Source: Puniceicoccaceae bacterium (GTDB taxonomy: Bacteria; Verrucomicrobiota; Verrucomicrobiia; Opitutales; Coraliomargaritaceae). Taken from it: a stretch of DNA of 58,784 bases. Under the pieces are notes generated by a model, which saw only the letters and a list, made by a program, of their open reading frames with translations, made no database searches and was not told the DNA's origin. The position numbers and the translations under genes were made by a program. Positions 1 to 58,784 of the stretch are shown piece after piece. How positions within the stretch are numbered: the stretch's first letter is position 1; the number at the start of each line of letters is the position of its first letter. The stretch is taken from positions 1-58,784 of the forward strand of contig JAFMHF010000005.1 in the NCBI GenBank assembly GCA_017854655.1, given 5' to 3'.

Positions 1-1687
1 ACGATTCAGATTCAGAGCCTTCTTGGTCTGACTTTTCATTACCGTCTTGGCCTTGTTCGGACTCTTCGCCTTCTTCAACATCCTCGGACTCTTCCCCTTG
101 TTCGCCGTCCTCAGATTCTTCTTCTTCGCCTTCTTCAACATCCTCAGACTCTTCCGATTCTTCGGAATCCTGTTCTTCTTGGTTCTCTTGATCTTGAGGC
201 TCTTGTCGCTTTAGGAATTCTTCGAGCGCGTTGCGGCGTGCTGCGATGCTGGTTGCATCTTCGATACTGTTGGAGTCATTTGAATCAATTTCGTTGGCTG
301 ATCTAAACAGGGCTTCGGCTTGTTTCCAGCTTTCGATGGCAGCCTCGAAGTCCTGTGCCTCTAGCGCGGCTTCGCCTAGTTGGTTAATGGCGTGCGCCAT
401 ATTATAAAGTGCGTCACGTTCGAGTGAGACATCTTCGCTGAGCTCGATCGCTTCTTTGTAGAGGCGCGTGGCTTCGGTATAGTCGCCGGCTTCAAGCTGG
501 GCATGCGCTTGGTTGTATAGTACGCGCGGATCTGTTTCTAAATTGTGAATGATTGCTTCGGGCGACTCCTGTGCCGGTGGTAGTGGCAGCTCGAGTGATT
601 CGGTCGATGCAGTCGCTGGTTCTAATTTCTGGGCCTCGCTGGGTATTGGTAGGAGTAGGGATGTTGTGGCGATGATCACGGCCAGCTGCATGGAGGATTT
701 GCTGCGTCGGCGTATGAAGATTTCCAATACAAGGAGGATGCAGGCGACGGATAGGGCCCATTGATAACGCTCAATGCGGGCTTCCTGTAATTCGGACTCA
801 CGCTCTTCGCGGGGGAGTGTGGCGAGTACGGAGTTGTAGAGTGTGTTGAGTGACTGATCGCTCAGCCGCCTATAGCTGGCTCCGGTGAGTCGTGCGATCT
901 CTTGTAATGTGCGTTCGTCAAGTTGGCTACGCACTGGTTGACCGCTGGAGTCGCGGATGAACTCTTCGGTACCCTGTGCGTTGCGGACTTTTAGATACTC
1001 ACCCTCAGGGGTGCCGATGCCGATTGTGTAGATTTTGATGCCGTCTTTGGCGACTTCGCGCGCGGTATCGATTGCCTGTTGCTCTTGGTCTTCGCCATCT
1101 GTGAGCAGAATGACTACTTTGAAGTTATTATCTTTTGGGAAGGCTTTGGCGGCTTCGCGTATGGCTCGGCCGATATCACTGCCGCCTCGTGAAATACTGG
1201 TTTGGCCAATGGAATCCAAGTTCTCGCGGAAAGCTGAGTAATCGAGGGTTGGTGGGGTTTGTAGGAAGGCGTTGCCAGCAAACGCAACGAGTCCGATACG
1301 GTCACTCTCTAAGCGTTTAACCAGATCGATGATGGCGAGCTTTGCGCGCTCTAAGCGTGTTGGCCTCAGGTCGGTGGCGAGCATACTTTTGGAGCTGTCG
1401 AGCACGAACACGATGTCGAGGCCGCGTGCTTTGCGCTCGATCCAGTCCACTCCGTATTGCGGACGGGCGAGGGCGACGCCGATTAGTGCGAGGGCGAGTA
1501 GGATCAGGCCCGCTTTGAGAAGGGTGCGTTGTTGACTCGCTTTCTCTGTGAGTTGATCGAGTAGCCGTGCGGCTGCAAATCTGCTGAGCAAGGCTTCGCG
1601 GCGGCGAAAGCCAAACGCGAACAGTGCCGCGAATAGCAATACAATGAGCGGGGTGAGTATGAGCCAAAGCTGATTTTCAAAAGTCAT
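1..1687 (-). CDS. BatB/BatC-like fusion: VWA domain protein with TPRs and acidic tail (partial)
   Basis: This membrane-anchored von Willebrand factor A protein is cut by the left edge, leaving 562 residues. Two N-terminal membrane segments lie at about residues 8-26 and 58-74. A VWA domain follows, with an intact MIDAS metal motif D97-x-S99-x-S101 and the TDGED loop, then a third membrane segment near 320-335. TPR-like helices (about 385-445) come next, then a tail made almost only of Glu, Asp, Ser and Gln. In Bacteroides-type aerotolerance clusters BatB (VWA) and BatC (TPR) are separate proteins; here both are in one chain. The ATG overlaps the batA stop (ATGA), so the two are translationally coupled. 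The precise role of Bat proteins is not known; a periplasmic or envelope stress role is inferred. Confidence 0.85.
64..155. repeat. Two copies of a 32-bp unit at 60-bp spacing in the acidic tail
   Basis: Bases 64-95 and 124-155 are the same except for one position (g at 86, a at 146). Both encode an [10 protein letters not shown]-type peptide in the tail of the BatB/BatC fusion. The duplicate suggests recent slippage or duplication inside a low-complexity acidic segment. Confidence 0.8.
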
Positions 1688-2721
1688 GGCAGACGGCGAT
1701 AGCGCGTGTTGCGCAAGAGTTGTTCTAGGGCGAGCAAGGCGAGGCCGAGGGCAGCTGGCCAAATGAAATATTCGGTAAAGGTGGCGTAAGAGCGAAGCTC
1801 GATGGTGGTGGTTTCGAGTTCGCTGATTTCGTCGTAAATACGTTCGAGGTCGCCGTCTCCAGTGGCATTGAAAAAGAGACCGCCAGTCATCTCCGCGATT
1901 TCGCGTAGTTCAGCCTCGTTGAAGTTCGAGTTTTCGCTACGTCCGCGATATACAGGTTTGCCGTCTTCGTCGCGAGCCACCCGGTTGTCGCGCGTCATCT
2001 CAGGAATTGGCACGCGGCCTGTTTGTCCCGTGGCGATAGTGTACACTTTAACGTCGTAACTTTTGGCCGCTTCAGCTGCCCCAATCGGAGAGATAGTGCC
2101 TGCGTTGTTTTCGCCATCAGTCAATAGAATGACGATGTGACTGCGCGCTTCATGGTCACGCAGACGATTAACACTGGCGCCGAGGGCAGTGCCGATGGCG
2201 GTGCCGCCACCGTCAATTTCGCCCAATTCGAGGCGGTCTAGGTTTTTTTTCAACCAGTCGTGGTTGAGTGTGAGGGGGCTGACGACATAAGCATCTGCTG
2301 CAAAGGCAACCAGCGCAATACGATCGTAAGGGCGCTTATCAATAAAATCGCGGACTACTTTTTTTGCGGCATCCAGACGTGTGACGACGTTTTTACGGGT
2401 AGAAAGGTCGAGGGCGCGCATCGAACCTGAGAGGTCGAGTGTCACCACAATATCGATACCATCCGCATCGGTGGTGTCGTTCATCTTGCCCATTTGTGGT
2501 CGAGCGAGCGCGGTGATTAATGCGGCGAGTGTGAGGATGCGTAGGCCGAATAGAAATTGCCCTGGGCGACTGCGGCGTGAGTGGCTAAGTGCTTTAACCA
2601 GTTGAATGCTGGAAAAACGCATCGCAGCTTCAGGGCCCATGCGCCCCGCCCACCAGGCGATGAGTGGTAATAGCAGAAGCAGCAAGAAGTACTCTGGATT
2701 CTGAAATTGAAAGAAGCTCAT
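1684..2721 (-). CDS. batA: BatA-like VWA domain membrane protein
   Basis: This 345-residue protein of the aerotolerance (Bat) family has membrane segments at about 12-26, 57-74 and 323-338. The soluble part between the second and third is a VWA domain. Its MIDAS motif is complete (D96-x-S98-x-S100), with a GGGTAIG threonine loop and a TDGENN loop, so it should bind a divalent metal and partner proteins on the outer face of the membrane. Length and layout are typical of BatA. It overlaps by 4 bp both the 190-residue gene before it and the BatB/BatC fusion after it, which argues for one tightly coupled transcript. The molecular function is not established in the family. Confidence 0.85.
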
Positions 2722-3290
2722 CGTGGCTGGACCTCCGGTGGTGTGGCTTCGACGACTTTTTCAAATTGGGCGATGAGGGCCGTGGCACTATCGGTGAGTG
2801 CGCTCCGTTCAGCTGCAGTGAGTGAAGCTTGGGCGAATTTGACGCGGTCGCAGTGCTCTAGGAATTCAGTGAGTGAGCTGCGAGCCTCCGGATTCATCTG
2901 TGGATGCCCGTCTAATCCTTGTAAGAATTCGAGCGAGGTGCGGCCGAGTGCAGCGATGCCTTTGCCGGTTTCAAAATAGCGGCGCAGGGCTAGCGAGCTA
3001 AGTATGGCGAAGCGTTCATCGTCCTCTAGAGTGAGTTCGGCGGCAGTCTTCAGCTCAGCGCGCGCGATGAGGTCCGGCAGCTCTGCTTGTGTGCGGTTGC
3101 TGCGTGCACGCATGAAGCGAAGGATGCCCCAGATGAGCAAGCCCAGTGCGAGCACGGCGAGGGCAATCATCACTCCGATTTGCCATGCCTCGAAGGGTGG
3201 AATTTCGATCGGGCCGCGCACACGATCAAGCGACGGACCTGGCGGGAGGTCGGGCAGCTGAGGTGCATTGGCTATTTGAGCTAGAAACAT
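2718..3290 (-). CDS. Small membrane protein of the Bat cluster (DUF4381-like position)
   Basis: A 190-residue protein with one clear membrane segment at about residues 38-58, a short Pro-rich outer part before it and a cytoplasmic helical domain after it (Arg-rich boundary at 60-70). In Bat clusters a small single-pass protein of the DUF4381 type commonly lies between the DUF58 and VWA genes, and this gene has that place. I assign it by position and topology; the sequence alone is not decisive. It overlaps batA by 4 bp. Confidence 0.6.
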
Positions 3291-3325
3291 GGTTGGTGAC
3301 TGTTTTCCTAATTCGTAATTTCCCT

Positions 3326-4213
3326 CTAGTGGCGGCTGGCGCGGCGAGCGAAGAGATTACGCAATGCGGGTAAGTAGGGCTGGTCGGTGTGAGCTTGAAT
3401 CCAGTCGAGTCCTTTTTTGCGCATCTGGGTTTGGAAATGACTGTGGCGGCCGTCGGCAAGATTTGCGTAGCGCTGACGCGTGTGTTTGTTGCCTGTATCG
3501 ACTTCGACCATTTCGCCGGTTTCGGCATCTTCGAGGGTGATTAGACCGACTTGGGGTAGTTCGCATTCGCGAGGGTCGCTGAGCGCAATACTGATCAAGT
3601 CGTGGCGTTGATTGGTGAGCGCGAGGGTGTCGAAGATGCCAGTGGCTTGCGATTCGTCGAGGAAGTCCGAAATCAGGAATACGACGGTCTTACGGCGTTG
3701 CACACGATTGAGATAATCGAGCGCGGCTTGGTGCGAAGTGCCGCGGCCTTTCGGCTCGAAGAATAAAATATCACGGATCAAGCGGAGGATGTGGCGGCGT
3801 CCTTTCTTGGGTGGGATGTAGTGCTCGACCTCGTCGGTGTAAAGTAGCACGCCGACTTTGTCGTTTTTTTGCGTGGCGGTAAACGCCAGCACACTGGCGA
3901 TCTCTGCGGCGCGCTCGCGCTTGCTTTGCTCGACGGAGCCGAAGATGCCCGATGCGCTTAAATCGATTAACAGCATCAGCGTCATTTCGCGCTCTTCGCG
4001 GAAGACTTTGACAAAGGGGCGATCCATTTTGGCGCTAACATTCCAGTCAATCGTGCGCACGTCGTCGCCGATTTCATATTCACGCACCTCCTCAAAGTCC
4101 ATGCCACGGCCCTTGAACGAGCTGTGGTAAGCGCCGGTCACGGAATCCGTCACTAGGTGACGCGCCCGTATCTCGAGGCGGCGAACTTTTTTAATGATAT
4201 CTGCCGGAGTCAT
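3326..4213 (-). CDS. DUF58 domain protein
   Basis: A 295-residue cytoplasmic DUF58 protein. The family signature GRGMDFEEVREYEIGDD followed by R-x-IDWN lies at about residues 36-59. A VWA-like fold follows with D84-x-S86-x-S88. DUF58 proteins are regular partners of MoxR ATPases and Bat VWA proteins and are thought to link the ATPase to its clients; no enzymatic activity is known. It lies directly downstream of moxR, separated by a 108-bp spacer that holds a repeat of the GATTA/CTCAAGTCTC family. The ATG follows that repeat by a few bases. Confidence 0.88.
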   Translation of the reverse strand: MTPADIIKKVRRLEIRARHLVTDSVTGAYHSSFKGRGMDFEEVREYEIGDDVRTIDWNVSAKMDRPFVKVFREEREMTLMLLIDLSASGIFGSVEQSKRERAAEIASVLAFTATQKNDKVGVLLYTDEVEHYIPPKKGRRHILRLIRDILFFEPKGRGTSHQAALDYLNRVQRRKTVVFLISDFLDESQATGIFDTLALTNQRHDLISIALSDPRECELPQVGLITLEDAETGEMVEVDTGNKHTRQRYANLADGRHSHFQTQMRKKGLDWIQAHTDQPYLPALRNLFARRASRH

Positions 4214-4321
4214 TCTTTGAGAGCTGAAAGGGGAGAGCTGAGACTTGAGGGCTGTGACTTGAGGGCTGTGACTTGAGAACTGAGTAGGAGACTTCTGGGG
4301 GATCCTAATTCCTAATTGTTT
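4214..4321 (-). repeat. Bipartite GATTA / CTCAAGTCTC leader repeat, copy A
   Basis: Read on the minus strand, the spacer between moxR and the DUF58 gene starts with an AATTAGGAATTAGGATC block. It continues with repeated CTCAAGTC(T)CAGCYCTC units and ends about four bases before the DUF58 ATG. The same two modules in the same order occur in front of other leftward genes (near 21437-21613 and 52164-52258); single modules occur at 42470-42510 and 52680-52732. Confidence 0.7.
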
Positions 4322-5323
4322 TTAAGGCACTGGCACGGCGTCGAAAATCGATGCGACCAAATCTTCGCTGCTGATCTCTTCGGCTTCAGCCTCATAGCTG
4401 GGGATCACGCGGTGACGCAGCACATCCATGCCGATCTCCTTAATATCTTGCGGGATCACGTAGGAGCGTCCTTGCATCAGCGCCCATGCCTTAGCGGCGA
4501 GAGTGAGGCTGATGGTGGCACGCGGGCTGGCTCCAAACTGGATGTACTGACCGAGCTTGAGGTTAAAACCTTCTGGATTACGTGTGGCGAGGATCAGATC
4601 GACGATGTAGTCGCGGATCTTGGGATCGACGAACACGTCGTTGACGTACTTACGCGCCTCACGGATGTCATCTAGCGTGGTAACTGCATCGACGCTTAGA
4701 TTCGGATCAGTGGAGGCCATCCGGTCGAGGATTTCGCGCTCTTCGGCCTTGCTCGGATAGCCGACCTTGAGCTTGAGCATAAAGCGGTCAACCTGTGCTT
4801 CGGGCAGTGGATAGGTGCCTTCTTGGTCGATCGGATTCTCGGTAGCGAGCACTAGGAATGGCTCCGGCAGCGGGTATGTGGTGTCGCCGATCGTAACTTG
4901 ATGCTCCTGCATCGCTTCGAGCAGCGCACTCTGCACCTTGGCAGGCGCGCGGTTAATTTCGTCGGCTAGCACGAGATTGGCGAAGATCGGACCCTTGCGG
5001 GTATGAAAAGTGCTATCCTTTGGGCTATAGATTAACGTGCCGATGACGTCGGCAGGCAATAGATCAGGGGTGAATTGAATGCGCTTAAAGTCGGCATCGG
5101 TAGCCGTGGCGAGGGTACGAATGCTCAAGGTCTTAGCGAGCCCTGGTACGCCTTCGAGCAGTACGTGTCCGTTGGCGAGCAAGCCAACCAGTAGACGGTC
5201 GACTAAATAGCGTTGGCCGACGATGACGCGGCCGATCTCTTGGCGCAATGTGGGAATCCACGCAGTCGCGGCTTCGAGGGCTTCGTTACAAAGGGGGGTG
5301 GTAGTTGCGGGTTCTGTACTCAT
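4322..5323 (-). CDS. moxR: MoxR-family AAA+ ATPase
   Basis: A 333-residue AAA+ ATPase of the MoxR (AAA_3) family. Walker A is GVPGLAKT (residues 58-65), Walker B LVLADE (117-122), and the sensor region is ATENP followed by the QEGTYPLPEAQVDRF segment typical of MoxR. These ATPases act as chaperones that activate or insert metal into protein complexes together with VWA proteins. Here it heads a leftward cluster with DUF58, BatA and BatB/BatC, so it probably powers that envelope complex. The start is the only in-frame ATG before the conserved region. Confidence 0.92.
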   Translation of the reverse strand: MSTEPATTTPLCNEALEAATAWIPTLRQEIGRVIVGQRYLVDRLLVGLLANGHVLLEGVPGLAKTLSIRTLATATDADFKRIQFTPDLLPADVIGTLIYSPKDSTFHTRKGPIFANLVLADEINRAPAKVQSALLEAMQEHQVTIGDTTYPLPEPFLVLATENPIDQEGTYPLPEAQVDRFMLKLKVGYPSKAEEREILDRMASTDPNLSVDAVTTLDDIREARKYVNDVFVDPKIRDYIVDLILATRNPEGFNLKLGQYIQFGASPRATISLTLAAKAWALMQGRSYVIPQDIKEIGMDVLRHRVIPSYEAEAEEISSEDLVASIFDAVPVP

Positions 5324-5446
5324 AATTGTAAAAAATGGAAAAAACGTCTAACGGCAGGAGATCAATGACAAACTATCCTGCAAGAGGTTTCATAGAAAAA
5401 GATTGAGAAATTGCATTTTAACATAAGTTGTGCCTTATTGTCTCAC

Positions 5447-6814
5447 ATGCCAGCAACTATCTTAATTGTAGATGACGAGAAAAACACTCGCGAAGGCCTG
5501 AGTCTGGCTTTGCAAGACGACTACGAGGTCTATATCGCTTCTGGTGCGGCGGAGGCATTTAATTTGATGGAAGCGGAGACCTTTGACGTAATTTTGACCG
5601 ATTTACGAATGGCTGGGAAGTCTGGGCTGAAAGTGATCGATCGCGCCATTAAACTGCCGAATCGCCCGATCTGCATCATGATGACCGCTTATGGCAATGT
5701 GGAAACTGCGGTGGAGGCGATGCGGCGCGGGGCTTTTGACTTTTTGATTAAGCCAGTGAGCTTGGAGAAATTAGAGATAATTATTCAGCGGGCGCTGCAG
5801 TCGCGCACAATTGAGGCGGAGAATGTGGTGCTGCATGAGCGCTTGGATAAGAAATACAGTTTTGGTGGGATCATCGGTAATTCGCCTGGGCTCATTGATG
5901 TGTTGGATAAAGTCAAACTCGTGGCGCCGTCGCGGGCGACTGTTCTGCTCGAAGGTGAAACTGGCACAGGTAAGGAGCTGATTGCGCAGGCAATTCACCA
6001 GAACAGCACCCGTGCGCGTAAGCCCTTCGTGCCAGTCCATTGCGCGGCCTTGGCTGCGAATTTGCTCGAGAGCGAGCTGTTTGGGCATGAGAAAGGTGCG
6101 TTCACTGGCGCGACTGAACGGCGTATTGGGCGCTTCGAGGCGGCAGACGGTGGCACCTTGTTCTTGGATGAAATCGGCGAGATCGATGCGTCCACACAGG
6201 TGAAATTGTTGCGCTTCCTCGAGACGCGTAGCTTTGAGCGCTTGGGCAGCTCTGCGCCAGTTAAAGTCGATGTGCGCTTGGTTTGCGCGACTAATCGCAA
6301 TTTAACCGAGATGTCGAAGAGCGGCGAGTTTCGCGAAGATCTGCTTTATCGGCTCAATGTCGTGACGATTTATTTGCCAGCGCTGCGTCATCGGCAGGAA
6401 GATATGATTATCTTGCTCAATCACTACATAAAGGAGTTTAGCGAAGAGAATGCGGTGGCACCAGTCCGTTTGACAGCCAGTGCACTTAAAGTGCTTCGTG
6501 CATATCGCTGGCCAGGGAATATTCGTGAACTGCGGAATTTTTGTGAAAATAACGTCGTGCTCAAGCATGGCAGCGAAGTCACGGAGTATGATCTCGATCT
6601 CAAGTATCAGGTAAAGGCAGGTGGTTCACAGTTGCTAGAGACCGTGGCCTCCAGTTCGACCTTAAGCAAGGAGCAGAATGAGAAGCGGTTGCTGCGCAAT
6701 GCACTGATCAAAGCCAGTGGCAATCGTACCCGGGCGGCCGAGTTAATGGGAATTAGTCGCCGAACCCTGCATCGTAAGCTGATTCAGTGGCCAGAGTTGG
6801 ACGTTGCTAAATAG
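5447..6814 (+). CDS. Sigma-54-dependent response regulator (NtrC family)
   Basis: A 455-residue transcription activator. The receiver domain (about 1-120) has the acidic pocket D9/D10, phospho-acceptor D52, T80 and K102. The AAA+ domain has Walker A GETGTGKE (170-177) and the sigma-54 contact loop GAFTGA (217-222). A Fis-type helix-turn-helix lies near 425-445. It should drive sigma-54 promoters after phosphorylation. No histidine kinase gene is nearby, so its partner is elsewhere. I start at the ATG giving MPATILIVDDE; an upstream TTG would add 12 residues that do not belong to the fold. It is divergent from moxR with 123 bp between them. I saw no convincing -24/-12 promoter close by. Confidence 0.93.
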   Translation: MPATILIVDDEKNTREGLSLALQDDYEVYIASGAAEAFNLMEAETFDVILTDLRMAGKSGLKVIDRAIKLPNRPICIMMTAYGNVETAVEAMRRGAFDFLIKPVSLEKLEIIIQRALQSRTIEAENVVLHERLDKKYSFGGIIGNSPGLIDVLDKVKLVAPSRATVLLEGETGTGKELIAQAIHQNSTRARKPFVPVHCAALAANLLESELFGHEKGAFTGATERRIGRFEAADGGTLFLDEIGEIDASTQVKLLRFLETRSFERLGSSAPVKVDVRLVCATNRNLTEMSKSGEFREDLLYRLNVVTIYLPALRHRQEDMIILLNHYIKEFSEENAVAPVRLTASALKVLRAYRWPGNIRELRNFCENNVVLKHGSEVTEYDLDLKYQVKAGGSQLLETVASSSTLSKEQNEKRLLRNALIKASGNRTRAAELMGISRRTLHRKLIQWPELDVAK

Positions 6815-6974
6815 GTAGTGGATGACCGATTCGCTAACAAAAATCTGCCACCACTTTTCATTCAATCTGTGGCCAATTGTCAGTCAGCTTAGAGTTTGAC
6901 TCTGGTTCCAGTGATGGCTGACATATCAGTGCCCCATTGATCTAATGTTATACATTTAAAAGCCCACTCTACTT

Positions 6975-7841
6975 ATGTTTTCACGCCCCCTCCTTTTTCT
7001 TTTGGCTGCCGCTGCGGTGTCGACCGCGAGTGCTAAACAAGTCCGCATTGCGGCTTCCGACCTCTTGGCAGACTTTATCACTGAGCCGCTTCAAGCCTAT
7101 GGAGAGGAGCATTCGATCGAATTCAAAGTCGATAGCATTGGTAGTTTACCAGCGTTGGATCGTCTGCGCTCGGATGAAATCGATTTAGCGATTATCGCGG
7201 TGCCAAAAGATACTGATGTGCCGCGTGACGAGTTTCGCGTTTTCCCTTTCGCATATGATGTTGCTGTGATTGCGGTCAATCAAAGTAATCCGATCAATGA
7301 TATTAGTCTAGCGAGCCTCGGTGGTATTTTTGGCTCGAATGAAGAATTCAATTATAACACATGGGGCGACTTAGGTCTCTCCGGTTGGGGTAGTCGTTCG
7401 ATTAAAGCATTAGTTGGGCAAAATAATGAAAGTATATCACTCGAATTATTTAAATTTTCCGTTCTCCGCGGTGGCCAAATGAAGACGACTGTGGCTTCGA
7501 TTAAAGATTCCGAAGTTGAAGGCTTACTGTTGTCTGATGCCGCAGCGATCGCGATCTTACCACGTTTACCGAAGAGTGAAAAAGTCAAAGCATTGATGAT
7601 TTCCAGTGAGGTAGATGGTCCCGCATTTAGTCCAACGGACGATAATGTGCATTATGGCGATTATCCGATTCGCTTAGCTTTCTATGCCGTTTACAAAGCG
7701 CGCGATGAAGCGCGAGCCAAGGAAGTGCTTCGTGTCTTGCTGGGTGATGATCTCGCCGCTTCGCTGCGCGACAATAACCTCTTCGCATTGCCTGATACGG
7801 TGCGCCGCAAGTTGACGATTGATTTAGATCTCGGAGAGTAA
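6975..7841 (+). CDS. Secreted PstS-like periplasmic binding protein
   Basis: A 288-residue protein with a signal peptide (cleavage likely after ASA, about residue 20), then a type-2 periplasmic-binding-protein fold. Features of the PstS-like branch are an SIGSL loop (about 54-58), the DLAI strand (about 70), the FAYD..VIAVN segment and a late GDYPIRLAFYAVY stretch. In PstS proteins the binding loop is usually SGxG-rich; here the equivalent residues differ, so phosphate as ligand is uncertain. No transporter permease or ATPase gene lies near, so it may feed a distant system or act as a sensor. Confidence 0.7.
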   Translation: MFSRPLLFLLAAAAVSTASAKQVRIAASDLLADFITEPLQAYGEEHSIEFKVDSIGSLPALDRLRSDEIDLAIIAVPKDTDVPRDEFRVFPFAYDVAVIAVNQSNPINDISLASLGGIFGSNEEFNYNTWGDLGLSGWGSRSIKALVGQNNESISLELFKFSVLRGGQMKTTVASIKDSEVEGLLLSDAAAIAILPRLPKSEKVKALMISSEVDGPAFSPTDDNVHYGDYPIRLAFYAVYKARDEARAKEVLRVLLGDDLAASLRDNNLFALPDTVRRKLTIDLDLGE

Positions 7842-7905
7842 TTTTATTTGAAAACGCATTGACAGAGGGGGCGAATTTAGAATTCTTTGCCACTTCTTCC
7901 TAAAA

Positions 7906-7985
<80 letters not shown>

Positions 7986-7987
7986 CG

Positions 7988-8018
7988 AAGCCCCCGTGGA
8001 TTTTTTCTCGGGGGCTTT
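7988..8018 (+). terminator. Rho-independent terminator after tRNA-Gly
   Basis: AAGCCCCCG (7988-7996) pairs with CGGGGGCTT (8009-8017) around a 12-nt loop and is followed by a short T-rich stretch. It is correctly placed to end the tRNA transcript. Confidence 0.7.
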
Positions 8019-8058
8019 CTTATGTGCAAAAAGGAAGAGGTCAGGCCCAGCCTCAGGC

Positions 8059-8090
8059 AACCTCTTCGCTCACACCATTTTTCGAAGCCC
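8059..8090 (+). repeat. Partial duplicate of the tRNA-Gly 3' end and its flank
   Basis: The sequence from AACCTCTTCGCT through TTCGAAGCCC matches 7963-7994 (T arm, acceptor 3' strand and start of the terminator) with a few changes and one inserted T. The rest of the tRNA is missing, so it cannot be a functional tRNA. It resembles the short direct repeat left by integration at a tRNA 3' end, but only about 64 bp separate the two copies. Confidence 0.75.
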
Positions 8091-8141
8091 TCGGTCTAAA
8101 CGACCGTTTTTTTAGGTTCATGGTCGATTAGCGGGAAAAGG

Positions 8142-8220
8142 CTAAAGGAGCTAGGGCGACTCGCCCTCCTTTGCAGCAACACAGGATGAACGTGGGCGAT
8201 TCGCCCACACTCCGCTCGCG
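8142..8220 (-). repeat. 79-bp dispersed palindromic repeat, copy 1
   Basis: The reverse complement of this segment matches 39168-39246 at about 69 of 79 positions without gaps. Both copies contain two short palindromes (GTGGGCGA-TCGCCCAC-like and GGGCGAGT-type), joined by a TTCAT-CTGTGTTGCTGC core. There is no open reading frame that looks real. It behaves like a REP/BIME-type intergenic element. Confidence 0.85.
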
Positions 8221-8299
8221 GTCCTTCCATGTTGGAATACATATCTCAACAAAACAACTCTTCACCTTATTTTTGAGAGCAGGCCGGTGTCGGTAGAGT

Positions 8300-8327
8300 G
8301 TGGAGCGCGAGCAAGCTCGCACGCCAC
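8300..8327. repeat. Hairpin element (GCGAGC-AA-GCTCGC inside GTGG/CCAC)
   Basis: A compact inverted repeat in the tkt-tRNA spacer: GTGG, a three-base bulge, GCGAGC, AA, GCTCGC, a bulge, CCAC. It has no T-run, so it is not an obvious terminator. It could be another REP-like unit. Confidence 0.5.
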
Positions 8328-8347
8328 AGTTGTTACCTCTTACACAA

Positions 8348-8375
8348 AACAGGCCGCCCTCGTGGACGGCCTGTT
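8348..8375 (-). terminator. Terminator of the transketolase gene
   Basis: AACAGGCCG and CGGCCTGTT form a perfect 9-bp stem with a 10-nt loop. On the minus strand it is followed by TTTTGTG. It lies 22 bp beyond the tkt stop codon. Confidence 0.75.
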
Positions 8376-8397
8376 GTATTCAAAGCGTGGCTACGAA

Positions 8398-10401
8398 TTA
8401 AAGTAGTTCTTTAGCGACGGCTGCGACGTTGTCAGCTGTCATGCCTAGCTCGACCATGACGGTGTCGCCGGGTGCAGAGATGCCAAAGCGATCGATGCAG
8501 ACTGTCTTGCCGGTGAGGCCAACATACTTGCCCCATGTGCTGGAGACACCTGCTTCTACGGCAACCCGTGCGGTGCAGCTGAGTGGCAGGATACTTTCGA
8601 TGTAGTCTGCTGATTGGCGTTCGAAGCGCTCGAAGCAAGGGAGAGACACGACGCGTACGCCGTCACCCAGTTGCACAGCTGCGCCGAGTGCGTGTTGCAC
8701 TTCAGAGCCGGTTGCCATGATGATGAGTTTCAGGTCGCCAGATTCTTGCTTCGCGATGTAGCCACCCTTGAGGGTACCTGCGCGACGATCGGCGACGCTA
8801 ATGTTGTCGTTGGCAGGAATGTTTTGACGAGTGAGGATCAATGCGGTTGGGCCATCTGTGCGCAGCATCGCGCCGGCAAATGCCGCGGCAGTCTCTTCAG
8901 CATCGGATGGACGAATCACATCGACATTTGGAATCACGCGCAGGCCGCTGACGGTTTCGACAGGTTGGTGAGTCGGACCGTCTTCACCTACACCGACGGA
9001 GTCGTGCGTGAAGATGTAAGTGACCGGCAACTTGGCGAGGCCCGCAAGGCGGATCGCGGGTCGAAGGTAGTCGGCGAAGACCAAGAATGTCGCGCCACTG
9101 GCGCGGAAGAGCCCATCGTATGCGATACCATTGCAGATCGCACCCATCGCGTGTTCGCGGATGCCGAACCAGATATTACGACCACCGAAGTTCTCTGCGG
9201 AAAAATCGCCGCCATCTTTGATGTAGTTCTTAGTGGAACCGTAAAGGTCAGCGGAACCAGTGATGAGCTGTGGCACTTCCTTGGCGACGGATTGGATAAC
9301 AACACCACCGGAGGCGCGTGTTGCAGAGCCTGTGCCTGCGTCGAATTCTGGGATGCGGCTGGCAAGGTCAGTAGGGATCTCGCCCTTGACGGATGATTCG
9401 AGCTCAGCAGCCAGTGCTGGATTGGCTGCACTCCATGCTGCGTAGGTTGCTTGCCACTCATTGAAGGTTGCTTTGCCTGCTTCGGCTTGCTCGGCGAAGT
9501 GTGCGCGAACACCTTCGGATACAAAGAACGTCTCTTCTGGCAGGCCGAGCCCTTTGCGAGCTTCAGTGGCAAATTTTGCGCCACCTTCACCGTGGCCGGC
9601 TGCTGTGCCGGCAACTTCTGGGATGCCCTTGCCGATTGTGGTCTTCGCGATAATGACGGTTGGCTTGCCGTTGTCATTGGACTTGGCGTGAGCAATCGCT
9701 TCCTTGATCGCAGTCAGATCGTGACCGTCAATGGTGATGGCATCCCAGCGTTGAGAGATAAAATACGCTTCGGCGTCTTCGCTTTGCGACTGTGTTGCCA
9801 TCGCGTCGAGCGTGACGTCGTTGGAGTCATAGATGAGGATAAGATTGTCGAGCTGGTTGTGGCCGGCAAATGCGATCGCTTCTTTGGCGACACCTTCTTG
9901 TAGGCAACCGTCGCCGTTGAGTGCGAAGATGTGTTGATCGAAGATGGTGTGATCGGCGGTGTTGAACTGTGCCGCCGCACGCTTGCCAGAAAGCGCGAAC
10001 CCGACCGCATTGCCGATTCCTTGGCCGAGAGGGCCAGTGGTGGCTTCGACGCCGGCAGTGTCGCCGAACTCGGGATGACCTGGTGTTTCGGAGCCGAGCA
10101 CGCGGAAGTTTTTCACTTCCTCTAAGGAGAGGTCATAGCCTGCGAGGTGCAGCCATGAGTAGATGAACATCGAGCCGTGGCCAGCTGAGAGTATGAAGCG
10201 GTCGCGGTTGAGCCATTTTGGTGCAGCTGGATTATAGCGGAGGCCGTTGTCGCCGAACAGGACGGCGCCGATTTCTGCGCAACCGAGTGGTAGGCCAAGG
10301 TGGCCAGAGCTGCAGGCGTGGATCGCATCGATCGCAAGTCCACGCGCTTCGTTAGCAGCTTGGGAGAGGATTTCAGCGCGAGTAGTGGTGGCTGTGTTCA
10401 T
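8398..10401 (-). CDS. tkt: Transketolase
   Basis: A 667-residue thiamine-diphosphate enzyme that moves two-carbon units between sugar phosphates in the non-oxidative pentose phosphate pathway. The N-terminal part carries the SGHLG histidine loop (31-35), the GHGSMF segment and the ThDP/metal motif GDGCLQEG (163-170). The pyrimidine-binding domain (about 360-520) has GIREHAMG with the catalytic Glu, and the C-terminal domain begins near 540. Length matches the family (about 660). I prefer the ATG giving [10 protein letters not shown] over one 30 bp upstream, which would only add ten non-conserved residues. It is transcribed alone and ends in a strong hairpin. Confidence 0.95.
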
Positions 10402-10586
10402 AAGTTTGTATGTTTGAGGTGCTTTGGGCACCGAGTTCTTTCTATGGTGAAAGTTAGCACGATGGCCCGATGGGATTGAATGGAAAGGAAAAATCAGTGT
10501 TTATGGATGAATTCTTCATTGTACAGCCATACAGAATTTAAATTCGAAACTCGACTCAGGCGTTTGTGAGAGCTTACTCCACAGGC

Positions 10587-11012
10587 ATGACACATGAAGA
10601 ATTAGAACAGGGAGCAGTCCTTAATCTTGATTTTACCAAGCTGCGTAAGGTGGCAAATTGTGGCGCAGATGTGCTGCCAGCAATCGCTCAGGATGCCAAG
10701 ACCGGCGAGGTGCTCATCGTGGGTTATGCAAACGAATTGGCCCTGCAGACTGCACTCGAGTGCGGCATGGCGACATTCTGGAGCACCAGCCGCAATGAAT
10801 TGTGGATCAAAGGCAAAACCAGTGGGGATTATCTCAAAATTGAAGATATCCGTGTCAATTGTGAGCAAAATTCGATCCTTTATTTAGTCACACCCGCAGG
10901 GCAGGGCGCGTGTCACTCCAAAAATAAAGCGGGTGTTGCACGCTCTGGGTGCTATTATCGTAGCTTGAAGGCAGACGGTACGTTGCAATTCGTCGATCCG
11001 ACTCAGGTCTAG
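10587..11012 (+). CDS. hisI: Phosphoribosyl-AMP cyclohydrolase, variant metal site
   Basis: About 141 residues, HisI fold only (no HisE domain). HisI opens the purine ring of phosphoribosyl-AMP in histidine synthesis. Recognisable parts are VGYANELAL, the FWSTSRNELWIKGKTSG stretch and a late CYYR. In typical HisI the Mg ligands form DxDxD and the next zinc Cys lie in CHxxxxxC. Here the first motif is N91-C-E-Q-N95, and C109 and C122 are 13 residues apart. The metal site is therefore altered while the Cys residues are kept, so this looks like a divergent subfamily. No other his gene is near. I start at the ATG; a GTG 21 bp earlier is possible. Confidence 0.85.
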   Translation: MTHEELEQGAVLNLDFTKLRKVANCGADVLPAIAQDAKTGEVLIVGYANELALQTALECGMATFWSTSRNELWIKGKTSGDYLKIEDIRVNCEQNSILYLVTPAGQGACHSKNKAGVARSGCYYRSLKADGTLQFVDPTQV

Positions 11013-11460
11013 GGCTTTCAGCGCACTATCGGTTACACAGTCGTCATCGAGAGCTGCTTGATATTTAAAAATAAGGGACGAACTGGAATATCTGGCGATG
11101 TGAAGTTTTAAAGTGGTGCTGAGGTCGTCTGTGGCTGTGCATCGCCTTGGAATGTACTTGGAAGATTGAGGGTCGGCGTGCGCATGCCGAAGGTCGGCGT
11201 GATACTGAGATCAATCAGCGGAATCAGGCAGTGATTTAAGGTCTGCGATGGCAAGTCTGTGGTTGATCTTCAAATTGGCATCATTCCTGCATGGCATCAC
11301 ATTATGTATGCTGCGCTTATTATTCTCCGAACACACTATAGCGAATTTACTGAATGGCTTTGTGAGCTCTCTAAGTTTTGTTGGCATTTGATGGTAAAGC
11401 CGCGTGAGTTGGGCGCGATTGCAGTTCGTTCAGAAGCGTCTTAATTTAATTTTTGTAGCG
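11013..11460. other. Gene-free spacer between hisI and the HAD phosphatase
   Basis: About 450 bp without a convincing gene. GGTCGGCGTG occurs twice (11171-11180 and 11192-11201). A 61-codon frame at 11259-11444 has no recognisable features. I saw no clear terminator, riboswitch or tRNA. A small RNA or the promoter region of the downstream glycosylglycerate operon is possible but not shown. Confidence 0.5.
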
Positions 11461-12306
11461 ATGTCTGCGAAAAAGAAACTGCTGGTCGTGACGGACCTCG
11501 ACAGTTCACTGTTAGATGATTCCTATTCTTGGGAGGAAGCGCGACCTGCGCTACACCGTCTGAAGACCTTAGGCATTCCGTTGGTACTCAATTCGAGTAA
11601 GACCCTGTCTGAAATGAAGGATTTGGCGCATCGTTTGGGCACGTTTGCACCTATGGTTGCGGAGAACGGCGGCTTGCTAGCTGTGCCGCAAGAGTCGGGC
11701 TTGCTGGACCAGCCTCAGACTTTTCATCGCTCAGGGAATGATTGGATCGAGGTCACGGGGCTCTCTCGCGACTTTATTCTGAGCCGCGCCCATGCGCTGC
11801 GTGAGGCTGAGGGTTACCTATTCGATGGCTTTGCGGATTGGTCGACTGCGATGGTCGCCGAGCATACTGGCTTGAGTTCTGCCGCGGCGAGTCGCGCTCA
11901 GTCGCGCCATGCGACTGAGCCGATTTTGTGGAAAGATACTTTAGCCCAGCGTGAGACGTTTGAACGCTCATTAGCGAAAGACGGCATCCGACTTTTGAGG
12001 GGGGGGCGCTTTCTACATTTGATGGGACCTGCTGATAAAGCTAGTGGCACTGTTGCAGTGAAGGCCCTGTATCAGCAGGCGCTGCCCGGTGTGGAATGGG
12101 TGGTGGTGGCGCTGGGCGATAGCCAAAACGATCAAGCGATGCTTGAGGTGGCAGATATTGCGGTAGTAATTCCACATGCGGATGGGCCGCATATTTCGCC
12201 GCAAGCGCCGCGTGTACTCACTGCTTCGATGCCTGCGACTGCCGGTTGGAACGAATCGATTCTAACGATCATTAGAGATGAGCTCGGAGCTTCGGCTTTG
12301 CAGTGA
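11461..12306 (+). CDS. HAD-family mannosyl/glucosyl-3-phosphoglycerate phosphatase
   Basis: A 281-residue HAD hydrolase of the Cof/MPGP type. Motif I is TDLDSSLLDD (nucleophile D12, acid D14; Ser-Ser replaces the usual Gly-Thr). LNSSKT is motif II, followed by AENGG and motif IV GDSQNDQAML, typical of subclass IIB. Such enzymes remove phosphate from mannosyl- or glucosyl-3-phosphoglycerate to release the compatible solute. The next gene, 71 bp downstream in the same direction, starts with a GpgS-like glycosyltransferase, so glucosyl-3-phosphoglycerate is the likely substrate. I start at the ATG giving MSAKKKLLVV; an upstream in-frame start would add 19 residues without any domain. Confidence 0.85.
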   Translation: MSAKKKLLVVTDLDSSLLDDSYSWEEARPALHRLKTLGIPLVLNSSKTLSEMKDLAHRLGTFAPMVAENGGLLAVPQESGLLDQPQTFHRSGNDWIEVTGLSRDFILSRAHALREAEGYLFDGFADWSTAMVAEHTGLSSAAASRAQSRHATEPILWKDTLAQRETFERSLAKDGIRLLRGGRFLHLMGPADKASGTVAVKALYQQALPGVEWVVVALGDSQNDQAMLEVADIAVVIPHADGPHISPQAPRVLTASMPATAGWNESILTIIRDELGASALQ

Positions 12307-12377
12307 TTCGTGCTGATTTAACTTTCTGCGACTCTTAAAACTCCTGATTTCAAACGACTAATTTTAATACACATATT

Positions 12378-15365
12378 ATGGGCGACTTTCATCAACACGG
12401 ATTAATTACAACACTGCACCAACTGAATGATCGGCCACTCGAAAAGCTGGAGGCTGATTTGATGCAGTTTCGCAAGCGTCGTCCGATGGCCTTAGTGCTG
12501 CCGTCGCTATATTCCGAGCTGCAGGGGCCTGCGCTTTCTGCCATTTTAGATGAGATTGCGGAGGTGCCGTATTTGGATCAAATCGTGGTTGGACTGGATC
12601 GTGCGAATGAGGCAGAATATCGGCACGCGTTGCAGTTTTTTAGTCGATTGCCGCAGATGCCTGAGGTCCTTTGGAATGATGGCCCGCGCTTGCGTAAGAT
12701 TGATGCGTTGCTGAGTGATAAGGGGCTGGCTCCGAAGGAAATGGGCAAGGGACGCAACGTCTGGTATATGTTTGGTTACGTGCTAGCTGCTGGAAAGGCG
12801 AAGGCGGTGGCACTGCATGACTGTGATATTACGACCTACAAGCGCGATATGCTCGCTCGTCTGATTTACCCAGTGGCGAACCCAGCGTTTAGTTATAAGT
12901 TTTGTAAGGGGTTCTACGCTCGTGTTGCAAATGATTCGATGAATGGGCGTGTTTGTCGACTGTTGGTCACTCCACTGATTCGTGCGTTAAAGAAGGTTTG
13001 TGGTGCGAATGACTACCTCGATTATTTAGACAGTTTTCGCTACCCGCTTGCGGGTGAATTTTCGCTGCAGACCGATGTGATTGAGGATATTCGTATTCCA
13101 TCTGATTGGGGTCTGGAGATGGGGGTACTCTCGGAGATGCACCGCAACTATGCGACGAATCAAATTTGCCAGGTTGATGTGGCGGATACCTATGATCACA
13201 AGCATCAGGATCTATCATTGGAGGATCGATCGCGCGGGCTGTCAAAAATGAGTTGTGATATTACTAAGTCGCTCTATCGGAAGATGGCGACGCAGGGACA
13301 GGTTTTTTCGCATGAGCATGTTCGCACGATTAAGGCAGCCTATTACCGAATCGCGCTGGATTTGGTGGATAGCTATTACAGCGATGCGGCAATCAATGGT
13401 TTAAAGTATGATCGTCACATCGAAGGGTCTACGGTTGAGGTATTTGCTGAAAATATTTTGCAAGCAGGTGAAGATTTTCTCGATCCGAAGAAGTCAATGG
13501 ATGTGCCGTTTATGCCGAGTTGGAATCGAGTGATTGCGGCAGTTCCGGACATATTGCATCAAATCAAAGAGGCGGTTGAAGATGATCGCCATGAGTTTGG
13601 TTCGGAGGTCGTGACGAATCCATCGCTGAATCCCAAGGCGCAGCGGGTGCGTCAGCGCATGGCGCAGCACGTGACCGAGGTCTATGGCGCGGAGCGAGCC
13701 GAGGCGATTACTGAGCAGATTTTTGAAGCAGGTGGAATGTCTGAGCAATCTTCCTCCACTGCATTTGGCACCAGTAAATGGGACGAGTCAGACGTGATGT
13801 TAATCACTTATGGTAATTCGATCGTGAGTGAGGTACGTGCGCCGCTACGTGAGTTGAAGAATTTCCTGATGCGTGACCTCAAAGCCACGTTTAGTAGTGT
13901 GCATGTGCTGCCGTTTAATCCTTACAGCTCGGATGACGGCTTTTCGGTGATTGACTACAAAGCGGTCAATCCCGAACTCGGCACTTGGGAGGATCTCGCG
14001 TCGATTAGTGAAGAGTTTGATCTCATGGCAGATATGGTGATTAATCACTGCTCGCGAGAGTCTCGTTGGTTTCAGAACTTTTTGTCCGGTCGCGGCAAGG
14101 GCCGTGATTACTTTATAAATGGTCTGGATTATGAGGATCTATCCAAGGTGGTTCGTCCGCGCAGTTCGCCGTTGTTGACCAAAGTGGAAACTGTCGATGG
14201 CGAGAAGCATGTCTGGTGCACCTTTAGTGAGGACCAGGTGGACCTTGATTTTCGTAATCCGGAAGTTTTTTTAGAGATTGTCCGAATTATCCGTTATTAC
14301 GTGGAGCAGGGGATTCGTTACTTTCGTTTGGATGCGATTGCCTTCCTTTGGAAGGAGTCTGGGTCGACTTGTGTGCACCTGCCTCAGACGCATGAGTTGA
14401 TTAAGCTGATACGGGTCGTGATTGAAAATATCGAGCCATCTGCTGTGATTGTTACTGAGACGAACGTGCCGAATCGTGAAAATTTGAGCTATTTTGGTAA
14501 CGATAATGAGGCGCATTTGATCTATAATTTCTCGCTGCCGCCGCTATTGCTTAATTCGATCTTGAGTGGCAATTGTAAGCATTTGAAAACATGGATGATG
14601 TCGATGCCGCCCGCTCGTCGTGGTCGGGCTTATTTGAACTTTATTGCTTCGCATGATGGAATCGGTCTGCGTCCGGCCGAGGGATTGCTCTCTGCTGGTG
14701 AACTTGATGGGCTGATCGAAACGCTTCGCGATTCAGGCGGTGAGATCTCTATGCGTCGCACGGCAACTGGGGACTTGACGCCGTATGAGGCAAATATTTC
14801 GCTCTACAGTGCGATGGCGCAAAGGATTGGCGGCGGCGAGGATGGCTTGCAAGTAGAGCGTTTCCTTTGTGCACATAAGATTATGTTAGCCCTCGAAGGG
14901 ATGCCCGCGATTTACGTCCACAGTCTTCTGGGTACTGAAAATAATCGCGAAGGGATGGCGCAGACCGGGAGAGCGCGGACGATCAATCGCTACCAATGGC
15001 AGGCGGATGATCTTGAAGCTGCTTTGGCTGATCCGGAACGGCATCATCAAGCTGTCTTTGCGGAGATGAAGCGCTTGATTCAGGTTCGTCGTCAGCAGCC
15101 GGCATTTCATCCCAACGCGACCCAATACACCCTACACTTCTCAGATCAGGTCTTCGCTTTTTGGCGTGAGAGTTTAGATCGTGAGCAAAGTGTTTTTGCG
15201 CTGCATAATGTCTCCGCCGAGCTTCAATTGATACCAATGGTGGAGTTGAATCTGATCGCAACCGAGTCGTGGAGCGACCTTATTAGTGGTCAGCTTTACG
15301 AGGACCTCGGCGGAGAGCTTGAGCTGCCACCATATGGTTGCGTCTGGATTACGAATAAGGCGTAA
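12378..15365 (+). CDS. Fusion: GpgS-like glycosyltransferase + GH13_18 glucosylglycerate/sucrose phosphorylase-type domain
   Basis: A 995-residue two-enzyme protein. Residues 1 to about 410 resemble glucosyl-3-phosphoglycerate synthase (GT81): a nucleotide-sugar D148-C-D150 motif, KGFYAR, PLAGEF and a late QVDVADTYDHKHQ with the metal-binding His. Residues from about 470 form a complete GH13 subfamily 18 (sucrose/glucosylglycerate phosphorylase) domain. It has HVLPFNPYSSDDGFSVIDY, nucleophile D652 in FRLDAIAF, acid/base E694 in VTETNVPN, and transition-state D760 in ASHDGIG. Nothing suggests a frameshift; the linker is continuous and charged. With the upstream HAD phosphatase, one chain could both build glucosylglycerate and phosphorolyse it to glucose-1-phosphate and glycerate. 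Sucrose or mannosyl substrates cannot be excluded. Confidence 0.85.
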   Translation: MGDFHQHGLITTLHQLNDRPLEKLEADLMQFRKRRPMALVLPSLYSELQGPALSAILDEIAEVPYLDQIVVGLDRANEAEYRHALQFFSRLPQMPEVLWNDGPRLRKIDALLSDKGLAPKEMGKGRNVWYMFGYVLAAGKAKAVALHDCDITTYKRDMLARLIYPVANPAFSYKFCKGFYARVANDSMNGRVCRLLVTPLIRALKKVCGANDYLDYLDSFRYPLAGEFSLQTDVIEDIRIPSDWGLEMGVLSEMHRNYATNQICQVDVADTYDHKHQDLSLEDRSRGLSKMSCDITKSLYRKMATQGQVFSHEHVRTIKAAYYRIALDLVDSYYSDAAINGLKYDRHIEGSTVEVFAENILQAGEDFLDPKKSMDVPFMPSWNRVIAAVPDILHQIKEAVEDDRHEFGSEVVTNPSLNPKAQRVRQRMAQHVTEVYGAERAEAITEQIFEAGGMSEQSSSTAFGTSKWDESDVMLITYGNSIVSEVRAPLRELKNFLMRDLKATFSSVHVLPFNPYSSDDGFSVIDYKAVNPELGTWEDLASISEEFDLMADMVINHCSRESRWFQNFLSGRGKGRDYFINGLDYEDLSKVVRPRSSPLLTKVETVDGEKHVWCTFSEDQVDLDFRNPEVFLEIVRIIRYYVEQGIRYFRLDAIAFLWKESGSTCVHLPQTHELIKLIRVVIENIEPSAVIVTETNVPNRENLSYFGNDNEAHLIYNFSLPPLLLNSILSGNCKHLKTWMMSMPPARRGRAYLNFIASHDGIGLRPAEGLLSAGELDGLIETLRDSGGEISMRRTATGDLTPYEANISLYSAMAQRIGGGEDGLQVERFLCAHKIMLALEGMPAIYVHSLLGTENNREGMAQTGRARTINRYQWQADDLEAALADPERHHQAVFAEMKRLIQVRRQQPAFHPNATQYTLHFSDQVFAFWRESLDREQSVFALHNVSAELQLIPMVELNLIATESWSDLISGQLYEDLGGELELPPYGCVWITNKA

Positions 15366-15469
15366 CTAAGAGGCGCTTATCGGTCGAGGAGTATTGGTCG
15401 TGCTCTGACTGACGAAGCCGTCCTTATCTGCAGTTGAATCTTTGAATGATCGAATTGTCGGTAATTCGC

Positions 15470-16051
15470 TTACCAAGGGCTGAGCACTTCGTCGGTGATC
15501 TTGCGGGCGATTTCGCGTGCGAGTTGCTCCATTGCTTGGCGCTCACTCTGTTGGTAAGAGATGATTTGATTGCCGGCGTCAGCACCAGTGTTGTCGGCGT
15601 AAGGATTGCCAATATAGGCATTTGTATCGGCTCGGATGGAGCGTTGTTGAAACAAGTAATTGCCTTTGGACTGGTCGAACAGAGAGACCTCGGCGGTGAG
15701 GCGAATGTTGAAGTCATTAGCAATGGCGGTGTCGGTACTGTTACGTGATCCACCTGAGCGGTTGTAGTCAGTGAGGTCGACGTAGAGTACTGCGTCGGCG
15801 TCGGCTTGGTTGGCCACGAGTTTGACGCGCGCATCACGAATGAAGGTTTCGCGAATTTGGGCGCTGACGATTGGTTGTGCTTGTGGAGCGAAGCTATGAT
15901 TGGTCGCGGGTTTGATGTAGATCGACTTGAACGGGATCTGCGCGGACGTGCCTAGCTGATAGTTGGCGCAACCGTTAACAAGACTTAGCACGACGACCGA
16001 GAGTAGGCCGATGAGCGCACGGGCGAGGGAAAGGTGAGACGTCGTGTTCAT
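15470..16051 (-). CDS. lptE: LptE-like LPS-assembly lipoprotein
   Basis: A 193-residue lipoprotein with an N-terminal hydrophobic segment and lipobox LVNGC (Cys about residue 28). The mature part follows the LptE/RlpB pattern: a short strand after ANYQLG, the IYIKPATN segment, an ADAVLYVDL strand and a C-terminal amphipathic helix with ARKITDEVL. LptE sits in the outer-membrane LptD barrel and helps place LPS on the surface. It ends the leftward rpmF-plsX-fabH-bamD-lptE run, a sensible envelope group. The LptE family is weakly conserved, so the name rests on layout and pattern. Confidence 0.72.
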   Translation of the reverse strand: MNTTSHLSLARALIGLLSVVVLSLVNGCANYQLGTSAQIPFKSIYIKPATNHSFAPQAQPIVSAQIRETFIRDARVKLVANQADADAVLYVDLTDYNRSGGSRNSTDTAIANDFNIRLTAEVSLFDQSKGNYLFQQRSIRADTNAYIGNPYADNTGADAGNQIISYQQSERQAMEQLAREIARKITDEVLSPW

Positions 16052-16074
16052 AATGAGAATTAATGCCGATGAGC

Positions 16075-17091
16075 TTATTCCGCTCTCAGTACCTTACGAA
16101 TGATGCTAGCTTTATTGGTCGGGCGTACGCCTGCTTCGATATCTTGTATGCGCAGCCGGGCTTCTTCGGCCGCATCGGAGTCTGGTTCGATGCTGATTGC
16201 TTCATTGTAGAACACCAGTGCCGCCGTGTTATTATTACGAAAGTAATAATAGAAATCGCCGAGGTTGAGGCGGCTGCTGGCGAGCAGATTTTCCATATTT
16301 TTCAGGTTGGCTTCGACTTCGCCCGAGTAGTTGCTGGAAGGAAACAGGATGAGGAAGTCTTCGTAGTAGCTGATCGCACGGCGAGTCGAGCCTTGGTCGT
16401 ATTCATAGCCTTGCACGAGATCGGAGTAGGTCTGTGCTAGATTGTAATAAGCGTCTGGAGCCAGCATACTTTGCGGGTAGTAGTTGATGAGTCGGTCGAG
16501 TGCATCGATTGCATCTTCGGGCTCAGCAGTTTTGTCAGCAACCAGCGCAATATTCATCAAGGCGAGCGGCGCGTAGTCACTATAAGGTGCGTTCTGGACG
16601 ATTTGCTCAAATTGCTTGGCGGAGGTGCCGTATTGTTTGAAGCCAGGGAAAACCCAGAGAATACGTCCGCGTGCGCCTTCCATCAGAGCAGTCGCACAAT
16701 CAAATTGATCGGCAATGACGCGGTCGAAATGCTCGTAGTTGGCGTGGTCAGTGATCACTTTTTGTAGGTCATCAAAGCCTTTACCCCAGAGTTCTTTGCT
16801 CATATTAACACGAGCGCGCAGTGTGAGGGCCTCGGCGGTAGAGCTGGAGGTCGGGTATTTCTTGATGATTTTTTTGAACGTGCGTTTGGCTGCGCTCAAT
16901 TTTCCCGCCTCATACTTCACTTTACCACCAGCCAGTAAGACTGCTGCAGCATCTTGATTCTCGCTGGTGGCGAGGTTGATCGAATCATTGCTGGCTGTGC
17001 CAAACCAATTGAATGGATTTAGGGAGAGGGCATTCAATGAGGGCGCCATTAAGAGCCCCAGTGCGAGGAAAAGTGGGAATGTTCGTTGCAT
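16075..17091 (-). CDS. BamD/YfiO-like TPR outer-membrane assembly protein
   Basis: A 338-residue protein with a signal peptide (cleavage near SLNA) followed by five or more TPR-like repeats. The units include [36 protein letters not shown] and [15 protein letters not shown], the spacing seen in BamD/YfiO and YbgF. BamD is normally a lipoprotein of the BAM complex, but here no Cys follows the signal peptide, so it would be periplasmic or held by protein contact. I choose the second Met (MQRTFPLF); the first would overlap the fabH stop. Confidence 0.7.
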
Positions 17092-17096
17092 AAAAG

Positions 17097-18098
17097 TTAC
17101 TGCCATTTGATCAGTGTGGAAGCCCAGGTCAAGCCTGCTCCGAATGCGACCAGTAAGACCAGGTCGCCGGATTGGATGCGTCCTGCGCGATAGGCTTCGT
17201 CGAGTGCGATCGGCACCGAAGCTGCAGAGGTGTTGCCATAGCGGTCTAAGTTGTTGTGGAATTTATCCATCGGAATGGCCAAGCGTTTCGCTAAGCTCTC
17301 GATGATACGCATATTGGCTTGGTGAGGGATGACTAGGTTGAGGTTCTCTGGTCTGTAGCCCATTTGCTCGATGATGTCGGTGCTGGCTTGTCCCATCACC
17401 CGCACTGCGGATTTGAAGATTTCTTTGCCGTTCATCTTGAGGAAGTGCTGGCGGCCAGCAATCGACTCATTGGTGGCCGGCATGGCGGATCCGCCAGCTG
17501 GTTGCTGTAGTAAGCTTGGAGCCGACCCATCTGCGCCGCCGAGTGCCCCTAAAATGCCGATTTTGTCTGCCGTCTCAGTGGCGGTTAGAACCGCTGCGCC
17601 AGCGCCATCACCGAACAGCACACAAGTCGTGCGATCTTCGAAATCGAGGATGCCGCTCATTTTCTCAGCACCAATGACGAGCGCGTTTTTGAAATTGCCC
17701 GATAGCAGCATCGAGTTGGCGACACTGAGTCCGTAGACAAAGCCTGAGCAGGCAGCTTGCATATCGAAAGTAGTGACGTTCGGCAGCCCGAGTTTGCTCT
17801 GCACTAGGCATGCGGTCGAGGGAAAGGGCATGTCGGGCGTCATCGTCGCGACGATGATTAAGTCGATTTCACTACGATCGATGCCGGCGGCTTCGATCGC
17901 ACGCTGGCCCGCGATACATGCCATGTCGCTGGTAGTTTCGTCGGTGGCTGCAAAGTGTCGCGCACCGATACCGCTGCGGCTGCGTATCCATTCGTCGGAG
18001 GTATCGACCAATTTCGCCATATCGTCATTCGTCACGATATTCGTAGGCGCGTAAGAGCCAGTGCCGATTATAGTGACAGACTGTGAGTGGCTAGGCAT
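17097..18098 (-). CDS. fabH: 3-oxoacyl-ACP synthase III
   Basis: A 333-residue thiolase-fold enzyme that starts fatty acid synthesis by condensing an acyl-CoA (acetyl-CoA in most bacteria) with malonyl-ACP. The catalytic triad is complete: C117 in QAACSG, H259 in IPHQAN and N289 in GNTSA. The GDGAGA loop near 163-168 and the C-terminal FGAGLTWAS are typical. It is directly downstream of plsX, the common bacterial order rpmF-plsX-fabH, and the bamD-like gene follows within a few bases. Confidence 0.96.
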
Positions 18099-18143
18099 GC
18101 AAGTGAGAGATGGGACTCTGTATTTAGGGAACGGTGCTAGAAA

Positions 18144-19211
18144 CTAAGGGGCGTTCTCTGCGTCGGAGTGAGTGGTCAATGCATTAGCTTGATTGATGTC
18201 ACTGCCGATAGAGTCAATCATATCATGCATGACTACTTCTTGGGCGATGCGTAAGGCATTCGCAATGGCGACGTAATTGGAGGATCCGTGGGCTTTTAAG
18301 ATGTTGCCGCGCAGGCCGAGGAGGGGAGCGCCGGCATGTTGATCTGGGCCCAGGCGCGTCTTCATATCCTTGAACGCTGACTTGGAGAGTACCGCGCCGA
18401 TTTTACGTTTTACGTTGCGGACCAGTTCTTCGCGGATCGTGCTACCAATGAAGCCGAATAGGGCTTCACTTGATTTTAAAACGACGTTGCCGACAAATCC
18501 ATCACATACAACGACATCGACATTACCGTCGAAGAGTTGGAAGCCTTCGATCGGCCCAGCGTAGTTGATCACGCCGTCTATTTCTTGTAGCAGTAAATGG
18601 GTCGCATTGGTTAAGGCATTACCTTTACCCTCTTCAGTACCGATGGTCAGCAGTGCGACCCGTGGGTTGGCGATATCGAGCGCGGCTTTGGCGTAGTTCG
18701 AGCCAAGCACCGCATTATGCACCAGATTCTCTGGCGTCGACTCAGGATTCGCGCCGACGTCGGTTAAGACGAATGGGTTTTGCTTGCTGGGCACGATAAT
18801 GCCGAGCGCCGGGCGATCGACTCCGGCGATCTGGCGCAGGCGCAGTGTGCCGCCAGCCATTAGAGCGCCGGTATTGCCGCAGCTAATCATTGCATCGGCT
18901 TGCTGGTCTTTCAGCAGGGCAATGGCTTTCACCATCGAAGAGTCTTTTTTGCTCTTCAGCGCTTGGATCGGTTTTTCATGCATCCCAATCACTTGAGTCG
19001 AATGGACGATATTGATCCGATCTGAGTAACCCTCAAGTTTGCCGACTTTTAGCAGGCGCTCCAGCAGTCGCTGATTACCGACGAGCGTGAAGTGGCAGTC
19101 GAGCTTTAGCTCTTCGAGGGCATAAAAAAGCCCACGAATAAATTCAGTGGGTCCTTTGTCTCCCCCCATGGTGTCGACTGCAATGGTACAGTTGACTGCG
19201 CTCACGCCCAT
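18144..19211 (-). CDS. plsX: Phosphate acyltransferase PlsX
   Basis: A 355-residue soluble enzyme that makes acyl-phosphate from acyl-ACP for phospholipid synthesis. Family markers: AVDTMGGDKGP near the start, the ISCGNTGALMAGG loop, VLTDVGANPES, the VCDGFVGNVVLK segment, and HGSSN near the C-terminus. Length is close to the usual 330-350, with about 20 extra residues at the C-terminus. It lies between rpmF and fabH in one leftward run. Confidence 0.96.
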   Translation of the reverse strand: MGVSAVNCTIAVDTMGGDKGPTEFIRGLFYALEELKLDCHFTLVGNQRLLERLLKVGKLEGYSDRINIVHSTQVIGMHEKPIQALKSKKDSSMVKAIALLKDQQADAMISCGNTGALMAGGTLRLRQIAGVDRPALGIIVPSKQNPFVLTDVGANPESTPENLVHNAVLGSNYAKAALDIANPRVALLTIGTEEGKGNALTNATHLLLQEIDGVINYAGPIEGFQLFDGNVDVVVCDGFVGNVVLKSSEALFGFIGSTIREELVRNVKRKIGAVLSKSAFKDMKTRLGPDQHAGAPLLGLRGNILKAHGSSNYVAIANALRIAQEVVMHDMIDSIGSDINQANALTTHSDAENAP

Positions 19212-19253
19212 AGGAGGTTATGAAAAGTAAGATGTTACTTAGGTGCGCGAAAC

Positions 19254-19433
19254 TTAGGCTTCGACGTCAAGCACTTGGCGACCGCGGTACATCCCATTGG
19301 CTGGATTCACGCGGTGAGGGCGAAACAATGTGCCGTCCTGTGGGTCCTTTGCCAGTTGTGGCAATTGATATGTAACTGCACCACGGCGTTTACGGCTGCG
19401 TTGCTTGGATTGTTTGCGTTTTGGCTGTCCCAT
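19254..19433 (-). CDS. rpmF: 50S ribosomal protein L32
   Basis: A 59-residue basic protein. It starts MGQPKRKQSKQRSRKRR, then GAVTYQLPQ, and ends with FRPHRVNPANGMYRGRQVL. In most L32 proteins a Cys4 zinc site or its remnants lie in the second half; here no Cys is present, so this is the zinc-free (C-minus) form. It is the first gene of the leftward rpmF-plsX-fabH group, 42 bp upstream of plsX, an arrangement that links ribosome and membrane growth in many bacteria. Confidence 0.92.
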   Translation of the reverse strand: MGQPKRKQSKQRSRKRRGAVTYQLPQLAKDPQDGTLFRPHRVNPANGMYRGRQVLDVEA

Positions 19434-19546
19434 GAGATTTGTTTGCTTAGATGAAAATGATTCGACCTGCGAGGTCTTCTAAAGGGCGCGGATTAAAGTG
19501 CCTAAAATCGCCCCGTCAAGTATTCAATCAGGTTAATTTCCAGAGA

Positions 19547-20212
19547 TTATGCAAGCTCTAGAACCGCGGTGACCAGTTTATTGATGCCCGCTTCGGCCTG
19601 AAGGATGTCTTTGGCCAGCATATAGGCTGGAGTGGTGACCACGCGGTGGTGGCTATCGATCACGATTTCGTCGACCGCGCAGTTGACGTGCTGCGCGCCT
19701 TTATGCTCGAGGATTGCTGCGGTGTCAGCGTCATTGCCGATCGTCAGGCGCACCTTTTTACTGCCAAGCGCAGCCGCAGCCAGAACCGGTGCGATACAGA
19801 TAAAGCCGAGGGCCTTGGACTGTTGGTGCGCGTCTTGGATCAAACTGTTGATGATCGGGTCGATGTCGTAGTCGATGCCGTCGAAGGCAAGACTGGACAA
19901 ATTTTTCGCCACGCCAAAGCCGCCCACGAAAATGATGGCGTCGACTTGGTCCAGCTTGATTTGGCCGACGTGCTCGATTTCGCCACGCGAGATACGCGCC
20001 GCTTCTTCCAGCACATTGCGATCTTCGTCTTCGACCTCTTCGCCAGTCGCGTGGTTGATCACATGGCGCTGCGCGATGTCTGGCGCAGCGCAGGTGACTT
20101 TGGCTCCGGCGCGGGCGAGGGCGAGGAGTGTGAGTACCGATTCGTGGATCTCCGCGCCGTCGAAGACACCACAACCGGAGAGAATGACAGCTACTTTGGC
20201 TTGTTTAGGCAT
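19547..20212 (-). CDS. elbB: ElbB/DJ-1-superfamily protein (glyoxalase-like)
   Basis: A 221-residue class I glutamine-amidotransferase-like (DJ-1/PfpI) protein. The start AVILSGCGVFDGAEIHESV and the middle IIFVGGFGVAKNLS are diagnostic of ElbB (YhbL, 'isoprenoid biosynthesis protein with amidotransferase-like domain'). The reactive Cys lies in LGFICIAPVLA on the nucleophile elbow. E. coli ElbB has weak glyoxalase activity; the physiological role is unsettled. It is followed by ribB in the same direction but shares no obvious pathway with it. Confidence 0.92.
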   Translation of the reverse strand: MPKQAKVAVILSGCGVFDGAEIHESVLTLLALARAGAKVTCAAPDIAQRHVINHATGEEVEDEDRNVLEEAARISRGEIEHVGQIKLDQVDAIIFVGGFGVAKNLSSLAFDGIDYDIDPIINSLIQDAHQQSKALGFICIAPVLAAAALGSKKVRLTIGNDADTAAILEHKGAQHVNCAVDEIVIDSHHRVVTTPAYMLAKDILQAEAGINKLVTAVLELA

Positions 20213-20266
20213 ATGATCAATAGCAAGGTGTTTGAATCTATGTGTGCAGGCGAATGACTTGGTCGG

Positions 20267-21382
20267 TTATACTTCGATTTGTTCAACGATTTCCAAATTA
20301 TAGCCATCGAGACCGACCACCTTACGAGTCGTGCTGGAGAGTAGCCGGATTTTCTTTAAGCCGAGCTCAACCAGGATTTGAGCGCCGATGCCGTAGTCGC
20401 GGAAATCCATTTTCGCCGGGCCGATCTGTTTCAACGCTGCAGTTTCGCTGCCTGCGATCACTTGTACGCCGCCTTGGGGTTGCTCTATATATAGTAGGGC
20501 GCCGTGTTTGGCCGCAGCGATTTTCTGCATGGCAGAGGTCAGCGCGTTGTGTCCGCCGAGCGTCTTCGAGCGAAAAATGTCAGTCAACAGGTTCTCACTT
20601 TGCACCCGCACTAATGTCGGCTCTGCAGTCAGCTCGCCCATCGTGAGCGCGAGATGTTGGCGATCATCCAAAATACTGCGGAAGATGTGCAGGTCGAAGG
20701 TGCCGAACTCGGATTCAAAAGGGCGCGTCAAGATATGCTCGATTAAGCGGTCGCGGGTTAGGCGATACTCGATCAAATCTGCGATCGAGACCAGCTTCAG
20801 ATTGTGGGTCTTCTTATACTCAATCAGATCCGGGACCCGCGCGAGCGTGCCGTCGTTATTTAAAATTTCGCAAATCACCCCGCTCGGGTGCAGGCCCGCA
20901 AGTTGTGCTAGGTCGACCGCCGCCTCGGTGTGGCCAGCGCGCTGTAGCACCCCGCCGGGGCGCGCGCGCAGCGGGAACACGTGGCCAGGCTGCACCAGCA
21001 TGTCCGGGTGCGCAGTCGGGTCGGCGAGAATCCGAATCGTCTCGGCACGGTCGTAAGCGCTAATGCCGGTGGTGATGCCCTCGGCGGCATCCACTGAGAT
21101 GGCAAAGTCGGTCTGGTGCGATTCGCGATTTTCGGCAGCCATTGGACTGATGCCCAAGCGCCGCAATTGATGCCCCAGCATCGGCACGCAGATCAGGCCC
21201 CGCGCATGCAGTGCCATCTGGTTGACCGCTTGTGGTGTCACCTTTTCGGCAGCCATGATCAAGTCGCCCTCGTTTTCACGAGACTCGTCGTCGGTTACAA
21301 TCACCATCTTACCCTCGGCGATATCGCGGATGGCAGATTCAATACTGTCGAAGGCTTCTGAGTGCTTCTGTGCCGTAGTCAT
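20267..21382 (-). CDS. ribB: 3,4-dihydroxy-2-butanone-4-phosphate synthase with degenerate GTP cyclohydrolase II domain
   Basis: A 371-residue protein of the RibBA layout. Residues 1 to about 205 are a complete DHBP synthase: acidic loop DDESRENEGDL (31-41), PGHVFPLRA, and HTEAAVDLAQLAG. This converts ribulose-5-phosphate to the four-carbon riboflavin precursor. The C-terminal part keeps the GTP cyclohydrolase II fold outline (VRVQSENLL, YGIGAQILVELG). However, the zinc ligands of SEC...GSLRCDCG are gone: the stretch reads SENLLTDIFRSKTLGGHNAL with no Cys. It is thus probably RibB plus a non-catalytic RibX-like domain. Start chosen at MTTAQKHSEA. Confidence 0.9.
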   Translation of the reverse strand: MTTAQKHSEAFDSIESAIRDIAEGKMVIVTDDESRENEGDLIMAAEKVTPQAVNQMALHARGLICVPMLGHQLRRLGISPMAAENRESHQTDFAISVDAAEGITTGISAYDRAETIRILADPTAHPDMLVQPGHVFPLRARPGGVLQRAGHTEAAVDLAQLAGLHPSGVICEILNNDGTLARVPDLIEYKKTHNLKLVSIADLIEYRLTRDRLIEHILTRPFESEFGTFDLHIFRSILDDRQHLALTMGELTAEPTLVRVQSENLLTDIFRSKTLGGHNALTSAMQKIAAAKHGALLYIEQPQGGVQVIAGSETAALKQIGPAKMDFRDYGIGAQILVELGLKKIRLLSSTTRKVVGLDGYNLEIVEQIEV

Positions 21383-21436
21383 GGTCGGCAAGTTACGATG
21401 AATCGGATTGGAGTCCAGCACGTAGCGTCAACAAAA

Positions 21437-21613
21437 TGGAGATGGGAGAGCTGAGATGGGAGACCTGAGATGAGAGACCTGAGATGGGAGAGGAGGGAGA
21501 CCTGAGGTGAGAGACTTGAGGTGGGAGAGGTGAGAGACTTGAGAATCGAGCTGAGGGATGAGTTTTTAATCTTACTCGTAATCCTACTCTTACAAGTAAT
21601 CGTAATCCTACTT
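21437..21613 (-). repeat. Bipartite GATTA / CTCAAGTCTC leader repeat, copy B (largest)
   Basis: The spacer 21383-21691, between ribB and the divergent phosphoesterase gene, is mostly repeat. On the minus strand it begins with AGTAGGATTACGATTAC-type units (about 21564-21613). It then has about ten CTCA(A/G)(G)TCTC(C/T)CA units up to 21437, some 55 bp before the ribB start. No FMN riboswitch consensus is visible. The rest of the spacer shows nothing else. Confidence 0.75.
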
Positions 21614-21691
21614 AATGCTGTCCCCAAGGTGTGATTCAGCGCAGATTTGCATTCGCAGTCATCGCGATTTTACATTTCTTAAAGGGTAACG

Positions 21692-22657
21692 ATGCCTCAT
21701 TTAACCACAGGAACCCCAGAGCACACTGCGCTGCAGGTGCTGGCCGAACGTATGGGCGCGGCCGAATTTGCGGCGCGCCTACAAGCGGAGCGCCAAATGC
21801 GCGCGCGTCGCGGCGTCGGGCACAGTCGAGGCTGGTTTCGCTTTGAGCATTACTGGGATTTTTATGGCGTGATTCGTAGCTGCTTAAAACTGACTGGCTT
21901 GTGGGCGCGGGCGCATCGCAATTACTTTGATATACAAGTGGTACGCAATGAGGTGGTGTTGGCGCGCCTGCCTGCCGCATTTGATGGCTTTACGATTTTG
22001 CAACTGACGGATCTGCATGCCGATCTACACCCAGATTTTTCAGCCGCGGTGCGGCGCGTGATTGCGCCTCTGCAGTACGATGTGATGGCCCTCACTGGCG
22101 ACTTTCGCACCTGCACTTACAGTGATCACTCAGGCGCGACGGAGGCGACTATTGAGATGTTAAAAGCGGTCGAGGTGCCGCGCTACGCCATCCTAGGCAA
22201 TCATGACTCATTGGCTAAAGTGCCCGTGCTGGAAGCGGCCGGTATACAGTTTCTGTTGAATGAGCATGCAGTGCTGCGGCGTGGTGACGCGGCGCTGTAT
22301 TTGGTCGGCATCGACGATCCGAGTTTTTACAAGAGCCATAATTTCGAGCATGCGCTCGCTGGTGTGCCCGATGATGCCTGCAAGGTGTTGTTGTCGCACT
22401 CGCCAGAAACCTACCGTGCCGCGCAACAGTTCGGCTTCGATTTCCTGATGGCGGGGCACACGCATGGCGGGCAAATTTGCCTGCCGGGTGGCCGGGTGCT
22501 GGTGCACGATCGTAGTGCGCCGCGTCATGTCCTTTCGGGCGTTTGGCGCGAGGGCCCGTTGCAGGGCTACACCAGTCGCGGCACGGGCGCGTCGGGCTTG
22601 CCCGTGCGGCTCAATTGTATGCCGGAAGTGACGCTGCATGTTTTGCGTTGCGGCTAG
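21692..22657 (+). CDS. Calcineurin-like metallophosphoesterase (YaeI-like)
   Basis: A 321-residue protein with all metallophosphoesterase motifs in order: TDLHAD, GDF, GNHD, LLSHSPE and the closing GHTHGGQICLPGG. The last is characteristic of the YaeI/YkuE branch that acts on membrane or cell-wall-linked phosphodiesters. An N-terminal helical extension of about 80 residues precedes the catalytic domain; no clear membrane anchor is seen. It lies 32 bp upstream of hrpB in the same direction. Confidence 0.88.
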   Translation: MPHLTTGTPEHTALQVLAERMGAAEFAARLQAERQMRARRGVGHSRGWFRFEHYWDFYGVIRSCLKLTGLWARAHRNYFDIQVVRNEVVLARLPAAFDGFTILQLTDLHADLHPDFSAAVRRVIAPLQYDVMALTGDFRTCTYSDHSGATEATIEMLKAVEVPRYAILGNHDSLAKVPVLEAAGIQFLLNEHAVLRRGDAALYLVGIDDPSFYKSHNFEHALAGVPDDACKVLLSHSPETYRAAQQFGFDFLMAGHTHGGQICLPGGRVLVHDRSAPRHVLSGVWREGPLQGYTSRGTGASGLPVRLNCMPEVTLHVLRCG

Positions 22658-22689
22658 GCAGCGGGGCTGCACTGCTGGAGGCTGTGTCT

Positions 22690-25245
22690 ATGTCTGATTC
22701 TCATTTAACCTTGCCGATTCATGCCGTTGCGGAGCAGATCGTCACTGGTCTGGCGACTCATGGGCGGATGGTGCTGAGTGCGCCGACCGGCTCGGGCAAG
22801 TCGACGCAGGTGCCGCAGATTCTAATCGATGCGGCGCAGGTGCAGGGTGATGTGGTGGTGCTGCAGCCGCGGCGTTTAGCGGCTCGCTTGTTGGCCAAGC
22901 GCGTGGCGCAGGAGCGCGGCTGTAAGCTGGGCGAAGAGGTGGGCTACCAGATACGCTTTGAAAATGTGGTGGGGCCGAACACGCGGATCCGATTTGTGAC
23001 CGAAGCGATCCTGCTGCGGCAGATTTTACAAGACCCCACGCTGAAGGGCGTCGGCGCGGTGGTGTTTGATGAATTTCATGAACGTCATTTGACCAGTGAT
23101 TTAAGCATTTCTTGTGCATTGAAGTCGGTGCAAACCGTGCGGCCGGATCTAAAGATCGTGGTGATGTCGGCGACGCTGGATGTTGATTTGTTGGAGGGCT
23201 ATTTGCAGCCGTGCGCACGGGTGGAAGCGTCCGGGCGCATGTATCCAGTGGAGACGCGCTATATGGGAGCGGCGCTGAATCGCGATGCGGCGCCAGTGTG
23301 GTCGCGCGCGGCGGCGGCGTTTCGCGCTGCGGTGCGTGAGGGCATCGAGGGTGATGTGCTCATCTTTATGCCGGGTGCGTTTGAGATTCGTAAAACGATC
23401 GAGGCGGTCGAGGCGCTGCCGGAAGCGCGTGCTTACGAGGTGCTGCCGCTACATGGTGAACTGTCGCCGGATGCGCAGGATCGAGCGGTGTCGTCGGGCG
23501 GGCGCTGCAAGGTGATCGTATCGACCAATGTGGCGGAAACTTCGATCACGATCGAGGGGGTGCGGGTGGTGATCGATGGCGGGCAGGCACGTATTGCGCG
23601 CTACGATGCGCGGCGTGGGGTGAATTCGATTTTGGTCGAGCCGATTAGTCGCGCCTCGGCCGAGCAACGCACGGGACGTGCGGGCCGCACCGGGCCGGGC
23701 ACTTGCCTGCGGCTGTGGAGCGAGGCCGAGCATGCCGCGCGTGGCGAGCGCGATGAGGCGGAGGTGAAGCGCGTCGATTTGTCGGAGACCTTATTGCTGT
23801 TGGCGGCGGCGGGTATTTCGCAGCCCGAGACCTTTGCATGGTTTGAGTTGCCAGAGCCGAAGGCACTCGCAAGGGCACATGATTTGTTGCTGGATCTGGG
23901 GGCCTTGAATGCAGAGGGCGCGATGACTGCGATGGGCCGCAAGATGGCGGGCTTCCCGTTGCATCCACGTTATGCGCGCATGTTGCTCGAGGCGGATCGT
24001 CGCGGCGTGTTGCCGGAAGTGGCGCTGATCGCGGGCTTGAGCCAGGGGCGCTCGTTTTATCGGGTGTCGCGCGATGCGCGTGTGCGCAAGGAGCAGCTCC
24101 GGCAGGTCGAAGATCAGGCCGACGAGCGGTCGGATTTCTTTGTGCAGTTGCAGGCCTGGCATCTAGCGCGGGCGGCGAAGTTTAATGCGAACGCCTGTGG
24201 TGCGCTGGGGATTCACGGCGGCTCGGCGCGGCAGGCGGGCGATACGGCGCGGCAGTTATTGCAGCTTGCGCAGCGACAGGGCCTAGACACGCGCGAGGCA
24301 GCCTTGCCGGATGAGGCGGAGCGGATTGCTAAATGTTTGCTCGCGGGTTTTTCGGATCACTTGGCCAAGCGCAATGATACAGGCACGCGGCGCTGCCGTA
24401 TGGTGCATGGGCGTTCGGGCGAGTTGCGCCGCGAGAGCGTGGTGGATGCGCCCTTATTTGTGGCCGCCGAGATTGAGGAGCGTGAAGTGCGCAGGGAAGT
24501 GACGGTGTTACTTGGTATGGCGACGGCAGTCGAGTTCGCCTGGTTGGAGGAGTTGTTTCCAGATGATTTTTCGGATGGTAATCAGACGACGTATGATCCA
24601 AGCCTGCGGCGCGTGGTGGCGCGCAGTGAGCGGCGCTTTCGCGATTTGGTGTTGTCCTCGACGGATCAGGGCGAGCCGGATCTGGATCGTGCGGCAGAGC
24701 TGCTGGCTGCGGAAGTGGTAGCGGGGAATTTAAATCTAAAGGGCTGGGATGCGGTGGTGGAAAACTGGATACTAAGGGTGAATTTCGTGGCGCGGCATTG
24801 CCCGGATGCGGAGGTGCCCGAGATTGACGAGGAGGCGCGGCAGTTGTTGGTCGAGCAGATTTGCCAAGGTGCGCTGAGCTATAAAGAGATTAAGGATCGG
24901 CCGGTGTTGGCCACGGTGCAGGAATGGATTAGCCCCGAGCAGCATTACTATATCGATACCTATGCACCGGCAGAGATGGAGCTGCCGCGGCGCCGCAACC
25001 CGGCGAGGATCCGCTACGAAGCAGATGGCCGGGCGTTTATCGCATCCAAGTTGCAGGACTTTTATGATGTGCCTGGGTCCAGTTTGATCGTGGGGAATGG
25101 CAAGGTGCAGTTACTGGTTGAGCTGCTGGCGCCGAATCAACGGCCGGCACATCTGACCGATGATCTAGACGGCTTTTGGGGCGGCGCATATCAGCACGTG
25201 CGCAAAGATCTGGCAGGCCGTTATCCGAAGCACGAGTGGCGGTAG
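22690..25245 (+). CDS. hrpB: ATP-dependent RNA helicase HrpB
   Basis: An 851-residue DExH-box helicase. Walker A is PTGSGKST (32-39), and motif II is DEFHER (127-132) instead of DEAH. Then come SAT (160-162) and motif VI QRTGRAGRTG (326-335). The C-terminal HrpB domain ends in WGGAYQHVRKDLAGRYPKHEW, the hallmark of the family. HrpB remodels RNA; its precise target is unknown in most bacteria. I choose the ATG giving MSDSHLTLP, after the phosphoesterase stop. A frame open further upstream overlaps that gene and adds no domain. Confidence 0.93.
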   Translation: MSDSHLTLPIHAVAEQIVTGLATHGRMVLSAPTGSGKSTQVPQILIDAAQVQGDVVVLQPRRLAARLLAKRVAQERGCKLGEEVGYQIRFENVVGPNTRIRFVTEAILLRQILQDPTLKGVGAVVFDEFHERHLTSDLSISCALKSVQTVRPDLKIVVMSATLDVDLLEGYLQPCARVEASGRMYPVETRYMGAALNRDAAPVWSRAAAAFRAAVREGIEGDVLIFMPGAFEIRKTIEAVEALPEARAYEVLPLHGELSPDAQDRAVSSGGRCKVIVSTNVAETSITIEGVRVVIDGGQARIARYDARRGVNSILVEPISRASAEQRTGRAGRTGPGTCLRLWSEAEHAARGERDEAEVKRVDLSETLLLLAAAGISQPETFAWFELPEPKALARAHDLLLDLGALNAEGAMTAMGRKMAGFPLHPRYARMLLEADRRGVLPEVALIAGLSQGRSFYRVSRDARVRKEQLRQVEDQADERSDFFVQLQAWHLARAAKFNANACGALGIHGGSARQAGDTARQLLQLAQRQGLDTREAALPDEAERIAKCLLAGFSDHLAKRNDTGTRRCRMVHGRSGELRRESVVDAPLFVAAEIEEREVRREVTVLLGMATAVEFAWLEELFPDDFSDGNQTTYDPSLRRVVARSERRFRDLVLSSTDQGEPDLDRAAELLAAEVVAGNLNLKGWDAVVENWILRVNFVARHCPDAEVPEIDEEARQLLVEQICQGALSYKEIKDRPVLATVQEWISPEQHYYIDTYAPAEMELPRRRNPARIRYEADGRAFIASKLQDFYDVPGSSLIVGNGKVQLLVELLAPNQRPAHLTDDLDGFWGGAYQHVRKDLAGRYPKHEWR

Positions 25246-25252
25246 GGCTTTG

Positions 25253-25280
25253 AGGTGGCAACGACGGAGCGTTGCCCTCC
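25253..25280. repeat. Hairpin between convergent hrpB and uppP
   Basis: GGCAACG (25257-25263) pairs perfectly with CGTTGCC (25270-25276) around ACGGAG; flanking bases extend the stem imperfectly. There is no T-run. Placed between two stop codons, it may serve both genes as a terminator or be a REP-like unit related to the other GGGCGA palindromes. Confidence 0.5.
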
Positions 25281-25286
25281 ACTGAT

Positions 25287-26303
25287 TTACTTGATCATCG
25301 CAAAGATCGCGATGGCTAGCGCGATGCGATACCAGGCGAAGACTGCGAGGCCGTGCTTACTAAGATACCCGACTAGCCATTTGACGGCGAGTGCGGCAGA
25401 AATGAAGGCGACGATGCAGCCGACGAGCACGGGGCCGATGTTGAGGGCTGCAAGCATTTCGGAGCCGTCGGTAAGGAATTTATAAGCTGAGGCGGCGCTG
25501 AGCGTGATCAGCCCCAGCAGAAAACTAAACTCTGCTGCGTGCGCGGGCGATAGTCCTGCGAGATAGCCGCCGACGATGGTTGCCATCGAGCGACTGGTGC
25601 CGGGCCACATGGCGAAGCATTGGCAAAAGCCAATCATCACCGACTTGCCGAGAGTCAGCTCGGTCAGGCCAGGGCCGTCTTCGGGCGGCACGGCGCCTTT
25701 GTTGCCATGGTGGCGCCAGCGCTCGACGAGCAGCATCACGAAGGCGCCGACGATGAGAGCACCGGCGACGGCAAAGGTATTGTTGCCGAGCGCGGATTCG
25801 ATCAGGTCATTGAGTAACAGGCCCAGCACGGCGGCGGGGATGAAGGCGACGATCAGGTTGATCGCGAGCTTGAGGCCGTTGCGGTCTTTGCCGAGGCAGC
25901 CGAGAATCAAAGTTAGGATGGTGCGCCAGTAGAGCAGCACCACGGCGACGATCGCACCAGCCTGAATGACAATTACGTAAGCATACGCGGCGTCGCCGAT
26001 CGTGTAGGGGCGTAGCTTGCCAGCGTCGTCTTCGACTAGGATCGGCGTGCCGCTCTGGTCGGTCATCGGTGCGTCGCCATCGAGGCCTAGCAGTGCGTTG
26101 GCAATAATGAGATGGCCGGTGGAGGAGACGGGCAGGTATTCGGTCAGGCCTTCGACCAGCCCGAGGATGGCGGCATCGGTGTAGCTTAAGCCTTTAGCAG
26201 TGATCGCACTGTCCTGCTGGTTGGCAGTATCGACGGTTGCGGCGTGGCCGAGCGAGCTGGCAAATAGAGCGATGGCTAGAATGAGGGGGCCAGTGAATTG
26301 CAT
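25287..26303 (-). CDS. uppP: Undecaprenyl-diphosphatase
   Basis: A 338-residue integral membrane enzyme (BacA/UppP) that recycles the C55 carrier for peptidoglycan and other envelope polymers. Signature 1, EGLTEYLPVSSTGHL, begins at residue 51, and signature 2, PGTSRSM, at 234. Seven or more membrane helices follow the family pattern, ending in a hydrophobic C-terminus. Compared with the usual 265-275 residues there are two additions. One is an N-terminal segment of about 35 residues that looks like a signal peptide (cleavage near GHAA). The other is a polar insert of about 25 residues at 75-100. Confidence 0.95.
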   Translation of the reverse strand: MQFTGPLILAIALFASSLGHAATVDTANQQDSAITAKGLSYTDAAILGLVEGLTEYLPVSSTGHLIIANALLGLDGDAPMTDQSGTPILVEDDAGKLRPYTIGDAAYAYVIVIQAGAIVAVVLLYWRTILTLILGCLGKDRNGLKLAINLIVAFIPAAVLGLLLNDLIESALGNNTFAVAGALIVGAFVMLLVERWRHHGNKGAVPPEDGPGLTELTLGKSVMIGFCQCFAMWPGTSRSMATIVGGYLAGLSPAHAAEFSFLLGLITLSAASAYKFLTDGSEMLAALNIGPVLVGCIVAFISAALAVKWLVGYLSKHGLAVFAWYRIALAIAIFAMIK

Positions 26304-26429
26304 GGTGGCAAGCTATGCGGATCTGAGTCGAATGGAAGACGGAAAGCGGGCTTCGCGTATTTTCTATTTCGGGTTAGTTCGGGTTTTTGCTTGAGATTCA
26401 ACCAGTAAGCCTTTGCTTTTATAGTTCAA

Positions 26430-27488
26430 ATGCAAGCACTCGAACCACTTACAGATATTCTACTTACCGGTGCCGATCTTGAGGCCGATCAGGCGACCGT
26501 GGTTGCGGAGCTATTAATTCGCTCCGACGTCTGCGCCACTTCGAAACGCGAGTGTTTAGTTGCCCTGGCGCGCAAAGGCGAAAGTGCCGCCGAGGTTGCG
26601 GCTTTTGCGCATGCCTTTCGTGAGCATGCGGTGGATCCAGGTGTGGAGGAATGGGCCAGTCATGCGATCGATGTGTGTGGCACGGGTGGCGATGGTTCGG
26701 GCACGTTTAATATTTCGACGGCGGTTTCGTTTATCGTGGCGGCGGCGGGCGTCCCCGTGTTTAAGCACGGCAATCGCTCAATTACTTCGAAGTGTGGCAG
26801 TGCGGATTTGATGGAAGCGCTCGGTATTCGCCTGGATGCACCACATGAGCTACTGCGTGAATCGTTGCATGCGTTGAATTTTGGCTTCTTTTTTGCACCA
26901 GCCTATCATCCGGCGTTTAAGGAGATCATGCCGGTACGGCGTGCCTTGGCGGAAGAGGGACAGCGCACAATTTTTAATTTACTGGGTCCTTTGATTAACC
27001 CTGGTCGGCCTGCGCATCAATTGCTGGGGGTGTTCTCTGAGGCTTGGGTGCAACCGTTAGCAGATGCGCTGGGAGAGCTCGGTTTATCGGCTGGTATGGT
27101 GGCGCATGGGCGGCCTCAAGCTGGCAGTGGGTTGGATGAGTTGAGCTGTGCGGGTGACAATTGCGTGGCGGGCTTCGGCGCGCTAGCGTCGATTCCAAAA
27201 ACGTTCAATGCGACCGATGTCGGACTGCACGCTTGTGAGTTTTCTGATTTGAAGGGCGGCGGGGTCGAGGCGAATTTAGCGACCATGCATGCGCTACTGA
27301 GTGGCGCTGTAAACGTGGTGCCTGTTGGCTTGCGGGACAGTGTGTTGTTGAATGCCGGAGTAGCGTTGTGGATCGCGGGTGCGGCTCCAGATGCAAAGAG
27401 TGGTGTGGCGAAAGCGCGTGAGACGTTGCTGAGTGGTGCTGCCGCGCAGTGGCTGGAGCGCGTGCGTGCTTTTTATAAAAAAGCTTAA
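26430..27488 (+). CDS. trpD: Anthranilate phosphoribosyltransferase
   Basis: A 352-residue enzyme of tryptophan synthesis that joins anthranilate and PRPP. The PRPP loop CGTGGDGSGTFNIST (83-97), KHGNRSITSKCGSAD (112-126) and the later GPLINPGRP match the family closely; length is normal. The other trp genes are not in the window. It lies 16 bp upstream of glmM, so the two may be co-transcribed although their pathways are unrelated. Confidence 0.95.
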   Translation: MQALEPLTDILLTGADLEADQATVVAELLIRSDVCATSKRECLVALARKGESAAEVAAFAHAFREHAVDPGVEEWASHAIDVCGTGGDGSGTFNISTAVSFIVAAAGVPVFKHGNRSITSKCGSADLMEALGIRLDAPHELLRESLHALNFGFFFAPAYHPAFKEIMPVRRALAEEGQRTIFNLLGPLINPGRPAHQLLGVFSEAWVQPLADALGELGLSAGMVAHGRPQAGSGLDELSCAGDNCVAGFGALASIPKTFNATDVGLHACEFSDLKGGGVEANLATMHALLSGAVNVVPVGLRDSVLLNAGVALWIAGAAPDAKSGVAKARETLLSGAAAQWLERVRAFYKKA

Positions 27489-27504
27489 GTTTTAAGATTT
27501 TATT

Positions 27505-28857
27505 ATGGGTAAATATTTTGGCACAGATGGGATTCGTGGTCCAGTCGGCGGAGAGTTGATTAATGCCGACTTGGCGTATCGCTTGGGCTCCGCGATGGGG
27601 CGCTATTTAAAACAGCACAAACCAGAGTTGCCTTTGAATGCAGTGATCGGTCGGGATACCCGCTTGAGTGGGCCTGAGCTGGCAGATGCATTGATACAGG
27701 GGCTCAATCAGCATGGAGTTTATGTGCATGATCTCGGGATTGTGCCGACGCCATCGATTGCGCAGTCATTGCTGGAGCAGCAAGCAGATCTGGGAATCGC
27801 TGTCACGGCTTCGCACAACCCAGCTTCGGATAATGGCATTAAGCTGTTTGACGGTCGTGGCTGTAAATTTGATCCTGTCGAGGAGGCGCGGATCGAAGCA
27901 TTGATCGATGCCGAGCCGTCGCCAGTTGCTGATCTGCCGATGGCTAAATCGTACCCATTGGATGCTGCCGCTTTTTATATTAACTACGTACGTTCTTTAA
28001 TGGATCAGAACTGTTTGTCGGGGTGGAAAATCGTGCTCGACTTGGCCAATGGCGCGACCAGTGAAACGACTCCAGCGGCGTTTACACGTTGGGGGGCAGA
28101 GCTGATTCTGATTGGCGATGACCCAAATGGTGAAAATATAAATCAAGGTGTGGGCAGCGAGTATCCCGAAGCGCTTGCTGCGGCGGTAATCAAACACGGC
28201 GCGAAGCTAGGGATTGCGCACGATGGTGATGGTGATCGCTTAGTTGTTTGTGATGAGACGGGGACAGTGGTGGATGGTGATATTTTGCTCGGCCTCTTTG
28301 CGGTCTATGCGTTGCGCTCGGGAGCTCTTAAAAGTGACACTCTAGTCGCCACGATTCAAAGCAATCTTGGCCTGGATCATGCGGTTCGAGCCGAAGGTGG
28401 ACGAGTCGAGCGGACCGATGTCGGCGATCGTAATGTCGCGCGGGTGATGCGTGAGCTGGGCTCGAATGTTGGCGGTGAATCGTCTGGTCATATTATTTTT
28501 TCGGAATTCGCGACCACCGGAGACGGCCTAGTCGCTGCGGTCAAGTTGATCGATTTGATGTGCAAGGCTAAGAAGCCGTTGTCTGAATTGCGCCAGGAAA
28601 TAAGCTTGTTCCCGCAAGCGACCTTGAATCTGGTTGTCGCAGAAAAGAAGCCATTGGCTTCGCTGAAAGCGCTCAGTGCTGCAGTCGCAGCAATTGAGAA
28701 GGACTTTGGTGAAGAGGGTCGTGTGCTGATTCGTTATTCAGGGACCGAGCCAAAGTTGCGTTTATTGGTCGAGGGTAAGGATAAAAAGCGTGTGGTTGAT
28801 GGATTAAAAGACTTGGAAAAAGCCGCTTGTTGCGATTTGGATGTGATTGCTCGTTGA
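27505..28857 (+). CDS. glmM: Phosphoglucosamine mutase
   Basis: A 450-residue alpha-D-phosphohexomutase that converts glucosamine-6-phosphate to glucosamine-1-phosphate for peptidoglycan and LPS. It begins MGKYFGTDGIRGPVG, as GlmM does. The catalytic serine is S103 in TASHNPASDNG, the metal loop is D240-G-D-G-D-R245, and the phosphate-binding end is RYSGTEPKLRLLVEG. Every key residue is present. Confidence 0.96.
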   Translation: MGKYFGTDGIRGPVGGELINADLAYRLGSAMGRYLKQHKPELPLNAVIGRDTRLSGPELADALIQGLNQHGVYVHDLGIVPTPSIAQSLLEQQADLGIAVTASHNPASDNGIKLFDGRGCKFDPVEEARIEALIDAEPSPVADLPMAKSYPLDAAAFYINYVRSLMDQNCLSGWKIVLDLANGATSETTPAAFTRWGAELILIGDDPNGENINQGVGSEYPEALAAAVIKHGAKLGIAHDGDGDRLVVCDETGTVVDGDILLGLFAVYALRSGALKSDTLVATIQSNLGLDHAVRAEGGRVERTDVGDRNVARVMRELGSNVGGESSGHIIFSEFATTGDGLVAAVKLIDLMCKAKKPLSELRQEISLFPQATLNLVVAEKKPLASLKALSAAVAAIEKDFGEEGRVLIRYSGTEPKLRLLVEGKDKKRVVDGLKDLEKAACCDLDVIAR

Positions 28858-28905
28858 TCGCCCCTGATTGAACGCGCATCGATATAGATATATAGATTGA
28901 ATATT

Positions 28906-30306
28906 ATGGAAGAAGTAGCTCTCAAGGATCTCGACCCCCGTCTTCAGAAGCAGATTGAAAATGCCCGTAAGGCAGTGGATAAAAATCCCTCTTACGCTGT
29001 GGATATTATGACAAACATCGTGGCACGGCATCCAGAATGCCTAGATGCCCGTAAGGTTCTTCGTCAGGGACAGCAACGTGTCACTGCCGGGAAGACCAAA
29101 GGACTGGGGGGGTTTATCTCAAAAGTGACTAGTATCCCATTTTCGTTGGGCAGTGATGCGAAGGTCAAAAAAGATCCCGCAGGGGCATTAGTTTCAGCAG
29201 AGCAGATGTTGAATGCCAATCCTTCGAATGTCGCAGCGCACAACATGATCGGTGCCGCTGCTGAAGCATTAGGATTGCTGGAGACGGCGGCCTTCGCTTA
29301 TGAAGAAATCCGTAAGATTGAGCCAGGCAATGCGGGAAATATTAAAGCGCTCATGTCTGCTTATATTGATATCGGCAAAAGTGAGGAAGCGATTCGCATC
29401 GGTGATGCGGCGTATCACGAGCATCCCGCCGACGACGAAATTCAGTCGTTGATCAAGAAGGCTTCGGTCGAACAATCGATTAATAAGGGCAAATGGGAAG
29501 AAGACGAAAGCTTCCGAGATAAACTTAAGGACGAAGAAGAAGCGCAACGGCTGGAGCAAGCGGGTCGCGCAAAGACGGGTGATGCTGGCTTACGTTCATT
29601 GATTGAAGATGCCAAGGCCTCGGTTGCTGAGCAGCCAGGCAATATCAATTTCTATCGTGAGATTTTCAGCAACTATCGCAAGCTCGGTGAGTTTGACAAC
29701 GCGTTGGAGTGGATCGGTAAGGCCCGCCAACTCGAGGCAGGTAGTGCGGACGTCAATCTGGAGCGCCTCGAAGGCACGCTCAAGCGTGAGAAAATGGCGC
29801 ATGCGATTACAGTGAAGGAGGAGGAGCTTGAGGCAAATCCAGAGAGCGCAGAACTTAAGAGTGCGCTTGAAGGACTGCGCCACGATGAACGTGTCTTTCG
29901 TCTCGCTCAGGCTGAAGATATCGTTCAGCGCTATCCGAATGAATTTAGCTACCGCTACGAACTTGGTGAACTCTACCATGCTGAAGGCGAAACTGATAAG
30001 GCGATTAAAGAGCTTCAACTTGCACAGCGTAGTGCAAAGGTGCGTATTGATGCATTAATCCTGCTCGGTAAGGCTTATAAGGTGAAGGGCTTCTCTGATC
30101 TTGCTGCTGAGCAACTAAATTTAGCGAAATCCGAAATTTCGGGTATTACTGAGCAGAAGAAAGACGTGCTGTACGAACTCGGTTCTTGCTACGAAGAGCA
30201 AGGCGACATGGATAAAGCGATGGTTGAGTTCAAGGCACTTTACGGAGCTGATATCAGCTATCGCGACGTATCGCAGAAGATCGACGATTTCTACTCGCAG
30301 AAATAG
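28906..30306 (+). CDS. TPR repeat protein of unknown function
   Basis: A 466-residue cytoplasmic-looking protein with no signal peptide or membrane segment. It contains TPR-type helical repeats at the N-terminus (residues 15-55), at about 85-165 and again from 235 to the end, including FSYRYELGELYHAEGETDK and a closing VLYELGSCYEEQGDMDKAM. A highly charged linker (KWEEDESFRDKLKDEEEAQRL) lies near 200-220. The role is unknown; TPRs usually mediate protein contact. A terminator follows 31 bp after the stop. I take the ATG (MEEVALKD) over a TTG three codons earlier. Confidence 0.8.
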   Translation: MEEVALKDLDPRLQKQIENARKAVDKNPSYAVDIMTNIVARHPECLDARKVLRQGQQRVTAGKTKGLGGFISKVTSIPFSLGSDAKVKKDPAGALVSAEQMLNANPSNVAAHNMIGAAAEALGLLETAAFAYEEIRKIEPGNAGNIKALMSAYIDIGKSEEAIRIGDAAYHEHPADDEIQSLIKKASVEQSINKGKWEEDESFRDKLKDEEEAQRLEQAGRAKTGDAGLRSLIEDAKASVAEQPGNINFYREIFSNYRKLGEFDNALEWIGKARQLEAGSADVNLERLEGTLKREKMAHAITVKEEELEANPESAELKSALEGLRHDERVFRLAQAEDIVQRYPNEFSYRYELGELYHAEGETDKAIKELQLAQRSAKVRIDALILLGKAYKVKGFSDLAAEQLNLAKSEISGITEQKKDVLYELGSCYEEQGDMDKAMVEFKALYGADISYRDVSQKIDDFYSQK

Positions 30307-30336
30307 CCGCTCGGCCAGCGGGGAATGCATTTTAGC

Positions 30337-30366
30337 AATGGCGTGGGTTTTGCCCGCGCCATTTTT
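30337..30366 (+). terminator. Terminator of the TPR gene
   Basis: AATGGCGTGGG and CCCGCGCCATT form a strong stem with one mismatch and a small TTTTG loop, followed by TTT. It is well placed to end the trpD-glmM-TPR transcript. Confidence 0.8.
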
Positions 30367-30494
30367 GTGTCTCAGTCTCAGAGTGGCTGATCTCCTTTGG
30401 TCAACTGCGGTTAGTAGACCGCCGCTAATTGCGATCCGAGCCTGAGGTCAGCGTCCCTGCGAAACTGTGCTGTGGGTTGAACTGCTACGCCGAT

Positions 30495-31790
30495 TTACGC
30501 TTCAGCAATCAGTAGGAATGCGCCAGCACCATCGTGTCCAGTTTCCCATGGCAGACTGATTGCACTGTCTTTAAGCGAGAATCGTTCACCTGCTGCGGAC
30601 CCTAGGAAGGCATCGACGACTTCTTGGTTTTCGTCTGTCTCGATACTGCAAGTACTGTAGACCAGTCGTCCGCCGGGTTTGACGCACACGGAGGCGGCTG
30701 CAAGCAGTTGTTTTTGCAGGAAGGCACAGTTGCTGACGTCTCTGCCGCGCAGGCGCCATTTAACGTCGGTTCGGCGCTGAATAACACCGGTGTTGGAGCA
30801 GGGGGCATCGAGCATGACGGCGTCATATTGCACTGGTAGGCCTTGCTCTTGGAAGGCCGCAGCGTCGAGTTCGAGCAAGTCGCCTTCGAGGATGGTGCAC
30901 TGCAGTGAAGCGGTCGCGAGGTGCTCGAGGTTTTCACTGAGTCGTTGAATGCGATTGCCAGGTAGGTCGAGTGCAACGATGTGGCCTTCGAGCTGCATCA
31001 GGTGGGCGAGGTCGTAAGCTTTGCCGCCTGGTGCCGCACAGAGATCGAGTACGTCTTCGCCTTTTTTTGGGGCGAGCAGGCCAGGGGCAAGTCGAGTTGA
31101 TGGATCTTTGACGTATGCATTTCCTTTATTGAGGAGTGGATGCAGATCCTCTTTCCAGGAGGCAGTCGCTGAAACCTTGTAGAATTGATCCCATTGTGTG
31201 GGTTCGAGCCCCTTTGGAAGTTCACTGGGCGTGTCGTAGAGCTTGAGATAAGTCGCTGGAATGCGTTGATTCCATTCCATTAGTTTAATTGCCGTGGGTG
31301 GACCAAATTCCTTATTCCAGCGTTTGAATAACCATTTCGGGGTGCTGAAATGTGCGTCGGGTCGATTGCTCGGGTGAGTCGCATCGAGTGCCTCGGGGAG
31401 TTTGCGCAGGACTGCATTGAGTAGGCCAGACTCGGATTGTGCGGCCTGGCTTTTACTACGCTCGACAGCATGGTGCACGATTTGAGGGTGCTTTTCCGCC
31501 GGGCTAGAGAGTATTTCGAAGCCAGCCACGAGGAAAATTGCCTCGATCAGCGCGCGTGGTTTCTGCCGAATGAATGGCTGAAGCGCATGTTGGACTCGGT
31601 GTCCATGCCGCAGTGCGCCGAGAAATAGCGACTGGCAGGTCGCTCTGCGTTCGCCTGAAAAGCCCTCCGGTAAGCGCTCTAGGAGTTGATTCGCCTTAAG
31701 GTTTTCAGTGAGGTAGGCTTCGGTAAGTGTGACGGCTCCGTCCCAAGCGCTGGCGTTGGCTGTAGATAAGTTGAACTTAATACTTCTCAT
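30495..31790 (-). CDS. rsmB: 16S rRNA (cytosine-5) methyltransferase RsmB-like
   Basis: A 431-residue protein with an N-terminal NusB-like RNA-binding domain (about 10-140) and a C-terminal Fmu/NOL1 methyltransferase. SAM is bound by DLCAAPGGK. The two catalytic cysteines lie in DAPCSNTG and YSTCSIE. RsmB methylates C967 of 16S rRNA in E. coli. The DVKW and RL segments after the PC motif are typical. It stands alone, divergent from the GreA gene 63 bp away. Confidence 0.92.
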   Translation of the reverse strand: MRSIKFNLSTANASAWDGAVTLTEAYLTENLKANQLLERLPEGFSGERRATCQSLFLGALRHGHRVQHALQPFIRQKPRALIEAIFLVAGFEILSSPAEKHPQIVHHAVERSKSQAAQSESGLLNAVLRKLPEALDATHPSNRPDAHFSTPKWLFKRWNKEFGPPTAIKLMEWNQRIPATYLKLYDTPSELPKGLEPTQWDQFYKVSATASWKEDLHPLLNKGNAYVKDPSTRLAPGLLAPKKGEDVLDLCAAPGGKAYDLAHLMQLEGHIVALDLPGNRIQRLSENLEHLATASLQCTILEGDLLELDAAAFQEQGLPVQYDAVMLDAPCSNTGVIQRRTDVKWRLRGRDVSNCAFLQKQLLAAASVCVKPGGRLVYSTCSIETDENQEVVDAFLGSAAGERFSLKDSAISLPWETGHDGAGAFLLIAEA

Positions 31791-31853
31791 TGGTAAATAA
31801 ACTGTGCATATTTCAACGTTTACGACTCAAAAGAACAGCATTCGCAATATATT

Positions 31854-33713
<1,860 letters not shown>

Positions 33714-33734
33714 TTTCGGTTCATTTTATAGACG

Positions 33735-33764
33735 AAAGCGCCTTCCTCGGAAGGCGCTTTTTTT
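33735..33764 (+). terminator. Terminator of greA
   Basis: AAAGCGCCTT pairs perfectly with AAGGCGCTTT around CCTCGG and runs into TTTT. A classic intrinsic terminator 21 bp past the stop. Confidence 0.92.
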
Positions 33765-33871
33765 ATCTATCGCAGGAATATCGTAATTTTCCGCTTCACT
33801 GATCGGCAATAAGCATGTCATAAACAGGTTACATTGATCAATTTACTCCCTCCCCCGAACCTTAATTACTG

Positions 33872-34648
33872 ATGATACGCACATTTGGCCGCTCGGCGTT
33901 GACCGTTGTTCACGAGCTTGGAGAAATTAGTTTATTCGGCGCCGGTGCCGTGCGCGGCTTTTTCGGGCAGCGCCATCGTGTAGCGAAATTAATCGTAGCG
34001 ACGCATGAGATCGGGGTGCGTTGTTTCCCGATCGTCGCGATAGTTGGTTTGTTTACTGGATTGGTGATGGGGCTACAGCTCTACTACACGTTGGTGAAAT
34101 TTGGTGGCGAATCGGCGTTGGGCACGGCGGTGGCACTGTCGTTGATTCGCGAACTGGGCCCAGTGCTGACGGCTTTGATGGTGGTCGGGCAGGCGGGTTC
34201 GGCGATGGCTTCTGAACTCGGCATCCAACGTAATGATGAGCAAATCGATGCATTACAGACGATGAGCATAGATCCGCGCGGGTATTTGGTCGGTCCTCGG
34301 CTGCTGGCGGCTTTATTTTGTTTTCCCATGCTGACTGCGGTATTTGATTTGATTGGCATCTTTGGCGGCTACGTTACCGGTAGCCTGCTATTACATGTGG
34401 ATAGCGGTGTCTATTGGAACCGTGTGTTTGAAAGTGTCAGTTGGGCAGATGTGCGCGGCGGTTTTATTAAGGCAGTGGTATTTGGTTTAGTGACGATGGC
34501 AATTTGCACCTATCGCGGTTTTAATACACATCGCAAAGCGTCCTTTCCAGGTGTGCGCGGCGTGAGTGAATCAGCAACACGGGCAGTCGTTTGGTCGAGC
34601 GTCATGGTGCTTGCAACCGATTATTTAATCACTTCCTTTCTTCTATAA
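33872..34648 (+). CDS. mlaE: ABC lipid transporter permease MlaE
   Basis: A 258-residue integral membrane permease of the MlaE family with five or six helices. The conserved loop RELGPVLTALMVVGQAGSAMASELG and the following EQIDALQTM are the family signature. With MlaF and MlaD it forms an inner-membrane complex that moves phospholipids between inner and outer membrane. It opens the five-gene mla operon; its stop shares one base with the mlaF start. No mlaB (STAS) gene is present in the operon. Confidence 0.94.
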   Translation: MIRTFGRSALTVVHELGEISLFGAGAVRGFFGQRHRVAKLIVATHEIGVRCFPIVAIVGLFTGLVMGLQLYYTLVKFGGESALGTAVALSLIRELGPVLTALMVVGQAGSAMASELGIQRNDEQIDALQTMSIDPRGYLVGPRLLAALFCFPMLTAVFDLIGIFGGYVTGSLLLHVDSGVYWNRVFESVSWADVRGGFIKAVVFGLVTMAICTYRGFNTHRKASFPGVRGVSESATRAVVWSSVMVLATDYLITSFLL

Positions 34649-35412
34649 TGGACGACGCGTTCCTCAAAATCCGTGGACTAAAAAAGCATTTTGGCGAGGC
34701 TAAGGTGCTGGATGGCGTGAACCTCGATGTCGCGCGTTCTTCGGTGACGACGATTATTGGTAAGAGTGGTATCGGCAAATCGGTGTTGTTGAAATGTATC
34801 GCGAATTTACTGACACCCGATGACGGCGAGATCGAGTTGGATGGCCAATCGATCGAGCACAGTCGCCGTGGTTCGAAGGGTAGCGATGCGGTAACCTTTA
34901 GCTATATGTTTCAGAATAACGCGTTGTTTGATTCGATGACTGCGGCGGAGAACGTGGCGCTGCCATTGCTGGAAGCATCGAGCCTGAACAAGTCGGAAAT
35001 TCGCGAGCGTGTCGCCGCGATGTTGGCGCATTTGGAGCTGACGGATTCGGCACAGCGCTATCCCGGCGAGTTGTCTGGGGGGATGAAAAAGAGAGTGGCT
35101 CTGGCGCGTGCGTTGATTACGAAACCTCAGGTGGTGTTATTTGATGAACCCACGACCGGCTTGGATCCCGAACGTAAGTTTAGCGTATTTGAAATGATTG
35201 CAGATTATCGCGAGCGATTTGGTTTTACCGCGTTACTGGTGAGCCATGATATCCCGGAAGTCTTTGAAATAAGTGACCGCGTAGCGTGGTTGGACGAGGG
35301 GATTATTAAGTTTTTTGGCAAGCCATCGGAGTTGGATGCGGATACAGAGTCCGCTCTTTCTGGCTTTTTGAGTAAGGCAAACTACGGGCGCAATCAGGAA
35401 TCTAAAAAATAG
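34648..35412 (+). CDS. mlaF: ABC lipid transporter ATPase MlaF
   Basis: A 254-residue ABC ATPase. Walker A is GKSGIGKS (38-45), the signature LSGGMKKR lies near 142, Walker B is VVLFDEPTTGLDP, and the H-loop is LVSHD. The G-I-G-K Walker A and GGMKKRVALARA are typical of MlaF/Ttg2A. It energises phospholipid transport with MlaE and MlaD. The start is fixed by the TAATG overlap with mlaE; a frame opening earlier lies inside mlaE. Confidence 0.95.
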   Translation: MDDAFLKIRGLKKHFGEAKVLDGVNLDVARSSVTTIIGKSGIGKSVLLKCIANLLTPDDGEIELDGQSIEHSRRGSKGSDAVTFSYMFQNNALFDSMTAAENVALPLLEASSLNKSEIRERVAAMLAHLELTDSAQRYPGELSGGMKKRVALARALITKPQVVLFDEPTTGLDPERKFSVFEMIADYRERFGFTALLVSHDIPEVFEISDRVAWLDEGIIKFFGKPSELDADTESALSGFLSKANYGRNQESKK

Positions 35413-35427
35413 TGGAGAATGTAAGAT

Positions 35428-35886
35428 ATGAATAATCGTAAAATAGAATTTTTGGTTGGGTGCTTTGTGCTGATTGGCTTCGGTGCTGTTCTGTATTTGG
35501 CCATTCAAGTTGGGAGTGCACGGTTCTTCGGCAGTGATAGCTACCAATTAGAGGCACGGTTCCGCAGCACTAGTGGAGTGAATGCCGGGAGTCGTGTGGA
35601 GATTGCTGGAGTACGTGTCGGCACGGTTCGATCAATCATCTTGGATGATAATTTCTATTCAATCGTGACTCTGGAACTACCGAATGACCTGACGCTGGAT
35701 GATGATACGATCATCTCGGTAAAGACGGCGGGGCTGATCGGCGATCGCTATTTGAGTGTTTCACCGGGCGGATCGGGCTTGCCGCTGGAGCCCGGCGATA
35801 TGGTTGTTGATACCGAATCCGCGTTGGATATCGAAAGTCTAATTAAACGTTTTGCATTCGGTGGTATTGACGGAGGAGAAGAATAA
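35428..35886 (+). CDS. mlaD: MlaD-type MCE domain protein
   Basis: A 152-residue single-pass membrane protein: N-terminal helix at about 8-26, then one MCE domain (FRSTSGVNAGSRVEIAGVRVGTV, and TAGLIGDRYLSVSPG near the end). Six copies form the ring that carries lipids through the periplasm in E. coli. Length equals single-MCE MlaD proteins. It follows mlaF by 15 bp and precedes mlaC by three bases. Confidence 0.94.
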   Translation: MNNRKIEFLVGCFVLIGFGAVLYLAIQVGSARFFGSDSYQLEARFRSTSGVNAGSRVEIAGVRVGTVRSIILDDNFYSIVTLELPNDLTLDDDTIISVKTAGLIGDRYLSVSPGGSGLPLEPGDMVVDTESALDIESLIKRFAFGGIDGGEE

Positions 35887-35889
35887 CTT

Positions 35890-36513
35890 ATGTATTGGAG
35901 CATGAATTTTCTATGTATGATCGCAGGTCTGGCTTTGTTGGCTGTACTGCCAGCTCAGGCGGATGAGTCAGCGAAGCTGGCAACTACCATGGAGGCGACC
36001 TTGGATATTATGTACCTGGATGCTTATAAGGACTATACTAGTACACAGCGGCAGGATGCGATTCGAGCAATCGTTGAGGGCAAGTATGATCTGGAGGTAC
36101 TTATTCGTCGCGCGATGGCGCGTAACTGGACTTTGTTGTCAGCTGATGAGCAGATGCAGGTCCGCAATCTCATTGACCAGTTAATTGTTAAGAGTTTTGT
36201 GGAGGGCATGGTAGGCAAAGGTCGGCCAATCTTGGACTGTGGAGCTGTGATTGAGGTGTCTAGTAAACGTATCGAAGTGCCAGTCGTTATTAGCTTTCCC
36301 AGCGGTAAGACTTTCAATGTGCTGTATCGTTTTGGCTTGTTGAAGACGGGCTGGGAGATTTATGATATTGTGGCTGAAGACATCAGCATAGTATCAAATT
36401 ACCGCCAGCAGTTTGATGATCACTTTCGGAAGGAAAATGGCGCACGATTAATTGAAAAATTAGAAAAACTTTTAGAACAGGAGGAATTAGATGCAAAAAC
36501 GATCACATTATAA
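35890..36513 (+). CDS. mlaC: Periplasmic phospholipid carrier MlaC
   Basis: A 207-residue secreted protein with a signal peptide (cleavage near AQA, about residue 23) and the MlaC/Ttg2D fold. It has a helical first half with YLDAYKDYTSTQRQDAI, then a beta-sheet second half with VPVVISFPSGKTFNVLYRFG and WEIYDIVAEDISIVSNYRQQF, the typical family ending. MlaC shuttles phospholipids between MlaA and MlaD. A GGAGGAG stretch lies about ten bases before its ATG. It overlaps mlaA by 23 bp. Confidence 0.93.
   Translation: MYWSMNFLCMIAGLALLAVLPAQADESAKLATTMEATLDIMYLDAYKDYTSTQRQDAIRAIVEGKYDLEVLIRRAMARNWTLLSADEQMQVRNLIDQLIVKSFVEGMVGKGRPILDCGAVIEVSSKRIEVPVVISFPSGKTFNVLYRFGLLKTGWEIYDIVAEDISIVSNYRQQFDDHFRKENGARLIEKLEKLLEQEELDAKTITL
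36479..36484 (+). promoter_or_regulatory. Shine-Dalgarno sequence for mlaA inside mlaC
   Basis: A perfect AGGAGG six bases before the mlaA ATG, within the end of mlaC. It supports translation of mlaA from the overlapping start. It stands out because most genes in this window lack a strong Shine-Dalgarno sequence. Confidence 0.8.
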
Positions 36514-37261
36514 ACGCTTGTTGCTGCAGTATTGTGCAATCGGGCTAATTCTATGCGTGAGCCTGAGTACTGGGCTGGCCGAGGGCGAGTATGCCTACCT
36601 CACGGAGGAGGAGCTGTACGGCGATTTTGAAGAGGAACCGACTGTGGTGCGTGATCCGTTGGAGTCTGTCAACCGACTGACGTTTAAGTTTAATGACTTC
36701 ATCTACATGAATGTAGTGAAACATATCGCTAAGGGCTATCAGCAGGTGACTCCTGACCCTGTGGAGCGTGGTGCTGCGAACTTTTTTAAGAACTTAGGTT
36801 ATCCGGTACGTCTGGGGGGGAACCTTTTACAGGGTCGCATGCAAGGCGCATGGCTCGAGACGGAGCGTTTTGCAGTAAATACTACCTTGGGCGTCGTCGG
36901 TGTGTTTCCTGCCGCGAATCGTTTTGACCGCCTGCAGCCACTGCAGTCTGAAGACATGGGGCAAGCCTTTGGATCCTGGGGAATCGGTGAGGGGCCTTAT
37001 CTGGTGCTGCCTCTGTTGGGACCTTCAAATCTGCGGGATCTGTTTGGTTTTCTGGGAGACCGAGCTATCAATCCTTTGAAAAAGCCTTATAGCGTGATTA
37101 GCGACTCGAAAGTGCAGACTGCGTTCGGAGTCACTGAGTTTGTAACCAAGAGTCCGACTTTAATGCGTGCTTACTCGCAGATGAAGGACGGCGCGATTGA
37201 TCCTTACAGCTCGATGAAAAATGGCTATTCGCAAATGCGCCGTGGAATGATTGAGGAGTAG
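36491..37261 (+). CDS. mlaA: MlaA/VacJ-family outer-membrane lipid asymmetry protein
   Basis: A 256-residue MlaA protein. Family markers are DPLESVNRLTFKFND, the amphipathic segment NFFKNLGYPVRLGGNLLQG, NTTLGVVGVFPAA, and EDMGQAFGSWGIGEGPYLVLPL. MlaA extracts misplaced phospholipids from the outer leaflet. In most Gram-negatives it is a lipoprotein, but here the signal peptide ends in STGLAEGE with no lipobox Cys. It is also in one operon with the rest of the pathway, whereas in E. coli mlaA is elsewhere. Its ATG is set by the AGGAGG inside mlaC. Confidence 0.93.
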   Translation: MQKRSHYKRLLLQYCAIGLILCVSLSTGLAEGEYAYLTEEELYGDFEEEPTVVRDPLESVNRLTFKFNDFIYMNVVKHIAKGYQQVTPDPVERGAANFFKNLGYPVRLGGNLLQGRMQGAWLETERFAVNTTLGVVGVFPAANRFDRLQPLQSEDMGQAFGSWGIGEGPYLVLPLLGPSNLRDLFGFLGDRAINPLKKPYSVISDSKVQTAFGVTEFVTKSPTLMRAYSQMKDGAIDPYSSMKNGYSQMRRGMIEE

Positions 37262-37280
37262 TCGCATCGACTGCCAATCA

Positions 37281-37730
37281 TTACTTCGTGCGCGTGCGAC
37301 GGTCTTCCTCGAAGGAAAGATCATCGCAATCTGCTGTCTGGTTGGCATGTAGCTCATCGGGCAGGCAGATGTAGTAAATCGTCAACCAGCAGCTCCAGCT
37401 GAAGCGGTAGAGCAGGACTGGCAGTAATAGTGCTGCCGTGAAGGCAAACGCCAATGCGAGGTTGATGGCAATGTAACCGAAGAAGCCCAGCAGTAGGGTC
37501 GGCAACACAAAGGTAAAGACCGTGATTCCGTAATTGATACAAAGCGGCGCGAGGTAGTAGCCGTCGCTGCGTTCGAGTCGCATGCCGCACTTTGGGCAAA
37601 AGCGGTGAATGCGCAGCCGAGTTTTGAATAGCTTTGCCTGGCCGCAGTTGGGGCACTGGCAACGTAGTCCGCGGATCAATAGTTGTCGGCGAGTGACGCG
37701 CGGAGTTGGCTGAAGTTGAAGATCTTGCAT
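37281..37730 (-). CDS. DUF983 zinc-ribbon membrane protein
   Basis: A 149-residue protein with an N-terminal zinc ribbon: CxxC at C26/C29 (CPNCG) and again at C45/C48 (CPKCG). The DGYYLAP motif follows, and then two long membrane helices (about 65-110). This is the DUF983 layout, whose function is unknown. It converges on mlaA with 19 bp between stops and is followed upstream by the tatD-type gene in the same direction. Confidence 0.85.
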   Translation of the reverse strand: MQDLQLQPTPRVTRRQLLIRGLRCQCPNCGQAKLFKTRLRIHRFCPKCGMRLERSDGYYLAPLCINYGITVFTFVLPTLLLGFFGYIAINLALAFAFTAALLLPVLLYRFSWSCWLTIYYICLPDELHANQTADCDDLSFEEDRRTRTK

Positions 37731-37745
37731 GGCGTATCAGGGGCT

Positions 37746-38549
37746 CTAGCCCAGGAAATAGGTTTCGAAATTACTGGCGACTAGTTGTCGCAGAGATTCA
37801 AGTGGCGTTGCACGAATCTCTGCAATTGCAGTATAGCCATCAATTAGGGTGCCCGGGTGCGTGAGTACATGGCAGCTGTCGGACTCTGGGAGGTTGAAGC
37901 TCCGTACCTCTGGATGCGGCAACATGTCGGGCGCATCGGTTTCGATCAGAAGGCGTTCTGCTGGGACGGCGCAAATACGTTCAGGCGCTTTCGATTTTCC
38001 GGTTCTGAGTTGTCCAGCGTTGAACGAGAAATACGCACCAAGTTCAACCAGCTCAGGGATCAATTCGACTGAACCATTATAGGCGTGGAGGTGAAAGCCA
38101 CGCTTGGGCAATGGCTCGCGGCGGAGTGTCTCCATCAGCGGACCAATCGCTTTAAGGCAGTGGATCGAGACCGGCAGATTGCGTTGGGTGGCTTGAGCGA
38201 GTTGCCAGCGAAAAGCGCCCTGTTGTCGCTCAAGATCGTAGCCTTCGCGCCATTGATCTAGGCCTACCTCGCCGATGACTCGTGCGCCGCGATCAAGCGC
38301 GTTCAGGAACTGCGCCTGCCAGTCGGCCGGTGCATCGTTCACTTTCCACGGGTGCAGGCCAATGGCGGGGATCATGCGTGGCTCTGAATTTGCGAGTTCC
38401 AGAACTGCGGGCCAATCGGCTGGAGAGGTGCCGTTGACGACGGCATACTTCAGGTCGATTTCCTTTAAGTCATCACTGATCTGCTGCCAGTGTTGTCGTA
38501 ACGCTGGGGCGGCGAAATGAGCGTGCGCGTCGTAGAGTGGGGCGGCCAT
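37746..38549 (-). CDS. TatD-family metal-dependent hydrolase
   Basis: A 268-residue amidohydrolase-fold protein. Metal ligands are seen in order: DAHAH (7-11), the Glu of VIGEVGLD, IHC, HLHAYNG and the Asp of ETDAPDM. TatD enzymes are DNases or act on D-aminoacyl-tRNA; this one is in the broader TatD/YcfH group and the substrate is open. The start at MAAPLYDAH puts the first metal motif at the usual place; an upstream Met would add twelve residues. Confidence 0.88.
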   Translation of the reverse strand: MAAPLYDAHAHFAAPALRQHWQQISDDLKEIDLKYAVVNGTSPADWPAVLELANSEPRMIPAIGLHPWKVNDAPADWQAQFLNALDRGARVIGEVGLDQWREGYDLERQQGAFRWQLAQATQRNLPVSIHCLKAIGPLMETLRREPLPKRGFHLHAYNGSVELIPELVELGAYFSFNAGQLRTGKSKAPERICAVPAERLLIETDAPDMLPHPEVRSFNLPESDSCHVLTHPGTLIDGYTAIAEIRATPLESLRQLVASNFETYFLG

Positions 38550-38604
38550 TGTTGATGAGACGCGTTGGAATTGGGAAAGCGACAAGAGTGTCGCATCTAC
38601 GCTA

Positions 38605-39024
38605 TTACGAGTCTGCCAGGCAGGATTGTGCGAATCGTTGGATCGACTCGACGATACGGCTCAAGCCATTGCGTCGATTTGGGGAAAGGTGCTGTGTGAT
38701 ACCAACTTCGCCGAGGAATTCAGCATCGGTGGTAATGATTTCTTCGGGTTTCGCATCGCTGTAAAAGTTGCACAGTAGTTCAGCGATTCCTTTAACAATT
38801 GCTGAGTCAGACTCAGAGCGAAACGAGCACAAACCATCCTTAAATGCCGGCACGACCCAGAGCTGTGACATGCAGCCTTCGATTTTGAAGCTATCAATGC
38901 GCAGGTCTTCGGTTAACCCTGCAGCCTTTTTGCCGCGATCAACAATATAGCCGAGGCGTTCGTAGGCGTCGGGAATCAAGGTGATTTCTTCGACGAGCGC
39001 GTCTTGTTTTTCTTTTAAGGTCAT
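38605..39024 (-). CDS. sufE: SufE-family sulfur acceptor
   Basis: A 139-residue SufE protein. The sulfur-accepting cysteine is C51 in KIEGCMSQLWV, the same position as in E. coli SufE. The C-terminal LSPNRRNGLSRIVESIQ is characteristic. SufE takes sulfur from the cysteine desulfurase SufS for Fe-S cluster assembly; no suf gene is nearby, so the partner lies elsewhere. I start at MTLKEKQDALV; an earlier in-frame Met adds eleven unrelated residues. Confidence 0.93.
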   Translation of the reverse strand: MTLKEKQDALVEEITLIPDAYERLGYIVDRGKKAAGLTEDLRIDSFKIEGCMSQLWVVPAFKDGLCSFRSESDSAIVKGIAELLCNFYSDAKPEEIITTDAEFLGEVGITQHLSPNRRNGLSRIVESIQRFAQSCLADS

Positions 39025-39167
39025 GATTTCTAAGAATGTTGGGTAACAGATAAGCATTTAGAAAATTGAAGCGAGCAATTTGTGGGCGACGATCGTTGCA
39101 GTTGAGAGGCAACGGGTCCCTAATGGAAGGCTTGTTTGAGCCATTGCACTCTGCGAGTATAATAAAC

Positions 39168-39246
39168 CGCGATAGGAGTGTGGGCGACTCGCCCACATTC
39201 ATGCTGTGTTGCTGCCAAGGAGGGCGAGTTGCACTCGCTCCTTTAA
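39168..39246 (+). repeat. 79-bp dispersed palindromic repeat, copy 2
   Basis: It matches the reverse complement of 8142-8220 at about 69 of 79 positions. It lies between sufE and the eno terminator in a 299-bp spacer (39025-39323) that otherwise holds no gene. Both copies sit beside a terminator hairpin downstream of a leftward housekeeping gene. Confidence 0.85.
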
Positions 39247-39268
39247 CCACTTATCGACGATGGCCATT

Positions 39269-39299
39269 AAAAAAGCCCGACGGCTAACCGTCGGGCTTT
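39269..39299 (-). terminator. Terminator of eno
   Basis: AAAGCCCGACGG and CCGTCGGGCTTT form a perfect 12-bp stem with a CTAA loop, followed on the minus strand by a T-run. It lies 25 bp past the eno stop. Confidence 0.95.
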
Positions 39300-39323
39300 G
39301 TGATAATTCGCTATCAGGGACGC

Positions 39324-40724
<1,401 letters not shown>

Positions 40725-40782
40725 TCAATAAGCCTGGCGAGTTCTGTTTTGATTTGGATCTGTGATGATGTCTGTTGGCATC

Positions 40783-40814
40783 AAAAACGCACAGGCGTGA
40801 ATGCCTGTGCGTTT
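40783..40814 (-). terminator. Terminator of the YfgM-like gene
   Basis: AAACGCACAGGC and GCCTGTGCGTTT form a perfect 12-bp stem around a 6-nt loop; on the minus strand TTTTTGAT follows. The gene it serves ends about 30 bp away. Confidence 0.92.
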
Positions 40815-40842
40815 GAAAAAAAACGGTTTAACGAGCGACTGA

Positions 40843-41529
40843 TTACTGTGTTTGTTGCTGGTAATAGCTGAGGCGCTGTTGCCATTGACCCGCCAGTGGC
40901 GAGGCGTTGATTTGTGCTGCGAAGCTTTCGAATTCTGCGCTGCGACCTGCGGTGTCGGCTTCGACTGCGAGATGGTAGGCGGCTTCGGCGCGTGCGGCTT
41001 CGGCGAGGCTACTGTCAGCAGTAATGGCATTGAGCTTGGCGAGACCTTCGTCGGTGCTGCCGTTTTGGTAGAGCGAGAAAGCTTGACCGAGCTGGGCGCG
41101 CCCCGCGAGGGTCGGCTCTGCAAGTGCGGCGGCGGCCAAATTGTAGAATTCGAGGGCTTTCTCGTAGTCTTCAGCTGTGTAAGCGGCGTCAGCGGTGCTG
41201 AGTGCGGCAAATCCGCCAAGTGCTTTGCTGCTATTGGCTTTGGCGAAGTCTGCGAGCCCTTCGTTTGCGTTGGCTTCAGCATATTCGGCTTGGAGGGCTA
41301 TTTCTGAGCGGTCCTTGAAGATGCGCAAGCTTTGGTAACCAGCGACAACCAGCAGCAGCACAGTGATGCAGCCAATTAGGAAGCTCTTGTTCTCCATCCA
41401 GTAGATGCTGACGCGGTCTTCGAAAGAGATCTCCACAGACTCTTCGAGATCGATGAGATGACGCTCGTCGATAACGTCGTCTTCGGGCATGAGAGGGTTT
41501 TTGTGTTTCTTTTTTGGTGGGTGATTCAT
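40843..41529 (-). CDS. YfgM-like single-pass TPR protein
   Basis: A 228-residue protein. It has a charged cytoplasmic N-terminus of about 45 residues, one membrane helix (about 50-66), and a periplasmic part with TPR-like helices rich in Ala (YTAEDYEKALEFYNLAAAAL, LGQAFSLYQNGSTDEGLAKL). The layout is that of YfgM, an ancillary protein of the Sec translocon that contacts periplasmic chaperones. Homology is by layout only. It is followed by a perfect terminator. Confidence 0.7.
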   Translation of the reverse strand: MNHPPKKKHKNPLMPEDDVIDERHLIDLEESVEISFEDRVSIYWMENKSFLIGCITVLLLVVAGYQSLRIFKDRSEIALQAEYAEANANEGLADFAKANSSKALGGFAALSTADAAYTAEDYEKALEFYNLAAAALAEPTLAGRAQLGQAFSLYQNGSTDEGLAKLNAITADSSLAEAARAEAAYHLAVEADTAGRSAEFESFAAQINASPLAGQWQQRLSYYQQQTQ

Positions 41530-41601
41530 AATAAAGTGAAAGTGAAAGTGAAAAAAACGGGGAACTGTAGAACTAAAAACTGTTTAACCGACTTTAGTCG
41601 C

Positions 41602-42453
41602 CTAGTCGAAAACGACGGTTTTGTGATGATAAACTAGAATGCGGTTGTCGAGATGAAGACGAATCGCTTGGGCAAAGACAGATTTTTCGAGGTCTTTTCC
41701 TTTGCGAACCAGATCAGGCACTGAGTTGCGGTGATTGATCCGAGTAACGTCTTGGTGAATAATTGGGCCTTCGTCAAGGTCTGCTGTGGCGTAGTGTGCT
41801 GTGGCCCCTATCAGTTTGACGCCACGAGCGTGCGCCTGGTGATACGGCTTGCCGCCAGCAAATGCAGGCAGGAAAGAGTGGTGAATGTTGATCACCGAGC
41901 AGCCTGCCTTGTTAAGGAAGTCGTCAGAGAGCACCTGCATGTAGCGCGCCATCACTACGAGGCTGGCATCGTGCGCGTGTACGATCTCGAGCTGTTTGGT
42001 CTCGGCTTCGACTTTCGTCTCTTTAGTCACGGGCACGTGGTAGAACGGGATGCCGTAAGTCTCGGCGTCGCCTTTGAGTGCGTCGTGGTTGGAGATAATA
42101 CACGCGAGCTCGCCGGCCATTTCGCCAGATCGGAAACGCAAGATCGTGTCGTGGAAACAGTGATCAATCTTTGACACAAACAGGGCGACTTTCGGGCGAT
42201 CCGTCGATTTCGCGACTTTGACCGTCATACCGAGATCTTTATGGGCGAATTTCTCAAAGGCTGCAGCCTCTTCGTCGATTTGTCCTGACGGTGTCCATTC
42301 CACACGCTGGAAAAAGATATTCGCCTCCAGATCTTTATGTTGATCGGCGTGATGAATATTACTGCCACGTAAAAAGATCCAACTGGACACGCGCGAAACG
42401 AGACCGGGTTGATCCGGTCCGTGCAGCAGTGCGATAATGGTTGGGGCTTTCAT
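41602..42453 (-). CDS. purU: Formyltetrahydrofolate deformylase
   Basis: A 283-residue enzyme that releases formate from 10-formyl-tetrahydrofolate. It has an N-terminal ACT domain (about 5-85: LLHGPDQPGLVSRVSSWIF) and a C-terminal formyltransferase fold. The latter carries ARYMQVLSDDF, the catalytic Asn-His in INIHHSFLPAF and the Asp in DLDEGPIIHQD. This matches PurU and not PurN. It lies downstream of carB, separated by 114 bp that hold a GATTA-type element. Confidence 0.95.
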   Translation of the reverse strand: MKAPTIIALLHGPDQPGLVSRVSSWIFLRGSNIHHADQHKDLEANIFFQRVEWTPSGQIDEEAAAFEKFAHKDLGMTVKVAKSTDRPKVALFVSKIDHCFHDTILRFRSGEMAGELACIISNHDALKGDAETYGIPFYHVPVTKETKVEAETKQLEIVHAHDASLVVMARYMQVLSDDFLNKAGCSVINIHHSFLPAFAGGKPYHQAHARGVKLIGATAHYATADLDEGPIIHQDVTRINHRNSVPDLVRKGKDLEKSVFAQAIRLHLDNRILVYHHKTVVFD

Positions 42454-42469
42454 TTGTGGAAGTTTAATT

Positions 42470-42510
42470 CGTTCTCCTAATCTTGATCATAATCCTACTC
42501 TTACTCTCTC
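42470..42510 (-). repeat. GATTA-type leader element, copy E (first module only)
   Basis: On the minus strand, GTAAGAGTAGGATTATGATCAAGATTAGGAG-like sequence shares its units (AGAGTAGGATTA, GATTAGGA) with copies B and C. The pyrimidine module is missing. It precedes the purU start by 17 bp. Confidence 0.55.
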
Positions 42511-42567
42511 CAGTATCTGTCTCTGTTGGGATGATGAGTTCGAGTCGGATAGAGAGCAGAGGCGAAG

Positions 42568-45500
42568 TTAGCGTGGATTGGCTTCTTGGCTGTAAGACTG
42601 AATCGAACGAACCTCGTAGCCCTTTTCGCGGATCGATTTGATGCCTTCGACTGCTGCGGAGGCTGCCGAGATCGTCGTCATGATGCAAATGTTATGCTTC
42701 ACAGCTTCGGTGCGAATCATGTTCTCGTTTTGGCGAGGGACAGTGCCTTGTGGCGTGTTGACGATCAGCGAGACCTTGTTGTTCTTGATCAAATCGATCA
42801 CGTTCGGGCGACCTTCGCTGAGGCGGCAGACGTGCTTTACGTCAATGCCGTTGGCCTTGAAGAGCTTACCAGTGCCAGCGGTGGCGATGATCCCGAAGCC
42901 GAGCTCGCTGAGTCCGCGGGCGATTTTGACGGCGCTCTCTTTGTCGTAGTCTTTGACGCTGATGAAAACGTCGCCCGAGTCGGGCAATGCAGGCTTTGCC
43001 GCCATTTGTGATTTTGCAAAAGCAACACCGAGATCCTTATCCAGCCCCATGACCTCACCAGTCGAGCGCATTTCAGGGCTCAACATAACTGGAGCGCCTG
43101 GGAAGCGGTTGAATGGGAATACGGATTCTTTGACCGCCCAGTAAGGAGGAATGATTTCCTCGGTGAAGCCGAGATCCACGAGCTTTTCGCCTGCCATGAT
43201 GCGGGCTGCCAGCTTTGCAAGTGGCACGCCGATCGCCTTGGAGACGAACGGTACTGTGCGCGAGGCACGTGGGTTGACTTCAATGATGTAAAGCTCGTCG
43301 TCCTTGATCGCGTATTGCACGTTCATCAGGCCGACTACCTCGAGCTCTTTCGCGAGCGCGTAGGTGGCTTGGCGAACGGTATCGAGGATCTCTGCCGAGA
43401 GCGTGTGTGGTGGCATGACCATGGTCGCATCACCGGAGTGCACGCCTGCGAATTCAACGTGTTGCAGCATGCCGCCGATCACTGTTGTTTCGCCGTCGGA
43501 AATACAGTCCACGTCGAGCTCGTAAGCATCTTCGAGGAACTTGTCGAGTAGTACTGGAGTACCAGGTGCGACGTCGAATACTTCGCGAACGATCTTCTTC
43601 ATTTCGTCCATGTCATAGACGATGAACATGCCGCGTCCGCCAAGAACAAAGGAAGGGCGGAGCAGGATAGGGAAGCCAATCTCACCGGCGAGTTCGTAGG
43701 CCTCTTCTAAAGAGTTGGCGATACGGTTCTCTGGTTGCTTGAGGCCGACGCGGTCGAGGATGTCGCGAAACAGCTTACGGTCTTCCGCTGCGTCGATCAT
43801 CGAAGGCGATGTGCCGATGATGTTGACGCCGTGTGCTTCGAGTTCGGTTGCGAGATTCAGTGGTGTTTGACCACCGAATTGAACGATCACGCCGTCACAG
43901 CCGGACTGGGTATAAATTTCGAGGACGTCTTCGAGAGTCAGTGGTTCGAAGAACAGCTTGTCGGATGTATCGTAGTCAGTCGAAACGGTTTCCGGGTTCG
44001 AGTTGACCATAATAGTCTCGAAACCTGCGTCGCGAAGTGCGAAGGAGGCGTGCACGCAGCAGTAGTCAAACTCGATGCCTTGGCCGATACGATTCGGACC
44101 ACCGCCGAGAATCATGATCTTCTTCTTGTCGCTCTTTACAATTTCGTTTTCAGAACCGTAAGAGGAATAGTAATAAGGTGTGAACGCTTCGAACTCAGCC
44201 GCGCAAGTATCAACCAGGCGGAAGTTGGTCAGCACGCCGAGCTTTTCGCGGCGTTTGCGCACGGCTTGGCGGTTGGAGTGAACCAAGTCTGCAATCAATG
44301 CATCGCTGAAGCCGGCTTCCTTAGAAGTCTTCATGAGCTCAGCATCTAGCTTTGCGAGGCTGCTCTTGCGCAGGTCGCTTTCGATCTCAACAAGTTCGCG
44401 AAGTTGGGCGATGAACCAAGGGTCGAGGGCGCAGGTGTCGAAGATTTCTTCATCAGTCATGCCGTTGAGGAATGCATGGCGTAGCCAGAAGACGCGTTCG
44501 CACGTCGGGATCGCGATGCCTTGGCGGACTGCCTGCATATCGGTGATCTTTTCTTCGAATTTAGCTGGACCAACAAAGCCTTTGGCGCCGATTTCGAGTG
44601 AACGCAGTGCTTTTTGGAACGATTCCTTAAAGGTGCGACCAATTGCCATCGCTTCGCCGACAGACTTCATTGCAGAAGTCAAAGTGGTGTCCGCTCCAGG
44701 GAATTTTTCGAATGTGAAGCGAGGGATCTTAGTCACCACATAGTCGATGGTCGGCTCAAAGCTGGCCGGTGTCTTCTGGGTGATGTCGTTGCTAAGTTCA
44801 TCGAGGCTGTAACCGACTGCGAGCTTCGCCGCGATCTTAGCGATCGGGAAGCCTGTTGCCTTGGATGCGAGAGCGGAGGAGCGCGAGACGCGTGGGTTCA
44901 TCTCGATCACGACCATGCGGCCATTCGCTGGGTTGACGGAAAACTGGATGTTAGAACCTCCAGTTTCAACGCCGACTTCGCGGATACACGCGAAAGATGC
45001 GTCACGCATGAGCTGATACTCTTTGTCAGTCAGCGTCATCGCAGGAGCGACAGTGATGGAGTCGCCCGTGTGGACGCCCATTGGGTCAAAATTCTCAATC
45101 GAGCAAATAACCACGCACTGATCCTTGTGGTCACGCATGATTTCCATCTCGTATTCTTTCCAGCCGAGTAGGCACTCTTCGACCAGCACTTCGGTCGTTG
45201 GAGAGAGATCGAGACCGTTCTGCACCATCTTCTCGTATTCTTCGCGGTTGTAGGCGATGCCGCCACCAGAACCACCAAGCGTAAAGCTGGGGCGAATAAT
45301 AATAGGGAAGTCGCCGATGGTCTTGTCCGCTGCTTCAATCGCTTCGGCCAGAGTGTGCACTGTTTCCGATTTGGCGACGTCGAGGCCGATCTTGATCATG
45401 GCCTGCTTAAAGATGTCACGCGCTTCGCCTTTAATGATGGCTTCTGGCTTCGCGCCGATCATTTCGACGCCATATTTTTTCAAGATGCCAGCATCATGTA

Positions 45501-45804
45501 GATCCATTGAGAGGTTCAGCCCTGTTTGGCCACCAAGCGTCGGTAGCAGTGCGTCGGGGCGCTCCTTGTCGATGATCTTCTCCAGCGCATCAATCGTAAG
45601 TGGCTCGATATAAGTGACATCGGCGAACTCGGGATCCGTCATGATGGTCGCTGGGTTGCTGTTGACGAGGACTACTTTGTAGCCTTCTTCGCGCAGCGCT
45701 TTACAAGCTTGAGTGCCTGAATAGTCGAATTCACAGGCTTGGCCGATGACGATCGGGCCGGAACCAATGATAAGAATTGTCTGAATGTCGGTGCGTTTTG
45801 GCAT
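42568..45804 (-). CDS. carB: Carbamoyl-phosphate synthase large subunit
   Basis: A 1078-residue enzyme with two homologous ATP-grasp halves and a C-terminal MGS-like allosteric domain. Half one begins [21 protein letters not shown]; half two begins [21 protein letters not shown] near residue 560. [10 protein letters not shown] and [10 protein letters not shown] are the ATP-loop segments. The last 130 residues ([20 protein letters not shown]) are the regulatory domain. It makes carbamoyl phosphate for arginine and pyrimidine synthesis together with CarA, which is not in the window. I start at [12 protein letters not shown], as E. coli CarB does; an upstream Met would add twelve residues. Confidence 0.97.
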
Positions 45805-45878
45805 AAATTGGTCGAAAGGGTGGATTTTTTGCACTCCCATGCAAGCACGAAGAGACCTCAGATTTGCTGGAAAGTCAC

Positions 45879-45910
45879 TTTTTTCACGTCGAATTTTGCA
45901 CTTAGCCTGA
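45879..45910. repeat. Short direct repeat left of the esterase gene
   Basis: TTTTTTCACGTCGAATTTTG continued by CACTTAGCCTG recurs at 47004-47034 with few changes. The pair brackets the esterase gene. The rest of the 268-bp carB-esterase spacer shows nothing recognisable. Confidence 0.7.
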
Positions 45911-46072
45911 ACTTAAGAATATTTGTTTAACTGGCGGCCTATCTGAGTGGGTTTAATTTGGTCGGTGAGGACTACTAGGATACGGAAATTCTCATGCAAG
46001 ATTTTGTTTAAATGAATCAAAAGATTCAGTTCGATGTTCCATGTTTTGAGCACATCGGTTTAATGAAACACA

Positions 46073-46957
46073 ATGAAGCATATTTACTCCAATTTTCTTT
46101 TCTTCTTTCTCGGAGCGACCGTTGCCGTCGCAGGAGAGCAGATTCGCCCAGACCAGACCATTGCATACAAAAACCTGGAATCATCAGAGTTAAAGCTGCA
46201 CGTTTTTAACCCTCCTAGTCATGCTCCTTCAGATCAAAGTCCGGTGATCGTGTTTTTCTTTGGTGGTGGTTGGACTGGTGGGACGCCTCGACAATTCTAT
46301 CAACAAGCCAGAGATTTTGCCCGCCACGGCTTTGTTGCGATCTCTGCCGAATATCGTACCAAAAGGACGCATCAGACCACTCCGTTTGAATGTGTTGAAG
46401 ATGGGAAATCCGCTATTCGTTGGGTTCGGCAGCATGCCAATGAATTGGGTATCGACCCCAATCGCATTATCTCTGCTGGAGGATCGGCTGGTGGGCATGT
46501 CGCTGCATGCACTGGGGTGATCGAGGAGCATGAGGCGGAAAGTGAGGATTTGAGCGTCAGTTCAATGCCGAATTTGCTGATTCTATATAATCCTGTGATC
46601 GACACGACTGAAGCAGGTTATGGATTGAACGCGGTGACAGAGGCACGCAAAACAGAGCTCTCTCCGTGTCATCATGTGCGGGCAGGCCTGCCGCCGACTT
46701 TGATTTTTCATGGCACTGCGGATTTGGAGGTTCCATTTGAAAATGTAGAACGCTTCACAGCGCTGATGACAGAGGCTGGGAATGAGTGCAGCTTGGTCGC
46801 CTTTGAAGGCAAGAGGCATGGTTTCTTTAATGGTTCATTTTTTCGACCAAAGAGCAACGATGTCGATTATGACGCTGCAATGGCGCACGGTGTTGAATTC
46901 TTAACTAATCAGGGATATTTGCCGGTTGTCAGTTCAGGTGATGGGGCGGGGCTGTAA
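46073..46957 (+). CDS. Secreted alpha/beta-hydrolase (acetyl-esterase-like)
   Basis: A 294-residue hydrolase with a signal peptide (cleavage near VAVAG, about residue 20). The oxyanion loop FFFGGGWTGG lies at 61-70. The nucleophile is S138 in GGSAGG, with D217 in HGTADLEVP and H249 in KRHGFF completing the triad. It belongs to the BD-FAE/esterase-lipase group that removes acetyl or other acyl groups from carbohydrates or small esters; the actual substrate is unknown. It stands alone, divergent from carB, between two short direct repeats. Confidence 0.85.
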   Translation: MKHIYSNFLFFFLGATVAVAGEQIRPDQTIAYKNLESSELKLHVFNPPSHAPSDQSPVIVFFFGGGWTGGTPRQFYQQARDFARHGFVAISAEYRTKRTHQTTPFECVEDGKSAIRWVRQHANELGIDPNRIISAGGSAGGHVAACTGVIEEHEAESEDLSVSSMPNLLILYNPVIDTTEAGYGLNAVTEARKTELSPCHHVRAGLPPTLIFHGTADLEVPFENVERFTALMTEAGNECSLVAFEGKRHGFFNGSFFRPKSNDVDYDAAMAHGVEFLTNQGYLPVVSSGDGAGL

Positions 46958-46982
46958 GCTTTTTCGGAATCGTTTTTTTGAG

Positions 46983-46996
46983 GACACACGTGTGTC
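46983..46996. repeat. Perfect 14-bp palindrome
   Basis: GACACACGTGTGTC is its own reverse complement. It lies just after the esterase stop and just before the right-hand direct repeat. It could be an operator for the downstream three-gene operon or part of a weak terminator. Confidence 0.6.
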
Positions 46997-47003
46997 AGCA
47001 CGA

Positions 47004-47034
47004 TTTTTCGCGTCGCAATTTTGCACTTCGCCTG
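47004..47034. repeat. Short direct repeat right of the esterase gene
   Basis: TTTTTCGCGTCGCAATTTTG continued by CACTTCGCCTG is the partner of 45879-45910, in the same orientation. It lies upstream of the TPR-anchor gene. Confidence 0.7.
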
Positions 47035-47072
47035 TTGCTGTGAATGTTAGTTCTACACCTTGATCACTTTTT

Positions 47073-48671
47073 ATGACTCATAACAAGAAGCCAGTCGCCC
47101 TAGTCGCTATCGTTTTAATCGTGCTGATGGTCCTGCCAGTCATCGTGCTGATGGTCTCCAAAGGAGGCGACTCCGCTGCGGGGAATGGAGCGAACATTTC
47201 GATTCCTGCTAGCGACCATACTGGCGAGGCAGTAAACTATAATCTGCGTCAACTCGCGGAACGTGCCGAGAAGTTGCTGAGCGAAGACTTGGCAGCCGCA
47301 CTGCGAAAGGGCGATGTGTCGCTCGATTTTATGGCGGAGCTAAGCAAGGATGCCGAAAAGGCGCGTGACGCTTTAGCGGCAGGGAAACTCGAAAAAGCCG
47401 AGCAATATTATAATAGTGTGGTGGCCGCTGCGGATGCGCAGCTCGGCGCTTTAATAGTGGCCGAGACGGCCCGTGCGCTGGACGAATCGACTTATGCGGA
47501 ACTCACGCGCCTCGAATATTTGAAGACTGCCTTTGAGAATACCTATCGCGAAGCGGTGGAGACCTATAATCAGGGGCTGCGTGATTTGAATGCCGCTAAT
47601 TATAAAGAGAGCGTCGACCGCTTTGAAATGACTGGCGCGATTCTAGGCGATTTGGAAGGCCGTTCGATTCAGCAAGTGGGTGGAATGTTGGAAGTGGCGA
47701 ATGCCGCATTGGCGAAGTTGGACCTAGCCGCAGCTCGATCCGCATTTGAAAAAGTGCTACAAATTGAATCGGCGAATACGGCTGCATCGGATGGGTTGCT
47801 GATGGTTAGTTCATTAGAGGGAATTGCGGCTGAGGTCCATGGGCTCAAGGTGCTTCAAGATGTGGGTGAGCTTGACGAGGCGCTGGTTCAACTGGAGGCA
47901 TTGCTCGCTAAGCATCCGAATAACCCATTTTTGCTCAATGAGCGTAAAGTCATCGATACGCAGATTCGGGCGCGTGAGTTTAAGGCGGCTCTGGCGCTCG
48001 CGACTAAGGCCGAAGCCGAGGGCGATTCACTCGCTGCGGTTGCAGCTTTGGAAGCGGCGATTGCGATTCGCCCCAGTCCCGAGTTGAACGAGCGGCTCAT
48101 AGAGCTCAAGGTGAAGGCGAAGGCTGCGCGCTTGAAGGTATTGCTGGAAGATGGATATAATGCATTGAAAGCTGGGAGTTTTGATGGGGCGCGTCAGTTG
48201 TATCGTGAAGCCGTCGCACTGGCTCCCGAGTCGAAGGAAGCCCGCACTGGACTCGAGAAGGCTTCGAGCCTTTACCTCGCAAATATTCGCTACACGCAAA
48301 ATATTACTTCGGCGGCGAAGTATTTGAGGGAAGGACGCTATCCGCTCGCTGCGAAGTTTTTTAATGATGCGATGACGAGTCGTCCTAGTAATGTGCCGCC
48401 GAGCCAGATGGAGGAAGAGTCGCGACTTCGTGTTGAGTTGGCAATTCAGAGCCAGCAGGTTGAGTTGCATGTCGTATCCGACAAAAAGACCTATGTGAGC
48501 ATGATCGGGGTATTTGCTCCCGAGCGTTTTAAGGAAAAGGATCAAAAGCTGTATCCTGATGTCTATAAATTGAAGGGTAGCCGAAAGGGGTATCGCTCGA
48601 TTGAAATCGAGATTAAAGTAGACACTCGAAGCTCGAAAGAAATTGAAGTGATTTGCACCGAGAAACAATGA
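47073..48671 (+). CDS. Membrane-anchored TPR protein (unknown function)
   Basis: A 532-residue protein with one N-terminal membrane helix (about 8-28) and a large extracytoplasmic part. TPR-like units run from about 90 to 470, for example LAAGKLEKAEQYYNSVV, FDGARQLYREAVALAPES and REGRYPLAAKFFNDAM. The last 70 residues form a beta-rich domain (VELHVVSDKKTYVSMIG, LKGSRKGYRSIEIEI) that recalls PEGA-type surface domains. I do not recognise a known family. It is the first gene of a three-gene run; its stop overlaps the next start (ATGA), so coupling is likely. Confidence 0.75.
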   Translation: MTHNKKPVALVAIVLIVLMVLPVIVLMVSKGGDSAAGNGANISIPASDHTGEAVNYNLRQLAERAEKLLSEDLAAALRKGDVSLDFMAELSKDAEKARDALAAGKLEKAEQYYNSVVAAADAQLGALIVAETARALDESTYAELTRLEYLKTAFENTYREAVETYNQGLRDLNAANYKESVDRFEMTGAILGDLEGRSIQQVGGMLEVANAALAKLDLAAARSAFEKVLQIESANTAASDGLLMVSSLEGIAAEVHGLKVLQDVGELDEALVQLEALLAKHPNNPFLLNERKVIDTQIRAREFKAALALATKAEAEGDSLAAVAALEAAIAIRPSPELNERLIELKVKAKAARLKVLLEDGYNALKAGSFDGARQLYREAVALAPESKEARTGLEKASSLYLANIRYTQNITSAAKYLREGRYPLAAKFFNDAMTSRPSNVPPSQMEEESRLRVELAIQSQQVELHVVSDKKTYVSMIGVFAPERFKEKDQKLYPDVYKLKGSRKGYRSIEIEIKVDTRSSKEIEVICTEKQ

Positions 48672-49420
48672 GTCGTCGCTTGCCATTATTTACACAGAGT
48701 TGCTTAGCTTGGGCGGCCGGTCTGTTGATCTGCGTCGGTGCGACCTATGCTGCTGTAGATCCTGATCTGTTTGACGGACGCATGACGCCTCCGCCGCCAG
48801 TAGAATCGTCAAGGGCGAGTGGCAGCGAAGGCGCGAGCGGCAAAATAGAGCGGAGTGCTGGCGAAGGCGCAGGGGAGGCCTCGTCGGAGTCGCGTGATTT
48901 CAGCCAGATTGCTAGTGTGACTGCTGGCGACACAGTTGGGGGCGAGAGTTCGAAAACGGGTGCTCCGTCCGAATCGCCTGGCGGTAGTCGCGATTTCGGT
49001 GATGTCGGCCAGGTCGGCGGAGGCGAATCGGTTGACAGTGCCAGTTCTAAGTCAGGTGCGACCACACCGAGCGGCGGCAGTGGAGGCGGCACGCCGATTG
49101 ACGGTGCGACTGGTGGTGGTAGTGGAGGCGGCTCGGGAGTACCACCCGAAGAGAGCGGTGGCACTGGCGGTTCAGGTGGAGGCGGCGCACCGACTGAACG
49201 CAGTTTTGAAGACTTTGGTTTTGGCTCTACCGGAGAGTCGAATAGCACCGTAGAGGTGAATCAGTCCAAGAGTGCAAGTGTACCACCGCCAAGATCGACC
49301 AGCGGTGCTGTGCCGCCTGAAGTAAACACGCCGAACTCCGGGGCAGGTGCGGGTGGTTCCACGCCAGCAACGGGAACTGGTAGTGGCGACTATGGTTCGA
49401 ATTTACCTTCAGGGCTCTAA
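48668..49420 (+). CDS. Gly/Ser-rich secreted protein with internal repeats
   Basis: A 250-residue protein with a signal peptide (about 1-29, ending TYAA) and a mature chain made mostly of Gly, Ser, Glu, Pro and Thr. Two imperfect 24-residue repeats begin SRDF (about 75-98 and 107-130, both ending SSK-x-G), and a third shortened one begins RSFEDF. It is probably unfolded and exported, and may be a linker or surface polymer. No family is recognised. Start taken at the ATG overlapping the upstream stop; an in-frame TTG slightly earlier is less likely. Confidence 0.75.
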   Translation: MSRRLPLFTQSCLAWAAGLLICVGATYAAVDPDLFDGRMTPPPPVESSRASGSEGASGKIERSAGEGAGEASSESRDFSQIASVTAGDTVGGESSKTGAPSESPGGSRDFGDVGQVGGGESVDSASSKSGATTPSGGSGGGTPIDGATGGGSGGGSGVPPEESGGTGGSGGGGAPTERSFEDFGFGSTGESNSTVEVNQSKSASVPPPRSTSGAVPPEVNTPNSGAGAGGSTPATGTGSGDYGSNLPSGL

Positions 49421-49422
49421 AG

Positions 49423-49932
49423 ATGAAGCTTTCAAACGTCAGATATGTTATGAATCAATTGAGCGCTCTTGGGGGGCTGATATTGGTCTTATTGATTGGT
49501 TCTGTTGAGTGCGTTGCGCGGAGCGTGTCAGAGATTCGCGTAATCGAAGAGTCCGCGATTTCGTATACAGGATTTTTGTCGAAGGCACGGTTTGATCAAC
49601 GTTTCCCTGGGCAGATCAAGTCTGGGCCAGCCGAGTTAGACAGCGGCTGGTATGTGATCTATGAGCATGAAAGTCTGAGTTATTATTTCGGGCCGATCCT
49701 GCTCGAATCTACAGGCCAGGATTATCTGGCACAGTTGACGCAGACCGTCGATGCTGCGGTGCAGCAGCGACCTTCGATTACAGATTATCGCTTAGAGTTA
49801 AGCTTCGAGCCAACTACTAGTGGTAGTCAGGAGGGTGGCAGTGAACAAAGTGATAGTGAGGGTAATGGTGGTTCACCACCGCCCCCGCCGTCCAGCTTCT
49901 GGATTCTGCTGCGGAGTATCTTTGGCGTTTGA
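49423..49932 (+). CDS. Small secreted protein of the three-gene operon
   Basis: A 169-residue protein with an N-terminal hydrophobic signal (about 12-32). A folded-looking middle follows (FLSKARFDQRFPGQIKSG, SGWYVIYEHESLSYYFGPILL), then a Ser/Gly/Glu linker and a Pro-rich run before a hydrophobic end (SFWILLRSIFGV). The Pro run and hydrophobic tail could insert in a membrane. It starts two bases after the previous stop. The function is unknown; its context suggests that it works with the TPR anchor and the Gly/Ser-rich protein. Confidence 0.7.
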   Translation: MKLSNVRYVMNQLSALGGLILVLLIGSVECVARSVSEIRVIEESAISYTGFLSKARFDQRFPGQIKSGPAELDSGWYVIYEHESLSYYFGPILLESTGQDYLAQLTQTVDAAVQQRPSITDYRLELSFEPTTSGSQEGGSEQSDSEGNGGSPPPPPSSFWILLRSIFGV

Positions 49933-50055
49933 TTATAGTCTCGTGAATTAGATGTAGCCGCGGCGCTTTATTATGCCCTTGGGTGCTGCCACCGTGACGG
50001 CTTTGTCTTATTTTCGGGCTCGCTATCGAGCGATGCTTAGACAAATCAGAGCACA

Positions 50056-50310
50056 ATGCAGGACAAGAATATTTATTTGAGTGCTCTGGAAGCGGAGCAA
50101 CAGGGCGACTGGAAACGTGCGCACGAGATGGTGCAAAATATGGTAACGGCCGAGGCGGCTTGGGTGCATGCGTATCTGCATCGAGTGGAAGGCGATGAAG
50201 TTAAAGCAGAGTATTGGTATAATCGTGCGGTGCAACCAGTCTGCACCACGAGTCTGGATGCCGAGTGGAAAGCATTGTATGCCGAGTTTGAGGGGTTGGA
50301 TCGTTATTAG
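50056..50310 (+). CDS. Small TPR/SEL1-like protein
   Basis: An 84-residue cytoplasmic protein without a signal peptide. The pattern ALEAEQQGDWKRAHEMVQ, then AWVHAYLHRVEGDEVKAEYWY is two TPR-like helical hairpins. It is small but shows normal codon usage and no overlap with a better frame. The function is unknown. Confidence 0.65.
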   Translation: MQDKNIYLSALEAEQQGDWKRAHEMVQNMVTAEAAWVHAYLHRVEGDEVKAEYWYNRAVQPVCTTSLDAEWKALYAEFEGLDRY

Positions 50311-50351
50311 CATTTGTGGGCCACTAAGCTCAAAAAACTGCGTTGAGAGTT

Positions 50352-50380
50352 TTGTGTTTTCTGTGATTTTTGTGGTTAAC
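50352..50380. repeat. TTTTGTG-type low-complexity repeat
   Basis: TTGTGTTTTCTGTGATTTTTGTGGTTAAC consists of three successive T-run + GTG units in the leader of rsgA. It may be a short intergenic repeat; I see only one copy in the window. Confidence 0.4.
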
Positions 50381-50412
50381 TCTTGCCGTGTTGTCGCTAG
50401 AGTCGGCCGCAC

Positions 50413-51510
50413 ATGACACTGAACGACCTAGGATGGAACGCTCGCTTTGAAGCGGAATTTGCAGATTGCCGAGACAAAGGCTGGGTGCCTGCGCGTCTGA
50501 TTCGCGATAACAAGATCTCGTATGGTGCGGTGCTCGACGATGGCACCGAGATGGAGGTGGCGCTCGGTGGCGCGGTTTACCACGAAGCTGAGACGGATGC
50601 AGAACTACCTGCGGTGGGTGACTGGGTCGCGCTGGACATGGGTGCCGAGGGCAACGAATACGAGGCTTTGATTCGTGCGCGGCTGGAGCGGCAGACTTGT
50701 CTCTCACGTAAAGCTCCGGGCAAGGGTACCGAAGAGCAGGTGATGGCTGCCAATGTGAATGTCGTCTTTGTGGTGACCGACGCTGGGCAGGATTTTAATC
50801 TACGCCGCATGGAGCGCTATTTCACGGTGATGCTACGTAGTGGCGCACGCTCGGTAGTATTGTTGAATAAGAGTGATCTGTATCCGGATGAGATCAATCA
50901 GATGGCGAAAGAGGCCTTGGAGGCACTGAGCCCAGATGTGGAGGTGATTCTGACGTCTGCAATCGAAAGTTCGGGAGTCGCAGCGATTCGGAGCTTTCTC
51001 GAACCGGGGGTGACGATCGCGTTGATTGGCTCCAGTGGTGTGGGTAAGTCTTCGTTGATCAATCAATTGATTGGTCAGGATTGGCTGTGGACGGGCGAGG
51101 TGAATGGCGTAACAGGCAAGGGGACGCATACGACGACGGCGCGTGAACTGTTGCCGCTCAAAGCCGGTGGTATGCTGATCGATAATCCTGGGATTCGTGA
51201 AGTTCAGGTCTGGACCGATGCGAAAACGTTGAAAGCGAGCTTTGCTGATTTCGACGAGGTCGCCACTCAATGCAAATTTCACGATTGTAAACATCGCTCA
51301 GATCTAGGCTGTGCGATTCAAGCAGCAATCGAAGACGGCAACTTGAGCCGCGAGCGCTTCATCAACTATCTGAAGCTCGACTTTGAATTAGAAAAGCTGA
51401 GCCAGCGTAAGAAAAAACGCGAACTCACAGTCAGTCGTCGCACCCGTCGTGAGCTGAACTCAAAGGGCGAGAAGTATAGCCGCAAACCACCTCGCGAGGG
51501 GCGACGTTAA
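50413..51510 (+). CDS. rsgA: Ribosome small-subunit GTPase RsgA
   Basis: A 365-residue circularly permuted GTPase that checks maturation of the 30S subunit. The order NKSD (152-155), GSSGVGKS (206-213), THTTT and DNPG (257-260) is the permuted G4-G1-G2-G3 arrangement. An N-terminal OB domain comes first. A C-terminal zinc site uses C287, C292, H294 and C300. The very basic C-terminus (KKKRELTVSRRTRREL) may bind rRNA. Confidence 0.95.
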   Translation: MTLNDLGWNARFEAEFADCRDKGWVPARLIRDNKISYGAVLDDGTEMEVALGGAVYHEAETDAELPAVGDWVALDMGAEGNEYEALIRARLERQTCLSRKAPGKGTEEQVMAANVNVVFVVTDAGQDFNLRRMERYFTVMLRSGARSVVLLNKSDLYPDEINQMAKEALEALSPDVEVILTSAIESSGVAAIRSFLEPGVTIALIGSSGVGKSSLINQLIGQDWLWTGEVNGVTGKGTHTTTARELLPLKAGGMLIDNPGIREVQVWTDAKTLKASFADFDEVATQCKFHDCKHRSDLGCAIQAAIEDGNLSRERFINYLKLDFELEKLSQRKKKRELTVSRRTRRELNSKGEKYSRKPPREGRR

Positions 51511-51518
51511 TTGAGGAT

Positions 51519-52163
51519 TTAATAATCCTCGTCTTCGAGCTTGCGGTAGAGGCAGATGTCGCGGTCGCCGAAGTAAGCGACAAGGATCGCGCCTTCGCCT
51601 GCAACGGCGTCGAAGAGTTTTAGCATCATTTCTTGCTCGCCTGGCCATGGGTAAACGAAGAACAAATCCACTTCTTCAATGTCAATATCCATACCGTCGT
51701 AGCGCGAATTGCCATCGACGCGATGGCCAAAGCTGTCGTCGCGCACAATGTCGTGTCCGCTGAGTGCGTCGTAGCTGATGAAGCCGTCGGGGATGTAGCT
51801 GACGGGTAAAAACTCTGCGTCGAGGCCCTGGTCGGCGAGCAGTGATTCAGCCTTTTCGACCAGCGTCTCTTCAATCTCGATGCCGTATGCTTGGTAGCCG
51901 ATTTGTGCGGCGATTCCAGTGGCGACGCCGAAGCCGCTACCCCATTCGATAAAGGTTTCGCCGAGCGGCAAGCCTTGCTCAGTGACGTGGCGCAGCGCAG
52001 CGTAAACTTGCGCGGGTTCACTGGGCACGTAGCGGGGGTAGCGCTGGTTGAGCTTCTGGTCGTAGAATAGGTCGCAGCGACGGTCGGCTTCGTCAATGAA
52101 TGCCTTTACTTCAGGTGGAAGGTCGCAGTCTTCGACGGTGTATGGGATTTCTTCGTAGGGCAC
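51519..52163 (-). CDS. Putative class I SAM-dependent methyltransferase
   Basis: About 214 residues. The SAM-binding motif is FIEWGSGFGVATGIAAQIG, followed by the acidic strand end YGIEIE. Then come a second acidic strand DLFFVYPWPGE in place of the usual DxPY-type motif, and a late LVAYFGD strand. The substrate is unknown; the odd VYPWPGE segment may mark a subfamily. I choose the GTG giving VPYEEIPYTVED, because a longer frame upstream would translate the CTC-rich leader repeat into a Leu/Ser/Pro-rich segment. Confidence 0.7.
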   Translation of the reverse strand: MPYEEIPYTVEDCDLPPEVKAFIDEADRRCDLFYDQKLNQRYPRYVPSEPAQVYAALRHVTEQGLPLGETFIEWGSGFGVATGIAAQIGYQAYGIEIEETLVEKAESLLADQGLDAEFLPVSYIPDGFISYDALSGHDIVRDDSFGHRVDGNSRYDGMDIDIEEVDLFFVYPWPGEQEMMLKLFDAVAGEGAILVAYFGDRDICLYRKLEDEDY

Positions 52164-52258
52164 GGGTGGGAGGGAGGGAAGAGGGCTGAGACTTGAGGAG
52201 GGAAGAGGGCTGAGGATACTTAATCGTAATCTTACTCCTAATCCTAATCGGTTTTTAG
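52164..52258 (-). repeat. Bipartite GATTA / CTCAAGTCTC leader repeat, copy C
   Basis: On the minus strand: GATTAGGATTAGGAGTAAGATTACGATTAAG, then CCTCAGCCCTCTTCCCTCCTCAAGTCTCAGCCCTCTTCCCTCC, ending directly before the methyltransferase GTG. It has both modules in the same order as copies A and B. Confidence 0.75.
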
Positions 52259-52298
52259 GAGCAAAGGGGGCGTTGCGCAAGCGACAGGAGCGGCGCTG

Positions 52299-52673
52299 CT
52301 ATTCGCCTAGCAAACGCTCGATATCGCGGCGGTCTTTCTTGGTCGGGCGACCTGCGCCTTTGTGGCTGAAGACTTTGGCGTTCTCGCGTTTTTCGCGGGC
52401 TGCCTCAAACTCGGATTCGGGTGTTTGGTCTTCGAAGTAATCGGGGAGCAACGCGGCGCCGACGCGTTTCTCGGTAAGTCCGACGACGTGTAGGGTGCGG
52501 GTGAGTGCTTTGGTGCGCGCAATAATGGTGTCGCCAATCCGAATCTTTGCCGAGGGCTTGGCAATAATGCCGTTGTGCCGAATCGCGGAGCCGCGACAGG
52601 CTTCGGCAGCATCGCTACGTGTTTTATACACGCGGGTGCCCCAGAGCCATTTGTCTAAGCGGACTGATTCCAT
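52299..52673 (-). CDS. S4-domain RNA-binding protein (Hsp15-like)
   Basis: A 124-residue protein with an N-terminal S4 domain: VRLDKWLWGTRVYKTRSDA, then GSAIRHNGIIAKPSAKIRIGD. The basic tail is HKGAGRPTKKDRRDIERLLGE, the usual ending of the HslR/Hsp15 family, which rescues stalled 50S subunits carrying peptidyl-tRNA. Size and layout fit. Copy D of the leader repeat lies between it and the aminotransferase gene. Confidence 0.88.
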   Translation of the reverse strand: MESVRLDKWLWGTRVYKTRSDAAEACRGSAIRHNGIIAKPSAKIRIGDTIIARTKALTRTLHVVGLTEKRVGAALLPDYFEDQTPESEFEAAREKRENAKVFSHKGAGRPTKKDRRDIERLLGE

Positions 52674-52679
52674 TCTTCG

Positions 52680-52732
52680 TAGTGAGACCTGAGGTCAGAG
52701 ACTTGAGGTAAGAGGCTTGAGACCTGAGATTG
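52680..52732 (-). repeat. CTCAAGTCTC leader repeat, copy D (second module only)
   Basis: On the minus strand: ATCTCAGGTCTCAAGCCTCTTACCTCAAGTCTCTGACCTCAGGTCTCAC. Four or five CTC(A)GGTCTC-like units end about seven bases before the S4-protein ATG. The GATTA module is missing. Confidence 0.65.
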
Positions 52733-53890
52733 TTATCGGTTATTTAGAGCCGCGGCCATTTTTTCGAGGCCTTCGAGGAGTCGGCTGCGAGAGCAACCGA
52801 AGTTGAGCCGCAGATGCTGAATGCCGTCAAAAGGAGTGCCGTCGGATAGGCCGACGCCATGGTCTTCGAAGAATGTTACCGGCTTTTCTAGCTCCAGTCG
52901 TGTGACGTCGAACCACGCGAGGTACGTCGACTCCATCGGGCGGAAGGTGATGCTTGGAATTTCCTCTTTAATGAACTTGGAGGTGAGTTCGTAGTTGCTC
53001 CGTAAATACGAGAGTAGTGCCTGACGCCAAGGCTCGCCATGATTGTAGGCGGCTTCGCAACCGGCATAGCCGAAGCAGTTGACCTCGGTAATAATGCCGC
53101 GAATTGTTTTCTGAAATTGGAGGCGCAGCTTCGAGTTCTCGATAATCGAGAATGCGCACGCGAGGCCAGGCAGGTTATAGGTCTTGCTTGGAGCCATGAG
53201 TGTGACGGTGCGTGCGGCTAGGTTTTCGCTGAGTTTCGCGGTGACGATGTGCTGTACGTGGGCATCAAAGATCAGATCGCAATGAATCTCGTCGGAAATA
53301 AGAATCAGGTCGTGTTTCTCGCAAAAGTCGCCGAGGCGGGTGAGCTCTTCTTTTGTGTAAACGCGCCCGACTGGATTGTGCGGACTGCACAGGATGAAGA
53401 GCTTGGTGTTTGGCTTGACTGCGGCTTCCATTGCATCGAAGTCGAGTGTCCAGTTGTCGTCTGCGTCGAGGCAAAGCGGGGTTTTGATAAGTTCTCTATT
53501 TGCGTAATCGGGTGCGCCAAGGAACGGCGGGTAGACGGGGGTGGCAGTCATTACGGACTCGTCGTCTGCCACGTAGGCGTGGCAGCAGAGATTGATCGCG
53601 GGCACGAGGCCGGGCAGGAAGTTGAGCCAATGGGCCTGCGCACTGTAGCCGTGTTGGCGATCCAAGTAGTCCAGGACGGCTTGAATCGGCGCTTCGTAAG
53701 GGATGGTGTAGCCGAAGATGCCGTGGTCGAGGCGCTGCTGCAGAGCTGCGATGATTTCGGGCGCGGTGGTGAAATCCATATCGGCCACCCAGAGTGGCAG
53801 GATGTCGCGACCCTTATATTTGTCCCATTTGAGGGAGCCGTAGCCAACGCGATCAGGGCAGGTGTCGAAATTGTAGGGTGTGTCTGTCAT
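52733..53890 (-). CDS. MalY/PatB-family PLP-dependent C-S lyase or aminotransferase
   Basis: A 385-residue fold-type I PLP enzyme. The MalY/PatB start PLWVADMDF is followed by SPHNPVGRVYTKEEL, ISDEIHCDL (Asp and neighbouring His) and the PLP lysine in APSKTYNLPGL. MalY/PatB enzymes are cystathionine beta-lyases that release thiols, and some act on aminotransferase substrates. Start chosen at MTDTPYNFD; a much longer frame adds about 50 residues with no PLP features and overlaps nothing useful. Confidence 0.9.
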   Translation of the reverse strand: MTDTPYNFDTCPDRVGYGSLKWDKYKGRDILPLWVADMDFTTAPEIIAALQQRLDHGIFGYTIPYEAPIQAVLDYLDRQHGYSAQAHWLNFLPGLVPAINLCCHAYVADDESVMTATPVYPPFLGAPDYANRELIKTPLCLDADDNWTLDFDAMEAAVKPNTKLFILCSPHNPVGRVYTKEELTRLGDFCEKHDLILISDEIHCDLIFDAHVQHIVTAKLSENLAARTVTLMAPSKTYNLPGLACAFSIIENSKLRLQFQKTIRGIITEVNCFGYAGCEAAYNHGEPWRQALLSYLRSNYELTSKFIKEEIPSITFRPMESTYLAWFDVTRLELEKPVTFFEDHGVGLSDGTPFDGIQHLRLNFGCSRSRLLEGLEKMAAALNNR

Positions 53891-53939
53891 ATGCGGAAGA
53901 ATGATCAACTGCGGGTTGTATTGCTGCAAACTCAATTCA

Positions 53940-55340
53940 TTAAAAACTGACGAGATAAATGGAGCCTTGAGACACTTGTTCCGCTTGTTCGGCCGAGATC
54001 CAGCGTTCGTTGTACGCAGGCCCCCACGAATCGCTGACGGCAATTTCGCCAGTCGCTTTGTTATAGCCGATGATCATGCAGGCGTGCGCGCTCGTGATAT
54101 CTTTTGCGAGTTCAGTCGCACGGGCGCTTGTTTGAGTGTCTTTGCTCCAAGTCTCCCAGTCGGTGGCTAATTTCCTATCCTGAGTGCGTTGATTGGCATA
54201 TTGGTTATATGCGTTTGAGGAAAACATAGTCCAAATCATTGGCAGCCCTTTATCGATATATTTCTGGATCGTGCGGATTTTGATTGGCTCGTTGAGTTGC
54301 TTCATTGTGCGACTCTGTGAAGCGATGTATCCGTCGATTGAGGCAATAATTGCGCTGAGTGAAGTGCCGCCACCTATTTTGGTCTGACCTGCCATAGCTA
54401 GGATATACATATCGGCTGGGATTTGCATATAGCGCAGGTAGCGTTCGAAGGTCGCGGGCACGCAATAGCCCTTGGGGCCTTGGTTCACCATCGGGATATT
54501 GTCGATGATGACATCGCCGTTGGGGCGCGTTATAATATTTTGTGTCGTGAGATTGCGTAGCGCGGCGTCGGAAAATTTCTGGCCACGACCTTTGTTGTCG
54601 GCAGCCGCGCTACTGGTTATTCTGAGGCTGACGTATTCGTTTTCTTGTGTGGCAAGTAGGAGGGCGTGGCCGTTCCAGTCCCAGCGTTGTATGAGCTGCT
54701 TGATGCCGCGACCGCTGCCGTATTGTTGTTTTTCGGGTTTCCCCAGCGCATCGCTGATGCGTTTTATGATGTTGTTTGTGTCGCTTTCGATGGCTGCTTG
54801 CATCGCTTTGATTTCGTCCTTGGCGGGATATTCGCTAAACTTGAAGTCGCCTTTGTTGGCAAAGACGATGCTAATTAAAGTAGCTTGATTATCTGCCCCA
54901 TAAATGACTGAGGAATATGGGCGGGCTTCAAGTATACGGTAAGCCGAAGGAGGATAGTACCGGAAGCTGGATTGAGTCTCGGTCTGAGATTCGAGTGGCC
55001 ATTCTAGTCGCTGAGCGACTTCATCGGGCGTATCATCCCATAGCTTATTGTCCTTTAATAGGGAGATTCCTAGCAGCTCGTTGATTTTTTGATAGCGTGA
55101 CTGGTCCTGTGTGGCGAGCTCGATGATCGCTTGTTGGCTGTCTGATGATAACCGATCACGGTCAAGCCAAGTGGTACTGCCATTCTGAAGGCGTATTTGA
55201 ATGCGCGTGTCTTCGATCTCTAGAACCGCAACGTCAATGGCTGTGCCTTCTTTGTTCGAGAGCGTGAGGCCGTTTAACGAGTGCAGTGCGCAGGTGAGCG
55301 CGAGAATGAGAATGGTGGCGGTACTCTGTATTACTTTCAT
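53940..55340 (-). CDS. Secreted C39-like cysteine protease with SHD1 domain
   Basis: A 466-residue exported protein. After a signal peptide (about 1-24) comes an SHD1-type beta domain (about 25-75: GTAIDVAVLEIEDTRIQI, WLDRDRLSSD), frequent in secreted proteins of Planctomycetes and Verrucomicrobia. A linker domain (100-250) follows, then a papain-like C39 fold. There Q287 in NQGPKGYC, nucleophile C293, H419 in SAHACMIIGY and D437 in SDSWGPAYNERW fit the catalytic set. The substrate is unknown. C39 proteases often cut bacteriocin leaders, but this one is not membrane-fused to an ABC transporter. Confidence 0.8.
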   Translation of the reverse strand: MKVIQSTATILILALTCALHSLNGLTLSNKEGTAIDVAVLEIEDTRIQIRLQNGSTTWLDRDRLSSDSQQAIIELATQDQSRYQKINELLGISLLKDNKLWDDTPDEVAQRLEWPLESQTETQSSFRYYPPSAYRILEARPYSSVIYGADNQATLISIVFANKGDFKFSEYPAKDEIKAMQAAIESDTNNIIKRISDALGKPEKQQYGSGRGIKQLIQRWDWNGHALLLATQENEYVSLRITSSAAADNKGRGQKFSDAALRNLTTQNIITRPNGDVIIDNIPMVNQGPKGYCVPATFERYLRYMQIPADMYILAMAGQTKIGGGTSLSAIIASIDGYIASQSRTMKQLNEPIKIRTIQKYIDKGLPMIWTMFSSNAYNQYANQRTQDRKLATDWETWSKDTQTSARATELAKDITSAHACMIIGYNKATGEIAVSDSWGPAYNERWISAEQAEQVSQGSIYLVSF

Positions 55341-55421
55341 TTACTGTATCTGGTATGATTACAGCTAATCTACAGGCGCCGCTTCTGACAAGCGGGATGT
55401 GATGTGTTTTCCTGCTTCGGC

Positions 55422-56684
55422 TTAGGCGGCGTCTATGAGATGTAATTGGGCGAGTAGTTCACTGAGTGTTTCACCGCTGGCTGGAATATTGCCGATCAGA
55501 CTGTTGCGATGGCCGAGCGCCCAGCGCGCGGTTTGATCGACGGCGTAGATGTGGTGGTCGAGGTCGAGTAGGTGTTGCCACTCGGCGAGGCGTTGCTCGT
55601 TATATTCGGCGAGGGCCTGCTGGCGTCCGAGGTGAGTGTCGGACATGCTTAAAATTTCGACGAGGTCGACTGCTTCGCGCATGCCAACATTCATGCTAAG
55701 AATACCTGCATGTGGGGTCATGTGGGCAGAGTCGCCGGCGAGCCAGATGCGATCCTTGCCGAAGGAGTTGGCGAGGTGATGCTCGAAGTTTACCAGCTTT
55801 CTCCAGCTAAGGTCTTCGACTGAACCTTTGAACCATGGTGCATTCTCGCTAAGGAAGGCGTCCAAGTGCTGGTGGTCTAAGAGTGGGAGACTGCTGTTGT
55901 TGAATGGGTTGAATTTATGGTCTTTTTCTCGTGAGGGATTCGAGGCCACGCCCTGATCGACTTGAAAACTCCATCGGCAGTGGCCGTTGGGGAGTGGCCA
56001 GTAAACGTGTGTTTTGTTGCCTTTGATGATGAGGCGCATTTCGTTGGGTAGGTCTGCGTCAGTCTTAAACTCGAAGACTGCATAGTCTGCACTGGGGCTC
56101 ACTTCAGGAAAGTCGATGCCAGCACTTCGTCGCGCCACGGATTCGTATCCGTCGGCGCCGATTATATAGTTCGCTTGGTAGTCGAGGGTCTTGTCGATTT
56201 GTGTTTCGATGTGCGCGACTGCATAGCCAGTCATGCCTTCGGAGAGTCGATCTACCGTAATGTTAAGCACATCAGCTTGCTCCTCGATAAACCGCACACG
56301 ATGATTCCAGAGAGGTTTGTATGACTTCTTTTTTAAGCTATCGACTAGGATTCCCTCTAGTTCGCCTTGGCTGATGACAGTCAGGAATGGGTATTTGAGC
56401 GGCAGCCTAGTATAGTCGAGTGTGGCTTTGGGGAGATCATCTTCGTAGATGCTGACTGTTGGTAGCTGAAGTGAATTTTCGAGGATGCGTTCTGCGAGGC
56501 CAAAGGAATCGAGGAGTTCGAGTGTGTCGGGATGTAGGGCCAGCGCGTAGCTGTGGATGTTGGTGCGTTGTTCGCGGTCGAATAGCACATAGTCGATGTT
56601 GCGATCTGCTAGAGCATGGGCTGCGATCAGCCCTACTGGGCCTGCGCCGAGTACGGCGATATCGGTTTTCTTATGATTAAACAT
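55422..56684 (-). CDS. FAD-dependent aromatic monooxygenase-like protein
   Basis: A 420-residue flavoprotein of the class A (PHBH-like) monooxygenases. The N-terminal dinucleotide fold is AVLGAGPVGLIAAHAL (about residues 10-25), and the acidic end of the second strand is VLFDRE. The second FAD motif is LAGDSAHMTPHAGILSMNVGM near 315-335. Such enzymes hydroxylate aromatic or polyketide substrates with NAD(P)H; the real substrate is not visible. It stands alone between the protease and the divergent pseudouridine synthase gene. Confidence 0.88.
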   Translation of the reverse strand: MFNHKKTDIAVLGAGPVGLIAAHALADRNIDYVLFDREQRTNIHSYALALHPDTLELLDSFGLAERILENSLQLPTVSIYEDDLPKATLDYTRLPLKYPFLTVISQGELEGILVDSLKKKSYKPLWNHRVRFIEEQADVLNITVDRLSEGMTGYAVAHIETQIDKTLDYQANYIIGADGYESVARRSAGIDFPEVSPSADYAVFEFKTDADLPNEMRLIIKGNKTHVYWPLPNGHCRWSFQVDQGVASNPSREKDHKFNPFNNSSLPLLDHQHLDAFLSENAPWFKGSVEDLSWRKLVNFEHHLANSFGKDRIWLAGDSAHMTPHAGILSMNVGMREAVDLVEILSMSDTHLGRQQALAEYNEQRLAEWQHLLDLDHHIYAVDQTARWALGHRNSLIGNIPASGETLSELLAQLHLIDAA

Positions 56685-56883
56685 GGTGGTGTTCTGTTTG
56701 AGTGAGTGGATGCGACTGTACTTTTAAGTTATGACTTAATTGTATGCGCTTTAATTCGAGGGTCAATTGGCTGCGGATGGTATCTGTGGTCCGATGGGCG
56801 GTGTTTTGTTGGCGGTGAAATTCGATCCGATGCTTGCTCGCTTGAGGGTTGATCTTCGTGGTTTGACACTCGAGAGTGCGGCT

Positions 56884-57903
56884 ATGTCAGATAGCGAAAA
56901 TGAAGCAGAGGTGAAACCAGCATTGGAGTGGCTTAGTGAGCGCTACCCAGATAGTCCGCGTAAGCGCCTCAAGGATTGGTTCGCGAAGGGGCGCATTCAG
57001 TTGGATGGTGTGGTCATTAAAAAGCCGCATCAGCAGATCACGGATCCAGGCGATCGGCTGTCGATGGGCGGGACGCTAGCGCCAGTCTTTTTTAGGCACT
57101 TGCCAACACGTATTCACGCGCAGGCCACTTTACTCTATATTGATAGCTCGTTGGCGATTGTGAATAAGGGGGCCGGGCTGTTGTCGGTACCTGTGCCCGA
57201 TAGCAATCAAGTGTCTGCGCTGACTGTGTTGGAGAAGTTTTTACAAGGCAAAGGTGCGACCGAATTAGACCAGCAGAAGGGCGTGCATCGTAAGCGCCTG
57301 ATTCCTCTGCCGGTGCACCGATTGGATCAATATACCAGCGGTATTATTTGTTTCGCAATGAATCCGAAGGCACGGGAGTCGTTGGTGCGTCAGGTGCGCG
57401 ATCATACCTTTCTGCGCGAGTATATGGCGATTGGTGATGGCAAACTGGATCAGAAGCGCGGCGAGTGGCGCGCCTGGTTCCGCCTTGATGAAGAGGGCAT
57501 GTATCAAACTGTCTTTGACACCGAAGAAGAGGGCACCACCGAAGCGATTAGTCGCTATGAAGTGGTGGAGGAGTATTCGTGGCCGACAGCGGTGCAGGGC
57601 CAACGCCATACAGTGAGCAAACTCCGCCTTCGTCTGGAGACTGGTTTGAAGCATCAGCTGCGAATTCACGCAGCCGGTGCCGGCGTGCCGTTGCTCGGCG
57701 ATCGTCACTATCACCCAGACTATAAGTCGGCGTTGGAGAACAAGGGCGGGATGCCCTATAATGTGCAACGTCAGGCGCTGCATGCTTCGAGCCTTGGCTT
57801 GGTGCATCCTGAAACGGGCAAAATGCGCCGGTTTACTTGTAAGTTTACCCGCGATCTGGCTGAGCTTGAGACGATGCTTCGCGATAAGTCGCAGGGGCAA
57901 TGA
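56884..57903 (+). CDS. RluA-family pseudouridine synthase
   Basis: A 339-residue enzyme that isomerises uridine in RNA. An N-terminal S4-like domain (about 12-65: WLSERYPDSPRKRLKDWFA, GRIQLDGVVI) precedes the catalytic domain. The catalytic aspartate is D148 in PVHRLDQYTSG. The other conserved parts are KHQLRIHAAGAGVPLLGD and RQALHASSLGLVHP. The exact site in rRNA or tRNA is open. Start taken at MSDSENEAEVK; a longer frame of 39 residues upstream has no family features. Confidence 0.92.
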   Translation: MSDSENEAEVKPALEWLSERYPDSPRKRLKDWFAKGRIQLDGVVIKKPHQQITDPGDRLSMGGTLAPVFFRHLPTRIHAQATLLYIDSSLAIVNKGAGLLSVPVPDSNQVSALTVLEKFLQGKGATELDQQKGVHRKRLIPLPVHRLDQYTSGIICFAMNPKARESLVRQVRDHTFLREYMAIGDGKLDQKRGEWRAWFRLDEEGMYQTVFDTEEEGTTEAISRYEVVEEYSWPTAVQGQRHTVSKLRLRLETGLKHQLRIHAAGAGVPLLGDRHYHPDYKSALENKGGMPYNVQRQALHASSLGLVHPETGKMRRFTCKFTRDLAELETMLRDKSQGQ

Positions 57904-57960
57904 CCAAAGGGGCACGACACTGAGTCGGGCCATTTATTTTATATAAACAAAGAGGATTGA

Positions 57961-58635
57961 ATGAAACCACGTGTAAAACTTGCGGAGTCGACGACTGCTG
58001 ATGGCGGTGCCATGACGCTGTATGAGCATGATGGTAAGTATTGCATCAGCTATAGTGGGCAAGAGTTGATGCACTCGGGGGCGAATGCGTCGGAGATTTT
58101 ATTGGGAGAAATTGGCGTCGAGCTATTGGATCGTGACGCTGAAGCGCGGATCTTGATCGGTGGGCTCGGGCTTGGCTTTACCTTACGCAGTGTATTAGAA
58201 AACACTGGGGCGAGCGCGGTGATTGAACTAGTTGAGCTGTTGCCAGAAATTGTCAGCTGGAACCGCGAGTACTTGAAGTCGCTGAATGGCGCGTTGCTGG
58301 AGGATCCTCGCGTAGAGATTCATACCACAGATGTAGTTGCTTATGTGCGAAAGGCTGAGCGTGCGCGTTACGATGTGATCTTAATGGATGTCGACAACGG
58401 CCCGGTGGCGATGGTTTCGGAGACGAATACATCGCTCTATTCGAACAGTGGCTTGCGCTGGATGCGTAGTTCATTGAAGCCTACTGGGCGTGCGGTTTTT
58501 TGGTCTGCTGGCCCAGATCTTCGATTCGAAGATCGTCTTAAACGCGCCGGATTTCGTGTGACTAAGGTACCTGCAAAGGTGCATGCAGGTTCTAAGCGAG
58601 CGGCGTATCTACTCTACGTGGCCAATTACAAGTAG
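57961..58635 (+). CDS. Spermidine-synthase-like methyltransferase-fold protein
   Basis: A 224-residue protein with a spermidine synthase-like Rossmann fold: the nucleotide loop RILIGGLGLGFTLRSVL, VELLPEIVSWN with the acidic end of the second strand, a DVILMDVDNGP strand, and a LKPTGRAVFWSAG segment. The N-terminal beta part is short. The usual spermidine synthase GG-D-G and DSSDP motifs are not complete, so an aminopropyl transfer role is doubtful and a methyltransferase role is equally possible. Confidence 0.7.
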   Translation: MKPRVKLAESTTADGGAMTLYEHDGKYCISYSGQELMHSGANASEILLGEIGVELLDRDAEARILIGGLGLGFTLRSVLENTGASAVIELVELLPEIVSWNREYLKSLNGALLEDPRVEIHTTDVVAYVRKAERARYDVILMDVDNGPVAMVSETNTSLYSNSGLRWMRSSLKPTGRAVFWSAGPDLRFEDRLKRAGFRVTKVPAKVHAGSKRAAYLLYVANYK

Positions 58636-58784
58636 GTTGCCACGGCTGTTTTGAGTCTGCCTAGCCGCTAGATTCGCAGCCGAAATCGACTGTATTGGAC
58701 CATTCTGAGTTTTGAATGCACAGACATCAGCGTACAATGTGTAATTACCCTGAATTCACATGCGTGTAAGTGTCTTGTTTGTAG
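58636..58784. other. Right edge without a recognised gene
   Basis: The last 149 bp hold no open frame that I can support on either strand and no clear RNA or terminator. Confidence 0.4.

Follow-up and report, generated by a model that had tools for sequence, protein, structure and literature searches.

A single gene in the window (the whole 58,784-nt stretch of DNA analysed) encoded a GpgS-like glycosyltransferase joined to a GGaP-like phosphorylase of family GH13_18. We interpreted the product to be, quite probably, an enzyme with two functions in the metabolism of glucosylglycerate (GGA), made most simply once, by head-to-tail fusion of neighbouring operon genes. From the sequence, both predicted activities are likely to reside in the one chain. 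GGA is a salt-protective sugar compound (osmolyte).

Table 1. Features of the fused locus and related fusions (window coordinates unless a locus is named). The residue counts include non-independent rows, because several genomes are present twice through two collections.
Feature	Position	Strand	Remarks
GpgP-like HAD-IIB phosphatase	11461..12306	+	TIGR01486 above cut-off; upstream of fused gene
Fused GpgS-GGaP gene	12378..15365	+	995 aa; single ORF, conserved in relatives
GpgS-like half	12378..13598	+	residues 1-407; predicted GT81 fold
DCD (D148-C149-D150), putative DxD nucleotide/metal site	12819..12827	+	41/41 fused, 82/82 separate rows
Linker	13599..13652	+	about residues 408-425, from separate GpgS end to separate GGaP start
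GGaP-like GH13_18 half	13653..15362	+	residues 426-995
D652, predicted nucleophile	14331..14333	+	40/40 fused, 91/91 separate GGaP-type rows
TETN motif (693-696), GGaP-diagnostic, with predicted acid/base E694	14454..14465	+	40/40 fused rows
D760, predicted transition-state stabiliser	14655..14657	+	40/40 fused, 91/91 separate rows
E804, loop-A Glu, GGaP-diagnostic	14787..14789	+	40/40 fused, 90/91 separate rows (one X)
Kinase-GpgP fusions	L105:4230-6008; L166:2880-4622; L116; L183-L187		kinase at GpgP N-terminus; ORFs 571-594 aa

The fused gene started with ATG and ran for 995 codons in one frame with no internal stop. Profiles for both parts matched this ORF, in line with the in-frame fusion that the first-pass annotation had claimed, and the DCD motif lay where it had been placed there. 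In an alignment of the junction from ten fused and ten separate loci, the separate GpgS proteins ended near residue 407 and the separate GGaP proteins began near residue 426. This indicated that both proteins were kept whole and that a short linker, of 10-20 residues, was added between them. In the full-length AlphaFold model (pTM 0.62), the linker residues 410-419 had pLDDT below 50, and the mutual placement of the halves was of low confidence. No extra or regulatory domain was seen at the junction in this model or in the junction alignment.

An internal start was considered by eye: the Met of the RQRM sequence at the window's junction was absent from most of the 20 rows. A promoter scan gave 3 sites against 4.5 expected. 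Comparison with the fused gene of L047 (96% identity) gave dN/dS values of 0.06 for the glycosyltransferase (GT) half and 0.08 for the GH half. In the pairs measured, both halves show purifying selection.

The HAD phosphoglycerate-phosphatase claimed to lie directly upstream was confirmed, scoring 192 bits against TIGR01486 (the mannosyl-3-phosphoglycerate phosphatase family; cut-off 165). Its ORF opens at 11404; translation probably begins at the ATG at 11461, giving 281 aa, which equals the ORF length in the near relatives L047, L086 and L132. It ends 71 bases 5' of the fused gene.

Gene order was surveyed in 135 loci (the window and 134 fetched), several of which were one genome from two collections. 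GpgS and GGaP were fused in 41 of them, and the phosphatase was next upstream in 40 of these 41 (the exception being L058). In 67 of the 135, GpgS and GGaP were encoded by separate genes that followed the phosphatase gene, GpgS first, all on one strand; one of these loci (L141) had its phosphatase 1,155 bases away. The spacing between separate GpgS and GGaP, taken from the 67 loci and four more with both genes, was mostly a few tens of bases and ranged from -86 to +216, the negative values depending on the start codon chosen.

Adjacent but separate gpgP, gpgS and ggaP genes were found in Gammaproteobacteria, SAR11 and others. Such clusters were seen in two Pelagibacteraceae loci (L134, L135), three titled Alphaproteobacteria (L123, L124, L126) and one titled Neomarinimicrobiota (L122). 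Excerpts of PMC12636525 note glucosylglycerate synthesis genes in offshore SAR11 genera.

A plasmid search with the GT half returned 12 records, and the GpgS and GGaP genes were separate in the three inspected. A fourth plasmid region, found by its GH match, had no annotated GpgS. The plasmid records with pathway genes were from Leisingera (L195), Qingshengfaniella (L167) and Pseudoalteromonas (L166, 843 kb). The Leisingera plasmid was predicted to be conjugative, and in both alphaproteobacterial plasmids (L195, L167) ggaP was oriented opposite to gpgS.

The predicted pathway would run as follows. The N-terminal half would transfer glucose from NDP-glucose to 3-phosphoglycerate, and the adjacent GpgP would remove the phosphate to yield GGA. 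The C-terminal half would phosphorolyse GGA to glucose-1-phosphate and D-glycerate, and a glycerate kinase would return D-glycerate to central metabolism. The phosphorolytic direction in the cell is the one that we infer for the GGaP half, and a role of GGA as a carbon store is plausible.

Channelling of glucose-1-phosphate between the two activities had been proposed in the first-pass annotation and was not supported. GpgS and GGaP have no direct intermediate in common, as a separate phosphatase acts between them, and direct channelling between the two active sites is unlikely for the same reason.

The same annotation had reasoned that a protein with opposing activities must have a switch. 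In the form of a regulatory device, the one chain would shift between making and phosphorolysing GGA in response to salt, phosphate or metabolites. The opposing active sites do lie on one chain, in several families of the phylum, and the purifying selection described above is in keeping with such a device. On the other hand, the junction adds only the short, low-confidence linker, and many bacteria encode these enzymes in genes that are separate but next to one another. Clustered synthesis and breakdown is thus the common state, and since the opposing genes also occur clustered without being fused, the fusion by itself does not point to a switch. We considered this explanation unlikely. Rather than channelling directly or creating a new switch, the fusion would mainly fix production at 1:1 and bring the two activities together in one place.

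A P-loop kinase was present upstream of the phosphatase in many loci. The copy in L062 had D-glycerate 3-kinases as its best solved matches (6ckg, E 1.2e-23; 7xpc, E 7e-17). Within 5.5 kb in the 135 loci, the kinase was a separate gene beside the phosphatase at 36 separate-gene loci, 13 fused loci and one contig-cut locus (L142). In L122 it was located downstream.

In eight of the 135 loci the kinase was itself fused to the phosphatase (Table 1). Three of them (L105, L116, L166) had separate GpgS and GGaP. In the other five (L183-L187; five genomes, two families) this fusion was next to fused GpgS-GGaP, so that two proteins carry all four predicted steps. A D-glycerate 3-kinase would convert the D-glycerate released by GGaP to 3-phosphoglycerate, the acceptor of GpgS, and so close a four-enzyme cycle.

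In the window's genome (91% complete), neither a GLYK-type kinase nor a MOFRL kinase was found. A glycerate kinase of PF02595 was present (E 1.4e-98; TIGR00045 above cut-off), as were four NTP-transferase matches.

We offer only tentatively, as a reading with a modest chance of being right, that the fusion, the phosphatase and, in many relatives, the D-glycerate 3-kinase form a compact GGA cycle with a built-in osmolyte set-point. If this were true, the two fusion proteins of some Verrucomicrobiota would each pair one making with one recycling enzyme, and with the opposing steps at fixed ratios the cell could keep its solute pool steady or reset it fast.

The NCBIfam model GpgS_Meth (NF040724) matched residues 3-407 of the GT half over profile positions 2-402 of 402 (E 2.6e-108). 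The score, 362 bits, was below the equivalog cut-off of 700 bits, which was passed in none of the 384 genomes of the window's class. For this reason the half was named GpgS-like and was not filed under that equivalog.

Searched against the PDB as a single sequence, the GT half gave weak matches to seven GpgS/MpgS-type chains (E 0.0004 to 0.23) and to one unrelated chain (E 0.77). With a 40-row profile the best E was 2.1e-5, and seven chains were matched up to 0.01.

An AlphaFold2 model of the GT half alone had a pLDDT of 89.8. Foldseek against the PDB ranked mycobacterial GpgS, Rubrobacter xylanophilus MpgS or 'mycobacterial protein' entries at 1-41, and other mannosyl(phospho)glycerate synthases after these, up to rank 50. 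The best E was 2.3e-11, with a TM-score by query length of about 0.5 and about 300 of 409 residues aligned. R. xylanophilus MpgS is described as a GT81 enzyme in the portions of PMC2581804 consulted, and the predicted model accordingly took the GT81 fold in this comparison.

The nucleotide and metal residues were also retained. D148, D150, H274, E247, R182, K124 and K177 were identical in all 123 rows (41 fused, 82 separate). Excerpts of PMC2581804 describe the role of the second DxD Asp in M. tuberculosis GpgS and a metal/nucleotide role for His258, with which H274 would correspond through the alignment to 3ckj. The residue alignment therefore placed both the DxD and the loop His of a GpgS in the GT half. 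The first-pass annotation had held that its reading would fall if the GT half turned out to lack nucleotide-sugar activity; the nucleotide and metal residues and the predicted GT81 fold appear to be kept.

In the GH half, the Pfam alpha-amylase model matched residues 508-727. D652, E694 and D760 were present where they had been claimed, and they aligned with the RLDA, the Glu and the HDG of solved GH13_18 enzymes (sucrose and glucosylglycerol phosphorylases). Excerpts of PMC7178133 give two marks of GGaP, the motif (T/S)ETN and, in loop A, a Glu. E. coli YcjM, a characterised GGaP, carried both, as did the window's protein (Table 1). Among the separate GGaP-type rows, E694 and N696 were present in 91/91, and T693 and T695 in 90/91. 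In the four sucrose-phosphorylase controls, on the other hand, the TETN motif was absent and Gln was at the position of E804 (4/4 each).

The sucrose-phosphorylase model TIGR03852 matched residues 472-944 (E 7.2e-57) with 193 bits, below its cut-off of 334. YcjM likewise failed (221 bits), whereas the four controls scored 440-656 bits, all above the cut-off. A tree of the GH halves was rooted on two TIGR03852-positive controls; YcjM was its only characterised GGaP, and the sucrose-phosphorylase rows were uncharacterised. The 79 GGaP-type rows, including YcjM, were split from the two controls with a branch support of 100. The GH half thus grouped with YcjM and away from the controls in this tree. 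Grouping with enzymes of unrelated substrates, the other outcome that the first-pass annotation had named as counting against its reading, was not seen.

Sucrose phosphorylase was rejected as the identity of the GH half from the failed TIGR03852 cut-off and from the marks, which point to GGaP. Sucrose-6-phosphate phosphorylase was also rejected, judged by the TETN and loop-A marks only.

These results bear on the alternative that the halves have no common solute, with NDP-mannose or some other sugar used by the GT half, or another glucoside by the GH half. The best solved match of the GT half, by sequence and by fold, was a mannosyl-3-phosphoglycerate synthase, an enzyme type that GT81 also includes, and the shortfall against NF040724 points the same way. 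Set against this are the GGaP marks in the GH half and the fact that it is found again and again together with GpgS-type and GpgP-type genes. We regarded this alternative as improbable, with glucose rather than mannose as the presumed donor.

It was also considered that the phosphorylase half might run mainly in reverse and form GGA out of glucose-1-phosphate and glycerate, in which case both halves would be synthetic. Phosphate in the cell normally far exceeds glucose-1-phosphate, and the commonly linked glycerate kinase suits breakdown. Although the reaction is reversible (PMC11009771, in part), the two points above leave this a decidedly poor prospect, and phosphorolysis is the preferred direction.

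The search for other fusions, which the first-pass annotation had suggested, was productive. In a near-relative search of 57 genomes (the window's own and its relatives), the full-length fused ORF was found in 26 genomes, its own included, all of them among the 37 of the window's family. The 25 other full-length homologues in the family were 57-99% identical to the window's fused protein. In one more genome of the family (G035), the fused gene was split across two contigs. Another (G016:C9:570-1163) retained only residues 797-994 (198 residues, 84% identity); this genome is 99% complete, and the fragment is either a broken gene or an assembly fault.

Over the window's class, 15 of 384 genomes, from two families, had the GpgS match as part of an ORF 991-1063 codons long. 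Full-length fused matches in 14 of 387 Verrucomicrobiota genomes added two families (f97 and f107). A set of 60 genomes, made up of a MAG titled Mariniblastus and those around it, had the fused gene in three; Mariniblastus is a planctomycete genus. The names of relatives' isolates suggest a marine habitat for the window's organism.

Different arrangements were also observed. Loci L074-L083 of the window's order, among them L081 (G002:C171), carried a different GGaP-type gene of 41-47% identity. G002 is a same-genus genome, 74% complete, with no match to the fused gene, yet with this different GGaP-type gene. Several genomes of the L074-L083 set had only distant GpgS-like matches (24-31% identity). 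In family f107, which also holds the fused-gene carriers G613 and G625, two loci (L191 in G642 and L192 in G698) had a separate GpgS of 62-64% identity and a divergent GGaP of 41-42% identity on the opposite strand.

An assembly or frameshift artefact joining two genes, which the 141 contigs of the window's genome assembly might suggest, is refuted by the full-length ORF that 26 of the family's 37 genomes carry, one of which (G010, with a 78%-identical protein) is in 2 contigs, and by the same ORF in another family's genomes of 2-3 contigs, so that its chance is practically nil.

The history of the fusion was examined with trees of each half. From the large sets 13 near-duplicate fused rows were dropped, leaving 28 of 41 fused rows for GT and 27 of 40 for GH; the separate rows were hand-chosen (48 of 82 for GT, and 54 of 95 non-fused rows for GH). 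The GH tree, in which 27 of the 81 rows were fused, needed one change, with support of 97 for 26 fused rows and 32 for all 27. The GT tree (28 fused of 76 rows) needed three. In a 38-row set, GH gave one fused clade with support of 98; GT gave two changes, and one fused clade was not rejected (p-AU 0.50). The GT tree was blurred by L065 (separate), L069 (separate, on a long branch) and L193 (fused), the last of which was not firmly placed.

Repeated independent fusion was not favoured: it was unneeded on the GH tree, and a single clade was not rejected on the GT tree. A single fusion of operon neighbours, followed by spread, would be the simplest reading of these trees, weakly supported by the GT tree.

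The fusion had been put forward as not previously described, and no published description was found in the literature searched. Among the titles and abstract openings of the literature searched full-text, none presented a GpgS-GGaP or a GLYK-GpgP fusion. The enzyme parts and their clustering are known; the two architectures are apparently undescribed in that literature. Excerpts of PMC7178133 state that the metabolic function of GGaP is not experimentally confirmed, and that GGaP is the only known possible GGA sink in many producers. That GGaP is tied to GpgS across several families of bacteria gives good evidence, at the level of genomes, for a role of GGaP in handling the cell's own solute. 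The fused chain is also a simple protein for testing why bacteria cluster making and breaking enzymes. As a fusion of genes it appears tidy, if modest.

The same three enzyme types are found as separate gpgS, gpgP and ggaP genes in Synechococcus PCC 7002 (A2021, A2023 and A2022), with homologues in Marinobacter (PMC10873239, in part). The neighbourhood of these genes is stated in part of PMC7178133, and the consecutive locus tags suggest that they are adjacent in PCC 7002. There GpgS and GGaP are separate proteins, whereas in the window they are one chain.

E. coli YcjM and the window's GH half are both GH13_18 and share the TETN motif, the loop-A Glu and the catalytic triad, at 41% identity. 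YcjM stands alone, whereas the GGaP of the window is fused to GpgS; no GpgS or GpgP name was among the 20 annotated features of the E. coli ycjM stretch.

Other fusions in solute metabolism are similar in part. GgpPS of Marinobacter and others is a fusion enzyme for an osmolyte, and a GH13_18 phosphorylase gene lies next to its own (PMC10873239, in part). It joins glucosylglycerol-phosphate synthase to a phosphatase, for the solute glucosylglycerol, whereas the window's protein joins a synthase to a phosphorylase. The MpgS-MpgP model NF011072 (mannosyl-3-phosphoglycerate) is likewise a fusion in a related solute pathway. It joins two consecutive synthetic steps; the fusion in the window, on the other hand, joins opposing ones.
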